Origin: an uncultured Flavobacteriaceae bacterium
Lineage (GTDB): Bacteria > Bacteroidota > Bacteroidia > Flavobacteriales > Flavobacteriaceae
Direction: 5' to 3'
NCBI GenBank assembly: GCA_938020445.1
Contig: CALIIC010000031.1
Coordinates: 1 to 64,000, forward strand
DNA length: 64,000 nt
This document shows, piece after piece, positions 1-64,000 of the stretch. The translations under genes were made by a program, and so were the position numbers. The notes beneath the pieces were generated by a model, which saw only the letters and a program-made list of their open reading frames with translations, searched no databases and was not told the origin of the DNA. How positions within the stretch are numbered: the first letter of the stretch is position 1; every line of letters starts with the position of its first letter.

Positions 1-2802
1 GTCGGAGGAGGCGAAAAAACCCTTCGCGGCAATGTATCCTCGGGCTATGGTATTTGGAAAACGGAAGATGCCGGAAAGACCTGGACCTCGGCCGGACTAA
101 AAAATAGTCGACATGTTCCTCGAATTCGCATTCACCCAACGGATCACAATACGGTGTATGCAGCGGTCTTAGGGAACATTTACAAACCCACCCAAGATCG
201 TGGGGTGTACAAAAGCACCGATGGTGGGAAAAACTGGAAGAAAACACTGTTCGTAAACGACCAAGCAGGTGCAGTTGATCTTACCTTCGACCCCAACAAT
301 CCCAGAATCTTGTATGCGTCCACTTGGCGTGCCAAACGAACGCCCTACAGTCTTAGTAGTGGCGGAGCTGGCTCAGCACTTTGGAAGAGCACCGATAGCG
401 GCGAAACATGGAAAGAAATCTCAAAGAACGAAGGCTTCCCCAAAGACACCTTGGGGATTATTGGGGTGACTGTATCCCCCAAAAACTCCGATCGGGTTTG
501 GGCCATTGTGGAAAACAAAGAAAAAGGAGGACTCTATCGCAGCGACGATGGTGGAAAAAAGTGGACGCGTATCAACGAAGAACGCAAACTACGCCAACGT
601 GCCTGGTATTATACCCGGATATACGCCGATACCAAAGATGAAGATGTGGTATATGTCTTAAACGTACGCTATCACAAATCAACCGATGGCGGAAAGAGTT
701 TCAATACCTTTAACGCCCCACATGGGGATCACCATGATCTGTGGATCGCCCCCGAAAATTCACAACGTATGATCATTGGTGATGATGGTGGCGCTCAAAT
801 ATCTTACGACGGCGGGGAAACTTGGAGTACTTACTACAACCAACCAACTGCACAATACTATCGTGTAACGACCGATAATTCATTCCCCTATCGAATTTAC
901 GTGGCGCAGCAAGACAACTCTACCATTCGTGTAAAACACCGTAGTGATGGTTTTGGCATAAGCGAGGATGATTGGGAACCTACTGCGGGCGGCGAATCGG
1001 CCCATATTGCCATTGATCCTACCGATAATGACATCGTTTATGGCGGCAGTTATGGCGGCTTCCTTACCCGTGTAAATCACAAGACAAATACGGTTCGGGG
1101 CATAAATGTATGGCCCGATAACCCTATGGGGTATGGAGCGGAGGGAATGAAATACCGATTTCAATGGAATTTCCCCATCATTTTCAGCAAACACAATCCC
1201 AAAAAACTCTATACCTTCTCGAACCATGTGCATATGAGTACCAATGAGGGACAAAGCTGGCAGTTGTTAAGCGATGACCTTACCCGCAATGATCCCGACA
1301 AGTTGGTTTCAAGTGGCGGTCCCATCACCCAAGACAACACCGGGGTCGAATACTACTGTACTATTTTTGCGGCCAACGAAAGCCCCTTAAAGGAAGGCCT
1401 TCTTTGGGTAGGAAGCGATGATGGCTTGATCCATGTATCCCAAGATGGTGGTGGTAGCTGGACCAATGTTACGCCAAGCGCAATGCCCGAATGGAGTATG
1501 ATCAATAGCATTGAACCCTCTGCGTTTGATGAGGGTACCTGTTATGTTGCGGCAACGCGCTATAAACTGGGTGACTTTAGACCGTATCTCTATAAAACGA
1601 CCGATTATGGAAAAACATGGTCGAAAATCACCAACGGTATTCCCAATGAGCATTTTACTAGGGTTGTTCGGGAAGATCCCAAAAAGAAAGGATTAATTTA
1701 TGCAGGTACCGAAACCGGTATGTACATTTCGTTTGATGACGGTACCAACTGGAGTCCGTTTCAATTGAACCTACCCATTGTTCCTATCACGGATTTGGCT
1801 ATCAAAGACAATAACCTCATCGTTGCAACCCAAGGGCGAAGCCTCTGGATCATTGATGATTTGACCGTTATTCATCAGCTAGACGCGGCTAAAAAGAACC
1901 AAAGTACGGTCTTATACAAGCCAAAGGACAGTTACCGTACCAAGGGAGGAGCCCGCAAAGAACCCAGTAAGACCGAGGGGCAAAACCATCCCAATGGCGT
2001 GGTGACCCACTTTTATTTGAAAAACTTCGCGGAAAAAGACACGGTGCACCTTACCTACACCAATATGGCCGGGGATACCTTGGCCGCTTTTAGTACCCAC
2101 GCGAAAAAGAAAGATAAAAAATTGACCGTAGAAAAGGGCGGCAACACCCATGTTTGGAATACCCGTGGCAAAGGAGCCGAAAAATTGAAGGGTATGATTT
2201 TATGGTGGGCAAATCTTAATGGGGCAAAAGCGGTTCCGGGGGAATACAAGGTACATCTAAAGGCAAACGGCACTTCCACTTCCGAAACTTTTAAAATTGT
2301 TCCAGATCCGAGAGCGGAGGTATCCGTCTCCGATATGCAAAAACAATATGATTTTGTTAGCGACGTGAATGCCACAGTTGATAAGGCACACCAATCTATC
2401 AAAAAAATAAGGAAGATCAATGCACAATTAGATGCCTTTACCAAACAGTACAAAGACGATCAGCAGACCAAAGAGTTGGTGGAAAAGGCAAAAACCATGA
2501 AAGAAAAATTCGGAACGGTCGAAAAAGCATTGTATCAGACCAAAAACCGTAGCAACCAAGACCCTTTGAACTTCCCGATTCGCCTTACGAACAAACTAGG
2601 ACATTTAAATAGTCTGGTCGCCTTGGACGATTTCCCTCCAACAGATCAGGATGTAGCGGTTAAAAACGAGCTATCAGGACAAATAAACGAGCAGTTGAAA
2701 AACTTTGATGCCCTCATTTCAGAAGAGATCAAGGCTTTCAATGCGGAGTTCAACCAACTGAAATTGGAGTATTTATTTGTAGAAGAAGGAGAAGAGAAAT
2801 AG
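1..2802 (+). CDS. Asp-box (BNR/VPS10-like) beta-propeller protein, 5' truncated
   Basis: The reading frame is open from the first base, so the N-terminus lies outside the window; at least 933 residues are present. Repeated Asp-box motifs of the form S-x-D-x-G-x-x-W are visible, for example STDGGKNW, STDSGETW, SDDGGKKW, SYDGGETW, SQDGGGSW and TTDYGKTW, which place it in the sortilin/VPS10-like multi-bladed propeller family usually annotated as 'glycosyl hydrolase, BNR repeat'. After about residue 620 the sequence changes to a beta-sandwich-like stretch and then a charged helical tail. Related proteins are normally exported, but the signal peptide cannot be seen here. No type IX sorting tail is present. 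Substrate and enzymatic activity are unknown. Confidence 0.85.
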   Translation, partial: VGGGEKTLRGNVSSGYGIWKTEDAGKTWTSAGLKNSRHVPRIRIHPTDHNTVYAAVLGNIYKPTQDRGVYKSTDGGKNWKKTLFVNDQAGAVDLTFDPNNPRILYASTWRAKRTPYSLSSGGAGSALWKSTDSGETWKEISKNEGFPKDTLGIIGVTVSPKNSDRVWAIVENKEKGGLYRSDDGGKKWTRINEERKLRQRAWYYTRIYADTKDEDVVYVLNVRYHKSTDGGKSFNTFNAPHGDHHDLWIAPENSQRMIIGDDGGAQISYDGGETWSTYYNQPTAQYYRVTTDNSFPYRIYVAQQDNSTIRVKHRSDGFGISEDDWEPTAGGESAHIAIDPTDNDIVYGGSYGGFLTRVNHKTNTVRGINVWPDNPMGYGAEGMKYRFQWNFPIIFSKHNPKKLYTFSNHVHMSTNEGQSWQLLSDDLTRNDPDKLVSSGGPITQDNTGVEYYCTIFAANESPLKEGLLWVGSDDGLIHVSQDGGGSWTNVTPSAMPEWSMINSIEPSAFDEGTCYVAATRYKLGDFRPYLYKTTDYGKTWSKITNGIPNEHFTRVVREDPKKKGLIYAGTETGMYISFDDGTNWSPFQLNLPIVPITDLAIKDNNLIVATQGRSLWIIDDLTVIHQLDAAKKNQSTVLYKPKDSYRTKGGARKEPSKTEGQNHPNGVVTHFYLKNFAEKDTVHLTYTNMAGDTLAAFSTHAKKKDKKLTVEKGGNTHVWNTRGKGAEKLKGMILWWANLNGAKAVPGEYKVHLKANGTSTSETFKIVPDPRAEVSVSDMQKQYDFVSDVNATVDKAHQSIKKIRKINAQLDAFTKQYKDDQQTKELVEKAKTMKEKFGTVEKALYQTKNRSNQDPLNFPIRLTNKLGHLNSLVALDDFPPTDQDVAVKNELSGQINEQLKNFDALISEEIKAFNAEFNQLKLEYLFVEEGEEK

Positions 2803-2821
2803 CAAACTATAAAATTCTTAT

Positions 2822-2893
2822 GGAACCGTGAACATTTCCAAAAAGCCGTATTCGTAAATACAGTTTTGTTCAAAGTGAAATGTTCACGGTTCC
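2822..2893. repeat. Perfect 16-bp inverted repeat
   Basis: GGAACCGTGAACATTT at 2822-2837 is exactly repeated in inverse at 2878-2893, with a 40-base loop. It lies between the propeller gene and hemJ, just upstream of the hemJ -7 box. It could form a long stem at the 3' end of the upstream transcript. No U-tract of terminator type follows directly, only TATTTTTG. Confidence 0.7.
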
Positions 2894-2908
2894 TATTTTT
2901 GCTTTGCG

Positions 2909-2916
2909 TAACTTTG
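2909..2916 (+). promoter_or_regulatory. Flavobacterial -7 box for hemJ
   Basis: TAACTTTG matches the Bacteroidota primary-sigma -7 consensus TAnnTTTG and lies 29 bases before the proposed TTG start. No clear TTG -33 element is seen at the normal spacing. Confidence 0.5.
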
Positions 2917-2944
2917 AACTTTCAATCTTAAACTTGGAACGGAT

Positions 2945-3487
2945 TTGTACAACTACATCAAAGCCCTTCACCTGATTTTCGTCGTCACCTGGTTTGCAGG
3001 ACTGTTCTACATTCCGAGGCTGTTCATCTATCATATCGAAGCTTCTAAAAAACCTTCCCCAGATCGTGAAATCCTCACCAAGCAGTTGCAATTGATGACA
3101 AAGCGCCTTTGGTATATCATTACCTGGCCATCGGCCGTTCTTTGTACATTTTTCGCCATCTGGCTGTTGATTCTAATGCCGGGTTGGCTTCAGCAGCCCT
3201 GGATGCATGTGAAATTGGGTTTTGTATTATTATTGATCTTATACCACCTTCGAAACCATCAAATCTTCAAGCAACTGCAGCGAAATGAAGTAAATTACAC
3301 CAGTAACTATATGCGCATCTGGAACGAAGGCGCTACCATTATTCTCTTCGCCGTCATTTTTCTAGTTATCCTCAGAAGCGCCGTAAACTGGATTTTTGGC
3401 GTAGTGGGTATTATAGGCCTCGGCGTATTGCTCATGCTCGGAATACGGCTCTATAAAAAAGTGCGGGAGAAGAATCCTGAAGCTTAG
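2945..3487 (+). CDS. hemJ: Protoporphyrinogen IX oxidase HemJ
   Basis: A 180-residue integral membrane protein of the HemJ/UPF0093 (CopD-like) family, which oxidises protoporphyrinogen IX to protoporphyrin IX in haem synthesis. The N-terminal block YIKALHLIFVVTWFAGLFY and the following RLFIYH are family hallmarks, with conserved histidines at about residues 9 and 30. Four to five hydrophobic helices follow, and the C-terminus is basic. The start is TTG at 2945, chosen because the family begins at this YxYIKALH block and no ATG precedes it. Length is normal for the family. It stands alone, convergent with the DnaJ-like gene downstream. Confidence 0.9.
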   Translation: MYNYIKALHLIFVVTWFAGLFYIPRLFIYHIEASKKPSPDREILTKQLQLMTKRLWYIITWPSAVLCTFFAIWLLILMPGWLQQPWMHVKLGFVLLLILYHLRNHQIFKQLQRNEVNYTSNYMRIWNEGATIILFAVIFLVILRSAVNWIFGVVGIIGLGVLLMLGIRLYKKVREKNPEA

Positions 3488-3669
3488 GAAAGCGCAAGGA
3501 TCAAATTCAAATTCAAGTATTGATCGTTAGGTACATTCTTTGGATTTGTAAATTTGAGGGCCCAACCCAAAAATCAATTCCTTATTTGTGGTTTAAAATT
3601 CGATACCGATAAAAATTAAGCGCTCACCGCTATAACTGGTTCGCATATTTTTAACTTGATTCTTGCACT

Positions 3670-4404
3670 TTAAAGCCCTCTCTCAGACTGAATGGTCTCA
3701 TAAGCTTTTTGAACTTCCTTGAATTTTTCCTCGGCCCCTTTCTTGATGGCCTCGTCTTGGGTATTCACTCGATCGGGGTGGTACTTCTTAGCCATGGTCC
3801 GATACGCTTTTTTAACCTCATCATCCGTGGCGCTCTTCTCGATCTCGAGTATCTTATAGGAATTGTCGACGGTTTTCACGAACATCGCCTTAATACTCTC
3901 AAAATCCCGGGCCGATACCCGCATATAACCGGCAATCTCTTGAATTTTGCTGATTTCAGGAGGACTTACAACGCCGTCAGCTTGGGCAATTCCAAATAAA
4001 AAGTGCAATAGTTGCAAGCGTACCTCGTAACGGGTTCGTTGGTTTAAGTAGGTACAGATTCGTTGGGCAGAAATCTCATGTTTCTTATTGATTTCATTAA
4101 AGGTTCTAAAAATGGCATTTGCCTTATCCTTCCCATAGGTGCTAACAAAGTATTGTCGCACATAGTCCATCTCAGTTTGACTTACAGAGCCATCGGCTTT
4201 GATCACCAAAGAGCATAATGATAGGAGGTTCAACTCAAAATCTGCCGGGGAGACCCTTTGTCGGGTCATATCGCGCAAAACGGTCTGTGCTCCCCCTCCC
4301 TTGTTACTGGCATTGTCAATAAAGCTTCCTAGAACGAAGCCCGCAATGGCCCCGGGATACCGAAATATATAGTAGCCAATAATGGCGGCGACCCATTTAA
4401 TCAT
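3670..4404 (-). CDS. TerB/DnaJ-domain co-chaperone (DjlA-like)
   Basis: With the start at 4404 this is a 244-residue protein. It has an N-terminal glycine-rich membrane segment ([18 protein letters not shown]), a central TerB-like helical domain (about residues 45-165), and a C-terminal J domain with the HPD tripeptide at about residues 209-211, the order seen in DjlA-type membrane DnaJ proteins that stimulate DnaK. The frame is open upstream to 4503, but a good -7 box (TATCTTTG) lies inside that extension, and homologues start at MIKW, so the shorter start is preferred. It is monocistronic and divergent from the bacilliredoxin gene. Confidence 0.85.
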
Positions 4405-4421
4405 GTGGTTTTGGATTTTTT

Positions 4422-4429
4422 CAAAGATA
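4422..4429 (-). promoter_or_regulatory. -7 box for the DnaJ-like gene
   Basis: TATCTTTG on the minus strand matches TAnnTTTG. A TTG lies about 19 bases upstream. It sits 17 bases before ATG 4404 and therefore decides that start against the longer frame. Confidence 0.55.
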
Positions 4430-4568
4430 GGATTTTGGAAAGAAACAAGTGCCAGCACAGGCGCCAAATTCCATCCTAAGAAAGAACGACACAAATCAAT
4501 CATTCAGATCTCTCGTCAATGCTTCTTGTTCTTTTGTTAACTCCCACTAAAAAACACGACAAAATCAG

Positions 4569-4576
4569 TATATTTG
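4569..4576 (+). promoter_or_regulatory. -7 box for the bacilliredoxin gene
   Basis: TATATTTG matches TAnnTTTG and ends 23 bases before ATG 4600. A TTTG at 4533-4536 is somewhat too far away to be a standard -33 box. Confidence 0.5.
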
Positions 4577-4599
4577 ATACCTAATAAAAAAGATAGACT

Positions 4600-5013
4600 A
4601 TGTATCCCGCAGAATTAGTAAAACCTATGAGAGACGACTTGGCTGTGGCCGGGTTCGAAGAATTATATACGGCTGACGCAGTCGAAAAAGCAATTGGTCA
4701 AGAAGGGACTACCCTTGTGGTCGTAAACTCCGTTTGTGGTTGTGCTGCAGCAAATGCACGGCCTGCTGCAAAAATGAGCCTTCAAAACCCTAAAAAACCG
4801 GATCATATCGTAACGGTTTTTGCAGGTGTAGATACCGAAGCTGTAGATGCCGCCAGAAATTTGATGATTCCCTTTCCTCCCTCATCGCCAAGTATGGCCT
4901 TGTTCAAGAATGGCGAATTGGTGCATATGATTGAGCGTCACCATATTGAAGGACGCCCTGCAGAAATGATCGCCGAAAATCTTAAGGGCGCTTTTGACGA
5001 GTTTTGTTCGTAG
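4600..5013 (+). CDS. BrxA/BrxB family bacilliredoxin
   Basis: A 137-residue thioredoxin-fold protein of the YphP/YqiW family. The CGC motif at residues 46-48, within NSVCGCAAANARP, is the family redox site. Bacilliredoxins remove low-molecular-weight thiols from mixed disulfides on proteins in Firmicutes. In Bacteroidota, which lack bacillithiol in many lineages, the partner thiol is uncertain. Length and the conserved PFPPSSPS and ERHHIEGR blocks match the family well. It is a single gene with its own -7 box and a terminator downstream. Confidence 0.88.
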   Translation: MYPAELVKPMRDDLAVAGFEELYTADAVEKAIGQEGTTLVVVNSVCGCAAANARPAAKMSLQNPKKPDHIVTVFAGVDTEAVDAARNLMIPFPPSSPSMALFKNGELVHMIERHHIEGRPAEMIAENLKGAFDEFCS

Positions 5014-5023
5014 AACCCCTGTG

Positions 5024-5042
5024 CTTAGTTAAAACAACTAAG
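5024..5042. other. Small hairpin after the bacilliredoxin gene
   Basis: CTTAGTT (5024-5030) pairs with AACTAAG (5036-5042) across a 5-base loop. It precedes a second hairpin with a U-rich tail. Confidence 0.4.
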
Positions 5043-5067
5043 GCGAGTGATATCATTGAAATACCGA

Positions 5068-5104
5068 AAAGACCGTTTCAATACTGAGATGGTCTTTCTT
5101 TTTG
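5068..5104 (+). terminator. Rho-independent terminator
   Basis: AAAGACC (5068-5074) pairs with GGTCTTT (5091-5097), followed by CTTTTTG. It is placed 55 bases after the bacilliredoxin stop. Confidence 0.55.
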
Positions 5105-5166
5105 CCCTCCAAGTAGCCTGTTAGTATCCACTACACATTTTTATTCCAAAAAATCGGATAGAATCT

Positions 5167-5174
5167 TACTTTTG
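5167..5174 (+). promoter_or_regulatory. -7 box abutting the plsC start
   Basis: TACTTTTG matches TAnnTTTG and ends only four bases before ATG 5179, so the transcript would have almost no 5' leader. Confidence 0.45.
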
Positions 5175-5178
5175 TGCA

Positions 5179-5916
5179 ATGCAAAAAGTATTGGCATATC
5201 CGCTTAGTATTCTTTACCTGTTTTTTTTCGGGTTGTGTCTTTTGGTATTTCACCCCATCCAATGGATTTGTTTCAACCTTTTCGGGTACAATGCGCATAG
5301 AGTCAGTGTAGCATTGCTCAACCTATGCCTTATGCGTTGCACCCATATTTTGGGCACGACCTATTCCTTTGAGAATCCGCATGAAATTCCGCACAGTCAA
5401 CCCACCATCTTGGTCTTGAACCATCAAAGTATGAATGATATTCCGCCGATAATTTGGTATCTACGAAAGCGGCATCCTAAATTCGTTAGTAAAAAAGAAC
5501 TGGGGAAAGGTATTCCCAGTGTTTCCTATAACCTACGCCATGGTGGGTCGGTCTTGATTGACCGAAAAGACAGCAAACAGGCCTTGGGAGAGGTTATTAA
5601 ACTGGGCAAGTACATAGAGAAACACGGTCGTGGAGCCGTCATTTTCCCCGAGGGAACACGCAGCAGAACCGGGCATCCAAAACCCTTTAAGACAACCGGT
5701 CTTAAATTGCTCATGAGAAATGCTCCATCTGCCCTGGTTTTGCCCATCAGCATTGATAATTCTTGGAAAATGTTGCGCTATGGAAAATTCCCCTTCGGTA
5801 TCGGCAACCACATCAAATTTCAAGTGCATCCACCTCTTAAAATAGAAGGCGACTTAGATGCGCTACTAGAACAAGTAGAACAAACGGTTGTCTCCGGAGT
5901 AACTTCTTTTAAATGA
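5179..5916 (+). CDS. plsC: 1-acyl-sn-glycerol-3-phosphate acyltransferase
   Basis: A 245-residue PlsC-family enzyme that transfers an acyl group to lysophosphatidic acid to make phosphatidic acid at the inner membrane. Visible hallmarks are an N-terminal membrane helix (about residues 7-27), the catalytic HX4D motif in NHQSMND at 81-87, and FPEGTRSR at 156-163 for phosphate binding. Its stop overlaps the start of the HD hydrolase gene by four bases (ATGA), so the two are translationally coupled. The start is fixed by the membrane helix. The gene name is by family, since flavobacteria carry several PlsC paralogues. Confidence 0.88.
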   Translation: MQKVLAYPLSILYLFFFGLCLLVFHPIQWICFNLFGYNAHRVSVALLNLCLMRCTHILGTTYSFENPHEIPHSQPTILVLNHQSMNDIPPIIWYLRKRHPKFVSKKELGKGIPSVSYNLRHGGSVLIDRKDSKQALGEVIKLGKYIEKHGRGAVIFPEGTRSRTGHPKPFKTTGLKLLMRNAPSALVLPISIDNSWKMLRYGKFPFGIGNHIKFQVHPPLKIEGDLDALLEQVEQTVVSGVTSFK

Positions 5917-6569
5917 ACAATTCACAACTCATAGATAAAACGATCGCTTTCGTAAAGGACACCTTAAGAGGGGCCGAAGGCGGGCACGATTGGTTTCACA
6001 TTCATCGCGTATTTACGAATGCAACCAAAATTGCAAAGGATGAAAACGTAGATGACTTAATCGTTGCACTTGGCGCACTCTTGCACGACATCGCCGATGC
6101 CAAATTTCATGATGGAGATGAGACGGTGGGTCCACGAGTGGCAAAGGCCTTTTTAGATAGTCAGAATGTAGATCAAGAAATTACCGAGCATGTAATAAAG
6201 ATCATAGCGCATATTTCCTATAAAAATAGCCTCGAAAAAAATAGCAAAAGCGCATTCAATTCCAAAGAACTGCAGGTGGTACAGGACGCCGACCGGCTCG
6301 ATGCGATCGGCGCTATCGGGATTGCACGTGCCTTTAATTATGGAGGCTTCAAAAATCGTGAACTGTACAATCCCGACATAAAGCCCAACCTACAGATGAG
6401 CAAGGAGGAATACAAAAAAGCGACCGCGCCCACCATTAATCATTTTTATGAAAAGCTCCTCTTGTTAAAGGATCAAATGAATACCGAAACCGGAAAGCTG
6501 GTTGCCGAACAACGGCATCAATTCATGCTCGATTACCTTGATCAGTTCTACAACGAATGGAATCCCTAA
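5913..6569 (+). CDS. HD-domain phosphohydrolase
   Basis: A 218-residue all-helical HD-superfamily protein, similar to the YedJ group. Metal-binding residues are visible: HDW at about residue 25, HIH at 29-31, HD at 58-59 within ALLHDIAD, and a late aspartate in QDADRLDAIG. Such proteins hydrolyse phosphate esters or nucleotides, but the substrate of this subgroup is not established. It overlaps plsC by four bases, which suggests co-expression, although a functional link to phospholipid synthesis is not proved. Confidence 0.8.
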   Translation: MNNSQLIDKTIAFVKDTLRGAEGGHDWFHIHRVFTNATKIAKDENVDDLIVALGALLHDIADAKFHDGDETVGPRVAKAFLDSQNVDQEITEHVIKIIAHISYKNSLEKNSKSAFNSKELQVVQDADRLDAIGAIGIARAFNYGGFKNRELYNPDIKPNLQMSKEEYKKATAPTINHFYEKLLLLKDQMNTETGKLVAEQRHQFMLDYLDQFYNEWNP

Positions 6570-6635
6570 TTTGACAGAAAATCAACTTCCTTTTTTTTGT
6601 ATCTTCCTAACTTCAATCAATACCAAATTAGCGAG

Positions 6636-8060
6636 ATGCAAAGAAGAAAATTTATCAAAAAGACGGCAGTAGCTTCCACTGCGTTTTCAATTGTTCCCAG
6701 CTTCGTAATGGGAAAAAATCATGTAGCGCCCAGCGATACCCTTTATGTAGGTGCTTTTGGCGTAGGAGGAAGAGGTGCCGGGGTTATGAGCGGTATGGAG
6801 CAAACCAAAAAAGTAAAGTTTGTTGCGCTTTGCGATGTTGACGACAGAAGGGCAGCTGATACCTATAACAAATATCCAAAAGCGGCAAAGTATAAAGATT
6901 TTCGAAAAGTCTATGACAAGCATCTCAAGGAAATCGATGCTGTTATGGTGGCTACGCCCGACCATACGCATGCGCCTATAGCCTTGCCTTTTATGCAGGC
7001 GAAAAAACATGCCTACGTAGAAAAACCATTGACCCATAATATCAACGAGGCCCGTATGATGACCAATGTTGCCAAAGAGAATGGCATTGTCACACAAATG
7101 GGCAACCAAGGGGCCTCTAGTGACGGTAGTAGGGAAGCCAAGGAGTGGATTCAGTCGGGTGTTATCGGAAAAGTATACAAAGTTGATTGTTGGACAAATC
7201 GCCCCGTATGGCCGCAAGGAGTTCCCGTTCCGCAAGGGAAGGACCCTATTCCAAAAGGGCTTGATTGGGATTTATGGTTGGGACCCGCAGCAATGCGCGA
7301 CTACAATAACTCGTACCTCCCTTTTAAATGGAGAGGTTTTTGGGATTTCGGCACAGGCGCACTGGGAGATATGGGTTGCCACATTATGGAAACACCTTTT
7401 GGGGTACTCGACCTTGGCTATCCTACCGAAGCGGAAGCCAGTTGTACTACCAATTGGGTAGGTGATTTTGTAGAGGCGGATTATAGCGCATCCTGCCCTG
7501 CATCTTCAATTGTTCGCCTCAAATTCAACACTGCCGAACACGGAGATATTGCCTTAAATTGGTACGATGGCGGACTCTTACCAGATTTACCGGACGAATT
7601 AAAAGATGATGAAACCATTGGTGATGGTGGAGGAGGTTCCATCTTTTACGGAACCCGTGGAATTCTGGTCTGTGACACCTATTCTAGAAATGCGCGTTTG
7701 CTCCCTTCGGAAACTATGAAATTACTGAACGCTCCCACACCATACTTAAATAGAATCGTGGGTGATACCAACGGACACCAACAAAATTTCGTTGATGGGT
7801 GTTTGAACGGGACTGAAACCTCTTCTGATTTCAAACGTTCCGGGCCATTGACAGAGGCGGTTTTAATGGGGAATTTAGCCATCAAAGCCTTTCAGTACAA
7901 AAAACTAAAACCTGGTAAAAAACTAGGCGATTGGGATCCTTTCGCATACCCAGGGCGTCGTAAAATTTTATGGAATGGTGCCAATATGAAGGTGACCAAC
8001 TGGGATTTGGCCAATGAATGGGTAAAGGGCAAGTACCGAAAAGGTTGGGAATTGTCTTAA
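6636..8060 (+). CDS. Exported Gfo/Idh/MocA family oxidoreductase
   Basis: A 474-residue NAD(P)-dependent oxidoreductase of the Gfo/Idh/MocA family. It starts with a twin-arginine signal (MQRRKFIKKTAVAST...), so it is probably exported folded with its cofactor. A glycine-rich Rossmann turn (VGAFGVGGRGAGV) follows, then the EKP motif in AYVEKPLTHN. The frame is open 13 codons upstream, but ATG 6636, directly before the Tat motif, is the natural start. Members of this exported subgroup act on glycosides (compare GH109-like enzymes) or 3-keto sugars. The substrate here is unknown. It lies far from the sugar locus at 42-55 kb, though it is related to the enzyme there. Confidence 0.85.
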   Translation: MQRRKFIKKTAVASTAFSIVPSFVMGKNHVAPSDTLYVGAFGVGGRGAGVMSGMEQTKKVKFVALCDVDDRRAADTYNKYPKAAKYKDFRKVYDKHLKEIDAVMVATPDHTHAPIALPFMQAKKHAYVEKPLTHNINEARMMTNVAKENGIVTQMGNQGASSDGSREAKEWIQSGVIGKVYKVDCWTNRPVWPQGVPVPQGKDPIPKGLDWDLWLGPAAMRDYNNSYLPFKWRGFWDFGTGALGDMGCHIMETPFGVLDLGYPTEAEASCTTNWVGDFVEADYSASCPASSIVRLKFNTAEHGDIALNWYDGGLLPDLPDELKDDETIGDGGGGSIFYGTRGILVCDTYSRNARLLPSETMKLLNAPTPYLNRIVGDTNGHQQNFVDGCLNGTETSSDFKRSGPLTEAVLMGNLAIKAFQYKKLKPGKKLGDWDPFAYPGRRKILWNGANMKVTNWDLANEWVKGKYRKGWELS

Positions 8061-8132
8061 AAATTGTTCATTTGAAGCGTACCTTCCTACCAAGTCGGTA
8101 CGCTCCAGCTGAACACTCAACTAACTCACTCT

Positions 8133-8690
8133 TTAAAATCTATAGCCTGCAGAAATCTGAAATACGTTGTTCACGTTTTTAATATTCGACTCCTCTGCAT
8201 CATTTATGTTCAAAATACCTTTGTTATATCGTAGGCTGAAGAACAAATGATCTTTTAACTTGTACGAGGCCCCGATACCAAAACCTACATCAAATTTTTT
8301 GAAATCATCTTCGTTGATACCATTCGAAGAGATCAGAAACCCTAGAACAGGACCTGCTTCTGCACTAATACCATTCCATATAGCATATTTCCCTAGTATA
8401 GGCAGGTTTAAATAATCTAGCTTGATGTTGTCAACGGTCCCAAAACTCCAATCACTGCCCTGAGAGGAATACAACAGTTCAGGTTGTACCGATATTTTTT
8501 CCGAAATGGGAATTTCTGCAACACCCCCAATGTGGAAACTTACTCGAGACCCCAGGCCTCCGATACTTCCAATAGCATCCCCTCCAATAGAGGCCAAATT
8601 GATACCGGCCTTGACCCCGAATCCAAAATCTTGGGCATTTACTAAAGCGCCTGTAAAAAGTAGCGCCGCTAAAACAACTAATTTTCTCAT
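8133..8690 (-). CDS. Outer-membrane beta-barrel (PorT-like) protein
   Basis: With the start at 8690 this is a 185-residue precursor. It has a classical signal peptide (MRKLVVLAALLFTGALVNA, cleavage before QDFGFG) and then alternating beta-strands typical of the small OMP_b-brl/PorT barrel family. The C-terminus ends in a strand with terminal phenylalanine (QISAGYRF), the usual outer-membrane insertion signal. The start is preferred over the longer frame because AAGAAG lies just before this ATG and the signal peptide begins here. Function is unknown; such barrels are common in Bacteroidota. A CATGTTTACCTTTT motif lies 50 bases upstream. Confidence 0.78.
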   Translation of the reverse strand: MRKLVVLAALLFTGALVNAQDFGFGVKAGINLASIGGDAIGSIGGLGSRVSFHIGGVAEIPISEKISVQPELLYSSQGSDWSFGTVDNIKLDYLNLPILGKYAIWNGISAEAGPVLGFLISSNGINEDDFKKFDVGFGIGASYKLKDHLFFSLRYNKGILNINDAEESNIKNVNNVFQISAGYRF

Positions 8691-8739
8691 AATACTTCTT
8701 TTAATTTGCATTGTTATACCCATTAATGTGCAAAACCAT

Positions 8740-8753
8740 AAAAGGTAAACATG
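8740..8753 (-). promoter_or_regulatory. CATGTTTACCTTTT motif upstream of the beta-barrel gene
   Basis: On the minus strand the 14 bases CATGTTTACCTTTT are identical to those before the lipoprotein genes at 23971 and 29440. The downstream GGTAC half found there is not at the same spacing here, so this is at best a partial site. Confidence 0.3.
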
Positions 8754-8829
8754 CAACTATGAGAAAAGGTCATATAATTTTACGAAAAGGAAGTTTCTAA
8801 GAGAAGTAGGAGTACTTGAGCGTACCTAT

Positions 8830-8997
8830 TTAGCCAACTAGTTGTTGTAATTTTTTAATCGAGTGTTTTTCTTGAAGCGGATTGGCACAGCGCTCAATCG
8901 CATTTTGCAATGTGCGTCTTGCATCACCGACACGGTCCAAATCAGTAAAGATTTCTGCCTTCATCACATAATACCATGAACCAATTTTGGACAACTG
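8830..8997 (-). pseudogene. Remnant of a sigma-70 factor C-terminus (DUF6596-like)
   Basis: Directly after the stop codon of the radical SAM gene, and in the same frame, 55 codons stay open to a TAA at 8830-8832. The peptide includes KIGSWYYVMKAEIF, then DRVGDARRTLQNAIERC and a lysine-rich end. The pattern YY-x-x-x-A-x-x-F/L, followed by GDARRTLQ and AIERCxNPxEK, resembles the C-terminal helical tail of ECF sigma factors of the DUF6596 (SigJ/YlaC-like long) type. There is no start region or sigma2/sigma4 domain nearby, so this is read as a gene fragment. The identification is by eye only. Confidence 0.45.
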
Positions 8998-10071
8998 TCA
9001 AAACAATTTTAACTGCCCATCCTTATATGCCGCATGTAGTTCTTTGTTCAGTCCTGGAAAAGTTTTGTCCTTAAAATACGTACGTCTTGCCAACTTCATT
9101 AAATCATGTATTTGAGTCGCAATCTTCCCCTCGCCTCGGCCTCGTATACCAAATCTACTATCGTTTAAATGACCATCATGGCACTCCGCGATCTGGTGCA
9201 ATACCTTATCGGCCTTATCAGGCAATGTCTTTCGGATCCAATCTGCAAAAACTTGCCCAATAGCGCCATTAAGACGCACTACGGTAAAAGCAAAAGAACA
9301 TGCCCCATTGTCCGAAACCGCTTTGGCCAGTTTAAGAATCTCATGACTGTTGATTCCCGGAATAATAGGTGCCAACATTGCATTAACGGGAATATCGTTT
9401 TCAGAAAGTATGCGAATGGTTTCCAAACGTTTTTTGATCGATACCGTCCTAGGTTCCAAAATACGCCTGGTTTCCTCAGATAAGGACGTGACCGAAATAT
9501 TGACCCCTATAAGGCGGTCTTTCGCCAACTTCTTTAAAAGATCCAAATCGCGCAAGATCATAGCATTTTTTGTAATGATCCCAACCGGATGACGGTATTT
9601 TAAAAACACCTCCAAACAAGCCCTTGTAATTTGATACTTTTTTTCGGCAGGCTGATAACAGTCAGTATTTCCCGAAAGCACAATGGTTTCTGCTTTCCAA
9701 TTTTTACTCTTTAATTTGGCCTCCAATAAGAGAGGTGCCTCTTTTTTTATTAGAATTTTACGCTCAAAATCAAGCCCTGCGCTGTACCCCCAAAATTCAT
9801 GGGTATTGCGTGCATAGCAGTAAATACAACCGTGTTCGCACCCTTGATAAGGGTTCATTGAAAAAGCCATGCCCACATCGGGGCTTTTAACCTTATTCAC
9901 AATGGTCTTTGGAAAAATAGGGAGGTATTGCGTTTTGTTGGTCTCGACTTCCTCCCCCTCTAACCTACAAAACTCTAAAAAATCGTCTCGTGTTTCGTAG
10001 ATATGTTGGAAGAAACGATTGTGAACATTTTCTTGCGCACCCCGCCCTTTGATATATTCTTTGGATTTCAA
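8998..10071 (-). CDS. PA0069-family (SPL-like) radical SAM protein
   Basis: A 357-residue radical SAM protein. The iron-sulfur motif C-x3-C-x2-C is at residues 78-85 (GCEHGCIYCYARN), as in the spore-photoproduct-lyase-like PA0069 family. The N-terminal KGRGAQEN and the HEFWGY block after the cysteines are also family features. The physiological substrate of PA0069 proteins is not known; they are not sporulation proteins, since this organism does not sporulate. Length is normal. It has its own -7 box (TAAATTTG at 10088-10095) just upstream. Confidence 0.85.
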   Translation of the reverse strand: MKSKEYIKGRGAQENVHNRFFQHIYETRDDFLEFCRLEGEEVETNKTQYLPIFPKTIVNKVKSPDVGMAFSMNPYQGCEHGCIYCYARNTHEFWGYSAGLDFERKILIKKEAPLLLEAKLKSKNWKAETIVLSGNTDCYQPAEKKYQITRACLEVFLKYRHPVGIITKNAMILRDLDLLKKLAKDRLIGVNISVTSLSEETRRILEPRTVSIKKRLETIRILSENDIPVNAMLAPIIPGINSHEILKLAKAVSDNGACSFAFTVVRLNGAIGQVFADWIRKTLPDKADKVLHQIAECHDGHLNDSRFGIRGRGEGKIATQIHDLMKLARRTYFKDKTFPGLNKELHAAYKDGQLKLF

Positions 10072-10087
10072 TTAAATGGATTTTATC

Positions 10088-10095
10088 CAAATTTA
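10088..10095 (-). promoter_or_regulatory. -7 box for the PA0069-like gene
   Basis: TAAATTTG on the minus strand matches TAnnTTTG, 16 bases before ATG 10071. No clear -33 TTG is seen. Confidence 0.4.
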
Positions 10096-10189
10096 TGGAT
10101 TTATTCCATTTATAAAAGAGTAGGCATTGTTAATTGTGAATTACCTTTGTCAAGCATAAAACACAACGATGCCCAATTTGATCGCTGGC

Positions 10190-11767
10190 CTACTTACTTT
10201 CAGAAACTCCGTTGAAGTTACCGAACTGCACCTTGACGAGCTGTTTTTTGCTGCCTCGTTTGGCATAAAAAAGTAATTCATCGGCTTCTTTATTGATTAA
10301 TGGCTTAGAGACCATGATGGGCAAACGTACTTCCTTATCATCGATCAGTTTCTTATAATCCATCTCGCCGGCCCCGTTCAGTCGGATGACGAACATATTT
10401 GGATTTTTGCTGTAGCCCTGTTTAAAGACAATTCGGTTTCTTCCCAGCTTTTGAGGGTGTTCCCCTGAATTAATGAAAAAGTACATATCATTGCCCTTTC
10501 CGAAAACGGAATAAGAAGCATAGGCTTCGTCGCCTCTGGTCACTTCTGTTTTATTGATATTTCGAGCCCATACCATTTCGCCATTTGCGTTCAGTTTGGC
10601 ACAAACAATATCATTGTAATGAAAATTCTGCACCTTTCTGGTACTACTGTCACCAATATCATTCCCATCGGTTACAAAATATTCTTCCGCACTGAAAAGA
10701 ATATCATTTGTTTCAGTTATATGGACATCTTTAAATATCAGATTTTTAATTTCGGCATCTACTTCCCTACCGAACTTATCGAGCATAAACTGATTCGAAA
10801 AAGCATTGTACTTTTTAGATTGCAAAGAGAGGTTCGTAGGATTCAGTTTAAAATACACAAGGCCGTTGTATCGTTTGTCCTTTCGATCCGCATAAAAGCC
10901 AACGGCCAAAAGGCCATCAGCGGTCAATATAGGTTTGAGCGCTTCGGGAAAGCGACCGGCATCGTTAAATTTCTGTATCTGATGACCTGTATTGGTAATA
11001 CGAACCAACTCATACTGAAAACGACGCTCTTTGGCATCAAACCTACGCTTCTTAAAATAGGCTTTACCCATAAAATACAGTGTCTTCAAATCTTTTGAAA
11101 CTGCTATGTTTTCGAACGCATAGTTCTTCTCAACTATCTGATCAGAAAAATCATAGGTCAGTTGTTTTTTTAAATCGGTACTGTACAGATACATATGGTA
11201 CTTCTGTTTCTTCCCTTCTCGATGATGAACGGTTATGACAAATGCAGATCGTTCTTCATTGAAAAAAGTCGTTGTTGAAAAACCATTTCCGAAATTGCGA
11301 TTGTATTTATTCACGGCAAGTGGGTTCAGCACTTCTTTCGAAGGTACCGACAATAGCGTTCGCTCGGTGAAATTAAAATCGTGCAACGGACTCTGGTGCG
11401 CTATATAATCATAGGCCTCGGTATCCCTATTGTATTTAAGTTCTAATAAGTACAGTTGCCCATTTCGAACAAAGGCATCGACCATATGCCTCCCTGCGTA
11501 TTTGTAATTATAGTCTAGTTCTAGCTGCATCTCGGCATCGTACACCTCAATAAAGTGACCTTTTGGACGCAAAGGCATTCCCCCGTAGTAGGTACGTACC
11601 ATGACCGTTCTATTTTGGTCATCGGAATTGACCGAAAGGACCGTCGAGTATTTGTATCTATCGGAATAATTTTCCCCTAGGCTATACTGCAAGGGCATTT
11701 CTTGTGCTTCTGCAATGCAAAAAGCAGTCAGAAAAAGCACCAGGGCAAGGCTTTTTCGAAGTGTCAT
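10190..11767 (-). CDS. Secreted hypothetical protein
   Basis: A 525-residue protein with an N-terminal signal peptide (MTLRKSLALVLFLTAFCIAEA, cleavage before QEMPLQ). The mature part is rich in beta-strands with alternating hydrophobic and charged residues and many tyrosines, compatible with a beta-propeller. Lines such as ITNTGHQIQKFNDAG and DIVCAKLNANGEMVWARNI look like blade repeats. No catalytic motif or sorting tail is recognised. It lies 20 bases downstream of the enoyl-CoA hydratase gene on the same strand and may be cotranscribed, without an obvious functional link. Confidence 0.65.
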   Translation of the reverse strand: MTLRKSLALVLFLTAFCIAEAQEMPLQYSLGENYSDRYKYSTVLSVNSDDQNRTVMVRTYYGGMPLRPKGHFIEVYDAEMQLELDYNYKYAGRHMVDAFVRNGQLYLLELKYNRDTEAYDYIAHQSPLHDFNFTERTLLSVPSKEVLNPLAVNKYNRNFGNGFSTTTFFNEERSAFVITVHHREGKKQKYHMYLYSTDLKKQLTYDFSDQIVEKNYAFENIAVSKDLKTLYFMGKAYFKKRRFDAKERRFQYELVRITNTGHQIQKFNDAGRFPEALKPILTADGLLAVGFYADRKDKRYNGLVYFKLNPTNLSLQSKKYNAFSNQFMLDKFGREVDAEIKNLIFKDVHITETNDILFSAEEYFVTDGNDIGDSSTRKVQNFHYNDIVCAKLNANGEMVWARNINKTEVTRGDEAYASYSVFGKGNDMYFFINSGEHPQKLGRNRIVFKQGYSKNPNMFVIRLNGAGEMDYKKLIDDKEVRLPIMVSKPLINKEADELLFYAKRGSKKQLVKVQFGNFNGVSESK

Positions 11768-11787
11768 AAGTAGGTTTTTGGGATATG

Positions 11788-12570
11788 CTATTCGCCAGGA
11801 AAATCGGCCTTGCGCTTCTCAAGAAAGGCGGTTGTACCTTCTTTAAAGTCAGCGGTTCCAAAACAGGCGCCAAAGGCCTCGATCTCGACGGCATATCCAT
11901 TACTAGTATTGTTAAAACCAGCATTTACCGCTTTTATTGCCTGACCGATGGCTACGGATGAATTATTCGAAATTTTACGTGCCATTTTTTTACAGAATTC
12001 AATCAGGGTATCCTGAGGAACCACATGGTTCACCAATCCGTAGTTTGATGCGTGGTCGGCATCGATCATTCCCGCGGTCATAATCAATTCCATAGCCCTA
12101 CCCTTCCCGATCAATTGCGGCAAGCGTTGTGTACCGCCATAGCCCGGGATTACTCCTAACGATACCTCCGGAAGTCCCATTCGTGCATTTTCACTGGCTA
12201 TTCTAAAATGGCATGCCATCGCTAGTTCCAGCCCGCCACCGAGGGCAAATCCATTCACTGCAGCTATCACAGGGGTATGAAGGTTTTCAACCAAATCAAA
12301 CAACAGTGCCTGTCCCTTTGCAGCCAAACGACCCCCTTCTTCCTCAGAAAAATTTGCGAATTCCGAAATATCCGCCCCGGCCACAAAAGCTTTTTCTCCG
12401 CTTCCCGTTACTATAATCACCTTTATTTGGGGATCGGCATCCAACATTTTAAAAGCCTCATGTAACTCTTGTATCGTTTCCCTATTCAAGGCATTGAGTT
12501 TACTCGGGCGGTTAATGGTAAGAACTGAAATGGTTTCCTGGGAATCGACTAAGATGGTGTTGAACTGCAT
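11788..12570 (-). CDS. Enoyl-CoA hydratase/isomerase family protein
   Basis: A 260-residue crotonase-fold enzyme. The oxyanion-hole and active-site blocks are clear: AFVAGADISEF at about residues 60-70, and NGFALGGGLELAMACHFRIA followed by LPEVSLGVIPGYGGTQRL with the catalytic glutamate in LPEV. This pattern matches short-chain enoyl-CoA hydratases that hydrate trans-2-enoyl-CoA in fatty acid or amino acid degradation. Length is normal. No other beta-oxidation genes are adjacent, so the pathway role is open. Confidence 0.88.
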   Translation of the reverse strand: MQFNTILVDSQETISVLTINRPSKLNALNRETIQELHEAFKMLDADPQIKVIIVTGSGEKAFVAGADISEFANFSEEEGGRLAAKGQALLFDLVENLHTPVIAAVNGFALGGGLELAMACHFRIASENARMGLPEVSLGVIPGYGGTQRLPQLIGKGRAMELIMTAGMIDADHASNYGLVNHVVPQDTLIEFCKKMARKISNNSSVAIGQAIKAVNAGFNNTSNGYAVEIEAFGACFGTADFKEGTTAFLEKRKADFPGE

Positions 12571-12593
12571 ACATAAAGGTTTTTCAAGACCGT

Positions 12594-12893
12594 TTACTTT
12601 TTTAGATAGTCATCTAAACGATCCAGTTTCGTATTCCAAAAATACTCATACTTTTTCAACCAAAACTGTACTTCTTCCAATGCTTTTAGTTGTAGGTAAA
12701 GAAATCGATCTCTTCCTTGCTGTTCTACTCCGACCAGACCGCTATCCAAAAGTACTTTTATATGTTTTGATACTGCCGGTCTGCTCATTTCAAAATTTTC
12801 CGCGATTGCGTTGATATTTACCGGCGCCTCGGCCACAAGGTCAATAATACTGCGCCTGGTGGGGTCTGCTATTGCTTTGAATACATCCATCAT
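12594..12893 (-). CDS. ArsR-family winged-helix repressor
   Basis: A 99-residue protein with the ArsR winged helix (VFKAIADPTRRSIID at the start, recognition helix around MSRPAVSKHIKVL). The start is placed at ATG 12893 because it overlaps the stop of the preceding SRPBCC gene as ATGA; a longer frame to 12941 would overlap that gene by 50 bases. No metal-binding cysteine pair is present. ArsR proteins with an SRPBCC partner are common in bacteria. It is the third gene of a translationally coupled operon and probably represses it through the two GTAAC-N6-GTTAC sites upstream. Confidence 0.88.
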   Translation of the reverse strand: MMDVFKAIADPTRRSIIDLVAEAPVNINAIAENFEMSRPAVSKHIKVLLDSGLVGVEQQGRDRFLYLQLKALEEVQFWLKKYEYFWNTKLDRLDDYLKK

Positions 12894-13303
12894 TTCTTCA
12901 AGTAAGCGGTTAGGTTTACGGTCAAAAGCTTTTTCTTCCATCCGTTGCTGAGAATTTGACGGACAAAAAACCGTTCAAAAACACCTTCAAATCCACTATG
13001 GGTAAAATTCAAATCTACGGTATCCCCTTTATCAATAAGCTGAAAAGATACTTTTGTTTTCATTTTACCGCTACACCAGCTAAATTCCAATAGTTTCTTC
13101 GGAATAATTGCGAGGATTTCACAATTAACGATCCCGTCGAAACTTCCTTGCGGTTTTGTTTTAAATTGAAAGGTATGTCCCAGCTCGGGTTTTATATCAC
13201 AAGGCATCAACCACTCGCTCATAGCTTCTGCATTTGTCAAAGCCTCCCATAATTGATCTATGGAACAGGCGTAGGTACGTTTTAATACGATCGAATCTCT
13301 CAT
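12890..13303 (-). CDS. SRPBCC (AHSA1-like) domain protein
   Basis: A 137-residue protein of the START/SRPBCC fold, AHSA1 subgroup. It shows the N-terminal strand-helix block VLKRTYACSIDQLWEALTNAEAMSEW and the late GW motif near the end. Proteins of this subgroup bind hydrophobic ligands, and the ligand is generally unknown. It is coupled by ATGA overlaps to both the upstream DUF4287 gene and the downstream ArsR gene, a standard ArsR-AHSA1 arrangement. Confidence 0.85.
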   Translation of the reverse strand: MRDSIVLKRTYACSIDQLWEALTNAEAMSEWLMPCDIKPELGHTFQFKTKPQGSFDGIVNCEILAIIPKKLLEFSWCSGKMKTKVSFQLIDKGDTVDLNFTHSGFEGVFERFFVRQILSNGWKKKLLTVNLTAYLKK

Positions 13304-13854
13304 CCGTTAATGCTATAAGACTCTTTCAGAACCGCAAGCAACTGCTCATCTATATCCGAAAGTTGTTCAAGGGTCGTTTGATAATTGATCCGTTCACTGC
13401 TCCCTAACTCTTTTGCAGGTTCAAAACCCAATGGTTGCGAGCTCAAATTCACTCCTACCTGCAACTTAGATCCTTTGGTTTTTGCGATTGCAAATTGCTT
13501 TTTCCTGTAAAAGGGAATATAGGTTTTACAAGGCTGTACGCGTACATCAGCTCCAAATTGCAAAAGTGATCTCTTTAGCTTTTGGTACATTTGATCTGTA
13601 TGGTTGTTTTCAAAAATCAATTTTTCAAAAGTATCGGAGGCCGCATAGGGGTCGCTATCCGAGAACAGTTCATACACTTTCTGCGCTTGAAAATGTCCCA
13701 AACCATGTTCCGTTTTTAAAAAGGTGCAGATTTCTTTTTTAGTTGTTAGGTTCTTTTTTACCAACAATTTTATCCACGCTTTGGCGTCTTTACCGGTTTT
13801 ACTTTTTAAATTCCGGAGGACGGCCTCCCCCATTTGTTTTGGTCCTAGTGCCAT
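13300..13854 (-). CDS. DUF4287 / DUF5655 domain protein
   Basis: A protein of 184 residues when started at ATG 13854. The N-terminal part (about residues 20-65, KSKTGKDAKAWIKLL and GLGHFQAQKVYE) fits DUF4287, and the C-terminal part (ADVRVQPCKTYIPFYRKKQFA, then GVNLSSQP) fits DUF5655. No enzymatic role is known. An upstream ATG at 13875 lies inside the operator and about 10 bases from the -7 box, so the shorter start is preferred. It is the first gene of the operon with SRPBCC and ArsR genes, coupled by a four-base overlap. Confidence 0.8.
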   Translation of the reverse strand: MALGPKQMGEAVLRNLKSKTGKDAKAWIKLLVKKNLTTKKEICTFLKTEHGLGHFQAQKVYELFSDSDPYAASDTFEKLIFENNHTDQMYQKLKRSLLQFGADVRVQPCKTYIPFYRKKQFAIAKTKGSKLQVGVNLSSQPLGFEPAKELGSSERINYQTTLEQLSDIDEQLLAVLKESYSING

Positions 13855-13868
13855 AGAATTGAATTTAT

Positions 13869-13884
13869 GTAACATTTTGGTTAC
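13869..13884. promoter_or_regulatory. Proximal operator of the ArsR operon
   Basis: GTAAC-N6-GTTAC, a perfect palindrome with a T/A-rich core. It lies immediately downstream of the operon's -7 box, touching it. Confidence 0.65.
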
Positions 13885-13891
13885 AAATATA
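13884..13891 (-). promoter_or_regulatory. -7 box of the DUF4287-SRPBCC-ArsR operon
   Basis: TATATTTG on the minus strand matches TAnnTTTG exactly and is framed by the two identical palindromes. Confidence 0.6.
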
Positions 13892-13894
13892 TGT

Positions 13895-13910
13895 GTAACT
13901 TTTTAGTTAC
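13895..13910. promoter_or_regulatory. Distal operator of the ArsR operon
   Basis: A second GTAAC-N6-GTTAC palindrome, exactly 26 bases from the first. The two lie on opposite sides of the -7 box, where a bound repressor would block RNA polymerase. Confidence 0.65.
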
Positions 13911-13994
13911 GCAAAAAAATTTATAAAAAACTACGTACAATAATCAATTTTCTCAATGAAATCAGTAGTTCAGGGCGTATTAAGACGAATCTTT

Positions 13995-15461
13995 TTACTT
14001 GGTATGGAGGCCTGGTTCTTTGGGAAAACGCACCGTAAAGACAGTACCTTTGCCAAATTGTGAAGTAAAATCTATGCTTCCCTTATAAGTTTCGACAATG
14101 TTTTTTACCATTCCCAAACCAAGCCCCATACCACTGGATTTCGTGGTGAACTTGGGTTCAAAAATCTTGTCTGCAAACTCATCAGCGATACCGAAACCAT
14201 TATCAGCAACAGAAATCTTTATAAAACCTTCTTCGGAAGCCACCGAAACTAAGATACGCGGTGCTTCTACTTCAGGAACGGCTTGAATAGCGTTCTTAAC
14301 CAAATTGGTTACTACGCGAATTAACTGGGTACGATCCAACTTGCCAATGATTTCTTCTTCATCTGAAATAAAGTGAATATAGTCTTCGTTGAAAATATCC
14401 AATGCCAACCGTACAATTTTCACAACGTTCAGGGTCTCATTTTGCTGTGCCGGCATTTCGGCGAAGTTTGAAAAAGCCGAGGCAATACTGCTCATTGTAT
14501 CGATTTGTTGGATCAACGTATCGGAATATTCCGCTACCTTCTTGTCAATATCAGGATCGTTTACATCGAACTTGCGCTCAAAACTCTGTACACTCAGTCG
14601 CATAGGGGTAAGCGGATTTTTAATTTCATGGGCAACCTGCTTTGCCATCTCGCGCCAAGCCTGTTCTCGTTCGCTTCTGGCAAGCTTTGCGGCACTTTGT
14701 TGCAATTCATCGATCATGCTATTGTAAGAGGCGACCAATTTCCCGATCTCTTCTCCTGGTTCCGCAACAAAAATCTTTTCATTGCGCCGTGTTAGATCGG
14801 TCTTGCCCAACATATCGGAAATCGTTTGTAACGACCGTGTAATATATTTTGAGATAAAGTACGCTAGGGCTATGGCCAACAAGAGCATCAAAAAGTAGAC
14901 CCCGCCAAGTCGCATCAAAAACTCCTTTAGTTCCTTGTCATTGAAGGTATTATCTTCAAAATAAGGAAGATTAAGAATACCAATGGGTTTGAACTTGTGA
15001 TCTGTGATATAGGTATACGAGGCCTGGTATTTATCCCCTGCGGCCGAATTTTCTTCTACATACCTGTTTTTTGCACTTTGCGCTAAGTTATTGAGTACTT
15101 CCGCATCCAAGCAATTCGAAATAGAATCGCTCTCGAACTTCGGACGGGAACTTTTAATAAGCCCCCCTTCTAAATCATAGATATTAAAGTTTACGTTCTG
15201 TACGTCCGCTATTTCGTAAATTTCCGTCTGAAAAATGAGCTCTAAATAGGGCGTTGTTTGGGGATAGGTAGTTTCTTTAAGTGTGTAGTGAATACTTTGC
15301 TTAATCTGGTCCTCTTTCCGCTCCAAGCGGTTGTCATGATAGTCCCTGTTCTGTTCATGGTACTGGTATACGGTGATCCCTGCAATCAAGACCGAGGCGA
15401 TCAAGACCAGCAGAATCATAGAGATAAAGATTCGCGACCGTAAGGAGAATTGTTTGAACAA
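13995..15461 (-). CDS. NtrY-like HAMP sensor histidine kinase (orphan)
   Basis: A 488-residue inner-membrane kinase. Helix one is about residues 11-34, followed by a periplasmic sensor region, a second helix at about 187-207 and a HAMP linker. The H-box QVAHEIKNPLTPMRLS has phosphoacceptor H278, and the N, G1 and G2 boxes follow (NLVKNAIQAV, DNGFGI, GMGLGLGMV). The HEIKNPLTPM form is typical of NtrY-type kinases. No response regulator gene is adjacent, so the partner is unknown. Possible co-transcription with the ArsR operon downstream is unlikely, given that operon's own promoter. Confidence 0.85.
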   Translation of the reverse strand: MFKQFSLRSRIFISMILLVLIASVLIAGITVYQYHEQNRDYHDNRLERKEDQIKQSIHYTLKETTYPQTTPYLELIFQTEIYEIADVQNVNFNIYDLEGGLIKSSRPKFESDSISNCLDAEVLNNLAQSAKNRYVEENSAAGDKYQASYTYITDHKFKPIGILNLPYFEDNTFNDKELKEFLMRLGGVYFLMLLLAIALAYFISKYITRSLQTISDMLGKTDLTRRNEKIFVAEPGEEIGKLVASYNSMIDELQQSAAKLARSEREQAWREMAKQVAHEIKNPLTPMRLSVQSFERKFDVNDPDIDKKVAEYSDTLIQQIDTMSSIASAFSNFAEMPAQQNETLNVVKIVRLALDIFNEDYIHFISDEEEIIGKLDRTQLIRVVTNLVKNAIQAVPEVEAPRILVSVASEEGFIKISVADNGFGIADEFADKIFEPKFTTKSSGMGLGLGMVKNIVETYKGSIDFTSQFGKGTVFTVRFPKEPGLHTK

Positions 15462-15639
15462 ACGTCTATTGCTTTAAAGGTTAAAGATAGTAATAATGCC
15501 TTGGTAAAGGATACTATCACCTGGCGGTATCAGCTTCCTATACAAATGGTTTTAACAAAAACCAAGCCGTTTTGAGTGCGCGTAGAACCATTTATATAAT
15601 TAAGTGGCGCATAGGAAAATAAGAAAGCAATTTTCATAG

Positions 15640-15647
15640 TATATTTG
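15640..15647 (+). promoter_or_regulatory. -7 box for the HupE-like gene
   Basis: TATATTTG matches TAnnTTTG, 25 bases before ATG 15673. No -33 box is evident. Confidence 0.4.
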
Positions 15648-15672
15648 ATTTTGAAATGTAGCCATTTATCCC

Positions 15673-16257
15673 ATGCAAGATTTTCTTTTCTACATTGCGT
15701 TAGGACTAAAACATGTCCTCGACTTAAACGCCTATGACCACATTCTATTTTTGGCAGCTTTGGCCATTCCCTTCACCTTTAAGCAATGGAAGCCCGTCTT
15801 GGTGTTAGCGACTATTTTTACGATTTCCCATTGTGCGGCATTGGCATTATCAGTTTACGAAATACTTGTCATGGATGTCGGCCTCATAGAATTCTTGATT
15901 CCCGTAACCATTTTCCTGACGGCCGTTTTCAATTTACTTTATCTAAAAACCCCGAAAGAACAGAAAAGCATTCTCTTGCATGCCATTGCCACTGCTTTTT
16001 TTGGGCTGATCCATGGGTTTGGTTTTAGCAATTACTTTAAGATGTTAATGGCGGAAGAAAGTGATAAGTTATCTCCCCTACTTGGTTTTGCGGTAGGCAT
16101 AGAACTTTCCCAAGTACTGATCGTGCTGGGAGTACTGGCCCTGGCATATGTAATTCAATCGATCTTTAAGGTAAAACAACCGCTATTTATAGGTGTCGCA
16201 TCAATTTTGATTATATTACTTACCATACCGATGCTATTGGAAACCTACCCGTTTTAG
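15673..16257 (+). CDS. HupE/UreJ family membrane protein
   Basis: A 194-residue protein with about six hydrophobic helices. The N-terminal GLKHVLDLNAYDHILFLAAL and the later FFGLIHGFGFSNYF blocks carry the histidines and aspartates conserved in the HupE/UreJ family. The family is linked to nickel or cobalt uptake for hydrogenase and urease in other bacteria, but no such enzymes are visible here. The substrate in flavobacteria is therefore an open question. Confidence 0.8.
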   Translation: MQDFLFYIALGLKHVLDLNAYDHILFLAALAIPFTFKQWKPVLVLATIFTISHCAALALSVYEILVMDVGLIEFLIPVTIFLTAVFNLLYLKTPKEQKSILLHAIATAFFGLIHGFGFSNYFKMLMAEESDKLSPLLGFAVGIELSQVLIVLGVLALAYVIQSIFKVKQPLFIGVASILIILLTIPMLLETYPF

Positions 16258-16285
16258 AATTTCACGTAATATTAACCAATTTTCG

Positions 16286-16316
16286 TTGTAGGACTTTCAC
16301 AAAGCCGGTATCTTAG
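16286..16316 (+). promoter_or_regulatory. Candidate promoter for the dCMP deaminase-protease pair
   Basis: A TTG at 16286-16288 and TATCTTAG at 16309-16316 are separated by 20 bases, close to TTG-N17-23-TAnnTTTG. The site lies 46 bases before ATG 16363 and argues against the upstream TTG start at 16321. Confidence 0.35.
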
Positions 16317-16362
16317 TGGTTTGGCAATGTTCGACCCACAGGCGAACAGGAGCATTTTTTGT

Positions 16363-16803
16363 ATGAAACAGAGCAAACAGGAGAAATACGACAAGGCCTA
16401 TCTTCGCATGGCACTTGAATGGGGAAAACTCTCCTACTGCGAACGCAAACAGGTGGGTGCGATCATTGTAAAAGATCGTATGATTATATCTGATGGATAT
16501 AACGGCACACCGACCGGTTTTGAAAATTACTGCGAGGATGAAGAAGGGTATACCAAATGGTATGTATTACATGCCGAAGCAAATGCCATTAGCAAAGTGG
16601 CGGCATCAACGCAATCATGCGAAGGCGCAACCCTTTATATAACACTATCGCCCTGTCGCGAATGCAGTAAGCTCATTCATCAATGTGGTATTAAGCGTGT
16701 GGTATATCAAACTGCTTACAAAGACGATTCGGGCTTAACTTTTTTAAAAAAAGCGGGGATTGAATTGGTGCATCTTCCTATTATTGAAAACCTGGTATCC
16801 TAG
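16363..16803 (+). CDS. dCMP deaminase family protein
   Basis: A 146-residue zinc deaminase that should convert dCMP to dUMP for thymidylate synthesis. Zinc ligands and the catalytic glutamate are seen as H70-A-E72 and the PCREC pair C98/C101. The nucleotide-binding block SDGYNGTPTGFENYCE is also typical of deoxycytidylate deaminases. The frame is open 14 codons upstream from a TTG, but the conserved part begins at ATG 16363. The protease gene follows after 11 bases, so the two are probably one operon. Confidence 0.87.
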   Translation: MKQSKQEKYDKAYLRMALEWGKLSYCERKQVGAIIVKDRMIISDGYNGTPTGFENYCEDEEGYTKWYVLHAEANAISKVAASTQSCEGATLYITLSPCRECSKLIHQCGIKRVVYQTAYKDDSGLTFLKKAGIELVHLPIIENLVS

Positions 16804-16814
16804 CTAAAAACGGT

Positions 16815-18440
16815 ATGAAAAAAATCAGCTACTACATATGGCCCACGATTATCGCTGCCGCTTTGGGAATTGGAATTTTTGTGGGAGGCAAGTTGAATTT
16901 TAACGATTCTCCCGAAAAGCTATTCACTACAAATTCTAAAAAAGACAAACTTAATCGGCTTATTGATTACATCGATTATGAATATGTGGATGAAATTGAT
17001 ACCGATAGCATCGTAGATGTCACGGTCAATAATATCTTGGAAAAACTAGACCCACATTCGGTGTACATTCCTGAGCGTGAAATGGATAGGGTTGCCGAAA
17101 ATATGAAGGGAGATTTCGTGGGAATAGGTGTTAACTTCTACCCCTATAGAGATACCATTTCGGTGATTAGAACTATTGAAAAAGGCCCAAGCTATGTCGA
17201 AGGCATTTTACCCGGAGATCGTATTCTTATGGCCGACAATGACACCCTTTACGGAAAAAATTTAGGGAGCGAAGCAATCGTGAAACGATTGAAAGGGAAA
17301 AAGGGTAGTTCGGTAAAACTAAAGGTATATCGGAAAGCGGAAAACAAGTTTTTTACGGTAAACGTGAAACGCGATGTTGTACCACTCAAAAGTGTTTCGG
17401 CCTCATATATGCTTACCGAAGACATGGGTTATATTCAGGTAAACCGTTTTGCTGAATCTACTTTTAAGGAATTCAAGGCGGCACTTCGTAATTTGCAGCG
17501 ACAGGGTGCACAAAAACTGACCTTGGATCTTAGGGATAATCCTGGTGGCTATCTTGGTATTGCCGAACAAATGGCCGATGAATTCCTGAAAGATGGCAAA
17601 TTGATACTGTTCACTAAAAACAAAAAAGGAAAAATAGACAAAGTGTATGCCACCGACAAGGGCTCTTTTGAGAACAAACCTGTTTATGTGCTGATAAATG
17701 AGCGCTCCGCTTCTGCAAGTGAAATTATTGCAGGTGCCCTTCAAGACAACGATCTTGGCACTATTGTGGGAAGGCGTTCTTTTGGCAAGGGCCTCGTTCA
17801 AAGGGAAATGGAATTAGGCGATGGTTCTGCAGTTCGCCTGACCGTATCGCGCTATTATACCCCCACAGGACGTTCGATACAGAAATCGTATCAAAAAGGG
17901 AACAAAGATTACTATCAGAAGTTTACCGATCGGTACCATAATGGGGAGATGATTTCTGTAGATAGCATTAAAGTCGCGGATTCCCTAAAATTCACCACGC
18001 CGAAAGGCAAAGTGGTCTATGGCGGCGGCGGTATTATTCCAGATGCGTTTGTACCTATAGGAAACAATGAAGAGGAAGGTATTGATGCGCTCGACAGTTC
18101 TGGTTTCTTTTCCTATTTTGTCTTTGGCCACCTAGATGAGGACCGAACACGCTACAAAGACTACACGAAGGAATCTTTCGAAAAAGATTTTAGGGCAGAT
18201 GATATTTTATTTGAACAATTTATTGATTTTCTTATTGCTAGCAATTATCGAATGGACTATTATGCCCACGAAGAACGCATCAAACTATACCTGAAAGCCT
18301 CGATGGCAGAACAATTGTTCAATGCCGATCTGTATGCAAAAATTAAGAGCAAAGAAGATGCAATGCTGCAAAAAGTATTGGAGCTCGATAGGCCTGTCGT
18401 GTCACAAGACGAGGTCGAAGCCATTGAAAGTCAGAATTAA
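16815..18440 (+). CDS. S41 family C-terminal processing peptidase
   Basis: A 541-residue CtpA/Prc-type serine protease. It has an N-terminal membrane anchor (about residues 6-25), a PDZ domain (about 95-185) and an S41 catalytic domain. The Ser-Lys dyad is visible as the middle serine of SASASE, S300, and K325 in RSFGKGLVQ, the same 25-residue spacing as in E. coli Prc. It acts in the periplasm on protein C-termini. A C-terminal extension of about 130 residues follows the protease core, as is common in Bacteroidota homologues. Its stop overlaps that of the convergent small gene by four bases. Confidence 0.9.
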   Translation: MKKISYYIWPTIIAAALGIGIFVGGKLNFNDSPEKLFTTNSKKDKLNRLIDYIDYEYVDEIDTDSIVDVTVNNILEKLDPHSVYIPEREMDRVAENMKGDFVGIGVNFYPYRDTISVIRTIEKGPSYVEGILPGDRILMADNDTLYGKNLGSEAIVKRLKGKKGSSVKLKVYRKAENKFFTVNVKRDVVPLKSVSASYMLTEDMGYIQVNRFAESTFKEFKAALRNLQRQGAQKLTLDLRDNPGGYLGIAEQMADEFLKDGKLILFTKNKKGKIDKVYATDKGSFENKPVYVLINERSASASEIIAGALQDNDLGTIVGRRSFGKGLVQREMELGDGSAVRLTVSRYYTPTGRSIQKSYQKGNKDYYQKFTDRYHNGEMISVDSIKVADSLKFTTPKGKVVYGGGGIIPDAFVPIGNNEEEGIDALDSSGFFSYFVFGHLDEDRTRYKDYTKESFEKDFRADDILFEQFIDFLIASNYRMDYYAHEERIKLYLKASMAEQLFNADLYAKIKSKEDAMLQKVLELDRPVVSQDEVEAIESQN

Positions 18441-18640
18441 TTCTCGTTTACTTTTTTCTGTATCTTCTTGGAAGTCATATATATCAATAGCAGCACAATT
18501 GCACATAAAGAGGCCACAATGCCTATCAAAGCAATAATACTATTCCCTTCCAAAAGATTTTGAAAATCCAGTAAAGTAACGTTATAGGCGATCAGCGCAA
18601 TCGCAATCAAAATTAATACAATGGTCAGCGTTTTACTCAT
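18437..18640 (-). CDS. Small two-helix membrane protein
   Basis: A 67-residue protein with two hydrophobic segments (about residues 5-24 and 36-58) and a basic end (SKKIQKKVNEN). No family is recognised. It ends convergently inside the last codons of the protease gene and lies 21 bases downstream of marC on the same strand, so cotranscription with marC is likely. Confidence 0.6.
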   Translation of the reverse strand: MSKTLTIVLILIAIALIAYNVTLLDFQNLLEGNSIIALIGIVASLCAIVLLLIYMTSKKIQKKVNEN

Positions 18641-18661
18641 TTTAAAATATCTTTAACCGCA

Positions 18662-19249
18662 CTATGACTGTACAAAAAGTCCGTTTATGTTGGTAGCAAA
18701 CAACTTTACCGCTATGGCCAACAGAATCACTCCGAAAACCTTTCGGATTACACTAACCCCGTTCTTCCCCAAAAACTTTTCGATGCGTACCGAAGACTTT
18801 AATACAAGGTACACAAAAATTATGTTCACTATAATGGCAACTATGATATTCTCTACATAGTATTCCGCCCTTAATGAAAGTAATGAGGTAAGTGTTCCCG
18901 CCCCTGCTATCATAGGGAATGCTATGGGAACTATAGACGCGCTTTCGGGTTCGTCATCTCTATAGAGTGTAATCCCTAAAATCATTTCAATCGCCAAAAA
19001 GAAAATTACAAATGCCCCTGCAACGGCGAACGAATTGACATCGATTCCGATCAAGTTCAAAATCTCCTCTCCCAAAAACAAAAATGCCACCATCAAACAA
19101 GCCGAAACTATAGACGCCTTTTCAGATTGAATGTGCCCTGTTTTGCTTCGAAGGCCAATAACGATAGGAATACTTCCCAAGATATCGATCACGGCAAAAA
19201 GCACCATGGTAGCGGTCGCAATTTCTCGAAAATTAAAATGAAAAGTCAT
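18662..19249 (-). CDS. MarC family integral membrane protein
   Basis: A 195-residue protein with six hydrophobic helices of the MarC/UPF0056 family. The start (FREIATATMVLFAVIDILGSIPI) and the PIAFPMIAGAGTLTSLL loop are family signatures. MarC proteins were once linked to multiple antibiotic resistance, but that role was not confirmed, and their transport substrate is unknown. It is divergent from the DUF3109 gene. Confidence 0.85.
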   Translation of the reverse strand: MTFHFNFREIATATMVLFAVIDILGSIPIVIGLRSKTGHIQSEKASIVSACLMVAFLFLGEEILNLIGIDVNSFAVAGAFVIFFLAIEMILGITLYRDDEPESASIVPIAFPMIAGAGTLTSLLSLRAEYYVENIIVAIIVNIIFVYLVLKSSVRIEKFLGKNGVSVIRKVFGVILLAIAVKLFATNINGLFVQS

Positions 19250-19320
19250 CTGCCTTTAATTTTTGACAAAACTACGTTTTCCACGGTAGTTTTATTTCTT
19301 TTCTCTAAAATAATTCTGTT

Positions 19321-19347
19321 TTGAAAAGCGCCAAAAGGGTATCTTTA
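19321..19347 (+). promoter_or_regulatory. Promoter of the DUF3109 gene
   Basis: TTG at 19321-19323 and TATCTTTA at 19340-19347, with 16 bases between, resemble the flavobacterial -33/-7 pair. It lies 18 bases before ATG 19366 and argues against a TTG start at 19321. Confidence 0.5.
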
Positions 19348-19365
19348 CCCATTGAAACCACCTGT

Positions 19366-19938
19366 ATGTTCCAACTCGGAAAAACCATTGTGTCGGAAGA
19401 AATCATCGAGCATGATTTTGTGTGTAACCTTACTGCATGCAAAGGTGCTTGCTGTATCGACGGGAATGCGGGAGCTCCTTTAGAAGATAAAGAAACCGAA
19501 ATCCTTGTCGACATCTACGCAAAAGTAAAACCCTTTCTGAGGGCAGAAGGTATTGCCGCAATCGAGTCGCAAGGTGCCTTTGTAAAAGGGGAAGATGGCG
19601 AATGGGAAACACCCTTGGTCAATGAAAGCGAATGTGCCTACGTTGTATTTTCGGAAAACGGCACCGCAAAATGTGGTTTGGAAGAAGCCTATAATGCGGG
19701 GATTACCTCATGGAAAAAACCGGTTTCCTGCCATTTGTACCCGATTCGGGTACGGGAATATACCGAACTCACCGCAGTGAACTACCATAAATGGGAAATT
19801 TGCGACCCCGCTTGTAGTTTGGGGGCCGAACTGAAGGTTCCTATTTATAAATTCGTAAAGGAAGCGCTTGTTCGAAAATTTGGAACAGCATGGTACGAAG
19901 AACTGGAAAAAGTCGCAGAAGAGCACCTTAGACCGTAG
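19366..19938 (+). CDS. DUF3109 (YkgJ-like cysteine-rich) protein
   Basis: A 190-residue protein of the DUF3109 family. The N-terminal CNLTACKGACC cluster, the later CAYVV and CGLEEAY cysteines, the PVSCHLYPIR block, and the CDPAC pair suggest an iron-sulfur or zinc site, as proposed for YkgJ-type proteins. The biochemical function is unknown. The start is at ATG 19366 because conserved homology begins at MFQLGKTIVSEE and a promoter lies just before it. It overlaps the end of the convergent kinase gene by 11 bases. Confidence 0.8.
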   Translation: MFQLGKTIVSEEIIEHDFVCNLTACKGACCIDGNAGAPLEDKETEILVDIYAKVKPFLRAEGIAAIESQGAFVKGEDGEWETPLVNESECAYVVFSENGTAKCGLEEAYNAGITSWKKPVSCHLYPIRVREYTELTAVNYHKWEICDPACSLGAELKVPIYKFVKEALVRKFGTAWYEELEKVAEEHLRP

Positions 19939-21886
19939 GAATACGCAGCACTACTTTGGTCCCGGAAGGCACCCCCTCTTCATCGTGAAGGTCAACGATA
20001 TCTACTTCGAAGGAATTTTGATAGTCTTTTGAGAAATTGGCCAATCGCTCCTTTGTAATATCAATTCCCACAGATTTACGTTTGAGCACTTTCCCATCTT
20101 TAATTTTTTGCGCAGCTACCCTGCCTACACCATTGTCGGTAATACTAATGTAGATGTAATGTTCATCATCACGGCTTACACGCAAGTCGATATTTTTGAT
20201 GCCTTCCTTAGAGGAAAGTCCGTGCCACAAAGCATTTTCCAAAAAAGGCTGTAAAATCAAGGAGGGTATCTTTACTTGATGTACATCAATACCCGGGTCA
20301 ATGCTTATTTTGAAGTTAATTTCATTGGAGAAGCGAATATCTTCAATGTTCATATACAATTCTACCGTTTCGAGCTCTTCGGCCAGAGGTATTTCTTTTA
20401 GCGAGGAGGCTTCCAAAATTTTCCGTACCAATTTGGAAAATTTGTTCAGGTAATGAACGGCATTTTTCTGCTCGTTATTAATAATGTAAAGTTTAATTGA
20501 ATTTAGAGAGTTGAACAGAAAATGTGGATTCATTTGACTGCGAAGCATACTCTGTTCCAGTGTTAGTACCTTTTTTTCATTTTTAAGCTGGTATTGTCGA
20601 TAAAGAATATAGAAAATACCTGCCAATAGGGCCAAGGCTATACCACTAATAAGAATCAACGTTTCGTTCTTTCTAAGTTTCAACTTCACATTCTCGTTCT
20701 CCATCGCCAACACTGCAATCTCGTTGGTTTTTTTCTCGGTGTCGTAGCGAATGATAATGTCGTTCACATAGCGAAGGTTGCGTTCATTTGAAACCTCTCG
20801 CTCAAAATGTTGCTCTTTTTTATAATACTCCAAAGCAGTTTCAAAATCTTTCTGTTTGATGGCCAAATCAGATAAAAATCCGTACGCTTCGGACTGGGAA
20901 GCAATCAACTCGAACTTCTCGGCCAACGCCAACCCTTTAAGTAGGTACTGCTTCGATTCCCTAAACCGATTTAAATGAATCAACGTCCAACCAAGGTTAA
21001 TATACACCGAGCTAAGAACCGACATATCACCGATCGCCTCTGCCTTTGTTGCCGCCACTTCCAGCATTTCCAAAGCCTCTTCGGTCTTATCTTGATGAAC
21101 AAATACGTGGGCAATACTATAATTACAAATAACCCTCCCTTTATCAGAATCAATTAGCTCGTTGTATCGCAAAGAGGTTTCAAAACTCTCCAAGGCCTCG
21201 GTCAATTTTCCCTGCGCCTCATAACACTCCCCTACGTTTTGATGATTAATGGCCAACCCAAGATTGTTCCCCAACTCCTCATCCAGTCTTATTGATTCGG
21301 TAAACTGTTCAATAGCTTTGGTGTATTGTTGTAGGGTCTGGTAAATGTTCCCTATGGCATTTAGAGAAACATTGATACTTCTCTTTAGCCCTATGGAAGG
21401 ATTTTCTACACTTTCTGCCAACTCCAAAGCCTTTTGATTATAATCCAGTGCGGCCGTAATATTGTCTGTCTTTCGATGAATGACGCTGATCATATTAAGG
21501 CTATACACCTCAAACTCTATGTTCTTTGCCTCTTGTGCCACCTCATAGGCATCGTGGTGCAAGGTCAAACTCTTAGAAAATTCTGAAATATTCCGGTATT
21601 TCCTACCCAATTGGTTTAGTACATACGCCTGCCCATCCAAATACTTTTTATCAAGGGCTTTCTTGGAGAAAAAACGCATCAAAACGGTGTCGTTTCGAAA
21701 AGGTCGTAAAACCGCATCAAGATCCCTGTAGGTAGTAGGGGCCGCCTTGATCAAACTATCCGTCTTTTTTTCGAATGTCTCCGGAATTTCTTGGCTCCAA
21801 GCACTTTCACAAAAGTATAAAAGTGCTAAAACGGGCAGTACGCCCGTTCGAATCTTAAAGTAGATATTTTTAAAGAGCCCAAGCAT
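19928..21886 (-). CDS. TPR sensor histidine kinase, LytS-like
   Basis: A 652-residue membrane kinase. It has a signal or anchor at the N-terminus (about residues 13-30), about six TPR repeats (roughly 80-380), one membrane helix at about 410-430 and a His_kinase/HATPase module with H455 in SQMNPHFLFNSLNS. This is the common flavobacterial design in which extracytoplasmic TPRs sense or bind a ligand. It is the second gene after the LytTR regulator, eight bases away, so the two surely act together. The target genes are unknown. Confidence 0.88.
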   Translation of the reverse strand: MLGLFKNIYFKIRTGVLPVLALLYFCESAWSQEIPETFEKKTDSLIKAAPTTYRDLDAVLRPFRNDTVLMRFFSKKALDKKYLDGQAYVLNQLGRKYRNISEFSKSLTLHHDAYEVAQEAKNIEFEVYSLNMISVIHRKTDNITAALDYNQKALELAESVENPSIGLKRSINVSLNAIGNIYQTLQQYTKAIEQFTESIRLDEELGNNLGLAINHQNVGECYEAQGKLTEALESFETSLRYNELIDSDKGRVICNYSIAHVFVHQDKTEEALEMLEVAATKAEAIGDMSVLSSVYINLGWTLIHLNRFRESKQYLLKGLALAEKFELIASQSEAYGFLSDLAIKQKDFETALEYYKKEQHFEREVSNERNLRYVNDIIIRYDTEKKTNEIAVLAMENENVKLKLRKNETLILISGIALALLAGIFYILYRQYQLKNEKKVLTLEQSMLRSQMNPHFLFNSLNSIKLYIINNEQKNAVHYLNKFSKLVRKILEASSLKEIPLAEELETVELYMNIEDIRFSNEINFKISIDPGIDVHQVKIPSLILQPFLENALWHGLSSKEGIKNIDLRVSRDDEHYIYISITDNGVGRVAAQKIKDGKVLKRKSVGIDITKERLANFSKDYQNSFEVDIVDLHDEEGVPSGTKVVLRIPTV

Positions 21887-21894
21887 AAAAGGTT

Positions 21895-22629
21895 CTAGAG
21901 CATGTCTAGAAAATCAGATTTTTTCTGCCTAGATACCGGGATCTTGTGGTTCGACTTTAGGACAACATAGCCATCTGTCTTCAAGAATTCTTTAATCTTG
22001 GAAAGGTTGATAATGTAGGAGTTGTGAATTCTGAAAAAAGATTCTTCGGGTAACAGCTCATTCACTTCTTTCAATTTCTTCGTTAAAACAATTTTTTGCC
22101 CATCAGATAAATAAACGGTGCTGTAATTCCCATCAGATTCGGCATACAATATCTCGTCACTTTCCAAAAAAAGTAATTTCCCATCGGTATTGATCGTAAT
22201 CTTCTTGTGAAGCGCGTTGGCATTGAAATTCAAGAGGATTTTTTCCAGTCGTTCAACAGAGAAATTCTTTGAATTGTGTTTTTTGATTTTAACAATGGTA
22301 TCTTTTAAATCATCGGTATCGATCGGTTTTAGCAGGTAATCGATGGCTTCGTTCTTCAATGCCTTGATCGCATACTGGTTATAAGCCGTGGTAATGACTA
22401 CCGGAAAGTTCTTATTGGTAAGTTTTTGAATGAACTGAAACCCATCCATTGTAGGCATTTCGATATCCAAAAAAAGGCAATCCGGGGTGTTTTTTTCAAG
22501 ATATCCCAATGCTTCCTTTGGATCTGTAAACGAAGCTCCGATATTAATTTCATCACTGAAATTGGTAAGCTCCCAAGAAAGGCTCTGTATCGCTTTTAAC
22601 TCGTCATCTACTAGTACCGCTTCTATCAT
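21895..22629 (-). CDS. LytTR-family response regulator
   Basis: A 244-residue regulator with a receiver domain (phosphoacceptor D55 in FLDIEMPT, DD at 8-9, and K104 region in LLKPI) and a C-terminal LytTR DNA-binding domain (about 145-240, with SFFRIHNSYIINL). It is the first gene of the two-component operon and is preceded by a full flavobacterial promoter. The usual output is activation of a small set of genes, often nearby, but no clear direct-repeat target was found here. Confidence 0.9.
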   Translation of the reverse strand: MIEAVLVDDELKAIQSLSWELTNFSDEINIGASFTDPKEALGYLEKNTPDCLFLDIEMPTMDGFQFIQKLTNKNFPVVITTAYNQYAIKALKNEAIDYLLKPIDTDDLKDTIVKIKKHNSKNFSVERLEKILLNFNANALHKKITINTDGKLLFLESDEILYAESDGNYSTVYLSDGQKIVLTKKLKEVNELLPEESFFRIHNSYIINLSKIKEFLKTDGYVVLKSNHKIPVSRQKKSDFLDML

Positions 22630-22660
22630 TTTGATATCGAATCTTTAATCTTAAGTTAAT

Positions 22661-22690
22661 CAAAAATAGCATTAAGTCTCATTTTTTCAA
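22661..22690 (-). promoter_or_regulatory. Promoter of the LytTR two-component operon
   Basis: On the minus strand, TTG (22690-22688), 19 bases, then TATTTTTG (22668-22661): a full match to TTG-N19-TAnnTTTG. It ends 31 bases before ATG 22629. Confidence 0.65.
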
Positions 22691-22967
22691 GAAAAGATGT
22701 ATCAATGGGAGCATATGCCGTATGATTGGTCGAAAAACGAACAGAAACAGATTTACGATACCCAATCACACAAAAAGAAAGAAAATACTTACTCAAAAAG
22801 CGGCTTCTCCAGTTCCTGTTTTTCTGTCTTGCCATTTACACATAAAATTAGACCATTCATACATTCCCAATTTTCACACCTGTATGATTCCTATACTTTT
22901 AACTCCGACGAAATTAAACATTTCAGATCCCCTACAATAATGGACAAAAACTTAAAGGGAACTTACA
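22691..22967. other. AT-rich intergenic stretch without convincing gene
   Basis: Short frames exist, but their composition (low hydrophobic periodicity, many serine, lysine and histidine residues) is not coding-like. Nothing else was recognised before the small frame at 22968. Confidence 0.4.
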
Positions 22968-23117
22968 ATGAAAAAATGTGTGATCATGTTTGTAATTTTT
23001 GTTTTTATGCTTTTGATCGCAACCGTGGTCAACAGATATGATACAAATCAAAGCACGACAAATCTTGCAATTGCAGAAAATAGTGAAAGTACTGCAATAG
23101 AGATGAAACTTAAATAA
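22968..23117 (+). CDS. 49-residue single-helix membrane peptide
   Basis: A short frame from ATG 22968 to TAA 23117. The N-terminal MKKCVIMFVIFVFMLLIATV is a strong membrane helix after two lysines, followed by a polar tail (NRYDTNQSTTN, then an acidic stretch) ending in lysines. A purine-rich AAGGGA lies about seven bases before the start, good for translation. It may be a small anchored peptide or an uncleaved signal peptide protein. No family is recognised. It lies divergently from the LytTR operon. Confidence 0.45.
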   Translation: MKKCVIMFVIFVFMLLIATVVNRYDTNQSTTNLAIAENSESTAIEMKLK

Positions 23118-23919
23118 TTCGACAAAAATGCTCCACAACTTTTAACAGTTATGGAATAAAATTTTCGCATCGCTATTAATTTGCGAAAATTAACAATGTA
23201 TTAACATAAAGTTTTGATTTATAAGGGGTTTTGAACGGAAAATATGTATTTTTACCTTCTGTTTCCCCCGTTAGCATCACTACAAAGTAATGATGGTTTT
23301 ACCCTCATGCTTTTTAGACATGCAGATTAATAAAAGTATACGGTTTTTGGGTTTTTAAATAACCCTGAACATATTTATGAAACTGCCAACCAATAGGTAC
23401 GGCTCTACGGTCATGTTTTAAATAAGAACGTGAATTGTCGAAAGACAACCATCTGATGAGTTTGCACCACAAGACACCAGATCAATTCGTTGGTTTGGTG
23501 ATTTGCTAGATGATAGGTTTCGGGGGAACTACCTTAGTCAGCATCATGTGATGTAACATCGATTTCGATACATCGGGAGGGTCGTACAGGTTTGGTGGTA
23601 TCATAATACGATTTATTTCCTTTTCAACACTTTCCATTTTTCCAAACGTATTTTCAGGTAGCTTTTTGCATAGGCACAAAGCAAATGACAATGAAACCCA
23701 TTGCCCAACACCTGCGTTAAAACATTTGCCCCACTCAAAACAAGCATACAACCCTACATTATTAGAAAGAAATTAAATAAAAGGATTACAAGCCTACAGG
23801 GTATTTTTGCTGCAGTTTATATAAAAAAAATGACCAAAAATACATGATTGCCCTCCGCATATACATTTTACTCTTTCAATTGTCGGCCAACGAATACTTT
23901 TACCACGTTTTATAAAATT
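23118..23919. other. 800-base gap with possible non-coding transcript
   Basis: No convincing protein gene. At 23231-23254 a TTG and TATTTTTA separated by 13 bases resemble a promoter facing right. Downstream are small stems, including TTGTC-GAAA-GACAA at about 23435-23448 with a GNRA loop, and GGGTTTTTAAATAACCC at about 23349. These could belong to a structured RNA, but no known family was recognised. Confidence 0.3.
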
Positions 23920-23950
23920 CATGTTTACCTTTTAAAAATGATGGAACCAA
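23920..23950 (+). promoter_or_regulatory. ECF-type promoter motif, copy C
   Basis: CATGTTTACCTTTT, then AAAAA and GGAACCAA. Counting from ACC, the GG-AAC half begins at the same distance as in the copies at 28853 and 29381. It lies about 20 bases before ATG 23971. Confidence 0.45.
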
Positions 23951-23970
23951 CAACTATAAACCAAAACAGT

Positions 23971-24627
23971 ATGAAAAATATGAATTACTTATTACTTATG
24001 GGAGCCATGTTGTTAGGAATCTCATGTTCCGACCGTCCCACCACAGAAAACGAATTGAAAGCTGTTTCCTATAGCGCCAACGAAAATGAAGGGAACGCCT
24101 TTATGGAGTTGTATTTGCACCAACATTCGCTGGAAACGACCTTGACCGAACTAAATTGTCAAAAAGAATTCCTCATCTCCGAAATCGAAGCTGGTAACGA
24201 AGAACTGTTACCAGAGCTCGAACAAGTACAAATGGGCATTGAACAGCACAGTTACTTTTATGAAGTGAACCAAGAACTTCTTTTAGGAATTAGATGTCCG
24301 ACCAAAAAATGTCCACGACCAAAGCCAAACCCCTGTGGAGACCTTAAAGGTTGTGCCCTAAGCTGCCCGATCAGAATGCCGGAAGATCGATTGATTCTTT
24401 GGGTGCCAGGAGGGCAGGAAGGAGCTATTGACATTACCCTCGTAACCTTTGAAGGAGAACCCTGTGGTGAAGTAGTAGATATGTATGAAGTTGAAGGGGG
24501 TGAGAATTTGGTTGGTATTGTGTTAGAGAGCAATGGATGCAACGACGGTTTCATTGAGGTTCGAAAAGAATATGAATATGCCGAAGGAGGTTCTATATTG
24601 TATCGCGTGCCGATTTCCAATGACTAG
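23971..24627 (+). CDS. Hypothetical lipoprotein upstream of the CHAT gene
   Basis: A 218-residue lipoprotein with lipobox LGISC, lipid-bearing C19. The mature part is acidic, with a predicted helical stretch (LETTLTELNCQKEFLISEIE) and then a cysteine-rich middle (RCPTKKCPRPKPNPCG, GCALSCP), followed by beta-rich sequence. No family is recognised. The frame extends upstream, but ATG 23971 begins the signal peptide and follows the shared promoter motif. The CHAT gene follows after a 57-base gap that contains a terminator hairpin. Confidence 0.65.
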   Translation: MKNMNYLLLMGAMLLGISCSDRPTTENELKAVSYSANENEGNAFMELYLHQHSLETTLTELNCQKEFLISEIEAGNEELLPELEQVQMGIEQHSYFYEVNQELLLGIRCPTKKCPRPKPNPCGDLKGCALSCPIRMPEDRLILWVPGGQEGAIDITLVTFEGEPCGEVVDMYEVEGGENLVGIVLESNGCNDGFIEVRKEYEYAEGGSILYRVPISND

Positions 24628-24655
24628 AACCTATAACACTAAAAAGATGAATTAT

Positions 24656-24682
24656 AAGCCCCGGGGATTTTTCGGGGCTTTT
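24656..24682 (+). terminator. Terminator or attenuator directly before the CHAT start
   Basis: AAGCCCCG (24656-24663) pairs with CGGGGCTT (24673-24680), followed by TT and, three bases later, the ATG of the CHAT gene at 24685. The stem is GC-rich and perfect. Confidence 0.7.
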
Positions 24683-24684
24683 AA

Positions 24685-27525
24685 ATGATGAAAAAAAGTA
24701 ATCTCGTACCGATCTTTCTACTGGTTTTCTTCCTTGCTTTTTCTCAAGCCGAAGAAAAACAAACTGCGCTATTGAATTCCTATTTTGATCAGGGGTACGA
24801 ACAAACGTACCAAAACAAGGACAGCGCCTATTTTTATTTTGAAAAAGCACTACAGCTGGCGAAACAACTAAATGACCTCCCTACGCAACTAGATATCATT
24901 AGTTATACAATTCACGCGGCGGATTATCATTATGATTTAAGGAAACTTCAGGGCGAACTTTCGAAAACAGAAAAAATATTACTCCAAAAAAACGCTTCCA
25001 ATACTATTGAAGGTTTTGGAGACTACCATGACTCATACCTACTCGATAAAGGGAATTATTATTTCAAGACCAAGGAATACGAAAAGGCAAAAACCTATTT
25101 TCAACAACTATTCAACACCCTTACAAAAATACCAACAAAGCAGCTTGACCAAGATCAAGTTGAGACGCTCTACACCGCTTTTACTTTTTTAGCGACCATC
25201 TATAAAAACACCGGTAAATTTGACTTGTCCGAAGAATTTTACCTGAATGCCATCAACTTTGTGGACAAAAACAAGTTGAAATTCCAGGACTATCAAGATT
25301 ACATAAACAATTCGAATCGTTTGTTGGCACAATTATATAGCCAAACCGGACAATACAAAAAGGCGAATCACCTTTTATCCCAAGCACGAACTACCTATCT
25401 ACGTTACTACGAAAAAGATAGCAAGTTCAAGAACAACGTCATTAGCATTCACCAAAAACTGGCGGAAAATTGCCTTGAGCAAGATAGCCTCGCAAAAGCC
25501 TTAAATTGGCTAGGGAAAGGGAAGGAATACTTGACCGAAAAAGACCCCTTCTTTAAAGAATACCTTGTGCTGTACGGGGATGTATTTGCAGGTTCTTCAG
25601 AAGCAAAAAATAGTTTACAGCAATACGAACTTGCCTTAAACGCGTATACGGACTATCACAAAAACCAGCCACACCAAGATATCGCAAAGATTCATGGCAA
25701 GATCGCCGCTTTTTATTTAAAACAGGGCGATTTTGAAGAAGGGTTGCAGTCAATAACACATGCCCTTACAAACTCGGGTAGAAAGGTCGCCCTTGTATCA
25801 TATGATACTCGAATACCTCCTGAAACGGTTTTTTCCAAAAGACAATTATTGCATTTGCTCGACGTAAAATTGCAGCTACTGCAGCTCGGTTTCCAAAAAT
25901 CTGGACAGTACGGGTATCTAAGAGCTGCATTGACAACAAATACGAACATCCTACAAACATTCGACTTATTAAAAAAAGAGTTCGACAGCAAATTGGATAA
26001 ACAATTCCTGGCCGAGACCTGCTATCCTATTTTTCATCATATGATTGCCATAGCGCATCTTGCCTATGAACGGGAAAAAAATCCGAGCTTTGTTGAATTG
26101 GCGCTGAACATTGCAGAAAAAAACAAGGACTTTATACTTCTAGAAGCCCTTAGAAGTACCAGTGCCAGTAAATACGGAAACGTTCCCGAGCACATCCTTG
26201 ATAAAGAATCCCAATTCCGTTCAGAGATTGCCAATTTAGAAACCCGGCTTTTTGACAAACCCGAAGACAGTCAAACGTTTTCCACGCCCTTGTTTGAACT
26301 CAAAAAAGAATACTATACTTTTTTAGATAGCATAAAGTCTACCTACCCAAAATACCATCAGCTGAAGTACGGCACTAAAACCTTGCCTCTTTCTGAAATT
26401 AGGACTACGCTTTTAAAAAATCAGGGCACTTTACTCTCTTATACGGTGACCGCCGAGCATCTGTACGTGATCACCCTGAGTGACACAAAAGAGGCATTTT
26501 TAAAAATTCCTTTTACAGCGTCTGACAGGAGTAACATACGAAAATTCTACACCCTTATTTCGACCCCCTCTATTGCACAAGATTCTCAAATCTCAGAAGT
26601 AGGGGAACTGCTATTCGAGAAGGTGCTCAAAAATTCACTAAAAGGGTTCAATACAAAACAATTGACTATTATTCCCGATGGTTTACTACACTATATTCCT
26701 TTTGACATCCTTTCTGAAAACGGTTCTTACTTGCTAAAAACGAAAAGTATTGGTTACGGAAACGCTATTAGTTCGCTCATTTCACTTAAAAATAATCCAA
26801 GACAGAAAAATGCAAAAGTACTGGCATTTGCCCCTCGTTTTGAAGGTGCTGATAACGAGAGTAGCACGCGGCAATTTGGACAATTGGCTTACAACGACCA
26901 AGAACTCGTTAAAGTCAACGCATTTTTTAAAACGTCTTCTTATTTATATGAAAAGGCAACACTGCAAAACTTTAGGGAGCAGGCACCATCATTCGGAATT
27001 ATTCATTTAGCTACCCATGCATCGGCGAACGATGAGTTTCCCGACTACTCCTATTTGGCATTTAGTCAAAATGAAAAGGAAAACATTCTGTACACAAAAG
27101 ATCTTTACGGGAGTACCATCAATGCCGAGATGGTCACACTAAGCGCTTGCCAAACAGGCATCGGCAAGCTTCGAAACGGGCAAGGAATGCTAAGTTTATC
27201 AAAAGGATTTTATTATGCGGGTGCCAAGTCTTTAGTAAATACCCTTTGGAAGATAAACGACAAAAGCAGTGTGAAATTAATGGAGTTTTTCTATGAAAAT
27301 TTGAGTGAGGGCAAAACAAAACAGGAAGCCTTGCGTGCTGCCAAATTAAAGTACTTGAAAAACACAGACGACCCTTTGTTACGACATCCTTATTATTGGT
27401 CGGCCTTTGTCGTATCGGGAGATACTGCCCCTATCGCAAGAAAAACCTGGGCACAATATGCAACCTTCGGAATTCTTGGTTTATTCGTTCTTGGCTTTGT
27501 TACCCGCCGATTGGGCCTATTCTAA
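24685..27525 (+). CDS. Secreted, tail-anchored TPR-CHAT peptidase-like protein
   Basis: A 946-residue protein. A signal peptide (MMKKSNLVPIFLLVFFLAFS, cleavage near QAEEK) is followed by TPR-like helical repeats (about 30-520) and a C-terminal CHAT (caspase-HetF-associated) domain. The expected catalytic pair is present: H778 in HLATHA and C822 in LSACQTG. A last hydrophobic segment (about 925-940) and basic RR end suggest anchoring in the inner membrane with the enzyme in the periplasm. CHAT domains are cysteine peptidases in several systems. The substrate here is unknown. It ends convergently with the sigma-factor operon, overlapping by nine bases. Confidence 0.85.
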   Translation: MMKKSNLVPIFLLVFFLAFSQAEEKQTALLNSYFDQGYEQTYQNKDSAYFYFEKALQLAKQLNDLPTQLDIISYTIHAADYHYDLRKLQGELSKTEKILLQKNASNTIEGFGDYHDSYLLDKGNYYFKTKEYEKAKTYFQQLFNTLTKIPTKQLDQDQVETLYTAFTFLATIYKNTGKFDLSEEFYLNAINFVDKNKLKFQDYQDYINNSNRLLAQLYSQTGQYKKANHLLSQARTTYLRYYEKDSKFKNNVISIHQKLAENCLEQDSLAKALNWLGKGKEYLTEKDPFFKEYLVLYGDVFAGSSEAKNSLQQYELALNAYTDYHKNQPHQDIAKIHGKIAAFYLKQGDFEEGLQSITHALTNSGRKVALVSYDTRIPPETVFSKRQLLHLLDVKLQLLQLGFQKSGQYGYLRAALTTNTNILQTFDLLKKEFDSKLDKQFLAETCYPIFHHMIAIAHLAYEREKNPSFVELALNIAEKNKDFILLEALRSTSASKYGNVPEHILDKESQFRSEIANLETRLFDKPEDSQTFSTPLFELKKEYYTFLDSIKSTYPKYHQLKYGTKTLPLSEIRTTLLKNQGTLLSYTVTAEHLYVITLSDTKEAFLKIPFTASDRSNIRKFYTLISTPSIAQDSQISEVGELLFEKVLKNSLKGFNTKQLTIIPDGLLHYIPFDILSENGSYLLKTKSIGYGNAISSLISLKNNPRQKNAKVLAFAPRFEGADNESSTRQFGQLAYNDQELVKVNAFFKTSSYLYEKATLQNFREQAPSFGIIHLATHASANDEFPDYSYLAFSQNEKENILYTKDLYGSTINAEMVTLSACQTGIGKLRNGQGMLSLSKGFYYAGAKSLVNTLWKINDKSSVKLMEFFYENLSEGKTKQEALRAAKLKYLKNTDDPLLRHPYYWSAFVVSGDTAPIARKTWAQYATFGILGLFVLGFVTRRLGLF

Positions 27526-28242
27526 GGCATCCAAAATATTGGTTGCCGCATCGGCTTTAAAAGTCTTATTTGCAATCACCTTACGCAACTGCTCCTTACT
27601 TTTTTCCAATTCTCCCAATTTTAAGTAACTAAGCGCCAAATACCAGTTGGCACGATCTCCCAAGGCACCATCTTGTGCCATATAAGATTGTAAAGCAGCT
27701 ACCGCCTTATTATGATTTCCCAGCTGCATATGAACAATGGCACTGTAGAATTCGATATAAGGATCGTTCTGCTCCTGGTTCAATTCACTAAAAAGTTCAA
27801 GTGCCAAGGCATATTCATCATTTTCATAGGCTATAAAGGCCCGGTCTTTAAGATCATCGATCTGGTTACCTCGCTCTATTGGGTGCACCACATTATCATA
27901 GGGTTCAAAGTTGGCTTCATAAAGCTGGTTGGGATCCATCGCACCCGTATTAAAGAAAAGCCACGAACCCAAACCAAGAACCAAAGCAATCGAGGCAGCA
28001 GCTAACCACGGGCGCAGTTTGAATACTTTTACCGGCCTGGAGGGTTCCTCTTTTCCTAAGGATTCGAACAATTCTTTGATTTCTTGGCGCTCTTGTTTTT
28101 TTAAGGCACCCTGTAATTCCATTTGAAATACCAACTCCTCTTCAAATTCAGCATCCGTTGCTCTTAAACGCGCTACCTCTGCCAATCCGTTTTCATCGAG
28201 CCCCCCTTCAAAATATGCATTGATCAATGATTCTTTATCCAT
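27517..28242 (-). CDS. Membrane TPR protein, likely anti-sigma partner
   Basis: A 241-residue protein with an acidic cytoplasmic N-terminal part (DKESLINAYFEGGL, about 1-75), one membrane helix (about 83-102, LAAASIALVLGLGSWLFF) and C-terminal TPR repeats (about 135-240) outside. This layout is like that of anti-sigma proteins. It overlaps the ECF sigma gene by eight bases and is translated after it, which supports a direct regulatory pairing. No classical zinc-binding anti-sigma motif is seen, so the role is inferred from layout and context. Confidence 0.7.
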   Translation of the reverse strand: MDKESLINAYFEGGLDENGLAEVARLRATDAEFEEELVFQMELQGALKKQERQEIKELFESLGKEEPSRPVKVFKLRPWLAAASIALVLGLGSWLFFNTGAMDPNQLYEANFEPYDNVVHPIERGNQIDDLKDRAFIAYENDEYALALELFSELNQEQNDPYIEFYSAIVHMQLGNHNKAVAALQSYMAQDGALGDRANWYLALSYLKLGELEKSKEQLRKVIANKTFKADAATNILDALE

Positions 28243-28792
28243 TTTGCCGTTGTATTAGATCTCTCAACGATTTAAGACATCTCGATTTTTGACTTTTTAC
28301 CACATTCTTATTTTCATATCCTTGCTGAGTCATGATTTCGTCCAACTTTAGGTTTTGCAAATAAAATAGCTCAAGCACTTCTCTACACTTGTCCCCTAAC
28401 CGTTTAAAATTGGCCAATAGCAATTTTTGATAATCACTAGGACCTTCGTCTGATGAAACGTCTTGGATGACGGCTTGCTCATATTGGTCAAAGTTGTACT
28501 CCTCATCTGTGTATACCTGTTTTTTTGAATCCCGAAAGTGCTTGAAAAGCATAAATTTTCCTGTTCCAAAAAGATAGGTCTTCAAAGTACTCTTTAATTG
28601 ATCGAGCTTTCCCGCCAAGGCATTTTCATAGAGCACGATAATCGCATCTTGAAACACATCCTCGAGCAATGATTCATCATTTGTGTACCGAGAGGCGAAT
28701 TTGAAAAACTCAACCTTATACTGCTTGTAGACGCTCTTAAGAGCATTTCTGTCCCGCTTTTTTAATTGGGCAAGTAGTTGCTCATCTTTCAT
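28235..28792 (-). CDS. ECF-type RNA polymerase sigma factor
   Basis: A 185-residue sigma-70 family protein. Region 2 is visible as EFFKFA...SLLEDVFQDAIIVLYE and region 4 as DKCREVLELFYLQNLKLDEI with a following helix rich in lysine and serine. There is no region 1 or 3, so it is an ECF sigma factor. It lies divergently from a lipoprotein gene that carries the shared ACC-N14-GGTAC motif and shares an operon with the membrane TPR protein. Its own promoter looks housekeeping-type. Confidence 0.88.
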   Translation of the reverse strand: MKDEQLLAQLKKRDRNALKSVYKQYKVEFFKFASRYTNDESLLEDVFQDAIIVLYENALAGKLDQLKSTLKTYLFGTGKFMLFKHFRDSKKQVYTDEEYNFDQYEQAVIQDVSSDEGPSDYQKLLLANFKRLGDKCREVLELFYLQNLKLDEIMTQQGYENKNVVKSQKSRCLKSLRDLIQRQNG

Positions 28793-28824
28793 TAGTGCTG
28801 GTTTCTGTCGGAGGTTAACATCAT

Positions 28825-28832
28825 TAAATATA
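28825..28832 (-). promoter_or_regulatory. -7 box for the ECF sigma operon
   Basis: TATATTTA on the minus strand is close to TAnnTTTG, 32 bases before ATG 28792. It differs from the divergent ACC/GGTAC motif. Confidence 0.4.
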
Positions 28833-28852
28833 AAATTTTTTTAGGGAGCGTG

Positions 28853-28879
28853 TTGACCTTTTTAAATCTTAGGTACAAA
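28853..28879 (+). promoter_or_regulatory. ECF-type promoter motif, copy A
   Basis: TTGACCTTTTTAAA followed by GGTACAAA; ACC to GG spacing is 14 bases, as in copies B (29381) and C (23920). It lies 31 bases before ATG 28911. Confidence 0.5.
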
Positions 28880-28910
28880 CCACTGTATAACCTTAAAAAA
28901 ATACATACAA

Positions 28911-29369
28911 ATGAAAACGAACTTCACTACAAGAGGAATTTCCGATAACCTTATCCGAAGAACCGTATGTGCGTTCCTGCTGCTTGGGGGACTTCTAAGT
29001 TCCTGTACCGAAGGAGCGGTTGATCGAATTTTTGAAGAAATAGACGCTTTAGAGGATACCGGAAGTCTAACCAAACTAAAAGGACATTGGATACGAGTCG
29101 AAAGCACTAATGCCAGTTCTGATAATATGATTATCAAAATGACAGGAACTAGCGGTGAGATTATTGACAAGGCGCAATCAAACTTTGAAAACGGTGCGAT
29201 CAAATGGAAGGAAGTGGAAGTCGTTGACAGCGAAAATTACCTACATCAAGAACTCGGAAGTGATGGCCTGTACTATGAGGGCACCATGAAATTTGGACAA
29301 GACGATACCCTGCGCATTTCGGTGGTCGCCAACGGAGCAGGTACTAATCAAAAATGGATTAAAAATTAA
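28911..29369 (+). CDS. Lipoprotein with a paralogous ~100-residue domain
   Basis: A 152-residue lipoprotein (lipobox LLSSC, C32). Residues about 50-150 form a domain that reappears in the next protein: LKGHWIRVES/LNGEWIRIAS, MTGTSG/MSGTSG, IKWKEVEVVD/IKWKNIKAVD, QELGSDGLYY/EELGSDSAYY and DDTLRISV. I do not recognise this domain. It is the first gene downstream of promoter copy A, divergent from the sigma factor, and probably under its control. Confidence 0.7.
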   Translation: MKTNFTTRGISDNLIRRTVCAFLLLGGLLSSCTEGAVDRIFEEIDALEDTGSLTKLKGHWIRVESTNASSDNMIIKMTGTSGEIIDKAQSNFENGAIKWKEVEVVDSENYLHQELGSDGLYYEGTMKFGQDDTLRISVVANGAGTNQKWIKN

Positions 29370-29380
29370 ATAACCCACGG

Positions 29381-29411
29381 CATGTTTACCTTTTTAAAAA
29401 GTGGGTACCAA
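29381..29411 (+). promoter_or_regulatory. ECF-type promoter motif, copy B
   Basis: CATGTTTACCTTTTTAAAAA, GTGG, GTACCAA. Identical to copy C for the first 14 bases and to copy A through the ACCTTTTTAAA core. It lies 28 bases before ATG 29440. Confidence 0.5.
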
Positions 29412-29439
29412 TGGCTGTAATCTAATTAAAAAAACAATC

Positions 29440-31545
29440 ATGAAAAAAAGAAACATATTCACAAAACGAATTTTAAACGCTGCACTCATTTGCCTCTTTG
29501 GTGGCAGTAGCGTTCTTTTCAACGCCTGTTCAACAGAATCGGTCGTTGAAACGATAGACATTATAGAGGAAGGGGTCGAAACGGAAGCCACTTTGGACAA
29601 TCTCAACGGAGAATGGATTCGAATTGCCAGTAACAACCCAGTTGCGGATGGTATTATCATCGATATGTCTGGCACATCGGGTACAATTACAGACAAGGCA
29701 GGATCTGGTTTTGCAATCGGGGATATTAAATGGAAAAATATTAAAGCGGTAGACGCCGAAAATTTCACCCATGAAGAACTAGGAAGTGACAGTGCCTACT
29801 ACCAGGCAACGATGTTATTACAATCAGATGACACCTTGCGTATTTCGGTAGGGTCGTCTGGAGCAGGGAACGCTCAAAAATGGGTGCGTGAGGGCCAATA
29901 CATCCCTATAGACAGTCAAGGCCCCACCACAACAGAGACACTTCCTTGTAGTATTAGTGAAGCCCGTACCCTTTCGAACGGTACCGCAGCAGTCGATTAC
30001 TATATAGATTGTGTATTGGACATAACGGCGCCATTAACGATCGAACCCGGCACGGTTATTCAATTCGGCGAAAATGCCGGCTTGGGCATCTATGACAGTG
30101 GGTCTTTAAACGCCAAAGGAACAGCCGATGCACCCATTGTATTTGAAGGTGAAAATACGGTAGACGGGTACTGGCGCGGCATACATATCGAAACTCGATC
30201 CCTGAACAACCTACTTGAAAATGTACGCATTCAAGATGCTGGAAGCAACTATGTGTATTGCTGTAACGGGGTAGCGAGCTTGTTTTTAAAAGGGGCAAAA
30301 GTTGGCCTAAAAAATGTTCAAATCACCAACGGAGGCGGTCGTGGCATTATGGCTATTGGCGATACGGAGTTCGAAACCTATAGCAACCTGAGAATTAACA
30401 GCCATGAAGACTATCCATTATATCTAAATGGGGCAATAGCCGATGGATTGGATGGTACGACTTCAGATTACAGTGGCAATGACAAGGATTACGCATTCAT
30501 CACCGTTGCCAATATCGCGCAGCCTACTAAATGGAGCAAACTAAATGTTCCTTATTTAATAGAAGGTAAGGTCTTGGATGTAACCGATGCCTTCACTTTG
30601 GAAGCCGGCACGGAAATTGTTTTTCAGGAAAACGGTGGAATCGGAGTCTATGATCAAGGGTCATTGGCCGTACAAGGAACCGCTTCCGAACCGGTGAGCA
30701 TGAAGGGCTTCAGTCCCATCCCAGGTTTTTGGCGTGGTATTCATATGGAAACGACCAGTATTGAAAACTCCCTAAACTACCTTCAAGTATCTGATGCGGG
30801 AAGCAATTACGTTTACTGCTGTAATACAATAGGCTCTTTATTCCTCAAAAGTGGTACCGCAAGCGTTACCAACTCTACCTTTAGTAATGGAAAATCATAC
30901 GGGATCGTCACGCAACCAGATTTTGAGTTCAATGCATACAACGGCAACACCATTACCACTCACCAGCAGGCCGCCATGTATATTTCAGCAGCTATGATGG
31001 GCGCACTAGATGGTATAAAATCTTCTTATACCGGGAATGACAAAGACTATTTATTGGTATACAACAGCAATATAGAGGAAGACATAACAGTACTTCCCAA
31101 TGATGTCCCCTATCAAATTGAAAACAATACGGTCATTGATATCACTGCTCGCATTAACCTTCTGGGCGGTGTCGAAATAGTCTTCGAGGAAGCTGCCGGA
31201 TTAGGAGTTTACGACAACGGGGTCTTCAATGCAGTTGGGGAGGCTTCCAATAAGATTGTTTTTAGGGGCGCTCAAAATACCGCAGGCTTCTGGCGCGGAA
31301 TCCACACTGAAACCAACAGTATGGATAATGTGATTCGTTATGCCGAAATAAATAATGGCGGTAGCAACTATGTATACTGTTGCAACAATCCAAGCAGCGT
31401 ATTTGTAAAAGGAGGTCAACTAACAGTATCGAATTCAACCATTTCCAATAGTGGAGGGTGTGGTATGTACATCAGTTCAGGAGCAACTGTAACCGAGAGC
31501 GACAACACGTATGAAAACAACCAAGAAGGGGATGTTTGCGACTAG
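29440..31545 (+). CDS. Lipoprotein with threefold beta-helix repeat and vicinal cysteines
   Basis: A 701-residue lipoprotein (C30 in VLFNAC). After the domain shared with the preceding gene come three modules with a period of 186-187 residues. Each module has the blocks ExxGxGxYDxG, GxWRGIHxET and SNYVYCCN. The CC pairs are at residues 274-275, 460-461 and 647-648. The pattern (short strands, SLFLKxG, TNSTxSN) is that of a parallel right-handed beta-helix, likely on the cell surface. The vicinal Cys pairs in all three modules are unusual. Function is unknown; it belongs to the putative ECF regulon. Confidence 0.78.
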   Translation: MKKRNIFTKRILNAALICLFGGSSVLFNACSTESVVETIDIIEEGVETEATLDNLNGEWIRIASNNPVADGIIIDMSGTSGTITDKAGSGFAIGDIKWKNIKAVDAENFTHEELGSDSAYYQATMLLQSDDTLRISVGSSGAGNAQKWVREGQYIPIDSQGPTTTETLPCSISEARTLSNGTAAVDYYIDCVLDITAPLTIEPGTVIQFGENAGLGIYDSGSLNAKGTADAPIVFEGENTVDGYWRGIHIETRSLNNLLENVRIQDAGSNYVYCCNGVASLFLKGAKVGLKNVQITNGGGRGIMAIGDTEFETYSNLRINSHEDYPLYLNGAIADGLDGTTSDYSGNDKDYAFITVANIAQPTKWSKLNVPYLIEGKVLDVTDAFTLEAGTEIVFQENGGIGVYDQGSLAVQGTASEPVSMKGFSPIPGFWRGIHMETTSIENSLNYLQVSDAGSNYVYCCNTIGSLFLKSGTASVTNSTFSNGKSYGIVTQPDFEFNAYNGNTITTHQQAAMYISAAMMGALDGIKSSYTGNDKDYLLVYNSNIEEDITVLPNDVPYQIENNTVIDITARINLLGGVEIVFEEAAGLGVYDNGVFNAVGEASNKIVFRGAQNTAGFWRGIHTETNSMDNVIRYAEINNGGSNYVYCCNNPSSVFVKGGQLTVSNSTISNSGGCGMYISSGATVTESDNTYENNQEGDVCD

Positions 31546-31554
31546 TTCGCAAAC
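31534..31554. other. Hairpin across the stop of the beta-helix gene
   Basis: GTTTGCGA (31534-31541) pairs perfectly with TCGCAAAC (31547-31554) across CTAGT; the stem covers the last codons and the stop. No U-tract follows. Confidence 0.5.
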
Positions 31555-31598
31555 TCCTTCCCCCTTAAACATCAAACTTAATTTTAAACAATAAACAA

Positions 31599-31949
31599 AT
31601 GAAAACAATAAAGAACACCTTTTTAAGGATTGCATTCTGTACAAGTCTACTAGTACTGGCAGTAGGTTGTGATAAAGATAACCCTTTAGGCGTGTTGGAT
31701 GTCTGTGGATCCGATTCATGGACCGAGTCTGTTCAAACAGAGCTAACCGCCTGGAATACGGCCCTATCCAATTATGCTAGTGCACCAACTGCAGAAAATT
31801 GTAACACTTTTAAGACAACCGGCAAAGCATATCTCGATGCATTGGAAGATGTTAAACCTTGTGTGGGAGCGGCCAATCAGCAAGCATTCGACCAGGTAAT
31901 TGCAGAAGCCAAAGTAGATTTAGATGAAACCGATTGTACAGACCTTTAA
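31599..31949 (+). CDS. Small cysteine-containing lipoprotein
   Basis: A 116-residue lipoprotein (lipobox LAVGC, C24). The mature part has four further cysteines (DVCGSDS, AENCNTF, VKPCVGA, ETDCTDL) that may form two disulfides, in an otherwise helical, acidic sequence. No family is recognised. It follows the beta-helix gene by 53 bases on the same strand. Confidence 0.62.
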   Translation: MKTIKNTFLRIAFCTSLLVLAVGCDKDNPLGVLDVCGSDSWTESVQTELTAWNTALSNYASAPTAENCNTFKTTGKAYLDALEDVKPCVGAANQQAFDQVIAEAKVDLDETDCTDL

Positions 31950-31985
31950 AAACGAAAGAAATTGAAAAACTAAAAATAGCAACAG

Positions 31986-32606
31986 ATGAAAAAAGTACTC
32001 TATTTTGCAACTATATTCTTGCTGACGACTGTAATAAGTGCCTGTTTGGGAGAAGCAAGCGCCAAGCTGAAGGATGCAAAGGAAACCGTTTCGAACACCA
32101 CGACCCTTATAAAGGAAGCTCATAAGGTAGAAAATAGCATCGAAGTTCTTAAGAACAAGGTCTCTTTGACCAATGAAGAACTAAAAACATGGCTTCCAAA
32201 AACCATCGGTGATTTGGAACGGAGCGGGTTCAAAGTCGGTAGTACAGGCTACGCCAACGTAGCCTCGGTGGAGGGCACCTATAAATCAAAGGAACAAGGC
32301 CAACGATTAAAAGTGGTGGTTATGGATGGTGCCGGACCTACGGGAAGCATTATGATGGCAGGTCTTGGCATGGCCAGTAAAATCGATATGGAAGAGGAGA
32401 ATGAAAACAAGCACCAAAAAACCGTGACCGTAAACGGGACGAAGGCAATGCAGACCTATCATAAAAAACGTTTCGAAACGGCCCTACAATTTGTGTATGA
32501 CAATCGTTTTGGAGTCATGGTCAACGGGATGCAGATGGAACCGGAAGAAACATGGTCTATGGTAGAAAAGTTGAATTTGAAACAACTCACTGAACTCGCG
32601 AAATGA
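31986..32606 (+). CDS. Hypothetical lipoprotein
   Basis: A 206-residue lipoprotein (lipobox VISAC, C20). A helical stretch follows (LKDAKETVSNTTTLIKEAHK), then a beta-rich domain with the repeated hydrophobic pattern LKVVVMDGAGPTGSIM and a late FVYDNRFGVMVNG strand. No family is recognised. It is the last gene of the lipoprotein run and is followed by a strong terminator at 32741. Confidence 0.62.
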   Translation: MKKVLYFATIFLLTTVISACLGEASAKLKDAKETVSNTTTLIKEAHKVENSIEVLKNKVSLTNEELKTWLPKTIGDLERSGFKVGSTGYANVASVEGTYKSKEQGQRLKVVVMDGAGPTGSIMMAGLGMASKIDMEEENENKHQKTVTVNGTKAMQTYHKKRFETALQFVYDNRFGVMVNGMQMEPEETWSMVEKLNLKQLTELAK

Positions 32607-32740
32607 ACGACACTCTTCTTAGGAGGAAAAAAGCCTCCCCAAAAAAATAGCAGTATGAACTGACCTAAAAAGTAATTTTTCGGACTACCCTTTTTAGTTC
32701 GTTGCTGATTGCTGTAGGAAAAGTCTTTGTTATCAAATTT
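32607..32740. other. Short intergenic stretch
   Basis: A weak stem GGAGG/CCTCC (32622-32638) without a U-tract on the plus strand. Nothing else was recognised. Confidence 0.3.
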
Positions 32741-32787
32741 TAAACCAAAAAGTATAATTAGAAACATACTTTTTGGTTTATTTTTTT
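32741..32787 (+). terminator. Strong rho-independent terminator
   Basis: TAAACCAAAAAGTAT (32741-32755) pairs perfectly with ATACTTTTTGGTTTA (32766-32780) across a 10-base loop, followed by TTTTTTTG. It ends the lipoprotein run and isolates nrdB. Confidence 0.75.
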
Positions 32788-33000
32788 GTTGAAGTTTAAT
32801 GTAAAATTTATGTAAAGTATCATTTAGCCACAAAGGCAACGTACATCACTTGCCAGCCTAGATTTCAACACTCTATGTTAAAAACTTTGTTATTTAAAAA
32901 CTAGAACACCCCCAAAATATCGTCGCTTTTTTTGAATCTTTGTCATCCCAATGCGGGGTACTATTCTCCTCATCACAACTAATTTTTAAATTCAACGATT
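32788..33000. other. nrdB upstream region
   Basis: Contains AACACCCCCAAAATAT at about 32914 and TTTTTTTG-AATCTTTG at 32927-32942. The latter differs from the -7 consensus by one base, with a 58-base leader. No NrdR palindrome was seen. Confidence 0.3.
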
Positions 33001-33987
33001 ATGTCCACAGCCATCGAGCCTATTTTGGAAGCAAATGACGACCGTTTTGTTATCTTCCCAATCAAACATCACGATTTATGGGAATGGTACAAAAAATGTG
33101 AAGCTTGTTTCTGGACAGCGGAGGAAATAGACCTTCATGAGGACTTGAACGATTGGAACAATAAGTTGAATGACGATGAGCGCTATTTTATCAAGCATAT
33201 CTTGGCATTTTTTGCAGCCTCCGATGGTATCGTTAATGAGAATTTAGCAGAGAACTTCGTTAGCGAAGTGCAATATGCAGAAGCGAAATTCTTTTATGGC
33301 TTCCAGATCATGATGGAAAACATTCATTCAGAAACCTACTCCCTTCTGATCGATACCTATGTAAAAGACGAAAAAGAAAAAAACATCCTTTTCAAGGCAC
33401 TTGAAAATTTCCCGGCGATCAAGAAAAAGGCCGATTGGGCTTTGAACTGGATCGAATCACCAAGTTTCGCGGAGCGTCTGATTGCCTTTGCCGCAGTAGA
33501 AGGTATTTTCTTCTCCGGTGCTTTTTGCTCTATCTTCTGGTTGAAGAAAAGAGGCTTGATGCCAGGACTTACGTTCTCAAACGAGCTTATTTCCAGAGAT
33601 GAGGGAATGCATTGCGATTACGCGGTACATCTTCATAATAAACATTTGATGAACAAGGTTCCCAAAGAACGTATCACTCAAATTTTGACAAACGCCTTGG
33701 ATATTGAGCGGGAGTTTATAACAGAGTCCCTTCCGGCAAGTTTGATCGGAATGAATTCCAAGTTAATGACCCAATACCTCGAATTTGTTACAGATCGTTT
33801 GCTAGTTGAATTGGAATGTGACAAAGTGTACAATGCGACCAATCCATTTGATTTTATGGATATGATATCCCTACAAGGAAAAACAAATTTCTTCGAAAAA
33901 AGAGTCTCAGAATACCAAAAAGCAGGGGTATTGAACAAAGAGAAAGACGAAGATGCCCAAAAAATAAGTTTCGACGCAGATTTCTAG
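33001..33987 (+). CDS. nrdB: Ribonucleotide reductase class Ia small subunit
   Basis: A 328-residue NrdB that carries the di-iron tyrosyl radical and supplies it to NrdA for deoxynucleotide synthesis. Metal ligands appear as E106-x2-H109 ([10 protein letters not shown]) and in [10 protein letters not shown]113 stands at the place of the E. coli radical tyrosine Y122 in the IHS-x2-Y pattern. Length is normal for the short NrdB form. nrdA follows 137 bases later on the same strand, so both are probably expressed together. Confidence 0.92.
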
Positions 33988-34124
33988 AAACACCGCATAC
34001 CCAATACACCTTCTGTTTTTCGAATAACGGAAAACCGGGTGATTTTTTCAGCACAAACCAAAAACTGTCGAAGTTTTCAAGACTTCGACCCAACCAACGT
34101 ATCACTTAAAACAAAAGTAGCCAC

Positions 34125-36611
34125 ATGTATGTAGTAAAAAGAGATGGAAGAAAAGAGTTGATCATGTTCGACAAGATCACCGCTCGAGTAAGAAAATTAT
34201 GTTACGGCCTTAATGGGCTTGTAGATCCACTAAAGGTCGCTATGCGAGTCATAGAAGGCCTGTACGATGGGGTAACCACCTCTGAACTGGATAATTTGGC
34301 AGCAGAAATTGCGGCCACCATGACCACTACCCATCCCGATTACGCAAAACTGGCCGCACGTATCTCTGTATCCAACCTGCATAAAAATACGAAGAAGTCG
34401 TTCTCGGAAACAATGAAAGACCTCTACGAATATGTAAACCCTCGAAACGGAAAAAAGTCTCCCTTGCTATCAGATGAGGTTTTTAAGGTGATTTCGGAAA
34501 ATGCAGAACGGCTTGATTCTACCATTATTTATAACCGTGATTTTGGCTACGATTATTTCGGTTTTAAAACCTTGGAACGATCCTATCTTTTAAAATTAAA
34601 CGGCAATATAGCAGAACGCCCACAACATATGTTGATGCGTGTATCTGTAGGGATTCATTTAGATGACCTTGATTCGGCTATTGAGACTTATGAGTTGATG
34701 TCTAAAAAGTACTTTACACATGCCACCCCGACTTTATTCAACGCGGGAACTCCTAAACCTCAAATGTCATCGTGCTTTCTATTGGCCATGAAAGATGATA
34801 GTATCGAAGGTATTTATGACACCCTGAAAAATACGGCCAAGATTTCACAATCCGCAGGTGGTATTGGACTATCTATTCACAATATTCGGGCAACCGGTTC
34901 ATACATCGCGGGCACCAATGGCACCTCAAACGGAATTGTACCCATGCTTCAAGTATTTAACGACACCGCACGTTATGTAGATCAAGGAGGCGGAAAAAGA
35001 AAGGGAAGCTTCGCTATTTACATGGAGCCTTGGCATGCCGATATTTATGAGTTCCTAGATCTAAAGAAAAATCATGGGAAAGAAGAAATGCGCGCCCGTG
35101 ACCTTTTCTACGCCATGTGGATATCAGATCTTTTCATGAAACGAGTAGAGGCAAACGAAGATTGGACACTTATGTGTCCTAGTGAATGCCCAGGACTCTT
35201 TACCAATCATAGCGAAGAGTTCGAAAAATTATACTTGGGTTACGAAGCTGAAGGCAAAGGACGCAAAACTGTAAAAGCGCGAGAGCTCTGGGAAAAAATA
35301 TTGGAATCACAGATCGAGACCGGTACGCCTTACATGCTTTATAAAGATGCTGCCAACCGTAAGAGTAACCAAAAGAACTTGGGTACCATACGCTCCTCGA
35401 ACCTTTGTACCGAGATTATGGAGTATACCTCTCCTGATGAAATTGCCGTTTGCAACCTGGCTTCGATTGCGTTGCCCATGTTTATTAAAAACGGGGAGTT
35501 TGATCATAAAGAGCTCTACAAAGTAACTAAAAGGGTGACCAAAAACCTCAACAAGGTTATTGATCGCAATTATTACCCTGTCATAGAGGCCGAAAATTCA
35601 AATATGCGCCACAGACCTATTGGGCTTGGTGTACAAGGTTTGGCCGATGCTTTTATCATGTTACGTTTGCCCTTTACAAGTGATGAAGCAAAAAAATTAA
35701 ACCAAGAAATATTCGAAACCCTTTATTTTGCAGCGGTTACCGCTTCTATGGAAGCTGCCATAGAAGAAGGCCCTTACTCTTCTTACGAAGGGTCTCCAAT
35801 CGCACAAGGGGAGTTTCAACACAACCTTTGGAATATTAAAGATGAGGAATTATCCGGACGTTGGGATTGGGGAAAACTACGAAAAGAGGTGAAGAAAAAT
35901 GGGGTTCGTAACTCGCTCTTAGTTGCACCGATGCCAACCGCTTCAACTTCCCAGATACTTGGAAACAATGAGTGTTTTGAGCCATATACCTCTAACATTT
36001 ATACCCGACGAGTACTTTCTGGTGAATTTATTGTCGTAAACAAACACCTACTGGAAGATTTGGTAGCCCTTGGTCTTTGGAATGAGAACATGAAGCAAGA
36101 GCTAATGCGTGCCAATGGCTCTATACAACATATCGAAACCATTCCCCAAGACATCCGTGAGCTGTATAAGACCGTGTGGGAATTAAGTATGAAAGACATT
36201 ATTGACATGTCGCGCCATAGAGGATATTTCATTGATCAAAGTCAGTCGTTGAACCTCTTTATGGAAAACGCCAACTTTGCAAAACTTACCTCAATGCATT
36301 TTTATGCCTGGAAAAGTGGCTTAAAAACAGGGATGTATTATCTGCGTACCAAAGCGGCTGTTGACGCTATTAAGTTTACACTTGATAATACGAAAAAGAA
36401 GGAAATGCCGATCAGTGTTGCTGCAGAAGCAGAAGTAGCTGCTGCTACCCCTTCTGTTGCCGAAGCTTCGGCCATGCAAGTAAATACGACACCGATGACT
36501 CCGCAGACAGCATTGGATATTCAACCCATGTCTCCAGAAGAGATGAAAGCGATGATCGAACGCGCTAAGGAAGGGCAAGCCGATGATGATTGCCTTATGT
36601 GCGGATCTTAG
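34125..36611 (+). CDS. nrdA: Ribonucleotide reductase class Ia large subunit
   Basis: An 828-residue NrdA that reduces ribonucleoside diphosphates. It begins with an ATP-cone regulatory domain ([18 protein letters not shown], about 1-95). The catalytic barrel shows the MSSCFLLAM and NLCTEI blocks with active-site cysteines and the [19 protein letters not shown] loop. The C-terminal CLMC pair (DDDCLMCGS) is the swinging-arm disulfide relay. A short alanine/proline-rich linker precedes the C-terminus. A good terminator follows at 36652. Confidence 0.93.
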
Positions 36612-36651
36612 ATATACCATTCAAAAGAGCATGACTCTTTAAACGATTACG

Positions 36652-36687
36652 AACCCTGGCACTACTAGTTGCCAGGGTTTTTATTTT
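36652..36687 (+). terminator. Terminator after nrdA
   Basis: AACCCTGGCA (36652-36661) pairs with TGCCAGGGTT (36670-36679), followed by TTATTTT. Confidence 0.8.
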
Positions 36688-36782
36688 ACGGCCGTTTTAT
36701 TTGGTAAACAATCGACTGCCATTGAAGTCTTCAAAAAGTCCTATCTTCTGTTCCTATAACCAACCAAACAACCACTACTCAT

Positions 36783-38327
36783 ATGACCAACAGTAAAAAA
36801 AGAACCTGGTTCATTGCTTTTGTCGTTTCTTTAGGCGGCTTCCTATTTGGATTTGATGCCGGTATTATTTCGGGTGTTATGTCGTACGTCGGACCGGAAT
36901 TTAATTTAACTGATGGACAAACGGGTTGGGTGGTTAGCTCTCCTTCCTTTGCTGCCATGTTGGCCATGTTAGTCTCCGGTCGACTAAGCGATATCATAGG
37001 ACGAAAGAAGATATTGATCGTTGTAGCCTTTCTCTATGCGCTCTCGGCCTTATTATCCGCCTATGCAAGTTCTTATGAAATGCTTTATATGGCACGAATG
37101 CTAGGAGGTGTAGCCTTTGGAGCAGCTTTGATATTGGCCCCGACCTATATCGCTGAAATATCGACAGCCGAAAACAGAGGTAAACTAGTCTCCATGCAAC
37201 AACTGAATATCGTATTCGGGTTTTTTGCCGCCTTCCTAAGCAACTACTTCTTTAACGGGGCGAATGGCACAGAAGGGACTTCCTTGACCGATGAAACCGT
37301 GTGGCGTTGGATGTTGGGAGTGGAACTCATTCCTGCCCTGCTCTACTTTGTTTTTATGTTCTTTGTTCCGCGTAGCCCAAGATGGCTTTATATGCAAGGA
37401 ATGACCACAGAAGCAAAAAAAGTGTTGACCCAATTACATAGTCCCCATTTTGCTAACCAAGAAATCACAACAATCGAAGAGAACCTTCAAACCAAAAGGA
37501 ATACCAGAGAGGTGAAAATAGCTGAATTATTTGGTCCTGCCCTCCGCTTTATCGTTTTTATAGGATTGATCGTTGGTATTCTACAGCAAGCTACGGGTAT
37601 CAATGCCATTTATTTTTATGCGACCTCCATTTTCAAGCAAACGGGCATCGGTACCGATGCAGCATTTTCCTCGGGCATTCTTCTCAGTGTCACGTCGGTG
37701 GTATTTACCATCGTATCAATGTTCTTGATCGACCGTTTGGGAAGAAGGCCTTTGTTGCTTTTTGGCATCGCAGGTATCACGATCAGTATGTTGCTTTGTG
37801 GTTATGGTTTTAATAATGCGACCTATCGGTTGACTACTACCGATATTGCCCAGCTTGAAAATATAGACCCAACAAAACTAGCCCCTATTGCCGATGTCAT
37901 ATATGACAACGATGTTGATTTCAAAAATGCAATGAAAAGTAGCTTGGGAAATCAGGTATATGCAAAGAACGACGGTGCTATTCTCGAGGCGGCCACTACC
38001 ATGAACGGCACACTCATACTAATAGGCATCTTAGGTTTCGTCGCTTGTTTTGCCTTCTCTCTAGGGCCGGTAATGTGGGTACTGTTATCAGAGTTATATC
38101 CAACAAAATACCGAGGCCTGGCCATTGGGTTTATCGCTTTTGTCAACTCTTTTACCAGTTGGGTAGTGCAACAGGTTTTTCCTTGGGAATTATCAAACTT
38201 GGGGAATGCCACGAGCTTCTTCATTTTTGGGATAATCGCCTTGATCGGCTTCATTGCAATGTTAAAAATCCTGCCTGAGACCAAGGGAAAATCACTCGAA
38301 GAGATAGAGGCCGAATACGTAAATTAA
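36783..38327 (+). CDS. Sugar porter family MFS transporter
   Basis: A 514-residue transporter with twelve predicted helices. Family signatures are visible: FGFDAGIISG in helix 1, GRLSDIIGRKK in loop 2-3, PRSPRWLYMQG after helix 6, DRLGRRPLL in loop 8-9, and ETKGKSLEEIE at the end. It resembles proton-linked hexose/pentose importers such as XylE. A roughly 55-residue polar insertion between late helices is common in Bacteroidota members. It opens the sugar region, though separated from the oxidoreductase genes by a 1.37 kb gap. Confidence 0.88.
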   Translation: MTNSKKRTWFIAFVVSLGGFLFGFDAGIISGVMSYVGPEFNLTDGQTGWVVSSPSFAAMLAMLVSGRLSDIIGRKKILIVVAFLYALSALLSAYASSYEMLYMARMLGGVAFGAALILAPTYIAEISTAENRGKLVSMQQLNIVFGFFAAFLSNYFFNGANGTEGTSLTDETVWRWMLGVELIPALLYFVFMFFVPRSPRWLYMQGMTTEAKKVLTQLHSPHFANQEITTIEENLQTKRNTREVKIAELFGPALRFIVFIGLIVGILQQATGINAIYFYATSIFKQTGIGTDAAFSSGILLSVTSVVFTIVSMFLIDRLGRRPLLLFGIAGITISMLLCGYGFNNATYRLTTTDIAQLENIDPTKLAPIADVIYDNDVDFKNAMKSSLGNQVYAKNDGAILEAATTMNGTLILIGILGFVACFAFSLGPVMWVLLSELYPTKYRGLAIGFIAFVNSFTSWVVQQVFPWELSNLGNATSFFIFGIIALIGFIAMLKILPETKGKSLEEIEAEYVN

Positions 38328-38565
38328 TGACCATACAAAACCCCATATTGTCGGGTCTTAGTCCCAATTCTTCCATCCTACCGGTTGAAGACAGTTGTTA
38401 CATATCAACAGAATTTCTCAACTAGATTTGTAAGACCGTCCGATTCATACGGTGCCTTGGCATCGGACCTTTCTTCTTAAGTGCGCGGAAATCTCAAAAT
38501 AGATAACAAGAGCAATTGACCAAGATAGGGACTTGGTCTGAAGGGAACATTGCTAGAACTGCCTG
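38328..38565. other. Intergenic, with weak terminator-like stem
   Basis: GTCCGAT (38438-38444) pairs with ATCGGAC (38462-38468), followed by CTTTCTTCTT, a weak terminator for the sugar porter. GACCAAG/CTTGGTC (38518-38538) is a second small stem, placed to end the minus-strand small gene at 38566. Confidence 0.35.
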
Positions 38566-38649
38566 TTATTTATTAACATAAGGTTTTAAGGCCAATGCAA
38601 AAGCATATGCCGCAATGTAAATCATTAATATGACAAGATGCTTGTCCAT
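38566..38649 (-). CDS. 27-residue single-helix membrane peptide
   Basis: ATG 38649 to TAA 38566. The peptide MDKHLVILMIYIAAYAFALA is a membrane helix, followed by LKPYVNK, a short basic end. A perfect -7 box (TAACTTTG, 38701-38694) lies 44 bases upstream and AGGGCG lies before the start. The features are those of tiny accessory subunits of membrane transporters or oxidases. No family is recognised. It is too short for automatic gene calling. Confidence 0.4.
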   Translation of the reverse strand: MDKHLVILMIYIAAYAFALALKPYVNK

Positions 38650-38693
38650 GTACGCCCTGTTATATAAGAGAAATAGTTAAAGTATATACGCTT

Positions 38694-38701
38694 CAAAGTT
38701 A
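38694..38701 (-). promoter_or_regulatory. -7 box for the 27-residue peptide gene
   Basis: TAACTTTG on the minus strand matches TAnnTTTG exactly. No TTG -33 box is evident. Confidence 0.4.
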
Positions 38702-38893
38702 AAAAAAGATTACGTATATCTTATTTTTTAAACGTTTTATCGATGAAAAACGTATAAATAAAGCATATAAAATCATTTTTCACAAAATGAAACACTTTTA
38801 GGAAAGTACTTAACCGTTCACAAAGCGTAGTGTTCCACCACCATTACAGCATTCAAATCCTGATTTGATGATTTAATAACGGCAAGAATTGCT

Positions 38894-39028
38894 TTAAGCA
38901 TTGTCAAAATTTACGCCTCTTTTTTTATAAGAACGGTATGCTGCTTTTGAAACGAACAATAATGTTAAATAGCCAATAAGTAAGTATAGATAGGGGATCA
39001 TATAAAAAGAACGGAGGTCGTAAGCCAT
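38894..39028 (-). CDS. 44-residue single-helix membrane peptide
   Basis: ATG 39028 to TAA 38894. It begins MAYDLRSFYMIPYLYLLIGY, one membrane helix (about residues 9-27), then a strongly basic stretch (SKAAYRSYKKRG) and VNFDNA. GGGATATAAG lies before the start. The positive-inside layout puts the C-terminus in the cytoplasm. It is in the style of small accessory proteins of transporters. A different frame at the same site is longer but has no coding character. Confidence 0.45.
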   Translation of the reverse strand: MAYDLRSFYMIPYLYLLIGYLTLLFVSKAAYRSYKKRGVNFDNA

Positions 39029-39700
39029 ATCTTATATCCCTATTGTGTAGTACGTCGAAAAGTGCGAATAAATTCGATAAAGTGTTTTTGCAGCCCCGCA
39101 AGTTCCGACAAACGGTAAATAACACCGACAAACGACGCGTAAAAGAATTCTTTCCTTTTTCCTATATTTATGAATCTTGGACCCACAGCGGAGTCCACCG
39201 CTACCGACAAGGTATTGCTACAGGTCATAGCACTTTTAAAACGGATAACCGAACCCTTATTTATTTAAAATAGTGCATTTCATCGATCATTAACGACTTT
39301 CAACGTCTATTTAGGTTCGATTGAACGTACATAAAGTGTGTTCGTTGCAAAACGAGCATGAATGACCACCTTTTTGGCCCCAAGCCACCAACTTGATACT
39401 TGTTTTAACCTATGACATGTATCTGCTATGCACATAATTCCCCCTTATACGGCTAGTGCTTTTGCACTAGCCTATTTGCATTCCATAAAGAAATCAATTC
39501 CCCAAACAACGCATCTCTTGCGAATTTCCAAGGTACATTTTGGTTAGCTCTTTATACCCTTGAATTAAGAGCTTTAAAACGACCTCACCTACTCCGCACA
39601 AAACACTTTACACCCAAGTTTTATCTAAAAGTCTTGGATCCCTGTTTCCTTGAAACGGTTTGACAAGTCTGTATAAGTTGAACCCTAAAATCTAAAACCT
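39029..39700. other. Gap of 670 bases before the secreted protein gene
   Basis: Several short frames of poor composition overlap at 39040-39273. A perfect hairpin stands at 39451-39472: GGCTAGTGC, TTTT, GCACTAGCC. Nothing else was recognised, and no promoter of standard type was found before ATG 39701. Confidence 0.4.
39451..39472. other. Nine-base perfect hairpin with TTTT loop
   Basis: GGCTAGTGC (39451-39459) pairs with GCACTAGCC (39464-39472) around TTTT. The following TATTTG is a poor U-tract, so it may end a transcript weakly or serve as a binding site. Confidence 0.5.
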
Positions 39701-42169
39701 ATGAAAATTATTACCCTTATTTCAATGTTTGCCATGCTTTTATTCCTCAGTGGCACGGTCTCCTCATTCACAGAAAAAGCACCTTACAAGACCCATAACT
39801 CCGTAACTTTAATTGATTCTGTTGTTGGATCGAATACGGTTCGCATCATGAAAATCCAAGCCAATATGGTCGTTGATACGGCCGAAGAATTGCTGCTACT
39901 GGTTGACCGGGCCAAGGCCAAAGGAGCGAACACTGTACTTTATGGGGACTCTAAACTAAATAGATTTGGCATTGGGCAAAATCCAGGAAACCGATGGCTA
40001 ACGGAGACTCAAAAATTTGTAGATGGCGTTCGGGAACGAGAAATGGATCTGCTATTTATGAGCATCACCATGGGGTTTTGCGGGTCGGTTATTTCCGATG
40101 ATGTAAACCTTACTACCGGATATCCTATCAAAGACCAGCCCCTAAGGCTCACGAACGGTGAGTTAAGACCCGTAAGTACCGCCTCGATTCCAAATGGAGG
40201 CTTTGAAAACTATTCTGGCAACGTTCCTGATGGTTGGAAATTCCAAGATGCCGCAGGCACTCGCACTTTTGTTGATACCGCCGTAAAGCGCTCAGGAAAC
40301 GCTTCCTTTAGAGCCGATGCAAAGGGAGGGGCAATGTCGCGTATCATTACCTCATTTAATGTGAAACCCTTTCATCAGTACACCCTGCGTTTTTGGATCA
40401 AAGCTGAAAATTTGTCGGCACAAAACGTTCTCGCCATCGTACGAGATGAGAACAACAAAGAACGCAATCTAACTAATTTACGGCTATCAACTCCCAAGGC
40501 TGATGGTTCACGTACCTATTTTAATAGACCCAACAATCTAACCTTGGAATGGACAGAAATGCGAATTGCCTTTAACAGCCTCAATGCGACCGAGGTAAAT
40601 TTGGGCCTCTCTATGTTCGGCGGAACCAGTGGAAAGCTCTGGTGGGACGATGTAAGCCTTTTGGACACACCCGCCCTTAACTGGTTGAATCGTGCTGATC
40701 TTCCCGTAACGGTGAAACGACAAAATGGAACAGCATTAAGTATAGGAACGGATGTTCAAAATATCGTTGACCCAAAGCTTGGACAATCGGGATTTGCGGG
40801 CAAGTACGACACCCACCATTCCGTGCCGAAAATTAGACCTGGCAATGAAAGTCGCATTCAGGAAGATGAGGTTGTGACGATTAGTGGGTATCACGCCCTC
40901 CCTACCGCGAATGGGCAAATTTCCTGTTCATGGAACAACCCAGAAGTTTATGCGCGTATGCGAATGATTCATGAACGAATGGAGACTACTTTTAAACCAG
41001 ATGGCTACCTTCTCAACTATTCCGAAATTCGCACCGGAGGCTGGGAACCTTCCGATCTTCAATTTGGTACTTCAGGCGCCGCATTGGCCGCTAGTATCGA
41101 ACAAGCATATAAGGATCTTGAAGCAGTGGCGCCCAATGCGAAATTCTACTTTTGGAACGATATGGTAGACCCCAATCATAATGCGAAGGCGGACTACTAC
41201 CAGATAAACAATACACTTGCCGAATCTTGGAACACGTTAGACCCGAACAAAGTGGTTATTGCCACTTGGTGGGAAGGTCAAAAGATTACGGATAAAGGTC
41301 CGGCTTCCCTCAAATTCTTCTCAGATCGTGGGTTTGAACAAGTATTGGGCGCTTATTACGATGAAGATGTAGCAAACAATTTTAACCGCTGGCAAACAGC
41401 AGCCCAGGGTGTTTCCGGTATCGTTGGCAATATGTACGCGACCTGGCGAGAAGATTATTCTAAAATCGAACCCTACGGAGATTTATGGTGGACCACTTCT
41501 GAAGATGAAACAGAAGACGAAGTACTGGTTGACTCGTTATCCGTAACAACATCAATTACGGAAGTTCGCCCAGGAAACACCTACGCCTTGGATATTGACT
41601 ATGAAGCATCCGAAGAGCGTGATATCGTGGGTTATTTTCAACAAAACAGGAGTCCATGGGCCGGTTATGGGTATACTAAGATGACAGTTCCCGAAGGGAC
41701 TGGCACTCGTACAATTTCGGTACGCATCGATGAAGCTACCCCTACAGCAATAGAGGGGTACAAATGGGTAGTGTTTATTACTCCGAAAAACAGTACTTGG
41801 AAAGAACGGCTTTACTTAGAAAAAATCGACCCTGTGAGTTGCGTGGCCGAATCGAATACGCCAGATGAAACCGAAACAGATGGCAACGACACTTTGGAAG
41901 AGGAAGTTAAGGAAGAAAACGATTTTATAAAAGAACTAATAGCCTATCCCAATCCCATTAAAGGGGAGGTATTAAACCTTGGTTTTGCCGAAAAGCCCAC
42001 CAAGATCGCCATACGGATATACGACTACGACGGTAAATTGATAAAGGTTCAAAATGCCCGGGAAAGCACAGATGTAGCAATAGAAGTAGGTGCTTTAAAT
42101 CAGGGAACGTATCTTGTTCACGTATACTATGATGATACGTTCAAAGTAATAAAAGTGCTTGTAGAATAA
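39701..42169 (+). CDS. Type IX secreted carbohydrate-active protein (TIM-barrel-like, CBM insert)
   Basis: An 822-residue protein with a signal peptide (MKIITLISMFAMLLFLSG). The first part (about 50-130) and the middle (about 400-590) look like two halves of a TIM-barrel glycosidase (KPDGYLLNYSEIR, FYFWNDMVDPNHN, VIATWWEGQKI). A beta-sandwich binding module (about 165-325, IPNGGFENYSG to LWWDDVSLLD) is inserted between them. An Ig-like domain (about 605-720) and an acidic linker follow. The C-terminal 75 residues (AYPNP...GTYLVHVYY...KVIKVLVE) are a type A type IX sorting domain, so it is exported to the surface. The glycosidase family is not identified. Confidence 0.75.
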   Translation: MKIITLISMFAMLLFLSGTVSSFTEKAPYKTHNSVTLIDSVVGSNTVRIMKIQANMVVDTAEELLLLVDRAKAKGANTVLYGDSKLNRFGIGQNPGNRWLTETQKFVDGVREREMDLLFMSITMGFCGSVISDDVNLTTGYPIKDQPLRLTNGELRPVSTASIPNGGFENYSGNVPDGWKFQDAAGTRTFVDTAVKRSGNASFRADAKGGAMSRIITSFNVKPFHQYTLRFWIKAENLSAQNVLAIVRDENNKERNLTNLRLSTPKADGSRTYFNRPNNLTLEWTEMRIAFNSLNATEVNLGLSMFGGTSGKLWWDDVSLLDTPALNWLNRADLPVTVKRQNGTALSIGTDVQNIVDPKLGQSGFAGKYDTHHSVPKIRPGNESRIQEDEVVTISGYHALPTANGQISCSWNNPEVYARMRMIHERMETTFKPDGYLLNYSEIRTGGWEPSDLQFGTSGAALAASIEQAYKDLEAVAPNAKFYFWNDMVDPNHNAKADYYQINNTLAESWNTLDPNKVVIATWWEGQKITDKGPASLKFFSDRGFEQVLGAYYDEDVANNFNRWQTAAQGVSGIVGNMYATWREDYSKIEPYGDLWWTTSEDETEDEVLVDSLSVTTSITEVRPGNTYALDIDYEASEERDIVGYFQQNRSPWAGYGYTKMTVPEGTGTRTISVRIDEATPTAIEGYKWVVFITPKNSTWKERLYLEKIDPVSCVAESNTPDETETDGNDTLEEEVKEENDFIKELIAYPNPIKGEVLNLGFAEKPTKIAIRIYDYDGKLIKVQNARESTDVAIEVGALNQGTYLVHVYYDDTFKVIKVLVE

Positions 42170-42175
42170 GCCAAC

Positions 42176-43093
42176 TCAGAAAGCATCTACCTTTTTATAG
42201 GCATCAATTACTGCTTGCTCCCCAGCTTTGTCCGGGCGCGAGTTGCCATGTTCCATCCCTAAAACGCCTTGAAAGCCTTTTTCATGGATAAATTTAAAAA
42301 CATTGGCATAATTGATTTCTCCTGTAGTGGGCTCCTTTCTTCCCGGATTATCACCAATCTGAACGTAGGCAATCTCGTCCCAACTGGCATCCATGTTGGG
42401 AATGAGGTTGCCTTCTTGTATTTGTTGATGATAGATGTCAAATAAAATCTTACAGGCAGGAGAGTCTACCGCTTTACAAATCTCATAGGCTTGTGGTGAT
42501 TGCGTCAAGAACAACCCGGGATGATCTCGAAAGTTCAAGGGTTCCAAGACCATGGTCAAATTATGCGGTTCAAGTAGCGCAGCCGCTTGCTTCAATGATT
42601 CTACCACGTTCGCAGTTTGGTATCCCATTGAAAGGCGCAGATCTACATGGCCAGGCACAACGGTCATCCATTTGGCATTGACCCGTTTGGCAACTTCCAC
42701 GGATTTTTGGATATAGTCTAAAAACTCTGCTCTTTTATCGGCGTCACCCGAGGCGAGGTTCGGTTCCTTCCAATAAATCTCATGTGCTACAAAAACACCC
42801 ATCTCAAGGCCACGATCCTGCATGGTCTTTGCCATTTTCTCTTGCAATGACACCTCTCGGGTACGCATGCCATTATCCTCAAAGGCCGTAAACCCCTGAT
42901 CCGCCATAAAATTGAGTTGTGCGATCGGATCTTCACCGGCATGGTGTTTGAACATTCCCAAATGCGGGGCATATTTCAAATTGAACTCATGCTTCATACC
43001 ATTGGTCTTATTATCGGCATACGAAAAAGCCCCACCCAATGAAATTGCTCCACTGGTTAGGGCCGTTTTTTGTATAAAACTCCTTCTTTTCAT
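42176..43093 (-). CDS. Tat-exported hydroxypyruvate-isomerase-like TIM-barrel protein
   Basis: A 305-residue protein with a twin-arginine signal (MKRRSFIQKTALTSGA). The barrel is of the AP-endonuclease-2/Hyi type; visible conserved pieces are VLEPLNFRDHPGLF, ILFDIYHQQI and GMEHGNS, with metal-binding glutamate, aspartate and histidine. Hyi converts hydroxypyruvate and tartronate semialdehyde, but exported homologues in Bacteroidota sugar loci probably act on keto-sugars. It is the third gene of the GMC-subunit 3 operon, nine bases after the previous gene. Confidence 0.83.
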   Translation of the reverse strand: MKRRSFIQKTALTSGAISLGGAFSYADNKTNGMKHEFNLKYAPHLGMFKHHAGEDPIAQLNFMADQGFTAFEDNGMRTREVSLQEKMAKTMQDRGLEMGVFVAHEIYWKEPNLASGDADKRAEFLDYIQKSVEVAKRVNAKWMTVVPGHVDLRLSMGYQTANVVESLKQAAALLEPHNLTMVLEPLNFRDHPGLFLTQSPQAYEICKAVDSPACKILFDIYHQQIQEGNLIPNMDASWDEIAYVQIGDNPGRKEPTTGEINYANVFKFIHEKGFQGVLGMEHGNSRPDKAGEQAVIDAYKKVDAF

Positions 43094-43102
43094 AGTTAGA
43101 TC

Positions 43103-43750
43103 TTAAATAGACCAGTCTTTACCACCTGTAAGTTCCTGAACATCGCCACAAGCAACATATTCACCAGGAATTGGAAGATACGTCAATACTTCTTCCCCAA
43201 CATATTCAGAGGTTTTATACCCCCAAATGGTCATATTACGTACGTTACTGGCAAAGGCATACCGCGCCGAAGCATCATCCAGCGACGCATTGCCCCCAGA
43301 TGTCATACTTTCCATATACGCTTGGATGGCTTCTTCATGCCCTTCTTGTGCTTCTTTCGATATTTTAAGGGTACTCGAAAGTAGTGTTTCCAACGCTTCC
43401 GTTCCCAAATCGCCTGCCCCTTCCACACCGGCATCGGCAGCGGCCTTCTCGATAAATTTACCCATGGCCATCTTCATAAATTCTTGTTGCTCCGGCTCGA
43501 TGGCCTCATTCGCAAAGCGATCTATGAACAAATGTACTTGCATTTCAGAGGCTGAAGGCGTATCGGTCTGTGGAAGAATAATATCAACCAATTGATTCAA
43601 GACCATTCCCTGGTCTTTGGAAAAGAAATCGGGAGTCCATTCCAACACCTTTTCAGTCTTACAGCCTTGCATTAAACTAATCAAGGTGGGGGTTGCTACG
43701 GTATATCCCATAGCCAGACCCATATTTCTAAGTGCTTTTCTTCTATCCAT
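43103..43750 (-). CDS. Gluconate 2-dehydrogenase subunit 3 family protein
   Basis: A 215-residue small subunit. It carries a Tat-like signal (MDRRKALRNMGLAMGY) ending near C30, then the family domain (LNQLVDIILPQTDTPSASE and, at the end, GEEVLTYLPIPGEYVACG). In related membrane dehydrogenases the small subunit provides the Tat signal with which the large FAD subunit is exported. Its ATG shares one base with the stop of the GMC gene (TAATG), so the two are translationally coupled and should form a complex. Confidence 0.88.
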   Translation of the reverse strand: MDRRKALRNMGLAMGYTVATPTLISLMQGCKTEKVLEWTPDFFSKDQGMVLNQLVDIILPQTDTPSASEMQVHLFIDRFANEAIEPEQQEFMKMAMGKFIEKAAADAGVEGAGDLGTEALETLLSSTLKISKEAQEGHEEAIQAYMESMTSGGNASLDDASARYAFASNVRNMTIWGYKTSEYVGEEVLTYLPIPGEYVACGDVQELTGGKDWSI

Positions 43751-45468
43751 TATATATTTCCTTTTTTAAGTTCGCTTGCTGCATGGTTGGCAGCCCTGGC
43801 CGTAAAGGCCATATAGGTCAATGATGGGTTCACACAGCTGGCCGAGGTCATAAAAGCACCATCGGTGACATACACATTGGGTACATCGTGCAATGCATTG
43901 TTACCATCCACTACCGATGTTTTACGGTTTCTTCCCATACGGGCCGTTCCCATTTCATGAATCCCTAAGCCAAGAGCTCCTGGTTCGTCAAAGGTCTCAA
44001 CATCACGCAAGCCTGCTTTTTGAAGCATATCAAAAGCAGATTGTTTCATGTCTTTTCTCATTTCGAGTTCATTCTCACGAAGCTCCGCATCAAAGGTGGC
44101 GGTTGGGAGCCCCCATTGATCTTTCTTATCATAATCCAACGTAAAACGGTTGTCCTGGTATGGCAATACTTCACCAAATCCACCCATTCCGAACGTCCAA
44201 CCTCCTGGCTTCAGCATCGCATCTTTAAGATCTTTTCCATAAGACAATTCGGCCACGGCCTGTTGCCAATCACCTCTTCCGGCACCACCTTGGTATCCAA
44301 AACCACGCTTGTATTCTTTTCGGTCGCTTGCACCTCCAAGGTTTCTAAATCTAGGAACGTAGATTCCGTTTGGCTTTCTTCCCTTATAATACTTGTCTTC
44401 AAAGCCATCGAATTTACCATTTGCCCCCACCTTTAAGTGATGATCCATGATATTACGGCCCAATTGATCGGAGTCGTTCCCCATTCCGTTCGGAAAGCGA
44501 TCCGATTTTGATTGCATCAAAATAGAAGATGAAGCAATTGCAGACGCACAGAGGAAAATAACTTTGGCCTTAAACTCAAAGGTTTCTTTCGTAAGGCGGT
44601 CTATTACTTTAACACCAGTTGCTCTTTTGGTATCGGGATCATACATCACCTCATGTACAATAGAATCTGGTCGAAGCGTCATATTACCGGTAGCCTCGGC
44701 TGCAGGTAATGTAGAAGACAAACTGCTAAAATAAGCCCCAAAAGGACATCCTCGAATACATCGGTTTCTAAATTGGCATCTCGTACGGCCATCGCCATCA
44801 AACTGCTTATCGCTATTAATATGGGCAACACGACCTGCGGTCATGACTCTACCATCAAAATTCTCCGCTACTTTTTCACGAACATGCTGCTCAACGCAAT
44901 TCAGATCCATCATGGGCTCAAATTGCCCATCCGGTAATTGTGGAAGTCCTAAATTCTCCCCTGAAACCCCGATATATGACTCTACTTTATCATACCATGG
45001 GGCAATATCCTTGTATCGAACCGGCCAGTCAACAGCAATGCCTTCCCGTAAATTTGCAGTAAAATCGATATCACTCCAACGGTAACTGTGACGACCCCAT
45101 TGAAGTGAACGCCCACCTAGATGGTACCCTCGCATCCAATCGAAACGTTTTACCTCGTTATACGGATGTTCCAAATCGTTTACAAACCACATTTTGCTTG
45201 CGGCATTGGTCGTATACCCTGTCCTAGATTGTTTTAATTGTTTTTTCTTTTCTGCTATTGAGGTTTGTCCTCTCAAAGGAAAATCCCAGGCATCTAAATT
45301 GGCCGTTTCATAATCATCGCGGTGCTTCACCATGCGCCCACGTTCCAAAACCAATGTTTTAAGACCGTTCTCACAAAGCTCCTTTGCAGCCCAGCCACCA
45401 CTGATTCCGGTTCCTACGACAATCGCATCGTACGAATCCTGCTCCTCGTTGTAATAAAATTTGCTCAT
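43750..45468 (-). CDS. GMC oxidoreductase (FAD sugar dehydrogenase large subunit)
   Basis: A 572-residue flavoprotein of the GMC family without its own signal peptide. The FAD-binding GTGISG is at 19-24, with LERG at 41-44. The C-terminal GIHEMGTARMG and NPSLTYMAFTARAANHAA blocks carry the active-site histidines. A cysteine set C231-x5-C237-x3-C241 (RCQFRNRCIRGC) resembles the [3Fe-4S]-binding motif of FAD glucose dehydrogenase. It probably oxidises a sugar or glycoside at C3 in the periplasm after Tat export with subunit 3. It is a close paralogue of the gene at 50192. Confidence 0.9.
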   Translation of the reverse strand: MSKFYYNEEQDSYDAIVVGTGISGGWAAKELCENGLKTLVLERGRMVKHRDDYETANLDAWDFPLRGQTSIAEKKKQLKQSRTGYTTNAASKMWFVNDLEHPYNEVKRFDWMRGYHLGGRSLQWGRHSYRWSDIDFTANLREGIAVDWPVRYKDIAPWYDKVESYIGVSGENLGLPQLPDGQFEPMMDLNCVEQHVREKVAENFDGRVMTAGRVAHINSDKQFDGDGRTRCQFRNRCIRGCPFGAYFSSLSSTLPAAEATGNMTLRPDSIVHEVMYDPDTKRATGVKVIDRLTKETFEFKAKVIFLCASAIASSSILMQSKSDRFPNGMGNDSDQLGRNIMDHHLKVGANGKFDGFEDKYYKGRKPNGIYVPRFRNLGGASDRKEYKRGFGYQGGAGRGDWQQAVAELSYGKDLKDAMLKPGGWTFGMGGFGEVLPYQDNRFTLDYDKKDQWGLPTATFDAELRENELEMRKDMKQSAFDMLQKAGLRDVETFDEPGALGLGIHEMGTARMGRNRKTSVVDGNNALHDVPNVYVTDGAFMTSASCVNPSLTYMAFTARAANHAASELKKGNI

Positions 45469-45693
45469 GTACTGAATTGTTTAGTCCCTAAATTTATTAA
45501 ATATAAATTTAATTTTCTACATTTAAACACTGTGCATCTTGCCGAATACGTAGGTTTTTGGCATATCCATTGAAACATTAAAATATTCAGTAGTTGTTCG
45601 TCTTTTACACACTTTTTATAACCCACTGATTGATAAGCCATAGCGCTTTCAAAAGCATCTTAAATAGATAAAAAACACCTAATTATATCATAG

Positions 45694-46698
45694 ATGAAAC
45701 GAAGAAATTTTATTTACAATAGTTCACGTGCCGGTCTGGCCACTATACTCTTAGGGGCCTATGCTTGTAAGGAAAATAAGAAGGAAGCGTCAGAAAAAGA
45801 AGAAGCTCCCGAAACAGCGGAAATAGCTACCGTGCCCTTCTTTAAACTTTCATTGGCACAATGGAGCATTCATAAAATGATTCGAGAGGATGGGTTAGAC
45901 CCGTACAGTTTTGCAGAAAAAGCCAAAGCCTGGGGATTTTCGGGCCTAGAATATGTAAGTCAGCTATACGACCCAGAGCTTGAAAGTGCCAATTATTCGC
46001 CAGAGGCAATGGCCGCTTTTGTAGAAAAATCCAATGCCGCCGCCAAAAAACACGGTATGCAGAATGTACTCATCATGATCGATAGGCAAGGGAATTTAGC
46101 GGTAACCGATGCCAAAGAACGCCAAGAGGCGGTCGAGCGGCACTATAAATGGGTAGATGCTGCGGCGGCCATGGGCTGTCATGCCATTCGTGTAAATCTT
46201 GCCGGAAGCGATGTTCCCGAAGATTGGAAAAAGAATTCGGTAGATGGCCTTACCAAACTGGCCACCTATGCAAAAGATAAGAATATCAATGTCATTGTTG
46301 AAAATCATGGCGGACTTTCCTCTAACGGGGCAATGGTCGCAGAGGTCATGGAAATTGTAAATATGGACAATTGTGGTACCCTGCCCGACTTTGGCAACTT
46401 CTGTATTAAAAGGAACGATCCTGATGATTATAGCGCAGGTTGTGCCGATATGTACGATATTTATCAAGGGGTTACCGAACTAATGCCACGCGCCAAGGCT
46501 GTAAGTGCTAAGTCACATCGTTTCGATGGCGAAGGGAACGAGACCGAAATAGACTATACCAAAATGCTTCAAATCGTTAAGAATGCCGGATACACCGGGT
46601 ATATCGGGGTGGAATACGAGGGAGATGAATTAAGTGAAGAGGCAGGAATCATCGCTACCAAAGAACTATTACTGAAGGTAGCCAACGAAGTAAGTTAA
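45694..46698 (+). CDS. Exported sugar phosphate isomerase/epimerase-like lipoprotein
   Basis: A 334-residue TIM-barrel protein. The N-terminus combines an RR motif (MKRRNFIYNSSRAG) with a lipobox-like end GAYAC (C25) and then an acidic linker, so it is likely a Tat-exported lipoprotein. The barrel belongs to the xylose-isomerase-like (AP-endo-2) family: GFSGLEYVSQLY, VIVENHGGLSS, GTLPDFGNF and AKSHRFDG blocks with the metal-binding E/D/H set. It is the first gene of the plus-strand sugar operon and is divergent from GMC-1. Confidence 0.83.
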   Translation: MKRRNFIYNSSRAGLATILLGAYACKENKKEASEKEEAPETAEIATVPFFKLSLAQWSIHKMIREDGLDPYSFAEKAKAWGFSGLEYVSQLYDPELESANYSPEAMAAFVEKSNAAAKKHGMQNVLIMIDRQGNLAVTDAKERQEAVERHYKWVDAAAAMGCHAIRVNLAGSDVPEDWKKNSVDGLTKLATYAKDKNINVIVENHGGLSSNGAMVAEVMEIVNMDNCGTLPDFGNFCIKRNDPDDYSAGCADMYDIYQGVTELMPRAKAVSAKSHRFDGEGNETEIDYTKMLQIVKNAGYTGYIGVEYEGDELSEEAGIIATKELLLKVANEVS

Positions 46699-46738
46699 CA
46701 ACGAGTACCATACATAGGTACATTCAAACGAACGAACA

Positions 46739-47182
46739 GTGAAAGTCTTTTTTAACCAACTATTCGATTATAATTTTCATTGCAATAAAAAGCTGATCGA
46801 AGCTTTCAACGCTATGGATGCAGTACCGGAAAAAGTAATCAAGCGTTTTAGCCATATTCTCAATGCGCATCATATTTGGAACGCACGGGCAATTGGCAAA
46901 AAACCTGAGTATGGCGTTTTTCAGGTGCATGATGTGAAAGATTGGGGCGATATTCACTATGAAAACCAGCGCGCTTCTTTTGAAATCACGACCACTGCCG
47001 ATGATTTTGAACAACGGATCGACTATGAAAATTCTGAGAATCGGTTGTTTACCAATACCCTTCAAGACATCCTATTTCATATTATCAACCATTCTACCCA
47101 CCACCGGGGACAGCTTGCAATCGATTTTCGGGAGAACGACCTTGAACCACTTCCATTGGATTATATTCATTACAAACGCTGA
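46739..47182 (+). CDS. DinB family protein
   Basis: A 147-residue four-helix-bundle protein of the DinB/YfiT superfamily. The metal-binding histidines are seen as H49/H50 in LNAHHIWNAR and in the pair HSTHHRGQ near the C-terminus. The start is GTG 46739, chosen because VFFNQLFDYNFHCNK is the normal family start and no ATG precedes it. DinB proteins include thiol transferases and hydrolases, and the reaction here is unknown. It lies 40 bases after the isomerase gene. Confidence 0.8.
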   Translation: MKVFFNQLFDYNFHCNKKLIEAFNAMDAVPEKVIKRFSHILNAHHIWNARAIGKKPEYGVFQVHDVKDWGDIHYENQRASFEITTTADDFEQRIDYENSENRLFTNTLQDILFHIINHSTHHRGQLAIDFRENDLEPLPLDYIHYKR

Positions 47183-47201
47183 TTCATTAACAGATTAGGG
47201 T

Positions 47202-48428
47202 ATGAAAACAAGCATACGAGCACAGCTATCGGTGATGATGTTCTTAGAATTTTTTATCTGGGGTAGCTGGTTCGTGACCATGGGTATTTATCTCCCGAAC
47301 TCCTTAAATGCCACCGATCCTGAAAACGCCTTGGCATATTCAACTCAATCTTGGGGCGCCATTATTGCCCCTTTTATCATTGGGTTGATTGCCGATCGGT
47401 ATTTCAACGCCGAACGAATTTTAGGGGTGTTGCATCTATTGGGAGCCCTGTTGCTGTATTTCTTGTATACCGCCAGCGATTTTTCAGGATTTTATCCTAT
47501 TCTTTTAGGGTATATGGTCCTCTATATGTCAACACTCGCCCTGGTTAATTCAGTAGCATTCAATCAAATGACCGATCCTGCAAAGGAATTTTCCTTTGTG
47601 CGTGTTTTTGGTACGGTAGGTTGGATTCTGGCCGGACTCCTCATCAGTTATTTTACCTGGGATTCTCAAGAGGGCATTTCTGAAGGTGCTTTGCGAAATA
47701 CTTTTTTAATGGCAGCGGTAGCCTCCGCTATATTGGGCATCTTTAGTTTTACACTTCCCGGAACGCCGCCAAGGGCAGATCGTACACAGAAGGTTACGAT
47801 ATCTCAAATTTTAGGCCTGGAAGCGTTGGGACTGCTTAAAAACCGAAATTTCTTGGTGTTTTTTGTCGCTTCTGTACTTATTTGTATTCCTTTGGCCTTT
47901 TACTACCAACAAGCAGGGCAGTTTCTAGGGGAGGTTGGGGTAACCAACCCGGCCGGAAAAATGACGATTGGTCAAATCTCCGAAATCGTGTTCATGCTCT
48001 TGTTACCCTATTTTTTTAAGCGCTTTGGTTTTAAAAAGACGATTTTGGTGGCCATGCTTGCCTGGGGCTTGCGATATGCATTGTTCGCATATGGCAATGC
48101 CGGAGAACTATCGGTTTTATTATTGATCGGAATAGCATTACATGGGATATGCTATGATTTCTTTTTCGTCTCTGGTCAAATCTACACAAACAGTAAGGCG
48201 GGTGAAACCTACAAGAGTGCCGCGCAAGGGCTTATTACCTTAGCAACGTACGGAATAGGAATGCTGGTTGGTTTTTGGTGTGCGGGCAGAATAAGCAATG
48301 CCTATCTTCTTGCAGAAGGCGGGCATGATTGGAAAACCATTTGGCACTACCCGGCCGCTTTTGCCATTTTAGTACTTATTTTGTTTGCACTACTCTTCAA
48401 AAATGAAAAAATTGCCTATAAATCTTAG
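47202..48428 (+). CDS. NupG-like nucleoside/sugar MFS transporter
   Basis: A 408-residue protein with twelve predicted helices. MFLEFFIWGSWFVTMGIYL at the start and FVRVFGTVGWILAGLL in helix 5 are typical of the nucleoside:H+ symporter (NupG/XapB) family. In Bacteroidota such carriers are often found in sugar loci with Gfo/Idh/MocA genes, where they may import keto-sugars or other small carbohydrates instead of nucleosides. The gene context favours that reading, which is inference. It lies 19 bases after the DinB gene. Confidence 0.83.
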   Translation: MKTSIRAQLSVMMFLEFFIWGSWFVTMGIYLPNSLNATDPENALAYSTQSWGAIIAPFIIGLIADRYFNAERILGVLHLLGALLLYFLYTASDFSGFYPILLGYMVLYMSTLALVNSVAFNQMTDPAKEFSFVRVFGTVGWILAGLLISYFTWDSQEGISEGALRNTFLMAAVASAILGIFSFTLPGTPPRADRTQKVTISQILGLEALGLLKNRNFLVFFVASVLICIPLAFYYQQAGQFLGEVGVTNPAGKMTIGQISEIVFMLLLPYFFKRFGFKKTILVAMLAWGLRYALFAYGNAGELSVLLLIGIALHGICYDFFFVSGQIYTNSKAGETYKSAAQGLITLATYGIGMLVGFWCAGRISNAYLLAEGGHDWKTIWHYPAAFAILVLILFALLFKNEKIAYKS

Positions 48429-48482
48429 CTATTTTTTATAAATTGAAGTTTTGTTTTTCTTAATAGCACTAAACAACAATTT

Positions 48483-49622
48483 ATGCCAAAAAAAATTAGA
48501 TTAGGAATCTTGGGCGGGGGCGGAGATTCTCTCATCGGTGTACTGCACCGCGTTGCTTCCCATATTAATGATAATTACCAAATTGTAGGGGCAGTATTCA
48601 ATCCTGATTTCAAAGCCAACAAAGCATTCGCCAGGGAAATAGATGTACCCACGAATCGTATTTATACCGATTTCGATACCATGGTCGAGGAAGAAATGAA
48701 ACTGCCCGAAAATGAGCGTATCCAGGTTTTTTCGGTGCTTACACCAAACTTCTTGCACTTTCCAATGGCTCTTAAGCTATTGCAAAACGGCTTTCACGTC
48801 ATCTGTGAAAAGCCCATGACCACCAGCTTGGAAGAGGCCAAAATTTTACAGAAAGCCCATAAAAAATCGGGCGCCGTCTTCGCTTTGACCCACACCTATA
48901 CGGGATATCCAATGGTGCGCCAGATGCGTGAAATGATCAAAAAAGGAGCCTTAGGAAAAATACATAAGGTTGATGCGGTTTACTATCAAGGTTGGATCAA
49001 CACGATCATCCATGACAAGAAGAAGCGTTCTTCCGTTTGGCGTTTAGACCCGAAAAAAGCCGGTATTAGCTCTTGTATAGGAGATATCGGGGTACATGCA
49101 TTTAATATGGTCGAATATACGACGGGCTTAAAGGTACAATCGATTTTGAGCGATTTCAATTACCTGTACAAAGACAATAAAATGGATATCGATGGCACCG
49201 TATTGATACGCATGAGCGATACCATTAAAGGGGTCATCAGAAGCAGTCAAGTAGCCACAGGGGAAGAGAATGGCCTCGCCATATCAATTTACGGAGAAAA
49301 AGCCGCTTTCAGATGGGAGCAAGAAAATCCGAACTTCCTTTATATGCTGAGCGATACCAAACCAACACAGGTATACAAACCGGGGCATGCGTACAACTCT
49401 AAATTGTCATTGGATGGCACCAAGCTTCCTCCCGGACATCCAGAAGGAATTTTTGATTCTATGGCCAACATCTACCTCGGAGCCGCCAAGGCAATACGGG
49501 GAAGAAAATACAATGATGGTGAATTCCCAACAATGACCGATGGCGTTCGTGGAATGAATTTTATCGAGGCCACCGTTGCATCCCACAAGAATGGGAATAC
49601 TTGGGTGAAGTTGGAAAAATAA
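48483..49622 (+). CDS. Cytoplasmic Gfo/Idh/MocA family oxidoreductase
   Basis: A 379-residue NAD(P)-dependent oxidoreductase without signal peptide. The Rossmann start LGILGGGGDSLIGVLHR and the EKP motif in VICEKPMTTSLEEA are clear. Conserved HTYTGYP and GDIGVHAFNM blocks follow in the catalytic domain. In the 3-keto-glycoside pathway such an enzyme would reduce a 3-keto sugar in the cytoplasm after import by the preceding transporter. It is the last gene of the plus-strand operon and is followed by a strong terminator. Confidence 0.86.
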   Translation: MPKKIRLGILGGGGDSLIGVLHRVASHINDNYQIVGAVFNPDFKANKAFAREIDVPTNRIYTDFDTMVEEEMKLPENERIQVFSVLTPNFLHFPMALKLLQNGFHVICEKPMTTSLEEAKILQKAHKKSGAVFALTHTYTGYPMVRQMREMIKKGALGKIHKVDAVYYQGWINTIIHDKKKRSSVWRLDPKKAGISSCIGDIGVHAFNMVEYTTGLKVQSILSDFNYLYKDNKMDIDGTVLIRMSDTIKGVIRSSQVATGEENGLAISIYGEKAAFRWEQENPNFLYMLSDTKPTQVYKPGHAYNSKLSLDGTKLPPGHPEGIFDSMANIYLGAAKAIRGRKYNDGEFPTMTDGVRGMNFIEATVASHKNGNTWVKLEK

Positions 49623-49634
49623 TATCCTTTCATA

Positions 49635-49676
49635 AACCAAAAATGCCCCATAGTGTACTATGGGGCATTTTTGGTT
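49635..49676. terminator. Bidirectional terminator
   Basis: AACCAAAAATGCCCCATAG (49635-49653) pairs perfectly over 19 bases with 49658-49676 around TGTA. It has A-rich and U-rich flanks on both strands and stands between two convergent genes. Confidence 0.85.
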
Positions 49677-49699
49677 GTTATTCCTTTGGCATTCCCTAT

Positions 49700-50158
49700 T
49701 TAGAACACCTTCTCAAATTCCTGACAGACCACTATCATACTTTCCCTTGGAACCCTTCCGAAAGGTTCTAACTCATTGGTATAGTAGTCCCAATGGGTGC
49801 GTTTCCAGTATTCAAGACTTTTATCTCCTTCTCCTTCCAAGCGCGCATACTCGTTGTCAATGCTAAAAAAAGGTTTTAGCCGCACCGCGGTCGTACGCAC
49901 AATACACTGGGCTGTTCCCTCCCAGTCGGTCACCACCATGAAATCGCCTATTTTTGGCAAGGGTTCTTTTCGGTATTGCAATCCCAACAAAGAGGGGGAT
50001 GTGGCCTTCTTAACCCCTTTTTTTACCAGCTGCGCACACTCATTGGCATCTTGCTCATTATTGCAGAAGTAAATTGTTTTTGGCGCCTCTGCAAAGGCAT
50101 CTTCCAAATGTGCATCTAAATAATCTCCCCACATATTTCGGGCTGAAGCATTGTCCAT
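49700..50158 (-). CDS. ASCH domain-containing protein
   Basis: A 152-residue ASCH-domain protein of the DUF984/YqfB-like group. Visible pieces are VKKGVKKATSPSLLGL, PKIGDFMVVTDWEGTAQCIV and EGDKSLEYWKRTHWDYY. ASCH proteins are PUA-related and are thought to bind RNA or nucleic acid, and some have amidohydrolase activity on modified nucleosides. It stands convergent to the sugar operon and 33 bases downstream of the second GMC gene on the same strand; no link to sugar metabolism is apparent. Confidence 0.83.
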   Translation of the reverse strand: MDNASARNMWGDYLDAHLEDAFAEAPKTIYFCNNEQDANECAQLVKKGVKKATSPSLLGLQYRKEPLPKIGDFMVVTDWEGTAQCIVRTTAVRLKPFFSIDNEYARLEGEGDKSLEYWKRTHWDYYTNELEPFGRVPRESMIVVCQEFEKVF

Positions 50159-50191
50159 AAATCGGTTCGTGTTTATTGATAAAAGTATGTG

Positions 50192-51895
50192 TTATGAAAA
50201 TGTACCTGCTTTAAAGGCTGCCGCAGCATGGTTGGCCGCCCTTGCGGTAAAGGCCATATAGGTTAGGGATGGGTTTACACAACTTGACGAGGCCATAAAC
50301 GCTCCATCCGTTACGTATACATTGGGAACCAAATGTACTTGATTATTTTTATTTATGATCGATGTCTTTGCATTGTGTCCCATTCGGGCCCCTCCCATCT
50401 CATGTATTCCCAGGCCCGGACCCGACGCTTCCTCATAGGGTTGTACGTCATCAAATCCTGCTGCTTTGAACATTGCCACGATTTCTTTCTTGATATCTTC
50501 TCGCATACGATATTCGTTTTCCTTGAATTCCACATCAAAAGCCAACTGCGGCAATCCCCATTTGTCTTTTTCCGTTGGGCTCAAGGTAACCCGATTGTCA
50601 TCATAGGGTAAAAATTCTCCGAAACCCGTAACTCCTATTTGCCATTCGCCAGGTTTTAAAATTGCCTCTTTAAGCTCCTTGCCATATCCCATTTCGGCCA
50701 CGGAAGCCGACCAATCCTGTCTACTGGCGGTTCCTTGATATCCAAATCCCCTGAGATAGCCCTCGCGCTTGGTTTTCGCATCTAGGTTTACAAATCGTGG
50801 AATATAAAAACCATTGGCCCTGCGACCCTTGTAGTATTTATCCAGATTGCCTTTTACTTTTGCCGAGGCGCCCAACTTATAGTGATGGTCCATAATACCC
50901 CTTCCCAGAGCATCGGAGTCATTTCCAAGACCATTTGGAAAGCGTTCGCTTTTCGATTGCAAAAGAATACCCACACTGGCCATTGCAGAAGCACATAAGA
51001 AAATCACTTTTGCCTTAAAGAACATTGTCTCGTTGGTTTCGGCATCAATGACCTTTACTCCGGTCGCCTTTTTAGTTGTTTCGTCATACACCACTTCATG
51101 AACAATGCTATTCGGCCGCAGCGTCATATTTCCAGTGCGCTCTGCTGCTGGTAAGGTCGAAGAGTTACTACTAAAATACCCTCCAAATGGGCAACCACGC
51201 CAACAACGGTTCCTATTTTGGCAAACACCCCGGCCTTCCATATCGGCTTCAGGGTCCGTGATATGCGCTGCGCGGCCTATAGTAACCAACCGCCCATCGT
51301 CAAACTTTTCACGGGTCGATTTTTTAAACGCCTCTTCAACACAATTGAGTTCCATGGGTGGCTGAAACTGCCCATCTGGTAATTGTTTCAAGCCCAATTT
51401 TTCTCCACTTACACCAATATATTTTTCTACCTTATCATACCAAGGAGCAATGTCTTTATAGCGAACCGGCCAATCAACACCGATTCCTTCTTTCTTATTC
51501 GCTTCAAAATCAATATCGCTCCACCTGTAGCTTTGTCTCCCCCAGGTCAAAGAACGCCCCCCTACCTGATAGCCTCGAATCCAATCAAACCGCTTGGTCT
51601 CAACATAGGGGTGTTCCAAATCATTCACAAAAAAATGCTTTACATCTTCCTTAGGAGCCCAATTCACCCGACTTTGAACATGATACTTCTTCTTGTCTTC
51701 TGATGAAAGCTCCCCTTTTAAGGGGTAATCCCAAGCGTCGTCGTGCATGGTAGGGTAGTCTTCCAAATGTTTTACCATTCGACCCCGCTCCAACACCAAC
51801 GTCTTTAAGCCGTTCTCGCAAAGTTCCTTTGCCGCCCAGCCACCACTAATGCCTGTACCAACTACGATAGCGTCATATACCTCTTCCTTATTCAT
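50192..51895 (-). CDS. Second GMC oxidoreductase, without subunit 3 partner
   Basis: A 567-residue paralogue of the flavoprotein at 43750, alignable along its full length (DAIVVGTGISGGWAAKELC, FDWIRGYQVGGRSLTWGRQ, GIHEMGGARMG, NPSLTYMAFTARAANHAA). The cysteine set C225-x5-C231-x3-C235 is also conserved. It too lacks a signal peptide, but no subunit 3 gene is next to it, so export would need the partner encoded at 43103, or one elsewhere. It is divergent from the isomerase-DUF1080 operon. Confidence 0.9.
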   Translation of the reverse strand: MNKEEVYDAIVVGTGISGGWAAKELCENGLKTLVLERGRMVKHLEDYPTMHDDAWDYPLKGELSSEDKKKYHVQSRVNWAPKEDVKHFFVNDLEHPYVETKRFDWIRGYQVGGRSLTWGRQSYRWSDIDFEANKKEGIGVDWPVRYKDIAPWYDKVEKYIGVSGEKLGLKQLPDGQFQPPMELNCVEEAFKKSTREKFDDGRLVTIGRAAHITDPEADMEGRGVCQNRNRCWRGCPFGGYFSSNSSTLPAAERTGNMTLRPNSIVHEVVYDETTKKATGVKVIDAETNETMFFKAKVIFLCASAMASVGILLQSKSERFPNGLGNDSDALGRGIMDHHYKLGASAKVKGNLDKYYKGRRANGFYIPRFVNLDAKTKREGYLRGFGYQGTASRQDWSASVAEMGYGKELKEAILKPGEWQIGVTGFGEFLPYDDNRVTLSPTEKDKWGLPQLAFDVEFKENEYRMREDIKKEIVAMFKAAGFDDVQPYEEASGPGLGIHEMGGARMGHNAKTSIINKNNQVHLVPNVYVTDGAFMASSSCVNPSLTYMAFTARAANHAAAAFKAGTFS

Positions 51896-52050
51896 GCTCT
51901 TTTCCTATATTAATTCTGATGGTTTTCCTATATTTATAACTTCCCGAAGAACTAGGTAGTCAGGGGATTATTTATGAACTAAATATAGGGTATATTCTTA
52001 AAATTACCTTGAAATAAAAACGATTACAACAACCAATAGAAGCACATCAG

Positions 52051-53103
52051 ATGAAAACAATCAAAGGACCAGCGGTATTTTTAGCACAATTTGTAGATAG
52101 TAAAGCACCGTTTAACACACTCGATGGTATGTGCAAATGGGCCTCCGACCTTGGGTACAAAGGCATACAAATTCCCACCTGGGAAAATTTCCTTATCGAT
52201 ATCGACAAAGCGGCCGAAAGCCAGACCTATTGTGACGAACTGAAAGGAACCATTAATTCTTACGGACTTGAGATTACCGAGCTTTCGACCCATCTGCAAG
52301 GTCAACTGGTCGCGGTTCACCCCGCCTATGACTTAATGTTCGACAATTTTGCCCCCGATGCCGTAAAAAATAACCCGAAAGCCCGTACCGAATGGGCAGT
52401 AGATGTGGTAAAAAAAGCAGCCACTGCCAGCAGACGTTTGGGCTTAAAGGCACATGCCACCTTTTCAGGAGCCCTCTTATGGCATACCATGCACCCATGG
52501 CCCCAGCGCCCACCAGGTCTGGTAGAAATGGGCTTCGAGGAATTGGCCAACCGATGGATGCCCATATTGAACCATTTTGATAAAGAAGGGGTAGATGTCT
52601 GTTATGAAATACATCCGGGAGAAGATTTGCACGATGGGGATACCTTTGAACGTTTTCTAGCTGCTACGGGCAATCACAAAAGGGTAAATATTTTATACGA
52701 TCCCAGTCATTTTGTATTACAACAATTGGATTATATTGAATACATAGACCACTATCACGAATTTATTAAATCATTTCACGTAAAGGATTCGGAATTTAAC
52801 CCTACCGGCAAAAAAGGAGCCTTCGGAGGGTACAATGACTGGGGTGATCGCGCCGGACGCTATCGCTCTTTAGGTGATGGGCAAATTGATTTTAAAACGA
52901 TCTTCTCCAAACTAACGCAGTACGGTTGCGATGTTTGGGCAGTGATGGAATGGGAGTGCTGTATTAAAAGTCCCGAACAAGGGGCCCGAGAAGGAGCTGT
53001 TTTTATTCAAGACCATATTATCGAAGCAACTGAAAAGACCTTTGACGATTTTGCAGGAGCGGATATCGATAAGGACGTCTTGAAAAAGATACTTGGCCTT
53101 TGA
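52051..53103 (+). CDS. Cytoplasmic sugar phosphate isomerase/epimerase family protein
   Basis: A 350-residue AP-endonuclease-2-type TIM-barrel without signal peptide. Conserved parts include KGIQIPTWENFLID, ITELSTHLQGQLVAVHP, DVCYEIHPGEDLHDG, NILYDPSHF, FHVKDSEF and VMEWECC, with the metal-binding E/D/H/E set. Close relatives stand next to Gfo/Idh/MocA and DUF1080 genes in many Bacteroidota, and some have been linked to keto-sugar conversion. It is the first gene of the operon with the two DUF1080 lipoproteins. Confidence 0.86.
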   Translation: MKTIKGPAVFLAQFVDSKAPFNTLDGMCKWASDLGYKGIQIPTWENFLIDIDKAAESQTYCDELKGTINSYGLEITELSTHLQGQLVAVHPAYDLMFDNFAPDAVKNNPKARTEWAVDVVKKAATASRRLGLKAHATFSGALLWHTMHPWPQRPPGLVEMGFEELANRWMPILNHFDKEGVDVCYEIHPGEDLHDGDTFERFLAATGNHKRVNILYDPSHFVLQQLDYIEYIDHYHEFIKSFHVKDSEFNPTGKKGAFGGYNDWGDRAGRYRSLGDGQIDFKTIFSKLTQYGCDVWAVMEWECCIKSPEQGAREGAVFIQDHIIEATEKTFDDFAGADIDKDVLKKILGL

Positions 53104-53150
53104 TTAAAGATAAAACGCTTCGTTTCTCGAACAACCAAAATACATTCAAA

Positions 53151-53897
53151 ATGAAAAAATTGTTATTAGCGGCGGTACTGTCCGCTTTCTTGTTAAACTG
53201 CAAACAAAAAGTAGAAGAGACAAACAAGGATACTAGTCCGGAAACAGCGATGGACACTTCCGAACAGAAAGAATGGATCGTTCTTTTTGATGGCACCTCT
53301 TTTGATGGATGGAAGGAATATGCCAAAGAAGGCGTTTCCGAAAATTGGAAGCTAGAGGATGGTGCCATGGTTTTTTACCCTCCCAAAGAAAGGGTACAAG
53401 GAGAAAGTTACAACCTCATCTCTACAGAGCAGTTTACCGATTTTGAGCTATCCCTTGAATGGAAGATTGCCGAAGCCGGAAATAGTGGTATTTTTTGGGG
53501 TGTCGTAGAAAATGACTCGTTGGGTCAACCCTATGAAAGTGGCCCGGAAATTCAAGTGCTCGATAATGACAAACACCCGGATGGAAAAAATGGCACCAGT
53601 CACCAAGCCGGAGCCCTGTATGATATGGTTTCACCCTCGAAAGATGTGACAAAGCCAGTTGGGGAATGGAACACCTGCATTCTCCAGATCAACCACGAAA
53701 CGCATCAAGGGAGTGTTGTGCTCAACGGTGAAGAAATTGTAGCCTTCCCTTTAAAAAATGGAGATTGGGATGCCATGGTAGCCAAATCTAAATTTGCCGA
53801 TTGGAAACACTTTGGCAAATACGCGACAGGTAGTATTGGACTTCAAGACCACGGAGACAAAGTCGCCTATAGAAATATAAAAATCAGAAAGCTTTAA
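53151..53897 (+). CDS. DUF1080 (3-keto-disaccharide hydrolase) lipoprotein 1
   Basis: A 248-residue lipoprotein (lipobox FLLNC, C17) with a concanavalin-like DUF1080 domain: WIVLFDGTSFDGWKEY, FELSLEWKIAEAGNSGIFW, GPEIQVLDNDKHPDG, GEWNTCILQINHETHQG and SIGLQDHGDKVAYRNI. The family contains lyases/hydrolases that cleave 3-keto-glycosides made by upstream dehydrogenases. The start at ATG 53151 is set by the signal peptide; the frame itself is open to 53100. It should act in the periplasm or on the outer membrane. Confidence 0.88.
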   Translation: MKKLLLAAVLSAFLLNCKQKVEETNKDTSPETAMDTSEQKEWIVLFDGTSFDGWKEYAKEGVSENWKLEDGAMVFYPPKERVQGESYNLISTEQFTDFELSLEWKIAEAGNSGIFWGVVENDSLGQPYESGPEIQVLDNDKHPDGKNGTSHQAGALYDMVSPSKDVTKPVGEWNTCILQINHETHQGSVVLNGEEIVAFPLKNGDWDAMVAKSKFADWKHFGKYATGSIGLQDHGDKVAYRNIKIRKL

Positions 53898-53923
53898 CCT
53901 ATTTATTTCAAACAACACCAGCT

Positions 53924-54748
53924 ATGAAAACCATCCTAGCAACCGCATTGCTTCTCTCAATAGGCCTTGTTTCTTGTCAAGAAAAAAAGGAAGCCCCAAA
54001 GGAAGCGCAAACCTCGGAAGCTACCATTTCTGAAGTAATTATACATGAAGAATACTCCGGAACCGAACCCACGAAACCCGAAGAAACGGAATTTTATGAA
54101 CCAAAAGTGCCCAAAGTAGGGCCGGGAAACAATGGAAAAATACCCAGTGATGCCATAGTGCTTTTTGACGGGAGTAGTTTAGACGGCTGGTTGAGTTCTC
54201 GCGATAGCACTGCCGCCAAATGGCATTTGAACCAAGATGGTAGTATGACCGTTGCAGATAAAACAGGTAATATTCAAACGAAACAAAATTTCGGGGACGT
54301 TCAACTACATATTGAATGGCGTTCCCCGGCCGAAGTGCAACGAGAAGGTCAAAACAGGGGAAACAGCGGGGTATTCTTAAACGGCATTTATGAAGTGCAA
54401 GTATTGGATAACAATGACAATGATACCTATGTGAACGGCCAGGTAGGATCTATTTACAAACAACGGCCTCCAATGGCCATGGCGTCGGTTCCTACAGGAG
54501 AATGGAATACATACGATATTGTGTACCACGCGCCAGAATTCAATAGCAACGGTGGCAAGATAAAATCGGGAACGCTGACCGTTTTTCATAATGGGGTGTT
54601 GCTGCACGACCATGTAGAGATTAAGGGGACCACTCCGTACATAGGGTGGCCAAAAAATCCGTCGCACGGGAAAGGCCCATTGCTGCTCCAAGACCACGGT
54701 GACAACAGCCGTGTTAGTTACCGCAATATCTGGGTTCGGGAGTTATAA
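53924..54748 (+). CDS. DUF1080 (3-keto-disaccharide hydrolase) lipoprotein 2
   Basis: A 274-residue lipoprotein (lipobox GLVSC, C18) with an extended acidic, proline-rich linker (about 20-75) and a DUF1080 domain: AIVLFDGSSLDGWLS, VQLHIEWRSPAEV, GNSGVFLNGIYEVQVLD, TGEWNTYDIVYHAPEF and GPLLLQDHGDNSRVSYRNI. It follows DUF1080 lipoprotein 1 after 26 bases. The two are only moderately similar, so they may take different keto-glycosides. Confidence 0.88.
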   Translation: MKTILATALLLSIGLVSCQEKKEAPKEAQTSEATISEVIIHEEYSGTEPTKPEETEFYEPKVPKVGPGNNGKIPSDAIVLFDGSSLDGWLSSRDSTAAKWHLNQDGSMTVADKTGNIQTKQNFGDVQLHIEWRSPAEVQREGQNRGNSGVFLNGIYEVQVLDNNDNDTYVNGQVGSIYKQRPPMAMASVPTGEWNTYDIVYHAPEFNSNGGKIKSGTLTVFHNGVLLHDHVEIKGTTPYIGWPKNPSHGKGPLLLQDHGDNSRVSYRNIWVREL

Positions 54749-54786
54749 CAATTCCGCATTTCCACTGATCAGTAACCTACAAAAAT

Positions 54787-55353
54787 ATGGATACCAATTT
54801 TTCTGATCTTCTAAGCCGTGCCGGGCAATTTTCGGAAGAAGAACAACAACTTTTGAGGGAGGAATTGCAATTTCACACCTTTACCAAAGAAGAATATTTA
54901 CTTATTGAAGGCACGGTATGCAGCAAAGTCTACTTTTTGGTGAAGGGCTCAGCGGTACAGTACGTGATCGATGAGGAAGAGGAGCGCCATATTATTGATT
55001 TGCACGTTGTGCGGGATTGGGTGTTGGACCACCAGAGTTTTACCGCTAGACAACCTTCAAAACATTCGATTCAATGTTATGAAGATTGCACCGCTTATAT
55101 ATTATCTATTGAGGCCATTCATCGGCTGATTGCAAAATCTCAAGCGTTTTTTCAATTGGGCAAAATCCTGGGCGAAACAGCCAATCGAATTCAATTTTTT
55201 GATCAAAAACACAGTCCCGATGAAAAATACCGGTCCGTCGTAAAAAACAGGCCTGCCCTACTTCAGAGCTTTCCACAAAAGTACATCGCATCCTACCTGA
55301 AGATAAGTCCGGAGACCTTGAGTCGTGTCCGCGGCAGATTCTTAAACCCCTAA
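54787..55353 (+). CDS. Crp/Fnr family transcriptional regulator
   Basis: A 188-residue regulator with an N-terminal cNMP-binding-type beta-roll (LIEGTVCSKVYFLVKGSAVQYV, about 25-115) and a C-terminal winged helix (QKYIASYLKISPETLSRVRGRF, about 155-185). No iron-sulfur cysteine set is present. It is the typical short Bacteroidota form with unknown effector. It lies 38 bases after the second DUF1080 gene and could regulate the sugar locus; this is inferred from position only. Confidence 0.85.
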   Translation: MDTNFSDLLSRAGQFSEEEQQLLREELQFHTFTKEEYLLIEGTVCSKVYFLVKGSAVQYVIDEEEERHIIDLHVVRDWVLDHQSFTARQPSKHSIQCYEDCTAYILSIEAIHRLIAKSQAFFQLGKILGETANRIQFFDQKHSPDEKYRSVVKNRPALLQSFPQKYIASYLKISPETLSRVRGRFLNP

Positions 55354-55437
55354 TTGATTTCTTGATTAAAATCAACCCTTTCTGCCAAAGAGATTTTAGA
55401 CCTTTGACCAACAAATGTATCTAATACAATAGCATTC

Positions 55438-56163
55438 ATGAGTAAAGAAAAAATCAGAAAGGCGTATGAAGACTTGGCCGAAGGCTACAACAACCTTATC
55501 GATCATAAGCCGCACAATGCGTATTACGACCGGCCCAACACACTTGCATTGATGGAAAATGTAGCAGGAAAAACTGTTTTGGATGCTGCTTGTGGTCCTG
55601 GGAAGTACGCTGAAACATTGCATTCCCAAGGAGCAATTGTCACAGGCTTTGACAGTAATTCAAAAATGATTGCCTTTGCCAGGGAAAGAAATCCGCAGCA
55701 TGGGTCGTTCTTCGTACACGACCTAAGCGATCCATTATATATGCTTCCCGATGCATCTTTTGATATGGTTTTATGTGCTCTAGCCATGCATTATGTAGTA
55801 GATTGGAGCCCCACAATTCGTGAGTTCTACCGAGTTTTAAAGCCCAAGGGCAGCCTTATTTTATCAATTGAGCATCCTTTTTTCGAGCACTTGTACTACC
55901 AATCTACCGCCTATTTTAAGACGGAACCGGTGCATTGTACCTGGAGTGGGTTTGGAAAGCCCGTTAAAGTTCATAGTTATCGCAGGCCGTTGGCAGCATG
56001 TATCGCCCCACTTACCGATAACGGTTTCGTTATTGATAAATTGATAGAGCCCAAACCTGTGGCCGAATTTGAAGAGTTGGATCCCAAACATTTTGCAGAG
56101 CTAAACTCCTTTCCCGCATTTATGTGTATTCGCGCCCTTCGAAAAGATCGAACCCAGTTTTAA
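55438..56163 (+). CDS. SAM-dependent methyltransferase (class I)
   Basis: A 241-residue methyltransferase. Motif I VLDAACGPGKYAE and the acidic end of strand 2 (TGFDSN) bind S-adenosylmethionine; SFDMVLCALAMHYVVDW is motif IV and LKPKGSLILSIEHP is motif VI. The subgroup (Methyltransf_11) has diverse small-molecule substrates, so the target is unknown. It lies 85 bases after the regulator gene on the same strand and may be separately expressed. Confidence 0.85.
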   Translation: MSKEKIRKAYEDLAEGYNNLIDHKPHNAYYDRPNTLALMENVAGKTVLDAACGPGKYAETLHSQGAIVTGFDSNSKMIAFARERNPQHGSFFVHDLSDPLYMLPDASFDMVLCALAMHYVVDWSPTIREFYRVLKPKGSLILSIEHPFFEHLYYQSTAYFKTEPVHCTWSGFGKPVKVHSYRRPLAACIAPLTDNGFVIDKLIEPKPVAEFEELDPKHFAELNSFPAFMCIRALRKDRTQF

Positions 56164-56199
56164 AACGATCGAATTGGCGTCGGGAGCGCCCTATTTTCG

Positions 56200-56232
56200 T
56201 TGCTCGAGAACGTGTAAATTTGGTTACCTTTG
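56200..56232 (+). promoter_or_regulatory. Promoter of the yicC-gmk-nadD operon
   Basis: TTG at 56200-56202 and TACCTTTG (56225-56232) with 22 bases between. It lies 20 bases before ATG 56253. Confidence 0.5.
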
Positions 56233-56252
56233 CCGAAATCAAAATGAACCAT

Positions 56253-57110
56253 ATGATTCAATCCATGACCGGTTTCGGGAAGCATGTAATCCAACTTCCG
56301 ACAAAAAAGATTACAGTAGAACTAAAATCGCTCAACAGTAAAAGTCTGGATTTGAATGCCCGTATGCCAAATGCGTATCGGGAAAAAGAATTGGAACTTC
56401 GCAAACTGATCGCCAGTTCACTTGTACGCGGGAAGGTTGATTTTGGCCTGTATATAGAATTTACAGGAAATGAAACTTCTACTCAAGTAAACAAAGCCGC
56501 AGTAGTGCAGTATATGGAACAACTCCGTTCAATTGCCGACGGTGATGATCTTCGTCTGTTAGAAATGGCCCTACGCATGCCCGATGCCATGAAGACCGAG
56601 CGAGAAGATATAGATCCAGCAGAATTTAAAGAAATACAACTCGCCTTAAAAGAAGCATTGGGCAAAATCAATGGCTTTCGATCTGAAGAAGGGAAAGTGC
56701 TCGAGTCCGATTTTTTAAACCGCATCGCTAACCTAAACAGACTCTTACAACAAGTGATCGAAATGGATCCCGAACGGCTTGGCGCAGTGCGGGAACGTTT
56801 GGAAAAAGCAATTTCCGACCTAAAGGCCGAGGTCGATGCCAATCGTTTTGAACAAGAGCTTATCTACTATCTTGAAAAGTACGATATTACTGAGGAGAAA
56901 GTACGTTTGCAAAACCACCTGGACTACTTTTCGACCACCATTGGCTCTGCCGATTCGAACGGGAAGAAACTAGGATTTATTTCCCAGGAAATAGGCCGTG
57001 AAATCAACACCATTGGGTCCAAGGCAAACTATGCTCCAATGCAGCAACTCGTGGTACAAATGAAAGACGAATTGGAAAAAATAAAGGAACAAATGTTGAA
57101 TGTACTATAA
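56253..57110 (+). CDS. YicC family endoribonuclease-like protein
   Basis: A 285-residue protein of the YicC/YloC family. MIQSMTGFGK at the start, KSLNSKSLDLNARMP, VRGKVDFGLYIE and the C-terminal GSADSNGKKLGFISQEIGREINTIGSKAN are typical. YicC proteins are stress-related endoribonucleases. The start at 56253 is preferred to ATG 56244 because the family begins with MIQSMTGFG, and the promoter lies just upstream of both. Its stop directly precedes the ATG of gmk, a conserved arrangement. Confidence 0.88.
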   Translation: MIQSMTGFGKHVIQLPTKKITVELKSLNSKSLDLNARMPNAYREKELELRKLIASSLVRGKVDFGLYIEFTGNETSTQVNKAAVVQYMEQLRSIADGDDLRLLEMALRMPDAMKTEREDIDPAEFKEIQLALKEALGKINGFRSEEGKVLESDFLNRIANLNRLLQQVIEMDPERLGAVRERLEKAISDLKAEVDANRFEQELIYYLEKYDITEEKVRLQNHLDYFSTTIGSADSNGKKLGFISQEIGREINTIGSKANYAPMQQLVVQMKDELEKIKEQMLNVL

Positions 57111-57704
57111 ATGGAGGGAGGCAAATTAATTATATTTTCGGCTCCATCCGGTAGTGGTAAAACAACCATTGTGCGCCACCTACTAAAACAAGAAGATTTA
57201 AACTTGGCCTTTTCGGTATCCGCTACTTCAAGACCGGCCCGCGGAAAAGAAAAACAGGGAGAGCACTATTATTTTATATCCGTTTCCGAATTTAAAAAGC
57301 ATATTAAGAACGATGATTTTTTGGAGTGGGAAGAAGTATATAGAGACAACTTTTATGGCACTCTTAAAACCGAGGTAGAACGTTTGTGGGCGCAAGGAAA
57401 GAATGTCATTTTCGATATTGATGTGGTGGGCGGTCTGCGTATCAAGAAAAAATTCCCCAACGAAACCTTGGCCGTTTTTGTAAAGCCCCCTAGCGTAGAT
57501 GAACTAAAGATCCGCCTGAAAAAAAGAAGTACAGAGAGTGAGGATAAAATTAATATGCGCATCGCCAAAGCATCGGTAGAACTGGCGACCGCTCCTCAGT
57601 TTGATGAGGTCATTAAAAACTATGATTTGGATACAGCCTTGGCAGAAGCGCACGCTTTGGTCAAGAAATTTATAAGTATCCCAACCCAAAAACCCAAAAA
57701 CTAG
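57111..57704 (+). CDS. gmk: Guanylate kinase
   Basis: A 197-residue P-loop kinase that phosphorylates GMP to GDP. The Walker A loop APSGSGKTT is at 11-19, and the GMP-binding SATSRPARGKEKQGEHYYF block, DVVGGLRI and the lid KKRSTESEDKI are as expected. It starts at the base following the yicC stop, with nadD seven bases downstream, so the three form one operon. Confidence 0.95.
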   Translation: MEGGKLIIFSAPSGSGKTTIVRHLLKQEDLNLAFSVSATSRPARGKEKQGEHYYFISVSEFKKHIKNDDFLEWEEVYRDNFYGTLKTEVERLWAQGKNVIFDIDVVGGLRIKKKFPNETLAVFVKPPSVDELKIRLKKRSTESEDKINMRIAKASVELATAPQFDEVIKNYDLDTALAEAHALVKKFISIPTQKPKN

Positions 57705-57711
57705 TACGAGT

Positions 57712-58299
57712 TTGAAACGTGTTGGTCTCTATTTTGGAACCTTTAATCCTATTCATGTGGGGCATATGGTCATTGCCAATCATATGGCCGAATTCTCGGA
57801 TTTAGACGAGGTTTGGTTTGTGGTGACTCCGCAAAGTCCGTTTAAGACAAAAAAGACCTTGTTAGACAACCATCATAGGTATCAAATGGTGTTCGAAGCT
57901 ACCAAAGACTATCCCAAGTTAAAACCCAGTAAAATTGAGTTTGACCTACCACAACCCAATTATACGATCAACACCCTGGTACACTTGGAGGAACGCTTTG
58001 GACCGGCCTATCAATTTTGTCTTATCATGGGGGAAGACAATCTCAAAGGTTTTCACAAATGGAAAAATTACGAAGCCATTCTGGCGAGCTACGACTTGTA
58101 TGTATATCCACGTATCTCGGAAAAAGAGATCGTTCATCAATTCAAAGATCATCCGAAAATACATAAAGTTGCGGCCCCTATCATGGAAATTTCGTCCACC
58201 TTTATACGAACGCAGCACACATTGGGAAAAAATATTCGCCCTATGCTTCCCGACGGGGTTTGGGTTTATTTAGATGAAATGAATTTTTACCGTTCTTAG
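57712..58299 (+). CDS. nadD: Nicotinate-nucleotide adenylyltransferase
   Basis: A 195-residue NadD that adenylylates nicotinate mononucleotide in NAD synthesis. The nucleotidyltransferase motif GTFNPIHVGH is at 9-18 and the second signature ISSTFIR follows near the C-terminus (about 163-170). The start is TTG 57712, seven bases after gmk, because KRVGLYFGTFNP is the normal family start and no ATG is nearby. Length is normal. Confidence 0.93.
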   Translation: MKRVGLYFGTFNPIHVGHMVIANHMAEFSDLDEVWFVVTPQSPFKTKKTLLDNHHRYQMVFEATKDYPKLKPSKIEFDLPQPNYTINTLVHLEERFGPAYQFCLIMGEDNLKGFHKWKNYEAILASYDLYVYPRISEKEIVHQFKDHPKIHKVAAPIMEISSTFIRTQHTLGKNIRPMLPDGVWVYLDEMNFYRS

Positions 58300-58329
58300 T
58301 TGTGCGGAAGTTACTTTTTGACCTTCACT

Positions 58330-58731
58330 TCAATCTTTTACAATCAAGGAATCGGCCCAAGCGACCGCATCTTCCAATTTGTTGAATTTTTTCGAAGGTT
58401 TGTTCATAAAAGCCTGTTCCATATCTGCAATTTCATCATTGATGGCATCGTATGTTACCATCGCATATCCACGAAGGTTCGGGAAAATTGCAGTAGTCTT
58501 AAAATGAGAGGTTGGGTTAAACGAATAGGAATTGATTCTATTGGTAATGTACACAAAGGGTGTGGTATTGCCATAGTAATTTTTCGCCAAGGCCAACATT
58601 TCCAAAGCATTCTCATACACGACCGCTACCCCTTCCTTTATTTCGGAAATCATAAAATGATCATAGAAATAGAAAGACCCAATTTCTATGTCATGTTTTT
58701 TAAGAAGTTTGTTTTTTACCTCCAAATGCAT
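58330..58731 (-). CDS. STAS/SpoIIAA-like protein 1
   Basis: A 133-residue protein, started at ATG 58731 after AGGATG-type spacing. The pattern of a short strand, VVYENALEMLALAK helix, PFVYITNRINSYSFNP, and a late GYAMVTYD strand with helix is that of the SpoIIAA-like/STAS-related small proteins found in flavobacteria. It is a clear paralogue of the adjacent upstream gene (YITNRINSYSFNP against YISNRLHSYSMDP). The role is unknown. It converges on nadD. Confidence 0.68.
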   Translation of the reverse strand: MHLEVKNKLLKKHDIEIGSFYFYDHFMISEIKEGVAVVYENALEMLALAKNYYGNTTPFVYITNRINSYSFNPTSHFKTTAIFPNLRGYAMVTYDAINDEIADMEQAFMNKPSKKFNKLEDAVAWADSLIVKD

Positions 58732-58839
58732 CCTAATACTCTTTATGAATACTAAAAGGTACGAAAATGGCTTCAAATACCATAGCCGAAGTATGTTAAA
58801 TTGAAAATCTTAAAATATCCGAAATCGAGACCACATTAC

Positions 58840-59265
58840 TCAGGTTTCCTGATTCTCGGCCCGTTGTAGGTGTAACACCTCTTCCGCCCATTCAAAAGCA
58901 GCGCTTAATTCATAGAAAACAGCTGTGGGTTTGGAAATAAATATTTTTTCCAACGATATCAACATGCGACGGTACTTATTCGTAGAAACAATGGCAAAGC
59001 CCTGAAAATCTGGAAACATATTCGACGCCTTTCGATACGCCATTGGATCCATTGAATATGAGTGAAGTCGATTCGAAATATATACCAATGGCTTGTTCCG
59101 GTAAAACTCCTGAGCCATTTTAATGGGTTCGCTTGCGTTTTCAAAAGTAACATGCACGCCTTCATAAAACTCCCCTACCAGTATGTTTTCGTAGAATTGA
59201 AACGTACCAATATCCAATGTATGTTCAAGAAGTAATTCTTGTTGTTTGCCCCTAATTATTTGCAT
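58840..59265 (-). CDS. STAS/SpoIIAA-like protein 2
   Basis: A 141-residue paralogue of the downstream gene with the same fold pattern (TLDIGTFQFYENILVGEF, VTFENASEPIKMAQEF, LVYISNRLHSYSMDP, GFAIVSTN). It lies 108 bases before its paralogue on the same strand, so a tandem duplication is likely. It may be part of a membrane-associated or anti-sigma-type network like other STAS proteins, but no partner is visible. Confidence 0.68.
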   Translation of the reverse strand: MQIIRGKQQELLLEHTLDIGTFQFYENILVGEFYEGVHVTFENASEPIKMAQEFYRNKPLVYISNRLHSYSMDPMAYRKASNMFPDFQGFAIVSTNKYRRMLISLEKIFISKPTAVFYELSAAFEWAEEVLHLQRAENQET

Positions 59266-59397
59266 TCCCGATAGTGTTAAAACGAGATTCTATTTTAGTC
59301 TTCTAATTTGAACAGACTTGGGGGAAAAATATAAAGAAAGCTAAGGGAATATGCATGGCTTCTAAAAAATAACAGACGTAGGGACTTAAAAACTCGT

Positions 59398-60399
59398 TCA
59401 ACGGTTTACATCAAAAAGTACTACTTCATACTCAAATGAGGTCATTTCCCCAGAAACCGCAACATCCTGCAAATTTACCGTATAAACGGTATCCTCTTGG
59501 GAGTTGGTCATAATTCCATCGGGAACCCACACAATGGTTGGATCCCCATAATTGGGATCAAGGTCTTCCACCTGAAGGGAAATTGAATTTCCGGCAGCAT
59601 CTTTCATACTAATTTGCGCATTGCTAAAATCGGCACCTGCTATCGAAAAAGACCATCTTGGATACGCCAATTGTTGCGGGCTGTACCCTTTTGGGGGCCA
59701 AGAAATAAACTCAGGAGCGTCAGCTGGTGTTGAACCGGCATTCCCGATGACCCAAATAGCATTCGCTTGTGCGGTATTACCAACCCCTATTTCTTGAAGT
59801 CGAGGCCAAAGCAACCATCGCCTGTGCCCAACGGGGCCATTATTACTACCGGCATCTCTCATATAGGAATCTACCGATTCTGCATTTCTGGCAGTTGTAA
59901 GTAACGATTTCCCTGCCGCTTCACTACCATCTGCCGAGTAGCATTTCCAACTATCCGGTGGAAAGTGATCTAACTTGTTATTAGCGTCCATCATTAATGC
60001 GGCCGCCTGCGCTTTTTCACTTTTGGTCGCATTTTCGCTTACCGTATTGTTTAACCCGACCGCCTTTCTAAAGTAGTTCAAACGGTCAAAAATCTTGTCC
60101 ATCATCTCTTGCGGTACATTTCCTGCATTACAAGAAGGTTCATCACCCGTCCAGGCCACATCGCCCGTTTCGCTTTTAGAACCCAAATAATAGTCTTCGT
60201 ATAATTTTTTTGCAGCAACCCGGGCAGTAGTAGTTCCCGATTCTTCTTCGGTTTCTCCCTCTTCCTCCGTTTGTCCCTCTTCTTCGATTTCGTCTACAAT
60301 TGCATCAACTGTTGCATCGGTCTCACACGAGGCCAATACAAGAAGTAAACTAAAGAATAACGTCTGAAACGTGCGAGTAAAAAACTTTTGGGTTTTCAT
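59398..60399 (-). CDS. CAP-domain (SCP/PR1-like) lipoprotein
   Basis: A 333-residue lipoprotein (lipobox VLASC, C25). An acidic low-complexity linker (about residues 34-55, EEEGQTEEEGETEEE) follows, then a CAP/SCP domain (about 95-240: RLNYFRKAVGLN, SEKAQAAALMMDANNKLDHFP, GHRRWLLWP) and a C-terminal beta domain (about 245-333). The CAP histidine-glutamate core is partly seen; function of bacterial CAP proteins is poorly known. Start ATG 60399 is fixed by the signal peptide. An A/T motif like that of the ECF regulon lies upstream. Confidence 0.8.
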   Translation of the reverse strand: MKTQKFFTRTFQTLFFSLLLVLASCETDATVDAIVDEIEEEGQTEEEGETEEESGTTTARVAAKKLYEDYYLGSKSETGDVAWTGDEPSCNAGNVPQEMMDKIFDRLNYFRKAVGLNNTVSENATKSEKAQAAALMMDANNKLDHFPPDSWKCYSADGSEAAGKSLLTTARNAESVDSYMRDAGSNNGPVGHRRWLLWPRLQEIGVGNTAQANAIWVIGNAGSTPADAPEFISWPPKGYSPQQLAYPRWSFSIAGADFSNAQISMKDAAGNSISLQVEDLDPNYGDPTIVWVPDGIMTNSQEDTVYTVNLQDVAVSGEMTSFEYEVVLFDVNR

Positions 60400-60430
60400 A
60401 GAAGTACTTATTAGAACTATATGCTCTAAC

Positions 60431-60450
60431 GGACCTCTTTTTAAAAACGT
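60431..60450 (-). promoter_or_regulatory. Motif similar to the ECF-type promoter, copy D
   Basis: On the minus strand, ACGTTTTTAAAAAGAGGTCC. It resembles copy B, but the spacing to GG is one base shorter. It lies about 32 bases before ATG 60399, itself a lipoprotein gene. Confidence 0.3.
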
Positions 60451-60588
60451 GTATTTTTTCGACAAGTGGCATGCATTTCATCGAAAAGGATCTTTTTAAA
60501 ACAAACCGCTTTCAAGACGTTTGCATATAAAAATGGCACCCAATTGTTCATAATAAAATGCTATTTTTTAGATAACACTATTAGTTTT

Positions 60589-61167
60589 TTACTGTATCGA
60601 ATCCTTCTCTTGTTGATATTCCTCAACGAATTCAAGTATGGGTTTGTCATCGATGTATACATTTTCCAACACCCCAGTACCTTCCTTTAAATAGACCAAA
60701 CCGTAACAGGTTTTTGTACGATCGGCCTGTGCTTTTCTAACGGAAATCTCTGCATCATAGGCTTTGTATTCATTCATATAGAATCGGTTGAATGGTAATT
60801 CGAATTCTACTTTTCCGTTATAGTTGTAGTGGGTCTTTGTTATGAAATAGTCGTCCGAACTATCTAATTGTGTTTTGCTAATGGTTTTTACCGAGGCGAA
60901 GCCCTTAGCATCTGTTTCCAAGTATATAAAAAGAGTACCAAAGTAGCCGTTCCAGCTTTCATCATTGGTTTCGAAAGAATCCATCTCATAATTCAACACA
61001 ATATATTTACCCCGAAATGGGTCGCTAGGGTCTATGGGTTGCGTTTTAAACTTGTATGCTGTACCCGAATAAAGGGTATCCTCCTGTTCATATATCATTT
61101 GGGCAGGAACAAATAGTTGCACTGCAAACAAAAGAAACAATACGATTATAGCTACTGACTTATTCAT
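60589..61167 (-). CDS. GDYXXLXY domain membrane protein
   Basis: A 192-residue protein with an N-terminal membrane helix (about 5-22) and an extracytoplasmic GDYXXLXY-type domain. The block DPSDPFRGKYIVLNYEMD corresponds to the family signature, and the late FVEEYQQEKDS tail is charged. This family is always found with DUF2157 proteins, and the function of the pair is unknown. It overlaps the DUF2157 gene by eight bases. Confidence 0.82.
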   Translation of the reverse strand: MNKSVAIIVLFLLFAVQLFVPAQMIYEQEDTLYSGTAYKFKTQPIDPSDPFRGKYIVLNYEMDSFETNDESWNGYFGTLFIYLETDAKGFASVKTISKTQLDSSDDYFITKTHYNYNGKVEFELPFNRFYMNEYKAYDAEISVRKAQADRTKTCYGLVYLKEGTGVLENVYIDDKPILEFVEEYQQEKDSIQ

Positions 61168-62458
61168 GACTTTCTGTATTTGAGGTTACGTTGATACTGT
61201 TTTTGCCCTGCTTTTTTAGTAGAAAATAATTGGCAACAAAGAAGCCGGCACCGAGCGAAATGAAAAGTATTCCACGAAAAATAAAATCGAGATTGGTATC
61301 GAAAAATCTACAAACGATCAAAGCTGTAATAATAAGTATACCGTAATTTAAGATGCCAAAACTGTTTTTATTGATCCCTATTCGAACTGCAAAAAGACCT
61401 AATGTAGCTACCAAAATATTTGTCAAAACCAATCCATAAGTCGAGCCAAAATATTTGGTTAGATATAAAAGGCCCATTATCAAAAAAGCATATTGGAATA
61501 AATTAAAGTCTTTAAGGTGTTTTTTCAGATGTAAATACCCTAACACTGCAATTCCAGCTAAAAATAAGACTGCAGTAATGACAAGGTCTGTACCGTGATA
61601 GCCATTATGTATAGGTTCTTTCCAAAACCACTCGAAGGTGAGTATCGTCAATAGAAAAATGCTACCCAATGAACCTATTATGGTATACCCGTTTCTACGT
61701 AGTTTTTGATTTTTAAAAAAGGGAATCTGCCCTATATTGTAAAATGATCCAAAGAGCGCTATATACATCAGAAATACCAAACTATCACCCTTTGTAAATG
61801 TCCCCAATACAAGCAGTGGGCTTAAAGGAATAAGCCAATTAAGCACCCCGACAATATTACTGCCAGGCTGTTTTTTAAGTAGATTTATATAATACGGGAC
61901 GACCCAAATCAGTTGCACTAGATACCACCATGGAATTTCACCTTTATAAGAATATCCCAAACGGCAGGCGTACCAAGTAGAAAAAACCAGGTGTATTAGC
62001 ACGGCAAGCTTTGAACGTGTTATGTATATCAAAGGAGCTGTAATCGCAATCCAGATGAATAGAAAATCACTTAAATTACCAGGGATATTATATATCTGAC
62101 CGACCATGGATATGGTAGCACCAACTGATAATATTAAAAATGTCGCCGACGCTTCAACCCACGCGGAGCTTTTCTTTTTAAGGAAGCTGTAGGCCAATGC
62201 TACTTGCCCTATTACCAATGGAAGGAAGGCCATGCTGGTTTTTATGTTACGTGGCATATCATCCCAATTGTGTGCTATGATAAGTGTAATCCCCAAACCA
62301 GTTAGCAAAGCACCCAATACCCTAAAAATGGTAAGAATGCTATTGGGTTTGGACTGTTCTTTCATCCTATAAAAAGCCAAAATCTTTTGAGAAGTATCAG
62401 AATTGATAATGTCTGCTTCCATAAGCTCGTCTAGCTGTCTTTCAAGTTTTGAGTTCAT
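61160..62458 (-). CDS. DUF2157 polytopic membrane protein
   Basis: A 432-residue protein with about twelve hydrophobic helices. The N-terminal soluble part (LERQLDELMEADIIN, IL AFYRMKEQ) precedes the helices, as in DUF2157 proteins. Reported work gives no clear function. It is the first gene of the two-gene operon with the GDYXXLXY protein. Confidence 0.82.
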   Translation of the reverse strand: MNSKLERQLDELMEADIINSDTSQKILAFYRMKEQSKPNSILTIFRVLGALLTGLGITLIIAHNWDDMPRNIKTSMAFLPLVIGQVALAYSFLKKKSSAWVEASATFLILSVGATISMVGQIYNIPGNLSDFLFIWIAITAPLIYITRSKLAVLIHLVFSTWYACRLGYSYKGEIPWWYLVQLIWVVPYYINLLKKQPGSNIVGVLNWLIPLSPLLVLGTFTKGDSLVFLMYIALFGSFYNIGQIPFFKNQKLRRNGYTIIGSLGSIFLLTILTFEWFWKEPIHNGYHGTDLVITAVLFLAGIAVLGYLHLKKHLKDFNLFQYAFLIMGLLYLTKYFGSTYGLVLTNILVATLGLFAVRIGINKNSFGILNYGILIITALIVCRFFDTNLDFIFRGILFISLGAGFFVANYFLLKKQGKNSINVTSNTESHE

Positions 62459-62530
62459 ACCAACCTATTTATTTCGTAATATCTTAAATCGTGTAATTGG
62501 CTGTTCAGTGTTTTCAGGGTTCCAGTAATG

Positions 62531-62564
62531 AACAAACCTGTTCAAAGTATTGAACAGGTTTGTT
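62531..62564. terminator. 15-bp perfect hairpin after the YiaA-like gene
   Basis: AACAAACCTGTTCAA (62531-62545) pairs with TTGAACAGGTTTGTT (62550-62564) around AGTA, just downstream of the YiaA-like stop on the minus strand. The U-tract is poor, but the stem is long. Confidence 0.6.
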
Positions 62565-62573
62565 ACGGTAATT

Positions 62574-63029
62574 CTATTGCTCTTCTACTGAATCTAGAAA
62601 CTGAATGTCCCTTGTGTTTTTCTGTACGGCAACTGAGGAAAAAAGGCTGAGAGTAAACGACATTCCATAAAACCCTTTTTCACTGAGTTCCAAATCTGCG
62701 TTCCACAAGCCAATAACCAAAAGCACAATAGATGCCAAGGTGGTAAACCAGCTGATACCATAATACATATCGGATACTTGAATGCCCTCTTGACGGTCCC
62801 GAACACTTTTTTGTACCGATACGACCGAAAAGAGCCCGAACAGTAAAATCGTAAAGTAGTACCCTTTCTCATTGAGCAACATATCGGCGTTCCACAGGCC
62901 GATGCAATAAGAGACCATGCCAATCAATAGTGCAATCCAAGAAGCCGCTACAAAAGCATCGGTTGGTCTAAAGTCAAAATCTTCTTTTCTTCGAATCTCC
63001 TTTTTCTCATTACTTGTTGAAGTTTCCAT
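62574..63029 (-). CDS. YiaA/YiaB family inner membrane protein
   Basis: A 151-residue protein of the YiaAB two-helix domain family. Two copies of the domain are visible: SWIALLIGMVSYCIGLWNADM and SWFTTLASIVLLVIGLWNADL (shown in part), each followed by EKG(Y/F)Y and a second helix ending in V(S/A)VQK. The function of YiaA proteins is unknown. It is a single gene, divergent from the helical protein at 63188. Confidence 0.85.
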   Translation of the reverse strand: METSTSNEKKEIRRKEDFDFRPTDAFVAASWIALLIGMVSYCIGLWNADMLLNEKGYYFTILLFGLFSVVSVQKSVRDRQEGIQVSDMYYGISWFTTLASIVLLVIGLWNADLELSEKGFYGMSFTLSLFSSVAVQKNTRDIQFLDSVEEQ

Positions 63030-63187
63030 AATAGGATGTTTTAAGGTTTTAAATTCGAGGGCAAATATGAAACTTCCGATTGCCAGGCGAAATACAAAAT
63101 TATCAATATACTTATGATTTAAAATGTTATTTTAATTTCTTAAATACTATATTTAAGGTATTCTTATATATTTTTACTTATGATTTA

Positions 63188-64000
63188 ATGAATACTATTT
63201 TAGCACTTTTACAGGCCTTGACGAAAGAGGAGCAGCAAGAATTTCAGCTTTTTCTAAAACGAAAGAACCGACGTGGTGACACGAAAAACCTTTTTCTATT
63301 AAAGCTTTTAGAAAGTGGGAAAACGGAAAATTTGGATATCGCACTATATGGAAAATCGGCCAAAAACGCCTATCACGCCCTTTGCAAGCGCCTACAGGAC
63401 AGCTTAATTGATTTCATAGCCAGTAAGGGGCTTGCGCAAGAATCTTCGGAGGAACTCGATTTGCTGAAACTGTTATTGGCCAGCCGTATCTTTTTTGAAC
63501 GAAAACAACACAAAGTAGCGTTTAAGACCCTCGAAAAGGCAGAAAAGAACGCGCAACTGATCGATGTGCATCCCATTCTCAATGAAATCTATCATACTAA
63601 AATACAATACGCACATCTAAACCCTCGCTGGCATCTTACCGAGATCGTAAAAGCCGCTGATGAGAACATGCACCGATTGCAACAAGAATCACACCTTAAC
63701 ATGGCATATGCCAGCATCAAACTGCAATTAAAACAAGAAAAGCACAAAACCATTGATGCCATCATAAGCGAGGCCTTTTCAAATTTTCACATCGAAATAA
63801 ACGAAACCATGACGTACAAGTCGTTGTTTCAATTGATGGAAGTCACTGCCACGGCCGCCAAACTGCAAAGCGACTACCATACCATTGCGCCCTTTATGAC
63901 TACCATTTACGACATCATTCGAAAAAAAGGGGCTATTGCCGACAAACACCGCTACTATCACATTAGCATTCTAAATCTAATGGCCCTAAGCAATTTTAGG
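63188..64000 (+). CDS. Flavobacterial helical-repeat protein, 3' truncated by the window
   Basis: The frame opens at ATG 63188 and runs to the last base (271 codons). It begins MNTILALLQALTKEEQQEFQ and continues as pairs of amphipathic helices with TPR-like periodicity (AFKTLEKAEKNAQ, YHTKIQYAHLN, SIKLQLKQEKHK). No catalytic motif, signal peptide or membrane helix is seen. Large helical proteins of this kind are common and uncharacterised in Flavobacteriaceae. The C-terminal half lies outside the window. Confidence 0.7.
   Translation, partial: MNTILALLQALTKEEQQEFQLFLKRKNRRGDTKNLFLLKLLESGKTENLDIALYGKSAKNAYHALCKRLQDSLIDFIASKGLAQESSEELDLLKLLLASRIFFERKQHKVAFKTLEKAEKNAQLIDVHPILNEIYHTKIQYAHLNPRWHLTEIVKAADENMHRLQQESHLNMAYASIKLQLKQEKHKTIDAIISEAFSNFHIEINETMTYKSLFQLMEVTATAAKLQSDYHTIAPFMTTIYDIIRKKGAIADKHRYYHISILNLMALSNFR

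Follow-up and report, generated by a model that had tools for sequence, protein, structure and literature searches.

A conserved sigma factor, membrane TPR protein and CHAT protein module in Bacteroidota with a predicted site-1 protease

What does an exported CHAT protein do when it is encoded beside an ECF-type sigma factor, a membrane TPR protein and several lipoproteins? This question is raised by a locus in a DNA stretch of 64,000 nucleotides (hereafter the window) from an uncultured Flavobacteriaceae bacterium (contig CALIIC010000031.1). An earlier note on this DNA had suggested that a periplasmic CHAT protein cuts the TPR partner and thereby frees the sigma factor. The idea is supported by gene neighbourhood, topology, covariation and decay of the partner's linker after loss of CHAT, from which we infer both the cleavage and the release of sigma; a conserved catalytic dyad and a local motif complete the computed evidence. 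We regard it as probable (about 0.72) that the three proteins form an envelope signalling module with a variable lipoprotein cargo, in which CHAT makes the site-1 cut in the anti-sigma factor of an ECF sigma.

Genes of the locus and their products

The sigma factor, the overlapping transmembrane TPR (TM-TPR) protein, the CHAT protein with its His/Cys pair and C-terminal anchor, and the five clustered lipoproteins that the earlier note had described were confirmed by ORFs, Pfam searches and alignments. The ECF-type sigma factor (185 aa; 28235-28792, minus strand) matched Sigma70_r2 of Pfam (4e-6) and, above its cut-off, TIGR02937 (sigma70-ECF); region 4 was weak and below the cut-off. Sigma70_r2 was found at E<=1 in 37/37 aligned sigma homologues. 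The partner, a predicted anti-sigma factor (241 aa; 27517-28242, minus strand), matched TPR families of Pfam, and its ORF shares 8 bases with the sigma ORF and 9 with the CHAT ORF. In its AlphaFold2 model (mean pLDDT 90), cytosolic helices (residues 3-63) are followed by a transmembrane helix that is also seen in hydropathy (78-97; 27952-28011, minus strand), a helix at 104-111, a flexible linker (112-130) and a TPR domain (131-240). Among 82 partners, one hydrophobic segment was detected in 68, two in 1 and none at the threshold in 13, and the partner probably spans the membrane once with its N-terminal domain in the cytosol. The sigma and partner genes adjoin each other in the 82 loci.

The CHAT protein (946 aa; 24685-27525, plus strand) has N-terminal TPRs and a CHAT domain (PF12770) at residues 640-913 (1e-58, Pfam). 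It is a predicted peptidase by this domain and by its dyad of His778 (27016-27018) and Cys822 (27148-27150), which is kept in 88/88 family members and in 128/128 CHAT/partner pairs. Its signal peptide in the window was read by eye; Q21 is conserved in 84/88 family members. A crude 19-residue hydropathy threshold detected an N-terminal segment in 32/88 CHATs and a C-terminal one in 80/88, and the structure model places a C-terminal helix, the predicted membrane anchor, at residues 922-945 (27448-27519, plus strand; helix 351-374 of the CHAT-domain model).

A structure search with the CHAT model gave Csx29 at the top (Z 26.7), about tied with separase (Z 26.5), and also DdvA (8rot/8rw5, Z 20.6-21.1) and gingipains (18-19). 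In the PDB profile search, the best match of CHAT was a Csx29-type TPR-CHAT (E about 1e-6), with DdvA at E 1e-4 and with separase and gingipains absent from the sequence-profile matches. A single CHAT domain found weak TPR-CHAT matches only, and a full-length single CHAT sequence had no PDB match at E 0.001. When the full CHAT alignment or the partner served as the profile against the PDB, mostly TPR proteins were retrieved; the partner search, which did not name Csx30 in the 60 matches listed out of 174, was uninformative.

A conserved module with variable lipoprotein cargo

The sigma/TM-TPR/CHAT gene set is a conserved module, and the lipoproteins vary. Conservation of the neighbourhood, including the beta-helix lipoprotein, had been proposed as a check, and it held for the sigma/TM-TPR pair, which stands near CHAT in 82/87 loci of the window's family; the lipoproteins, that with the beta-helix included, are variable cargo and not core. 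Among the remaining five loci, the pair lies ~7 kb off in L132 and elsewhere in the genome in L127. The module recurs in other families, where the CHATs keep the C-terminal anchor. Its carriers include marine laboratory strains, Kriegella aquimaris DSM 19886 and a Zobellia type strain (L036-L039). Counted over all fetched loci, a TPR partner lies in the stretch for 128/135 CHATs that bear a hydrophobic segment at the C-terminus, 119 of them with a detected sigma gene too, and for only 3/17 anchorless CHATs (2/14 loci). In the window as well as in the loci counted, the anti-sigma-like partner and CHAT each have a gene of their own.

The loci came from a first fetch of 80 of the homology matches and from some others fetched later, several weak matches being left out, and one candidate-scoring round took the best 2 candidates per genome. 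L036 and L038 (duplicates of L041 and L043) and L160 (broken CHAT) were left out, and the pair set excludes one of the two CHATs of L187. No sigma/TPR pair was present in the stretches of L136-L138 (G118, G030 and G051; CHAT fragments or broken) and L139 (G039; anchorless CHAT). A reading of the locus as antiphage defence was rejected, as none of the three proteins (sigma, partner, CHAT) matched a PADLOC family at E<=0.001.

The five lipobox proteins of the window, all on the plus strand, were identified by eye. One is encoded immediately 5' of CHAT (23971-24627; ORF 23848-24627, the start at 23971 being a judgement), and in the nearest loci its relatives of cluster c9 precede CHAT likewise. 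The others are a lipoprotein at 28911-29369, a beta-helix lipoprotein at 29440-31545 (ORF 29401-31545, 29440 being the likely start; Beta_helix 2e-4, below the curated cut-off), and two lipoproteins at 31599-31949 (cluster c15) and 31986-32606 (cluster c7), which are perhaps read through from 29440. A terminator-like hairpin, seen in a fold of the intergenic stretch and absent from the terminator-scan list, lies directly 5' of the CHAT start codon (24656-24680, plus strand).

Three lipoprotein genes do stand behind one motif, as the earlier note had stated. The pattern ACCTTTTWAAANNNNDGGWAC matches the window without mismatch at 23927-23947 (before the lipoprotein-CHAT unit), 28856-28876 (before lipoprotein 28911) and 29388-29408 (before the beta-helix lipoprotein), all on the plus strand, with no match before sigma, 31599 or 31986; no further sites appeared in the window when up to two mismatches were allowed, for which shuffles give 0.28. 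Since these three sites served to define the pattern, the independent tests are the scan of the assembly and the other loci. Across the 4.66-Mb assembly (82% complete), the only perfect matches to ACCTTTT-N9-GGWAC are the 3 of this locus; with one mismatch allowed there are 95 sites, compared with 134 in the reversed control, which is background. Among nine other window-type loci, the motif precedes locus genes in five (L033, L034, L039 twice, L040 and L041) and was not found in L035, L037, L042 and L043. It also stands before a locus gene in L083, and the matches in L102 and L126 are far from a gene start. We regard it as a putative promoter dependent on the 28235 sigma factor. A promoter-like scan of the window stayed at background level. 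In class II loci, GTAAC-N17-GATA and TAACA-N16-GATA are common to 16/16 within 350 bases upstream of sigma, and motif searches elsewhere were weak (at most 7/31 co-directional and 8/12 other convergent loci).

The CHAT pocket and the partner linker

R124 of the partner lies in the flexible, low-confidence part of the AlphaFold2 model between the transmembrane and TPR parts, and R124-G125 (27868-27873, minus strand) is the predicted scissile bond of this periplasmic linker. Residue 124 is Arg in 98/128 pairs. Glu740 of CHAT (26902-26904, plus strand) is present in 98/98 pairs with R124 and in 3/30 without it; Asp859 (W855+4; 27259-27261, plus strand) is present in 98 pairs with Arg and 4 without, and missing from 0 with Arg and 26 without. 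These are the two most R124-associated of 367 CHAT columns, which holds after removal of the large Met clade, and R124 is the column most associated with D859 among 236 partner columns. E740 was lost in three clades without the partner Arg, and D859 in the same three with one row excepted; on the CHAT tree E740 changes three times, always inside a clade without R124. The covariation amounts to these three clades, and for a tree-aware sign test the pairs were too few to reach significance. In 15 genomes with both Arg and non-Arg partners, D859 matches its own neighbour in 13, an agreement that stems from the same three clades; the rule is broken in G036 and G090 (through L057 and L053). D859 occurs without an aligned Arg in L057 and L075 (Lys), L053 (Thr, with an Arg two residues earlier) and L164 (His). 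Since E740 and D859 are present in 17/17 anchorless CHATs, they look ancestral, and the signal consists only of their loss.

By mutual information with APC, the pairs 776-124, 740-124 and 859-124 took ranks 1-3 of 85305 with all rows. When the Met clade was reduced to a single row, the ranks were 2 for 740-124, 5 for 776-124 and 40 for 859-124 (of 84942), and with this clade removed 6 for 740-124 and 129 for 859-124 (of 85176). We give this ranking little weight, because the positive control (sigma vs partner cytosolic domain) was not enriched and 20 shuffled pairings reached a top Z of up to 6.2, against 6.3 for 740-124. Placed by topology, not coordinates, E740 and D859 are probably acids of the S1 pocket. 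The P1-Arg residue of separase, D2151, has been equated with K670 of a TPR-CHAT (PMC9729208), and in our alignment that position is four residues past the place of D859.

Loss of CHAT is accompanied by decay of the linker. Four CHAT-less loci, which represent one loss event and whose genomes hold no CHAT of that class (all candidates scored), keep 3, 5, 2 and 3 of the 7 linker motif columns (13/28 in total), compared with 29/32 cytosolic and 65/72 TPR columns (94/104) in the same proteins. The sole conserved column of the transmembrane segment is kept in 1/4 of these loci, and the sigma gene was not seen in 2/4. The linker motif is 7/7 in G027, where CHAT is elsewhere in the genome, and still 7/7 in G044, where CHAT is a pseudogene. 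Together, the pocket-linker covariation and this decay suggest that the TM-TPR protein is the substrate of CHAT and would be cleaved in the periplasmic linker after R124.

In the mechanism that we propose, which predicts sigma binding, a signal, an exact bond, a second cleavage and a purpose of the lipoproteins, the cytosolic N-terminal domain of the partner would hold the ECF sigma factor while its TPR domain would be periplasmic. The exported TPR-CHAT protein would be held in the inner membrane via its C-terminal helix, with the caspase/separase-type domain facing the partner's linker. Upon a trigger perhaps sensed by its TPRs, CHAT would cleave the linker after R124; in one large clade a different residue, perhaps Met, would precede the cut. 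The remaining stump would presumably be removed by a general RseP-type protease and others, and the freed sigma factor may then transcribe the local lipoprotein genes, plus CHAT through its upstream lipoprotein (positive feedback). An M50 (RseP-type) protease gene is present in the genome; as it is also found in 14/14 control genomes, its presence says nothing specific.

Other readings and related systems

Covariation in the S1 pocket would also be expected if CHAT does not cut, and its groove docks the linker and relays a change of conformation, CHAT being a sensor arm comparable to that of DdvA. DdvA, the sigma-linked non-CRISPR CHAT found in the PDB (8rot/8rw5), indeed has its CHAT within the anti-sigma protein itself. 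However, an invariant His/Cys pair (128/128) would be superfluous for a mere dock, and the linker, predicted to be flexible, lies between the transmembrane and TPR parts, a common position for a site-1 cut; we consider docking alone unlikely. It is quite improbable that CHAT instead cuts cargo lipoproteins or other proteins of the surface, with sigma and anti-sigma only controlling its expression. Such a role would fit the gene immediately before CHAT, whose product is a lipoprotein or otherwise exported in 67/128 (crude pattern, with errors in both directions), and the subtilase or aspartyl-protease genes of some loci. But the partner is constant while the cargo families change between clades, and the CHAT residues track the partner linker, which decays upon CHAT loss.

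The anti-sigma role of the partner could also be questioned, since the N-terminal domain of the window partner is without a zinc motif and the curated anti-sigma model NF052375 matches it weakly (E 0.022); the fold search with the partner took in residues 126-241 only, i.e., the TPR part. TM-TPR would then be a positive scaffold for sigma, removed by CHAT to end the response. This seems very improbable in view of the overlap of the sigma and TM-TPR genes, the single transmembrane segment, the H-x3-C-x2-C motif present in the partners of L155, L157 and L160, and a match (E 1e-6) of the partner profile to a zinc-type anti-sigma-like protein encoded beside another ECF sigma gene in the same genome.

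The earlier note had recognised no counterpart of the gene set, a view that has to be corrected, as precedents exist in Csx29/Csx30/CASP-sigma (type III-E CRISPR) and DdvS/DdvA (Myxococcus). In type III-E CRISPR, the TPR-CHAT Csx29, switched on by target RNA via Cas7-11, cuts Csx30, the inhibitor of the ECF-like sigma factor CASP-sigma (PMC10028731). Our locus resembles this CASP/Craspase system in that a TPR-CHAT is encoded with an ECF-like sigma factor and a (here predicted) inhibitor, and differs, as judged from the CHAT features alone, in that CHAT has a signal peptide and an anchor, unlike the protease of that system, which has no export signal, and in that the inhibitor is a transmembrane protein. 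The cut in Csx30 falls between residues 427 and 429 (PMC10028731), and in another species after L407 (PMC9729208), which are not at a conserved Arg, unlike the predicted R124; in a TPR-CHAT of the Csx29 group the W+4 residue is Ser, where the window CHAT has D859. DdvS/DdvA of Myxococcus xanthus likewise joins an ECF sigma factor, a transmembrane anti-sigma factor and CHAT in one signalling unit, but DdvA, going by the title and molecule name of its PDB entry, combines anti-sigma factor and CHAT in a single polypeptide, whereas here each has its gene. The island controlled by DdvS is an antiphage one (PMC12288465); here the motif marks lipoprotein genes. For the ECF54 sigma group, CHAT and subtilase neighbours and a proposed proteolytic control are described, with no anti-sigma factor in that account (PMC8999054). 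Compared by gene neighbourhood only, our loci share the nearby CHAT and, in 12, a subtilase-cluster protein before CHAT (Pfam run on one), and differ by their anti-sigma-like partner.

Separase and the gingipains (clan CD) share the fold and the probable P1 Arg, and differ in their partners. In regulated proteolysis of the RseA/DegS/RseP and RsiW kind, a membrane anti-sigma factor is cut on its periplasmic side. The cut predicted here is alike; the difference is that the predicted site-1 protease is a cysteine protease of caspase/separase fold whose gene accompanies that of its substrate. A description of the Bacteroidota triad was not found in the parts of the open-licence literature searched (including PMC9723704), and an earlier mention is possible. 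The wider idea that this triad is a general CRISPR-independent circuit, with Csx29-Csx30-CASP-sigma and DdvA as offshoots and with CHATs that were ancestrally Arg-specific site-1 proteases whose S1 pocket changes with the anti-sigma factor, is tentative and, in our opinion, rather doubtful.

Related arrangements known so far are those of CRISPR defence and of a myxobacterium. Judging from sequence, many Bacteroidota appear to have an extracytoplasmic, membrane-anchored CHAT that cleaves the inhibitor of a gene switch and thereby turns on genes for surface proteins. Our reading names one substrate, one bond and two specificity residues (R124; E740/D859), and suggests a possible role for the secreted membrane-anchored TPR-CHAT proteins of Bacteroidota. 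If it is true, the sigma-control arm of type III-E CRISPR would have a non-CRISPR reference, and a caspase/separase-type enzyme would gain an everyday job in a major phylum, making the first cut of an envelope signalling pathway.

Gene content and conservation of the module

The gene set described in the earlier note is real. An ECF sigma gene (28235-28792, minus strand) is overlapped by a gene for a transmembrane TPR protein (TM-TPR; 27517-28242, minus strand), hereafter the partner, which is convergent with the gene for an exported TPR-CHAT protein of 946 aa (24685-27525, plus strand). One lipoprotein gene lies immediately 5' of the CHAT gene (start probably at 23971), four others (28911, 29440, 31599 and 31986) head away from the sigma gene, and ACCTTTT-N9-GGWAC precedes three of these five. 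In the whole assembly (4.66 Mb in 207 contigs, 82% complete) this motif has exactly three exact matches, all at the window locus, and with one mismatch allowed its count is that of the background (95 vs. 134 in a reversed control). Exact copies precede a gene of the locus in five of nine other fetched loci of the convergent, window-type arrangement (L033, L034, L039 twice, L040 and L041), and none was found before locus genes in L035, L037, L042 and L043.

Other features of this region were also recorded. A terminator-like hairpin (24656-24680) between the upstream lipoprotein gene and CHAT ends a few bases 5' of the CHAT start codon, and a stable hairpin of differing sequence occupies the same place in eight of nine loci inspected (window, L033, L034, L035, L037, L039, L040 and L042), being not clearly seen in L041; its position looks as if the CHAT level were held below that of the upstream lipoprotein. 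A pair of genes for a TPR histidine kinase and a LytTR regulator (19928-22629) adjoins the module here and in L033, L034, L037, L039, L040 and L043. The sigma factor has two Cys residues, C136 and C172, that all 37 aligned module homologues share and that may have a redox or metal-related function.

TPR-CHAT homologues were found in 67 of 149 genomes searched from the same family (Flavobacteriaceae, judging from the named loci). The neighbourhood conservation expected from the earlier note holds for one part of the gene set and fails for another: both sigma and TM-TPR genes lie within the fetched stretch in 82 of 87 CHAT loci (80 places from the 67 genomes, eight named loci with two duplicates, and the window), while the beta-helix lipoprotein family of the window (cluster c17) is present in only seven of 87. 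Among the exceptions, L082 and L095 are at contig ends, the pair lies about 7 kb away from L070 (as L132) and elsewhere in the genome for L099 (as L127), and no pair was found for L049. Three arrangements occur: convergent, divergent with or without intervening cargo, and co-directional sigma-TPR-CHAT. In the divergent class II loci, GTAAC-N17-GATA and TAACA-N16-GATA are common to 16 of 16 (L079, L085, L102-L104, L107, L109-L112, L114-L117, L119 and L120) within the 350 bases preceding the sigma gene and lie on the same strand as the cargo-CHAT operon; they may be a promoter of the module's own sigma.

The lipoproteins are thus cargo and not core parts of the module, and other loci carry collagen-like, OmpA-like, DUF4412, DUF7849/PKD or subtilase proteins. 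The recurrent trait is an exported or lipid-anchored protein encoded immediately 5' of CHAT, found at 67 of 128 by a crude pattern that makes some wrong calls and misses others; in the remainder this gene is the partner itself (25), absent within 400 bases (16) or unclassified (20). At some loci from outside this family (L152, L159, L185, L186, L188-L190 and L195-L197), the gene just 5' of the anchored CHAT encodes a very small protein (about 60-80 residues) that resembles a lipoprotein. At 12 loci (L054, L055, L058, L060, L067, L072, L075, L082, L084, L093, L106 and L118) a protein of cluster c10 takes this place; the L060 protein, the sole member run, is a Pfam subtilase S8, and a review names the same gene kinds for ECF54 (PMC8999054).

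Predicted topology and association with anchored CHAT proteins

The signal peptide of the window CHAT was identified by eye. Of 88 CHATs, 84 share Q21, but a crude hydropathy threshold flagged an N-terminal segment in only 32 and a C-terminal one in 80. Given a signal peptide and a C-terminal helix, the location predicted for the CHAT domain from sequence and model is the periplasm, where it would be anchored to the membrane. The partner model (mean pLDDT 90) consists of three N-terminal helices, a TM helix (78-97), a short helix, a linker of low confidence (112-130) and a TPR domain. With the partner profile, a match (1e-6) was also obtained to a zinc-type anti-sigma-like protein whose gene adjoins an ECF sigma gene in the same genome, and an H-x3-C-x2-C motif, resembling that of zinc anti-sigma domains, occurs in partners outside the family (L155, L157 and L160).

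In the phylum, CHAT relatives of every kind were found in 143 of 395 genomes by profile search (E<=1e-40, two candidates scored per genome), and 59 further loci were read. All fetched loci together gave 154 CHAT proteins of at least 700 aa. The 135 with a C-terminal hydrophobic segment have a TPR partner in the stretch in 128 cases and a detected sigma also in 119, whereas among the 19 lacking it, which include a borderline case (L051), a broken gene (L160) and 17 with an ordinary CHAT C-terminus at 14 loci, the partner accompanies these 17 only at L170 and L171; L170 has two CHATs, and the pair begins about 3 kb past the second. Therefore, the sigma/TM-TPR pair accompanies the membrane-anchored kind of CHAT. 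Some anchorless CHATs are also near an ECF sigma gene (L169, L171 with its TPR partner, and L173), perhaps as a related soluble variant.

Proposed cleavage of the partner by CHAT

The main proposal of the earlier note, that CHAT cuts the TPR partner and releases sigma, is the best-supported reading, owing to covariation at partner residue R124 and linker decay after CHAT loss, and we consider it likely (roughly 70%); we are less sure of the exact bond, predicted as R124-G125. Among 128 CHAT/partner pairs (127 distinct partners), 98 have Arg at the position of R124, in most cases with Gly or Ser as the next residue, and the linker outside this site is variable. Four residues beyond the invariant W855, CHAT has Asp (D859) in 102, Glu in 25 and Asn in one. 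Asp occurs with Arg in 98 pairs and without it in four, and other residues with Arg in none and without it in 26 (Fisher 3e-23, not corrected for kinship); D859 was picked before the test on the model of separase. In a scan of 367 well-filled CHAT columns against partner Arg, E740 ranked first (Glu in 98/98 pairs with Arg vs. 3/30 without) and D859 second, an order unaffected by excluding the 21-row Met clade or by collapsing it to a single row. When the scan was run the other way, R124 came top among 236 partner columns.

On the CHAT-domain tree, E740 changes three times, always inside a clade without Arg: 21 rows with a DPGLPTTM-like linker, L118/L093/L084 (partner residue Lys, Lys and Gln), and L164/L142/L148. 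These three clades have lost D859 as well, save in L164. When 362 columns are ordered by how far their changes on the tree coincide with those of R124, E740 is at the top and D859 third; the signal rests on three clades, too few for a tree-aware sign test to give a significant result. In 15 genomes having one partner with Arg and one without, D859 tracks its own neighbour in 13, the exceptions being L057 (Lys) in genome G036 and L053 in G090, whose partner has Arg two residues before the aligned column. Since E740 and D859 are both present in 17 of 17 anchorless CHATs, they look ancestral, and the information would reside in their loss.

In the CHAT-domain model (window numbering minus 571), E740 is in the helix following a core strand, D859 starts the helix after the strand ending before W855, and C822 of the catalytic dyad is in a loop between these elements. 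The caspase-3 S1 pocket (Arg64, Gln161 and Arg207) has its residues at comparable places, so that a CHAT pocket containing E740 and D859 may correspond to that of caspases with its charges reversed. Separase D2151, which recognises P1 Arg, is equated with TPR-CHAT K670 in PMC9729208; K670 is four residues beyond the D859 place in our profile alignment, which is not an exact fit.

A class III partner is kept without CHAT at L124 (G132), L126 (G121), L128 (G049) and L129 (G036). Judged by the sizes and order of the neighbouring genes, all four appear to occupy a single ancestral site, shared with L134; the four stem from one loss, and the linker motif has been altered in different ways. Retention was scored at columns conserved to at least 90% among 18 relatives that have CHAT: of seven such columns in the linker motif the four loci retain 3, 5, 2 and 3, respectively, but together 29/32 in the cytosolic part and 65/72 in the TPR part; the single such column of the TM segment is retained in 1/4 and the one just before the linker in 4/4. 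A search with class III CHAT, all candidates being scored, found none of this class in the four genomes, three of which have CHATs of other classes. Sigma was not detected in L124 and L128, so these modules may be decaying more widely. The motif is kept at 7/7 in G027, with CHAT elsewhere in the genome, and also in G044 (L134), where the sigma/TM-TPR pair reads open but the adjacent class III CHAT is a pseudogene interrupted by six in-frame stops; because of this, either the loss in G044 is recent or the case counts against the proposal.

Relation to known CHAT-linked sigma systems

The CHAT-domain profile meaningfully matches two kinds of PDB protein, TPR-CHAT/Csx29 of type III-E CRISPR and DdvA, and fold comparison places Csx29, separase, DdvA and gingipains at the top. 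Csx29 cuts Csx30, an inhibitor of an ECF-like sigma (PMC10028731), DdvA is the anti-sigma of DdvS (PMC4374960), transmembrane according to its PDB title, DdvS drives an antiphage island (PMC12288465), and proteolytic control is proposed for ECF54 sigmas with CHAT and subtilase genes nearby (PMC8999054). Because of these precedents, CHAT-linked sigma control is an already known kind. The Bacteroidota variant, with a separate anchored CHAT and a predicted transmembrane anti-sigma, was not found described in the literature covered, from which many papers are absent. The present module differs from these systems in that its CHAT is separate, exported and membrane-anchored, and is predicted to act on a transmembrane anti-sigma, and it occurs across Bacteroidota with changing lipoprotein cargo.
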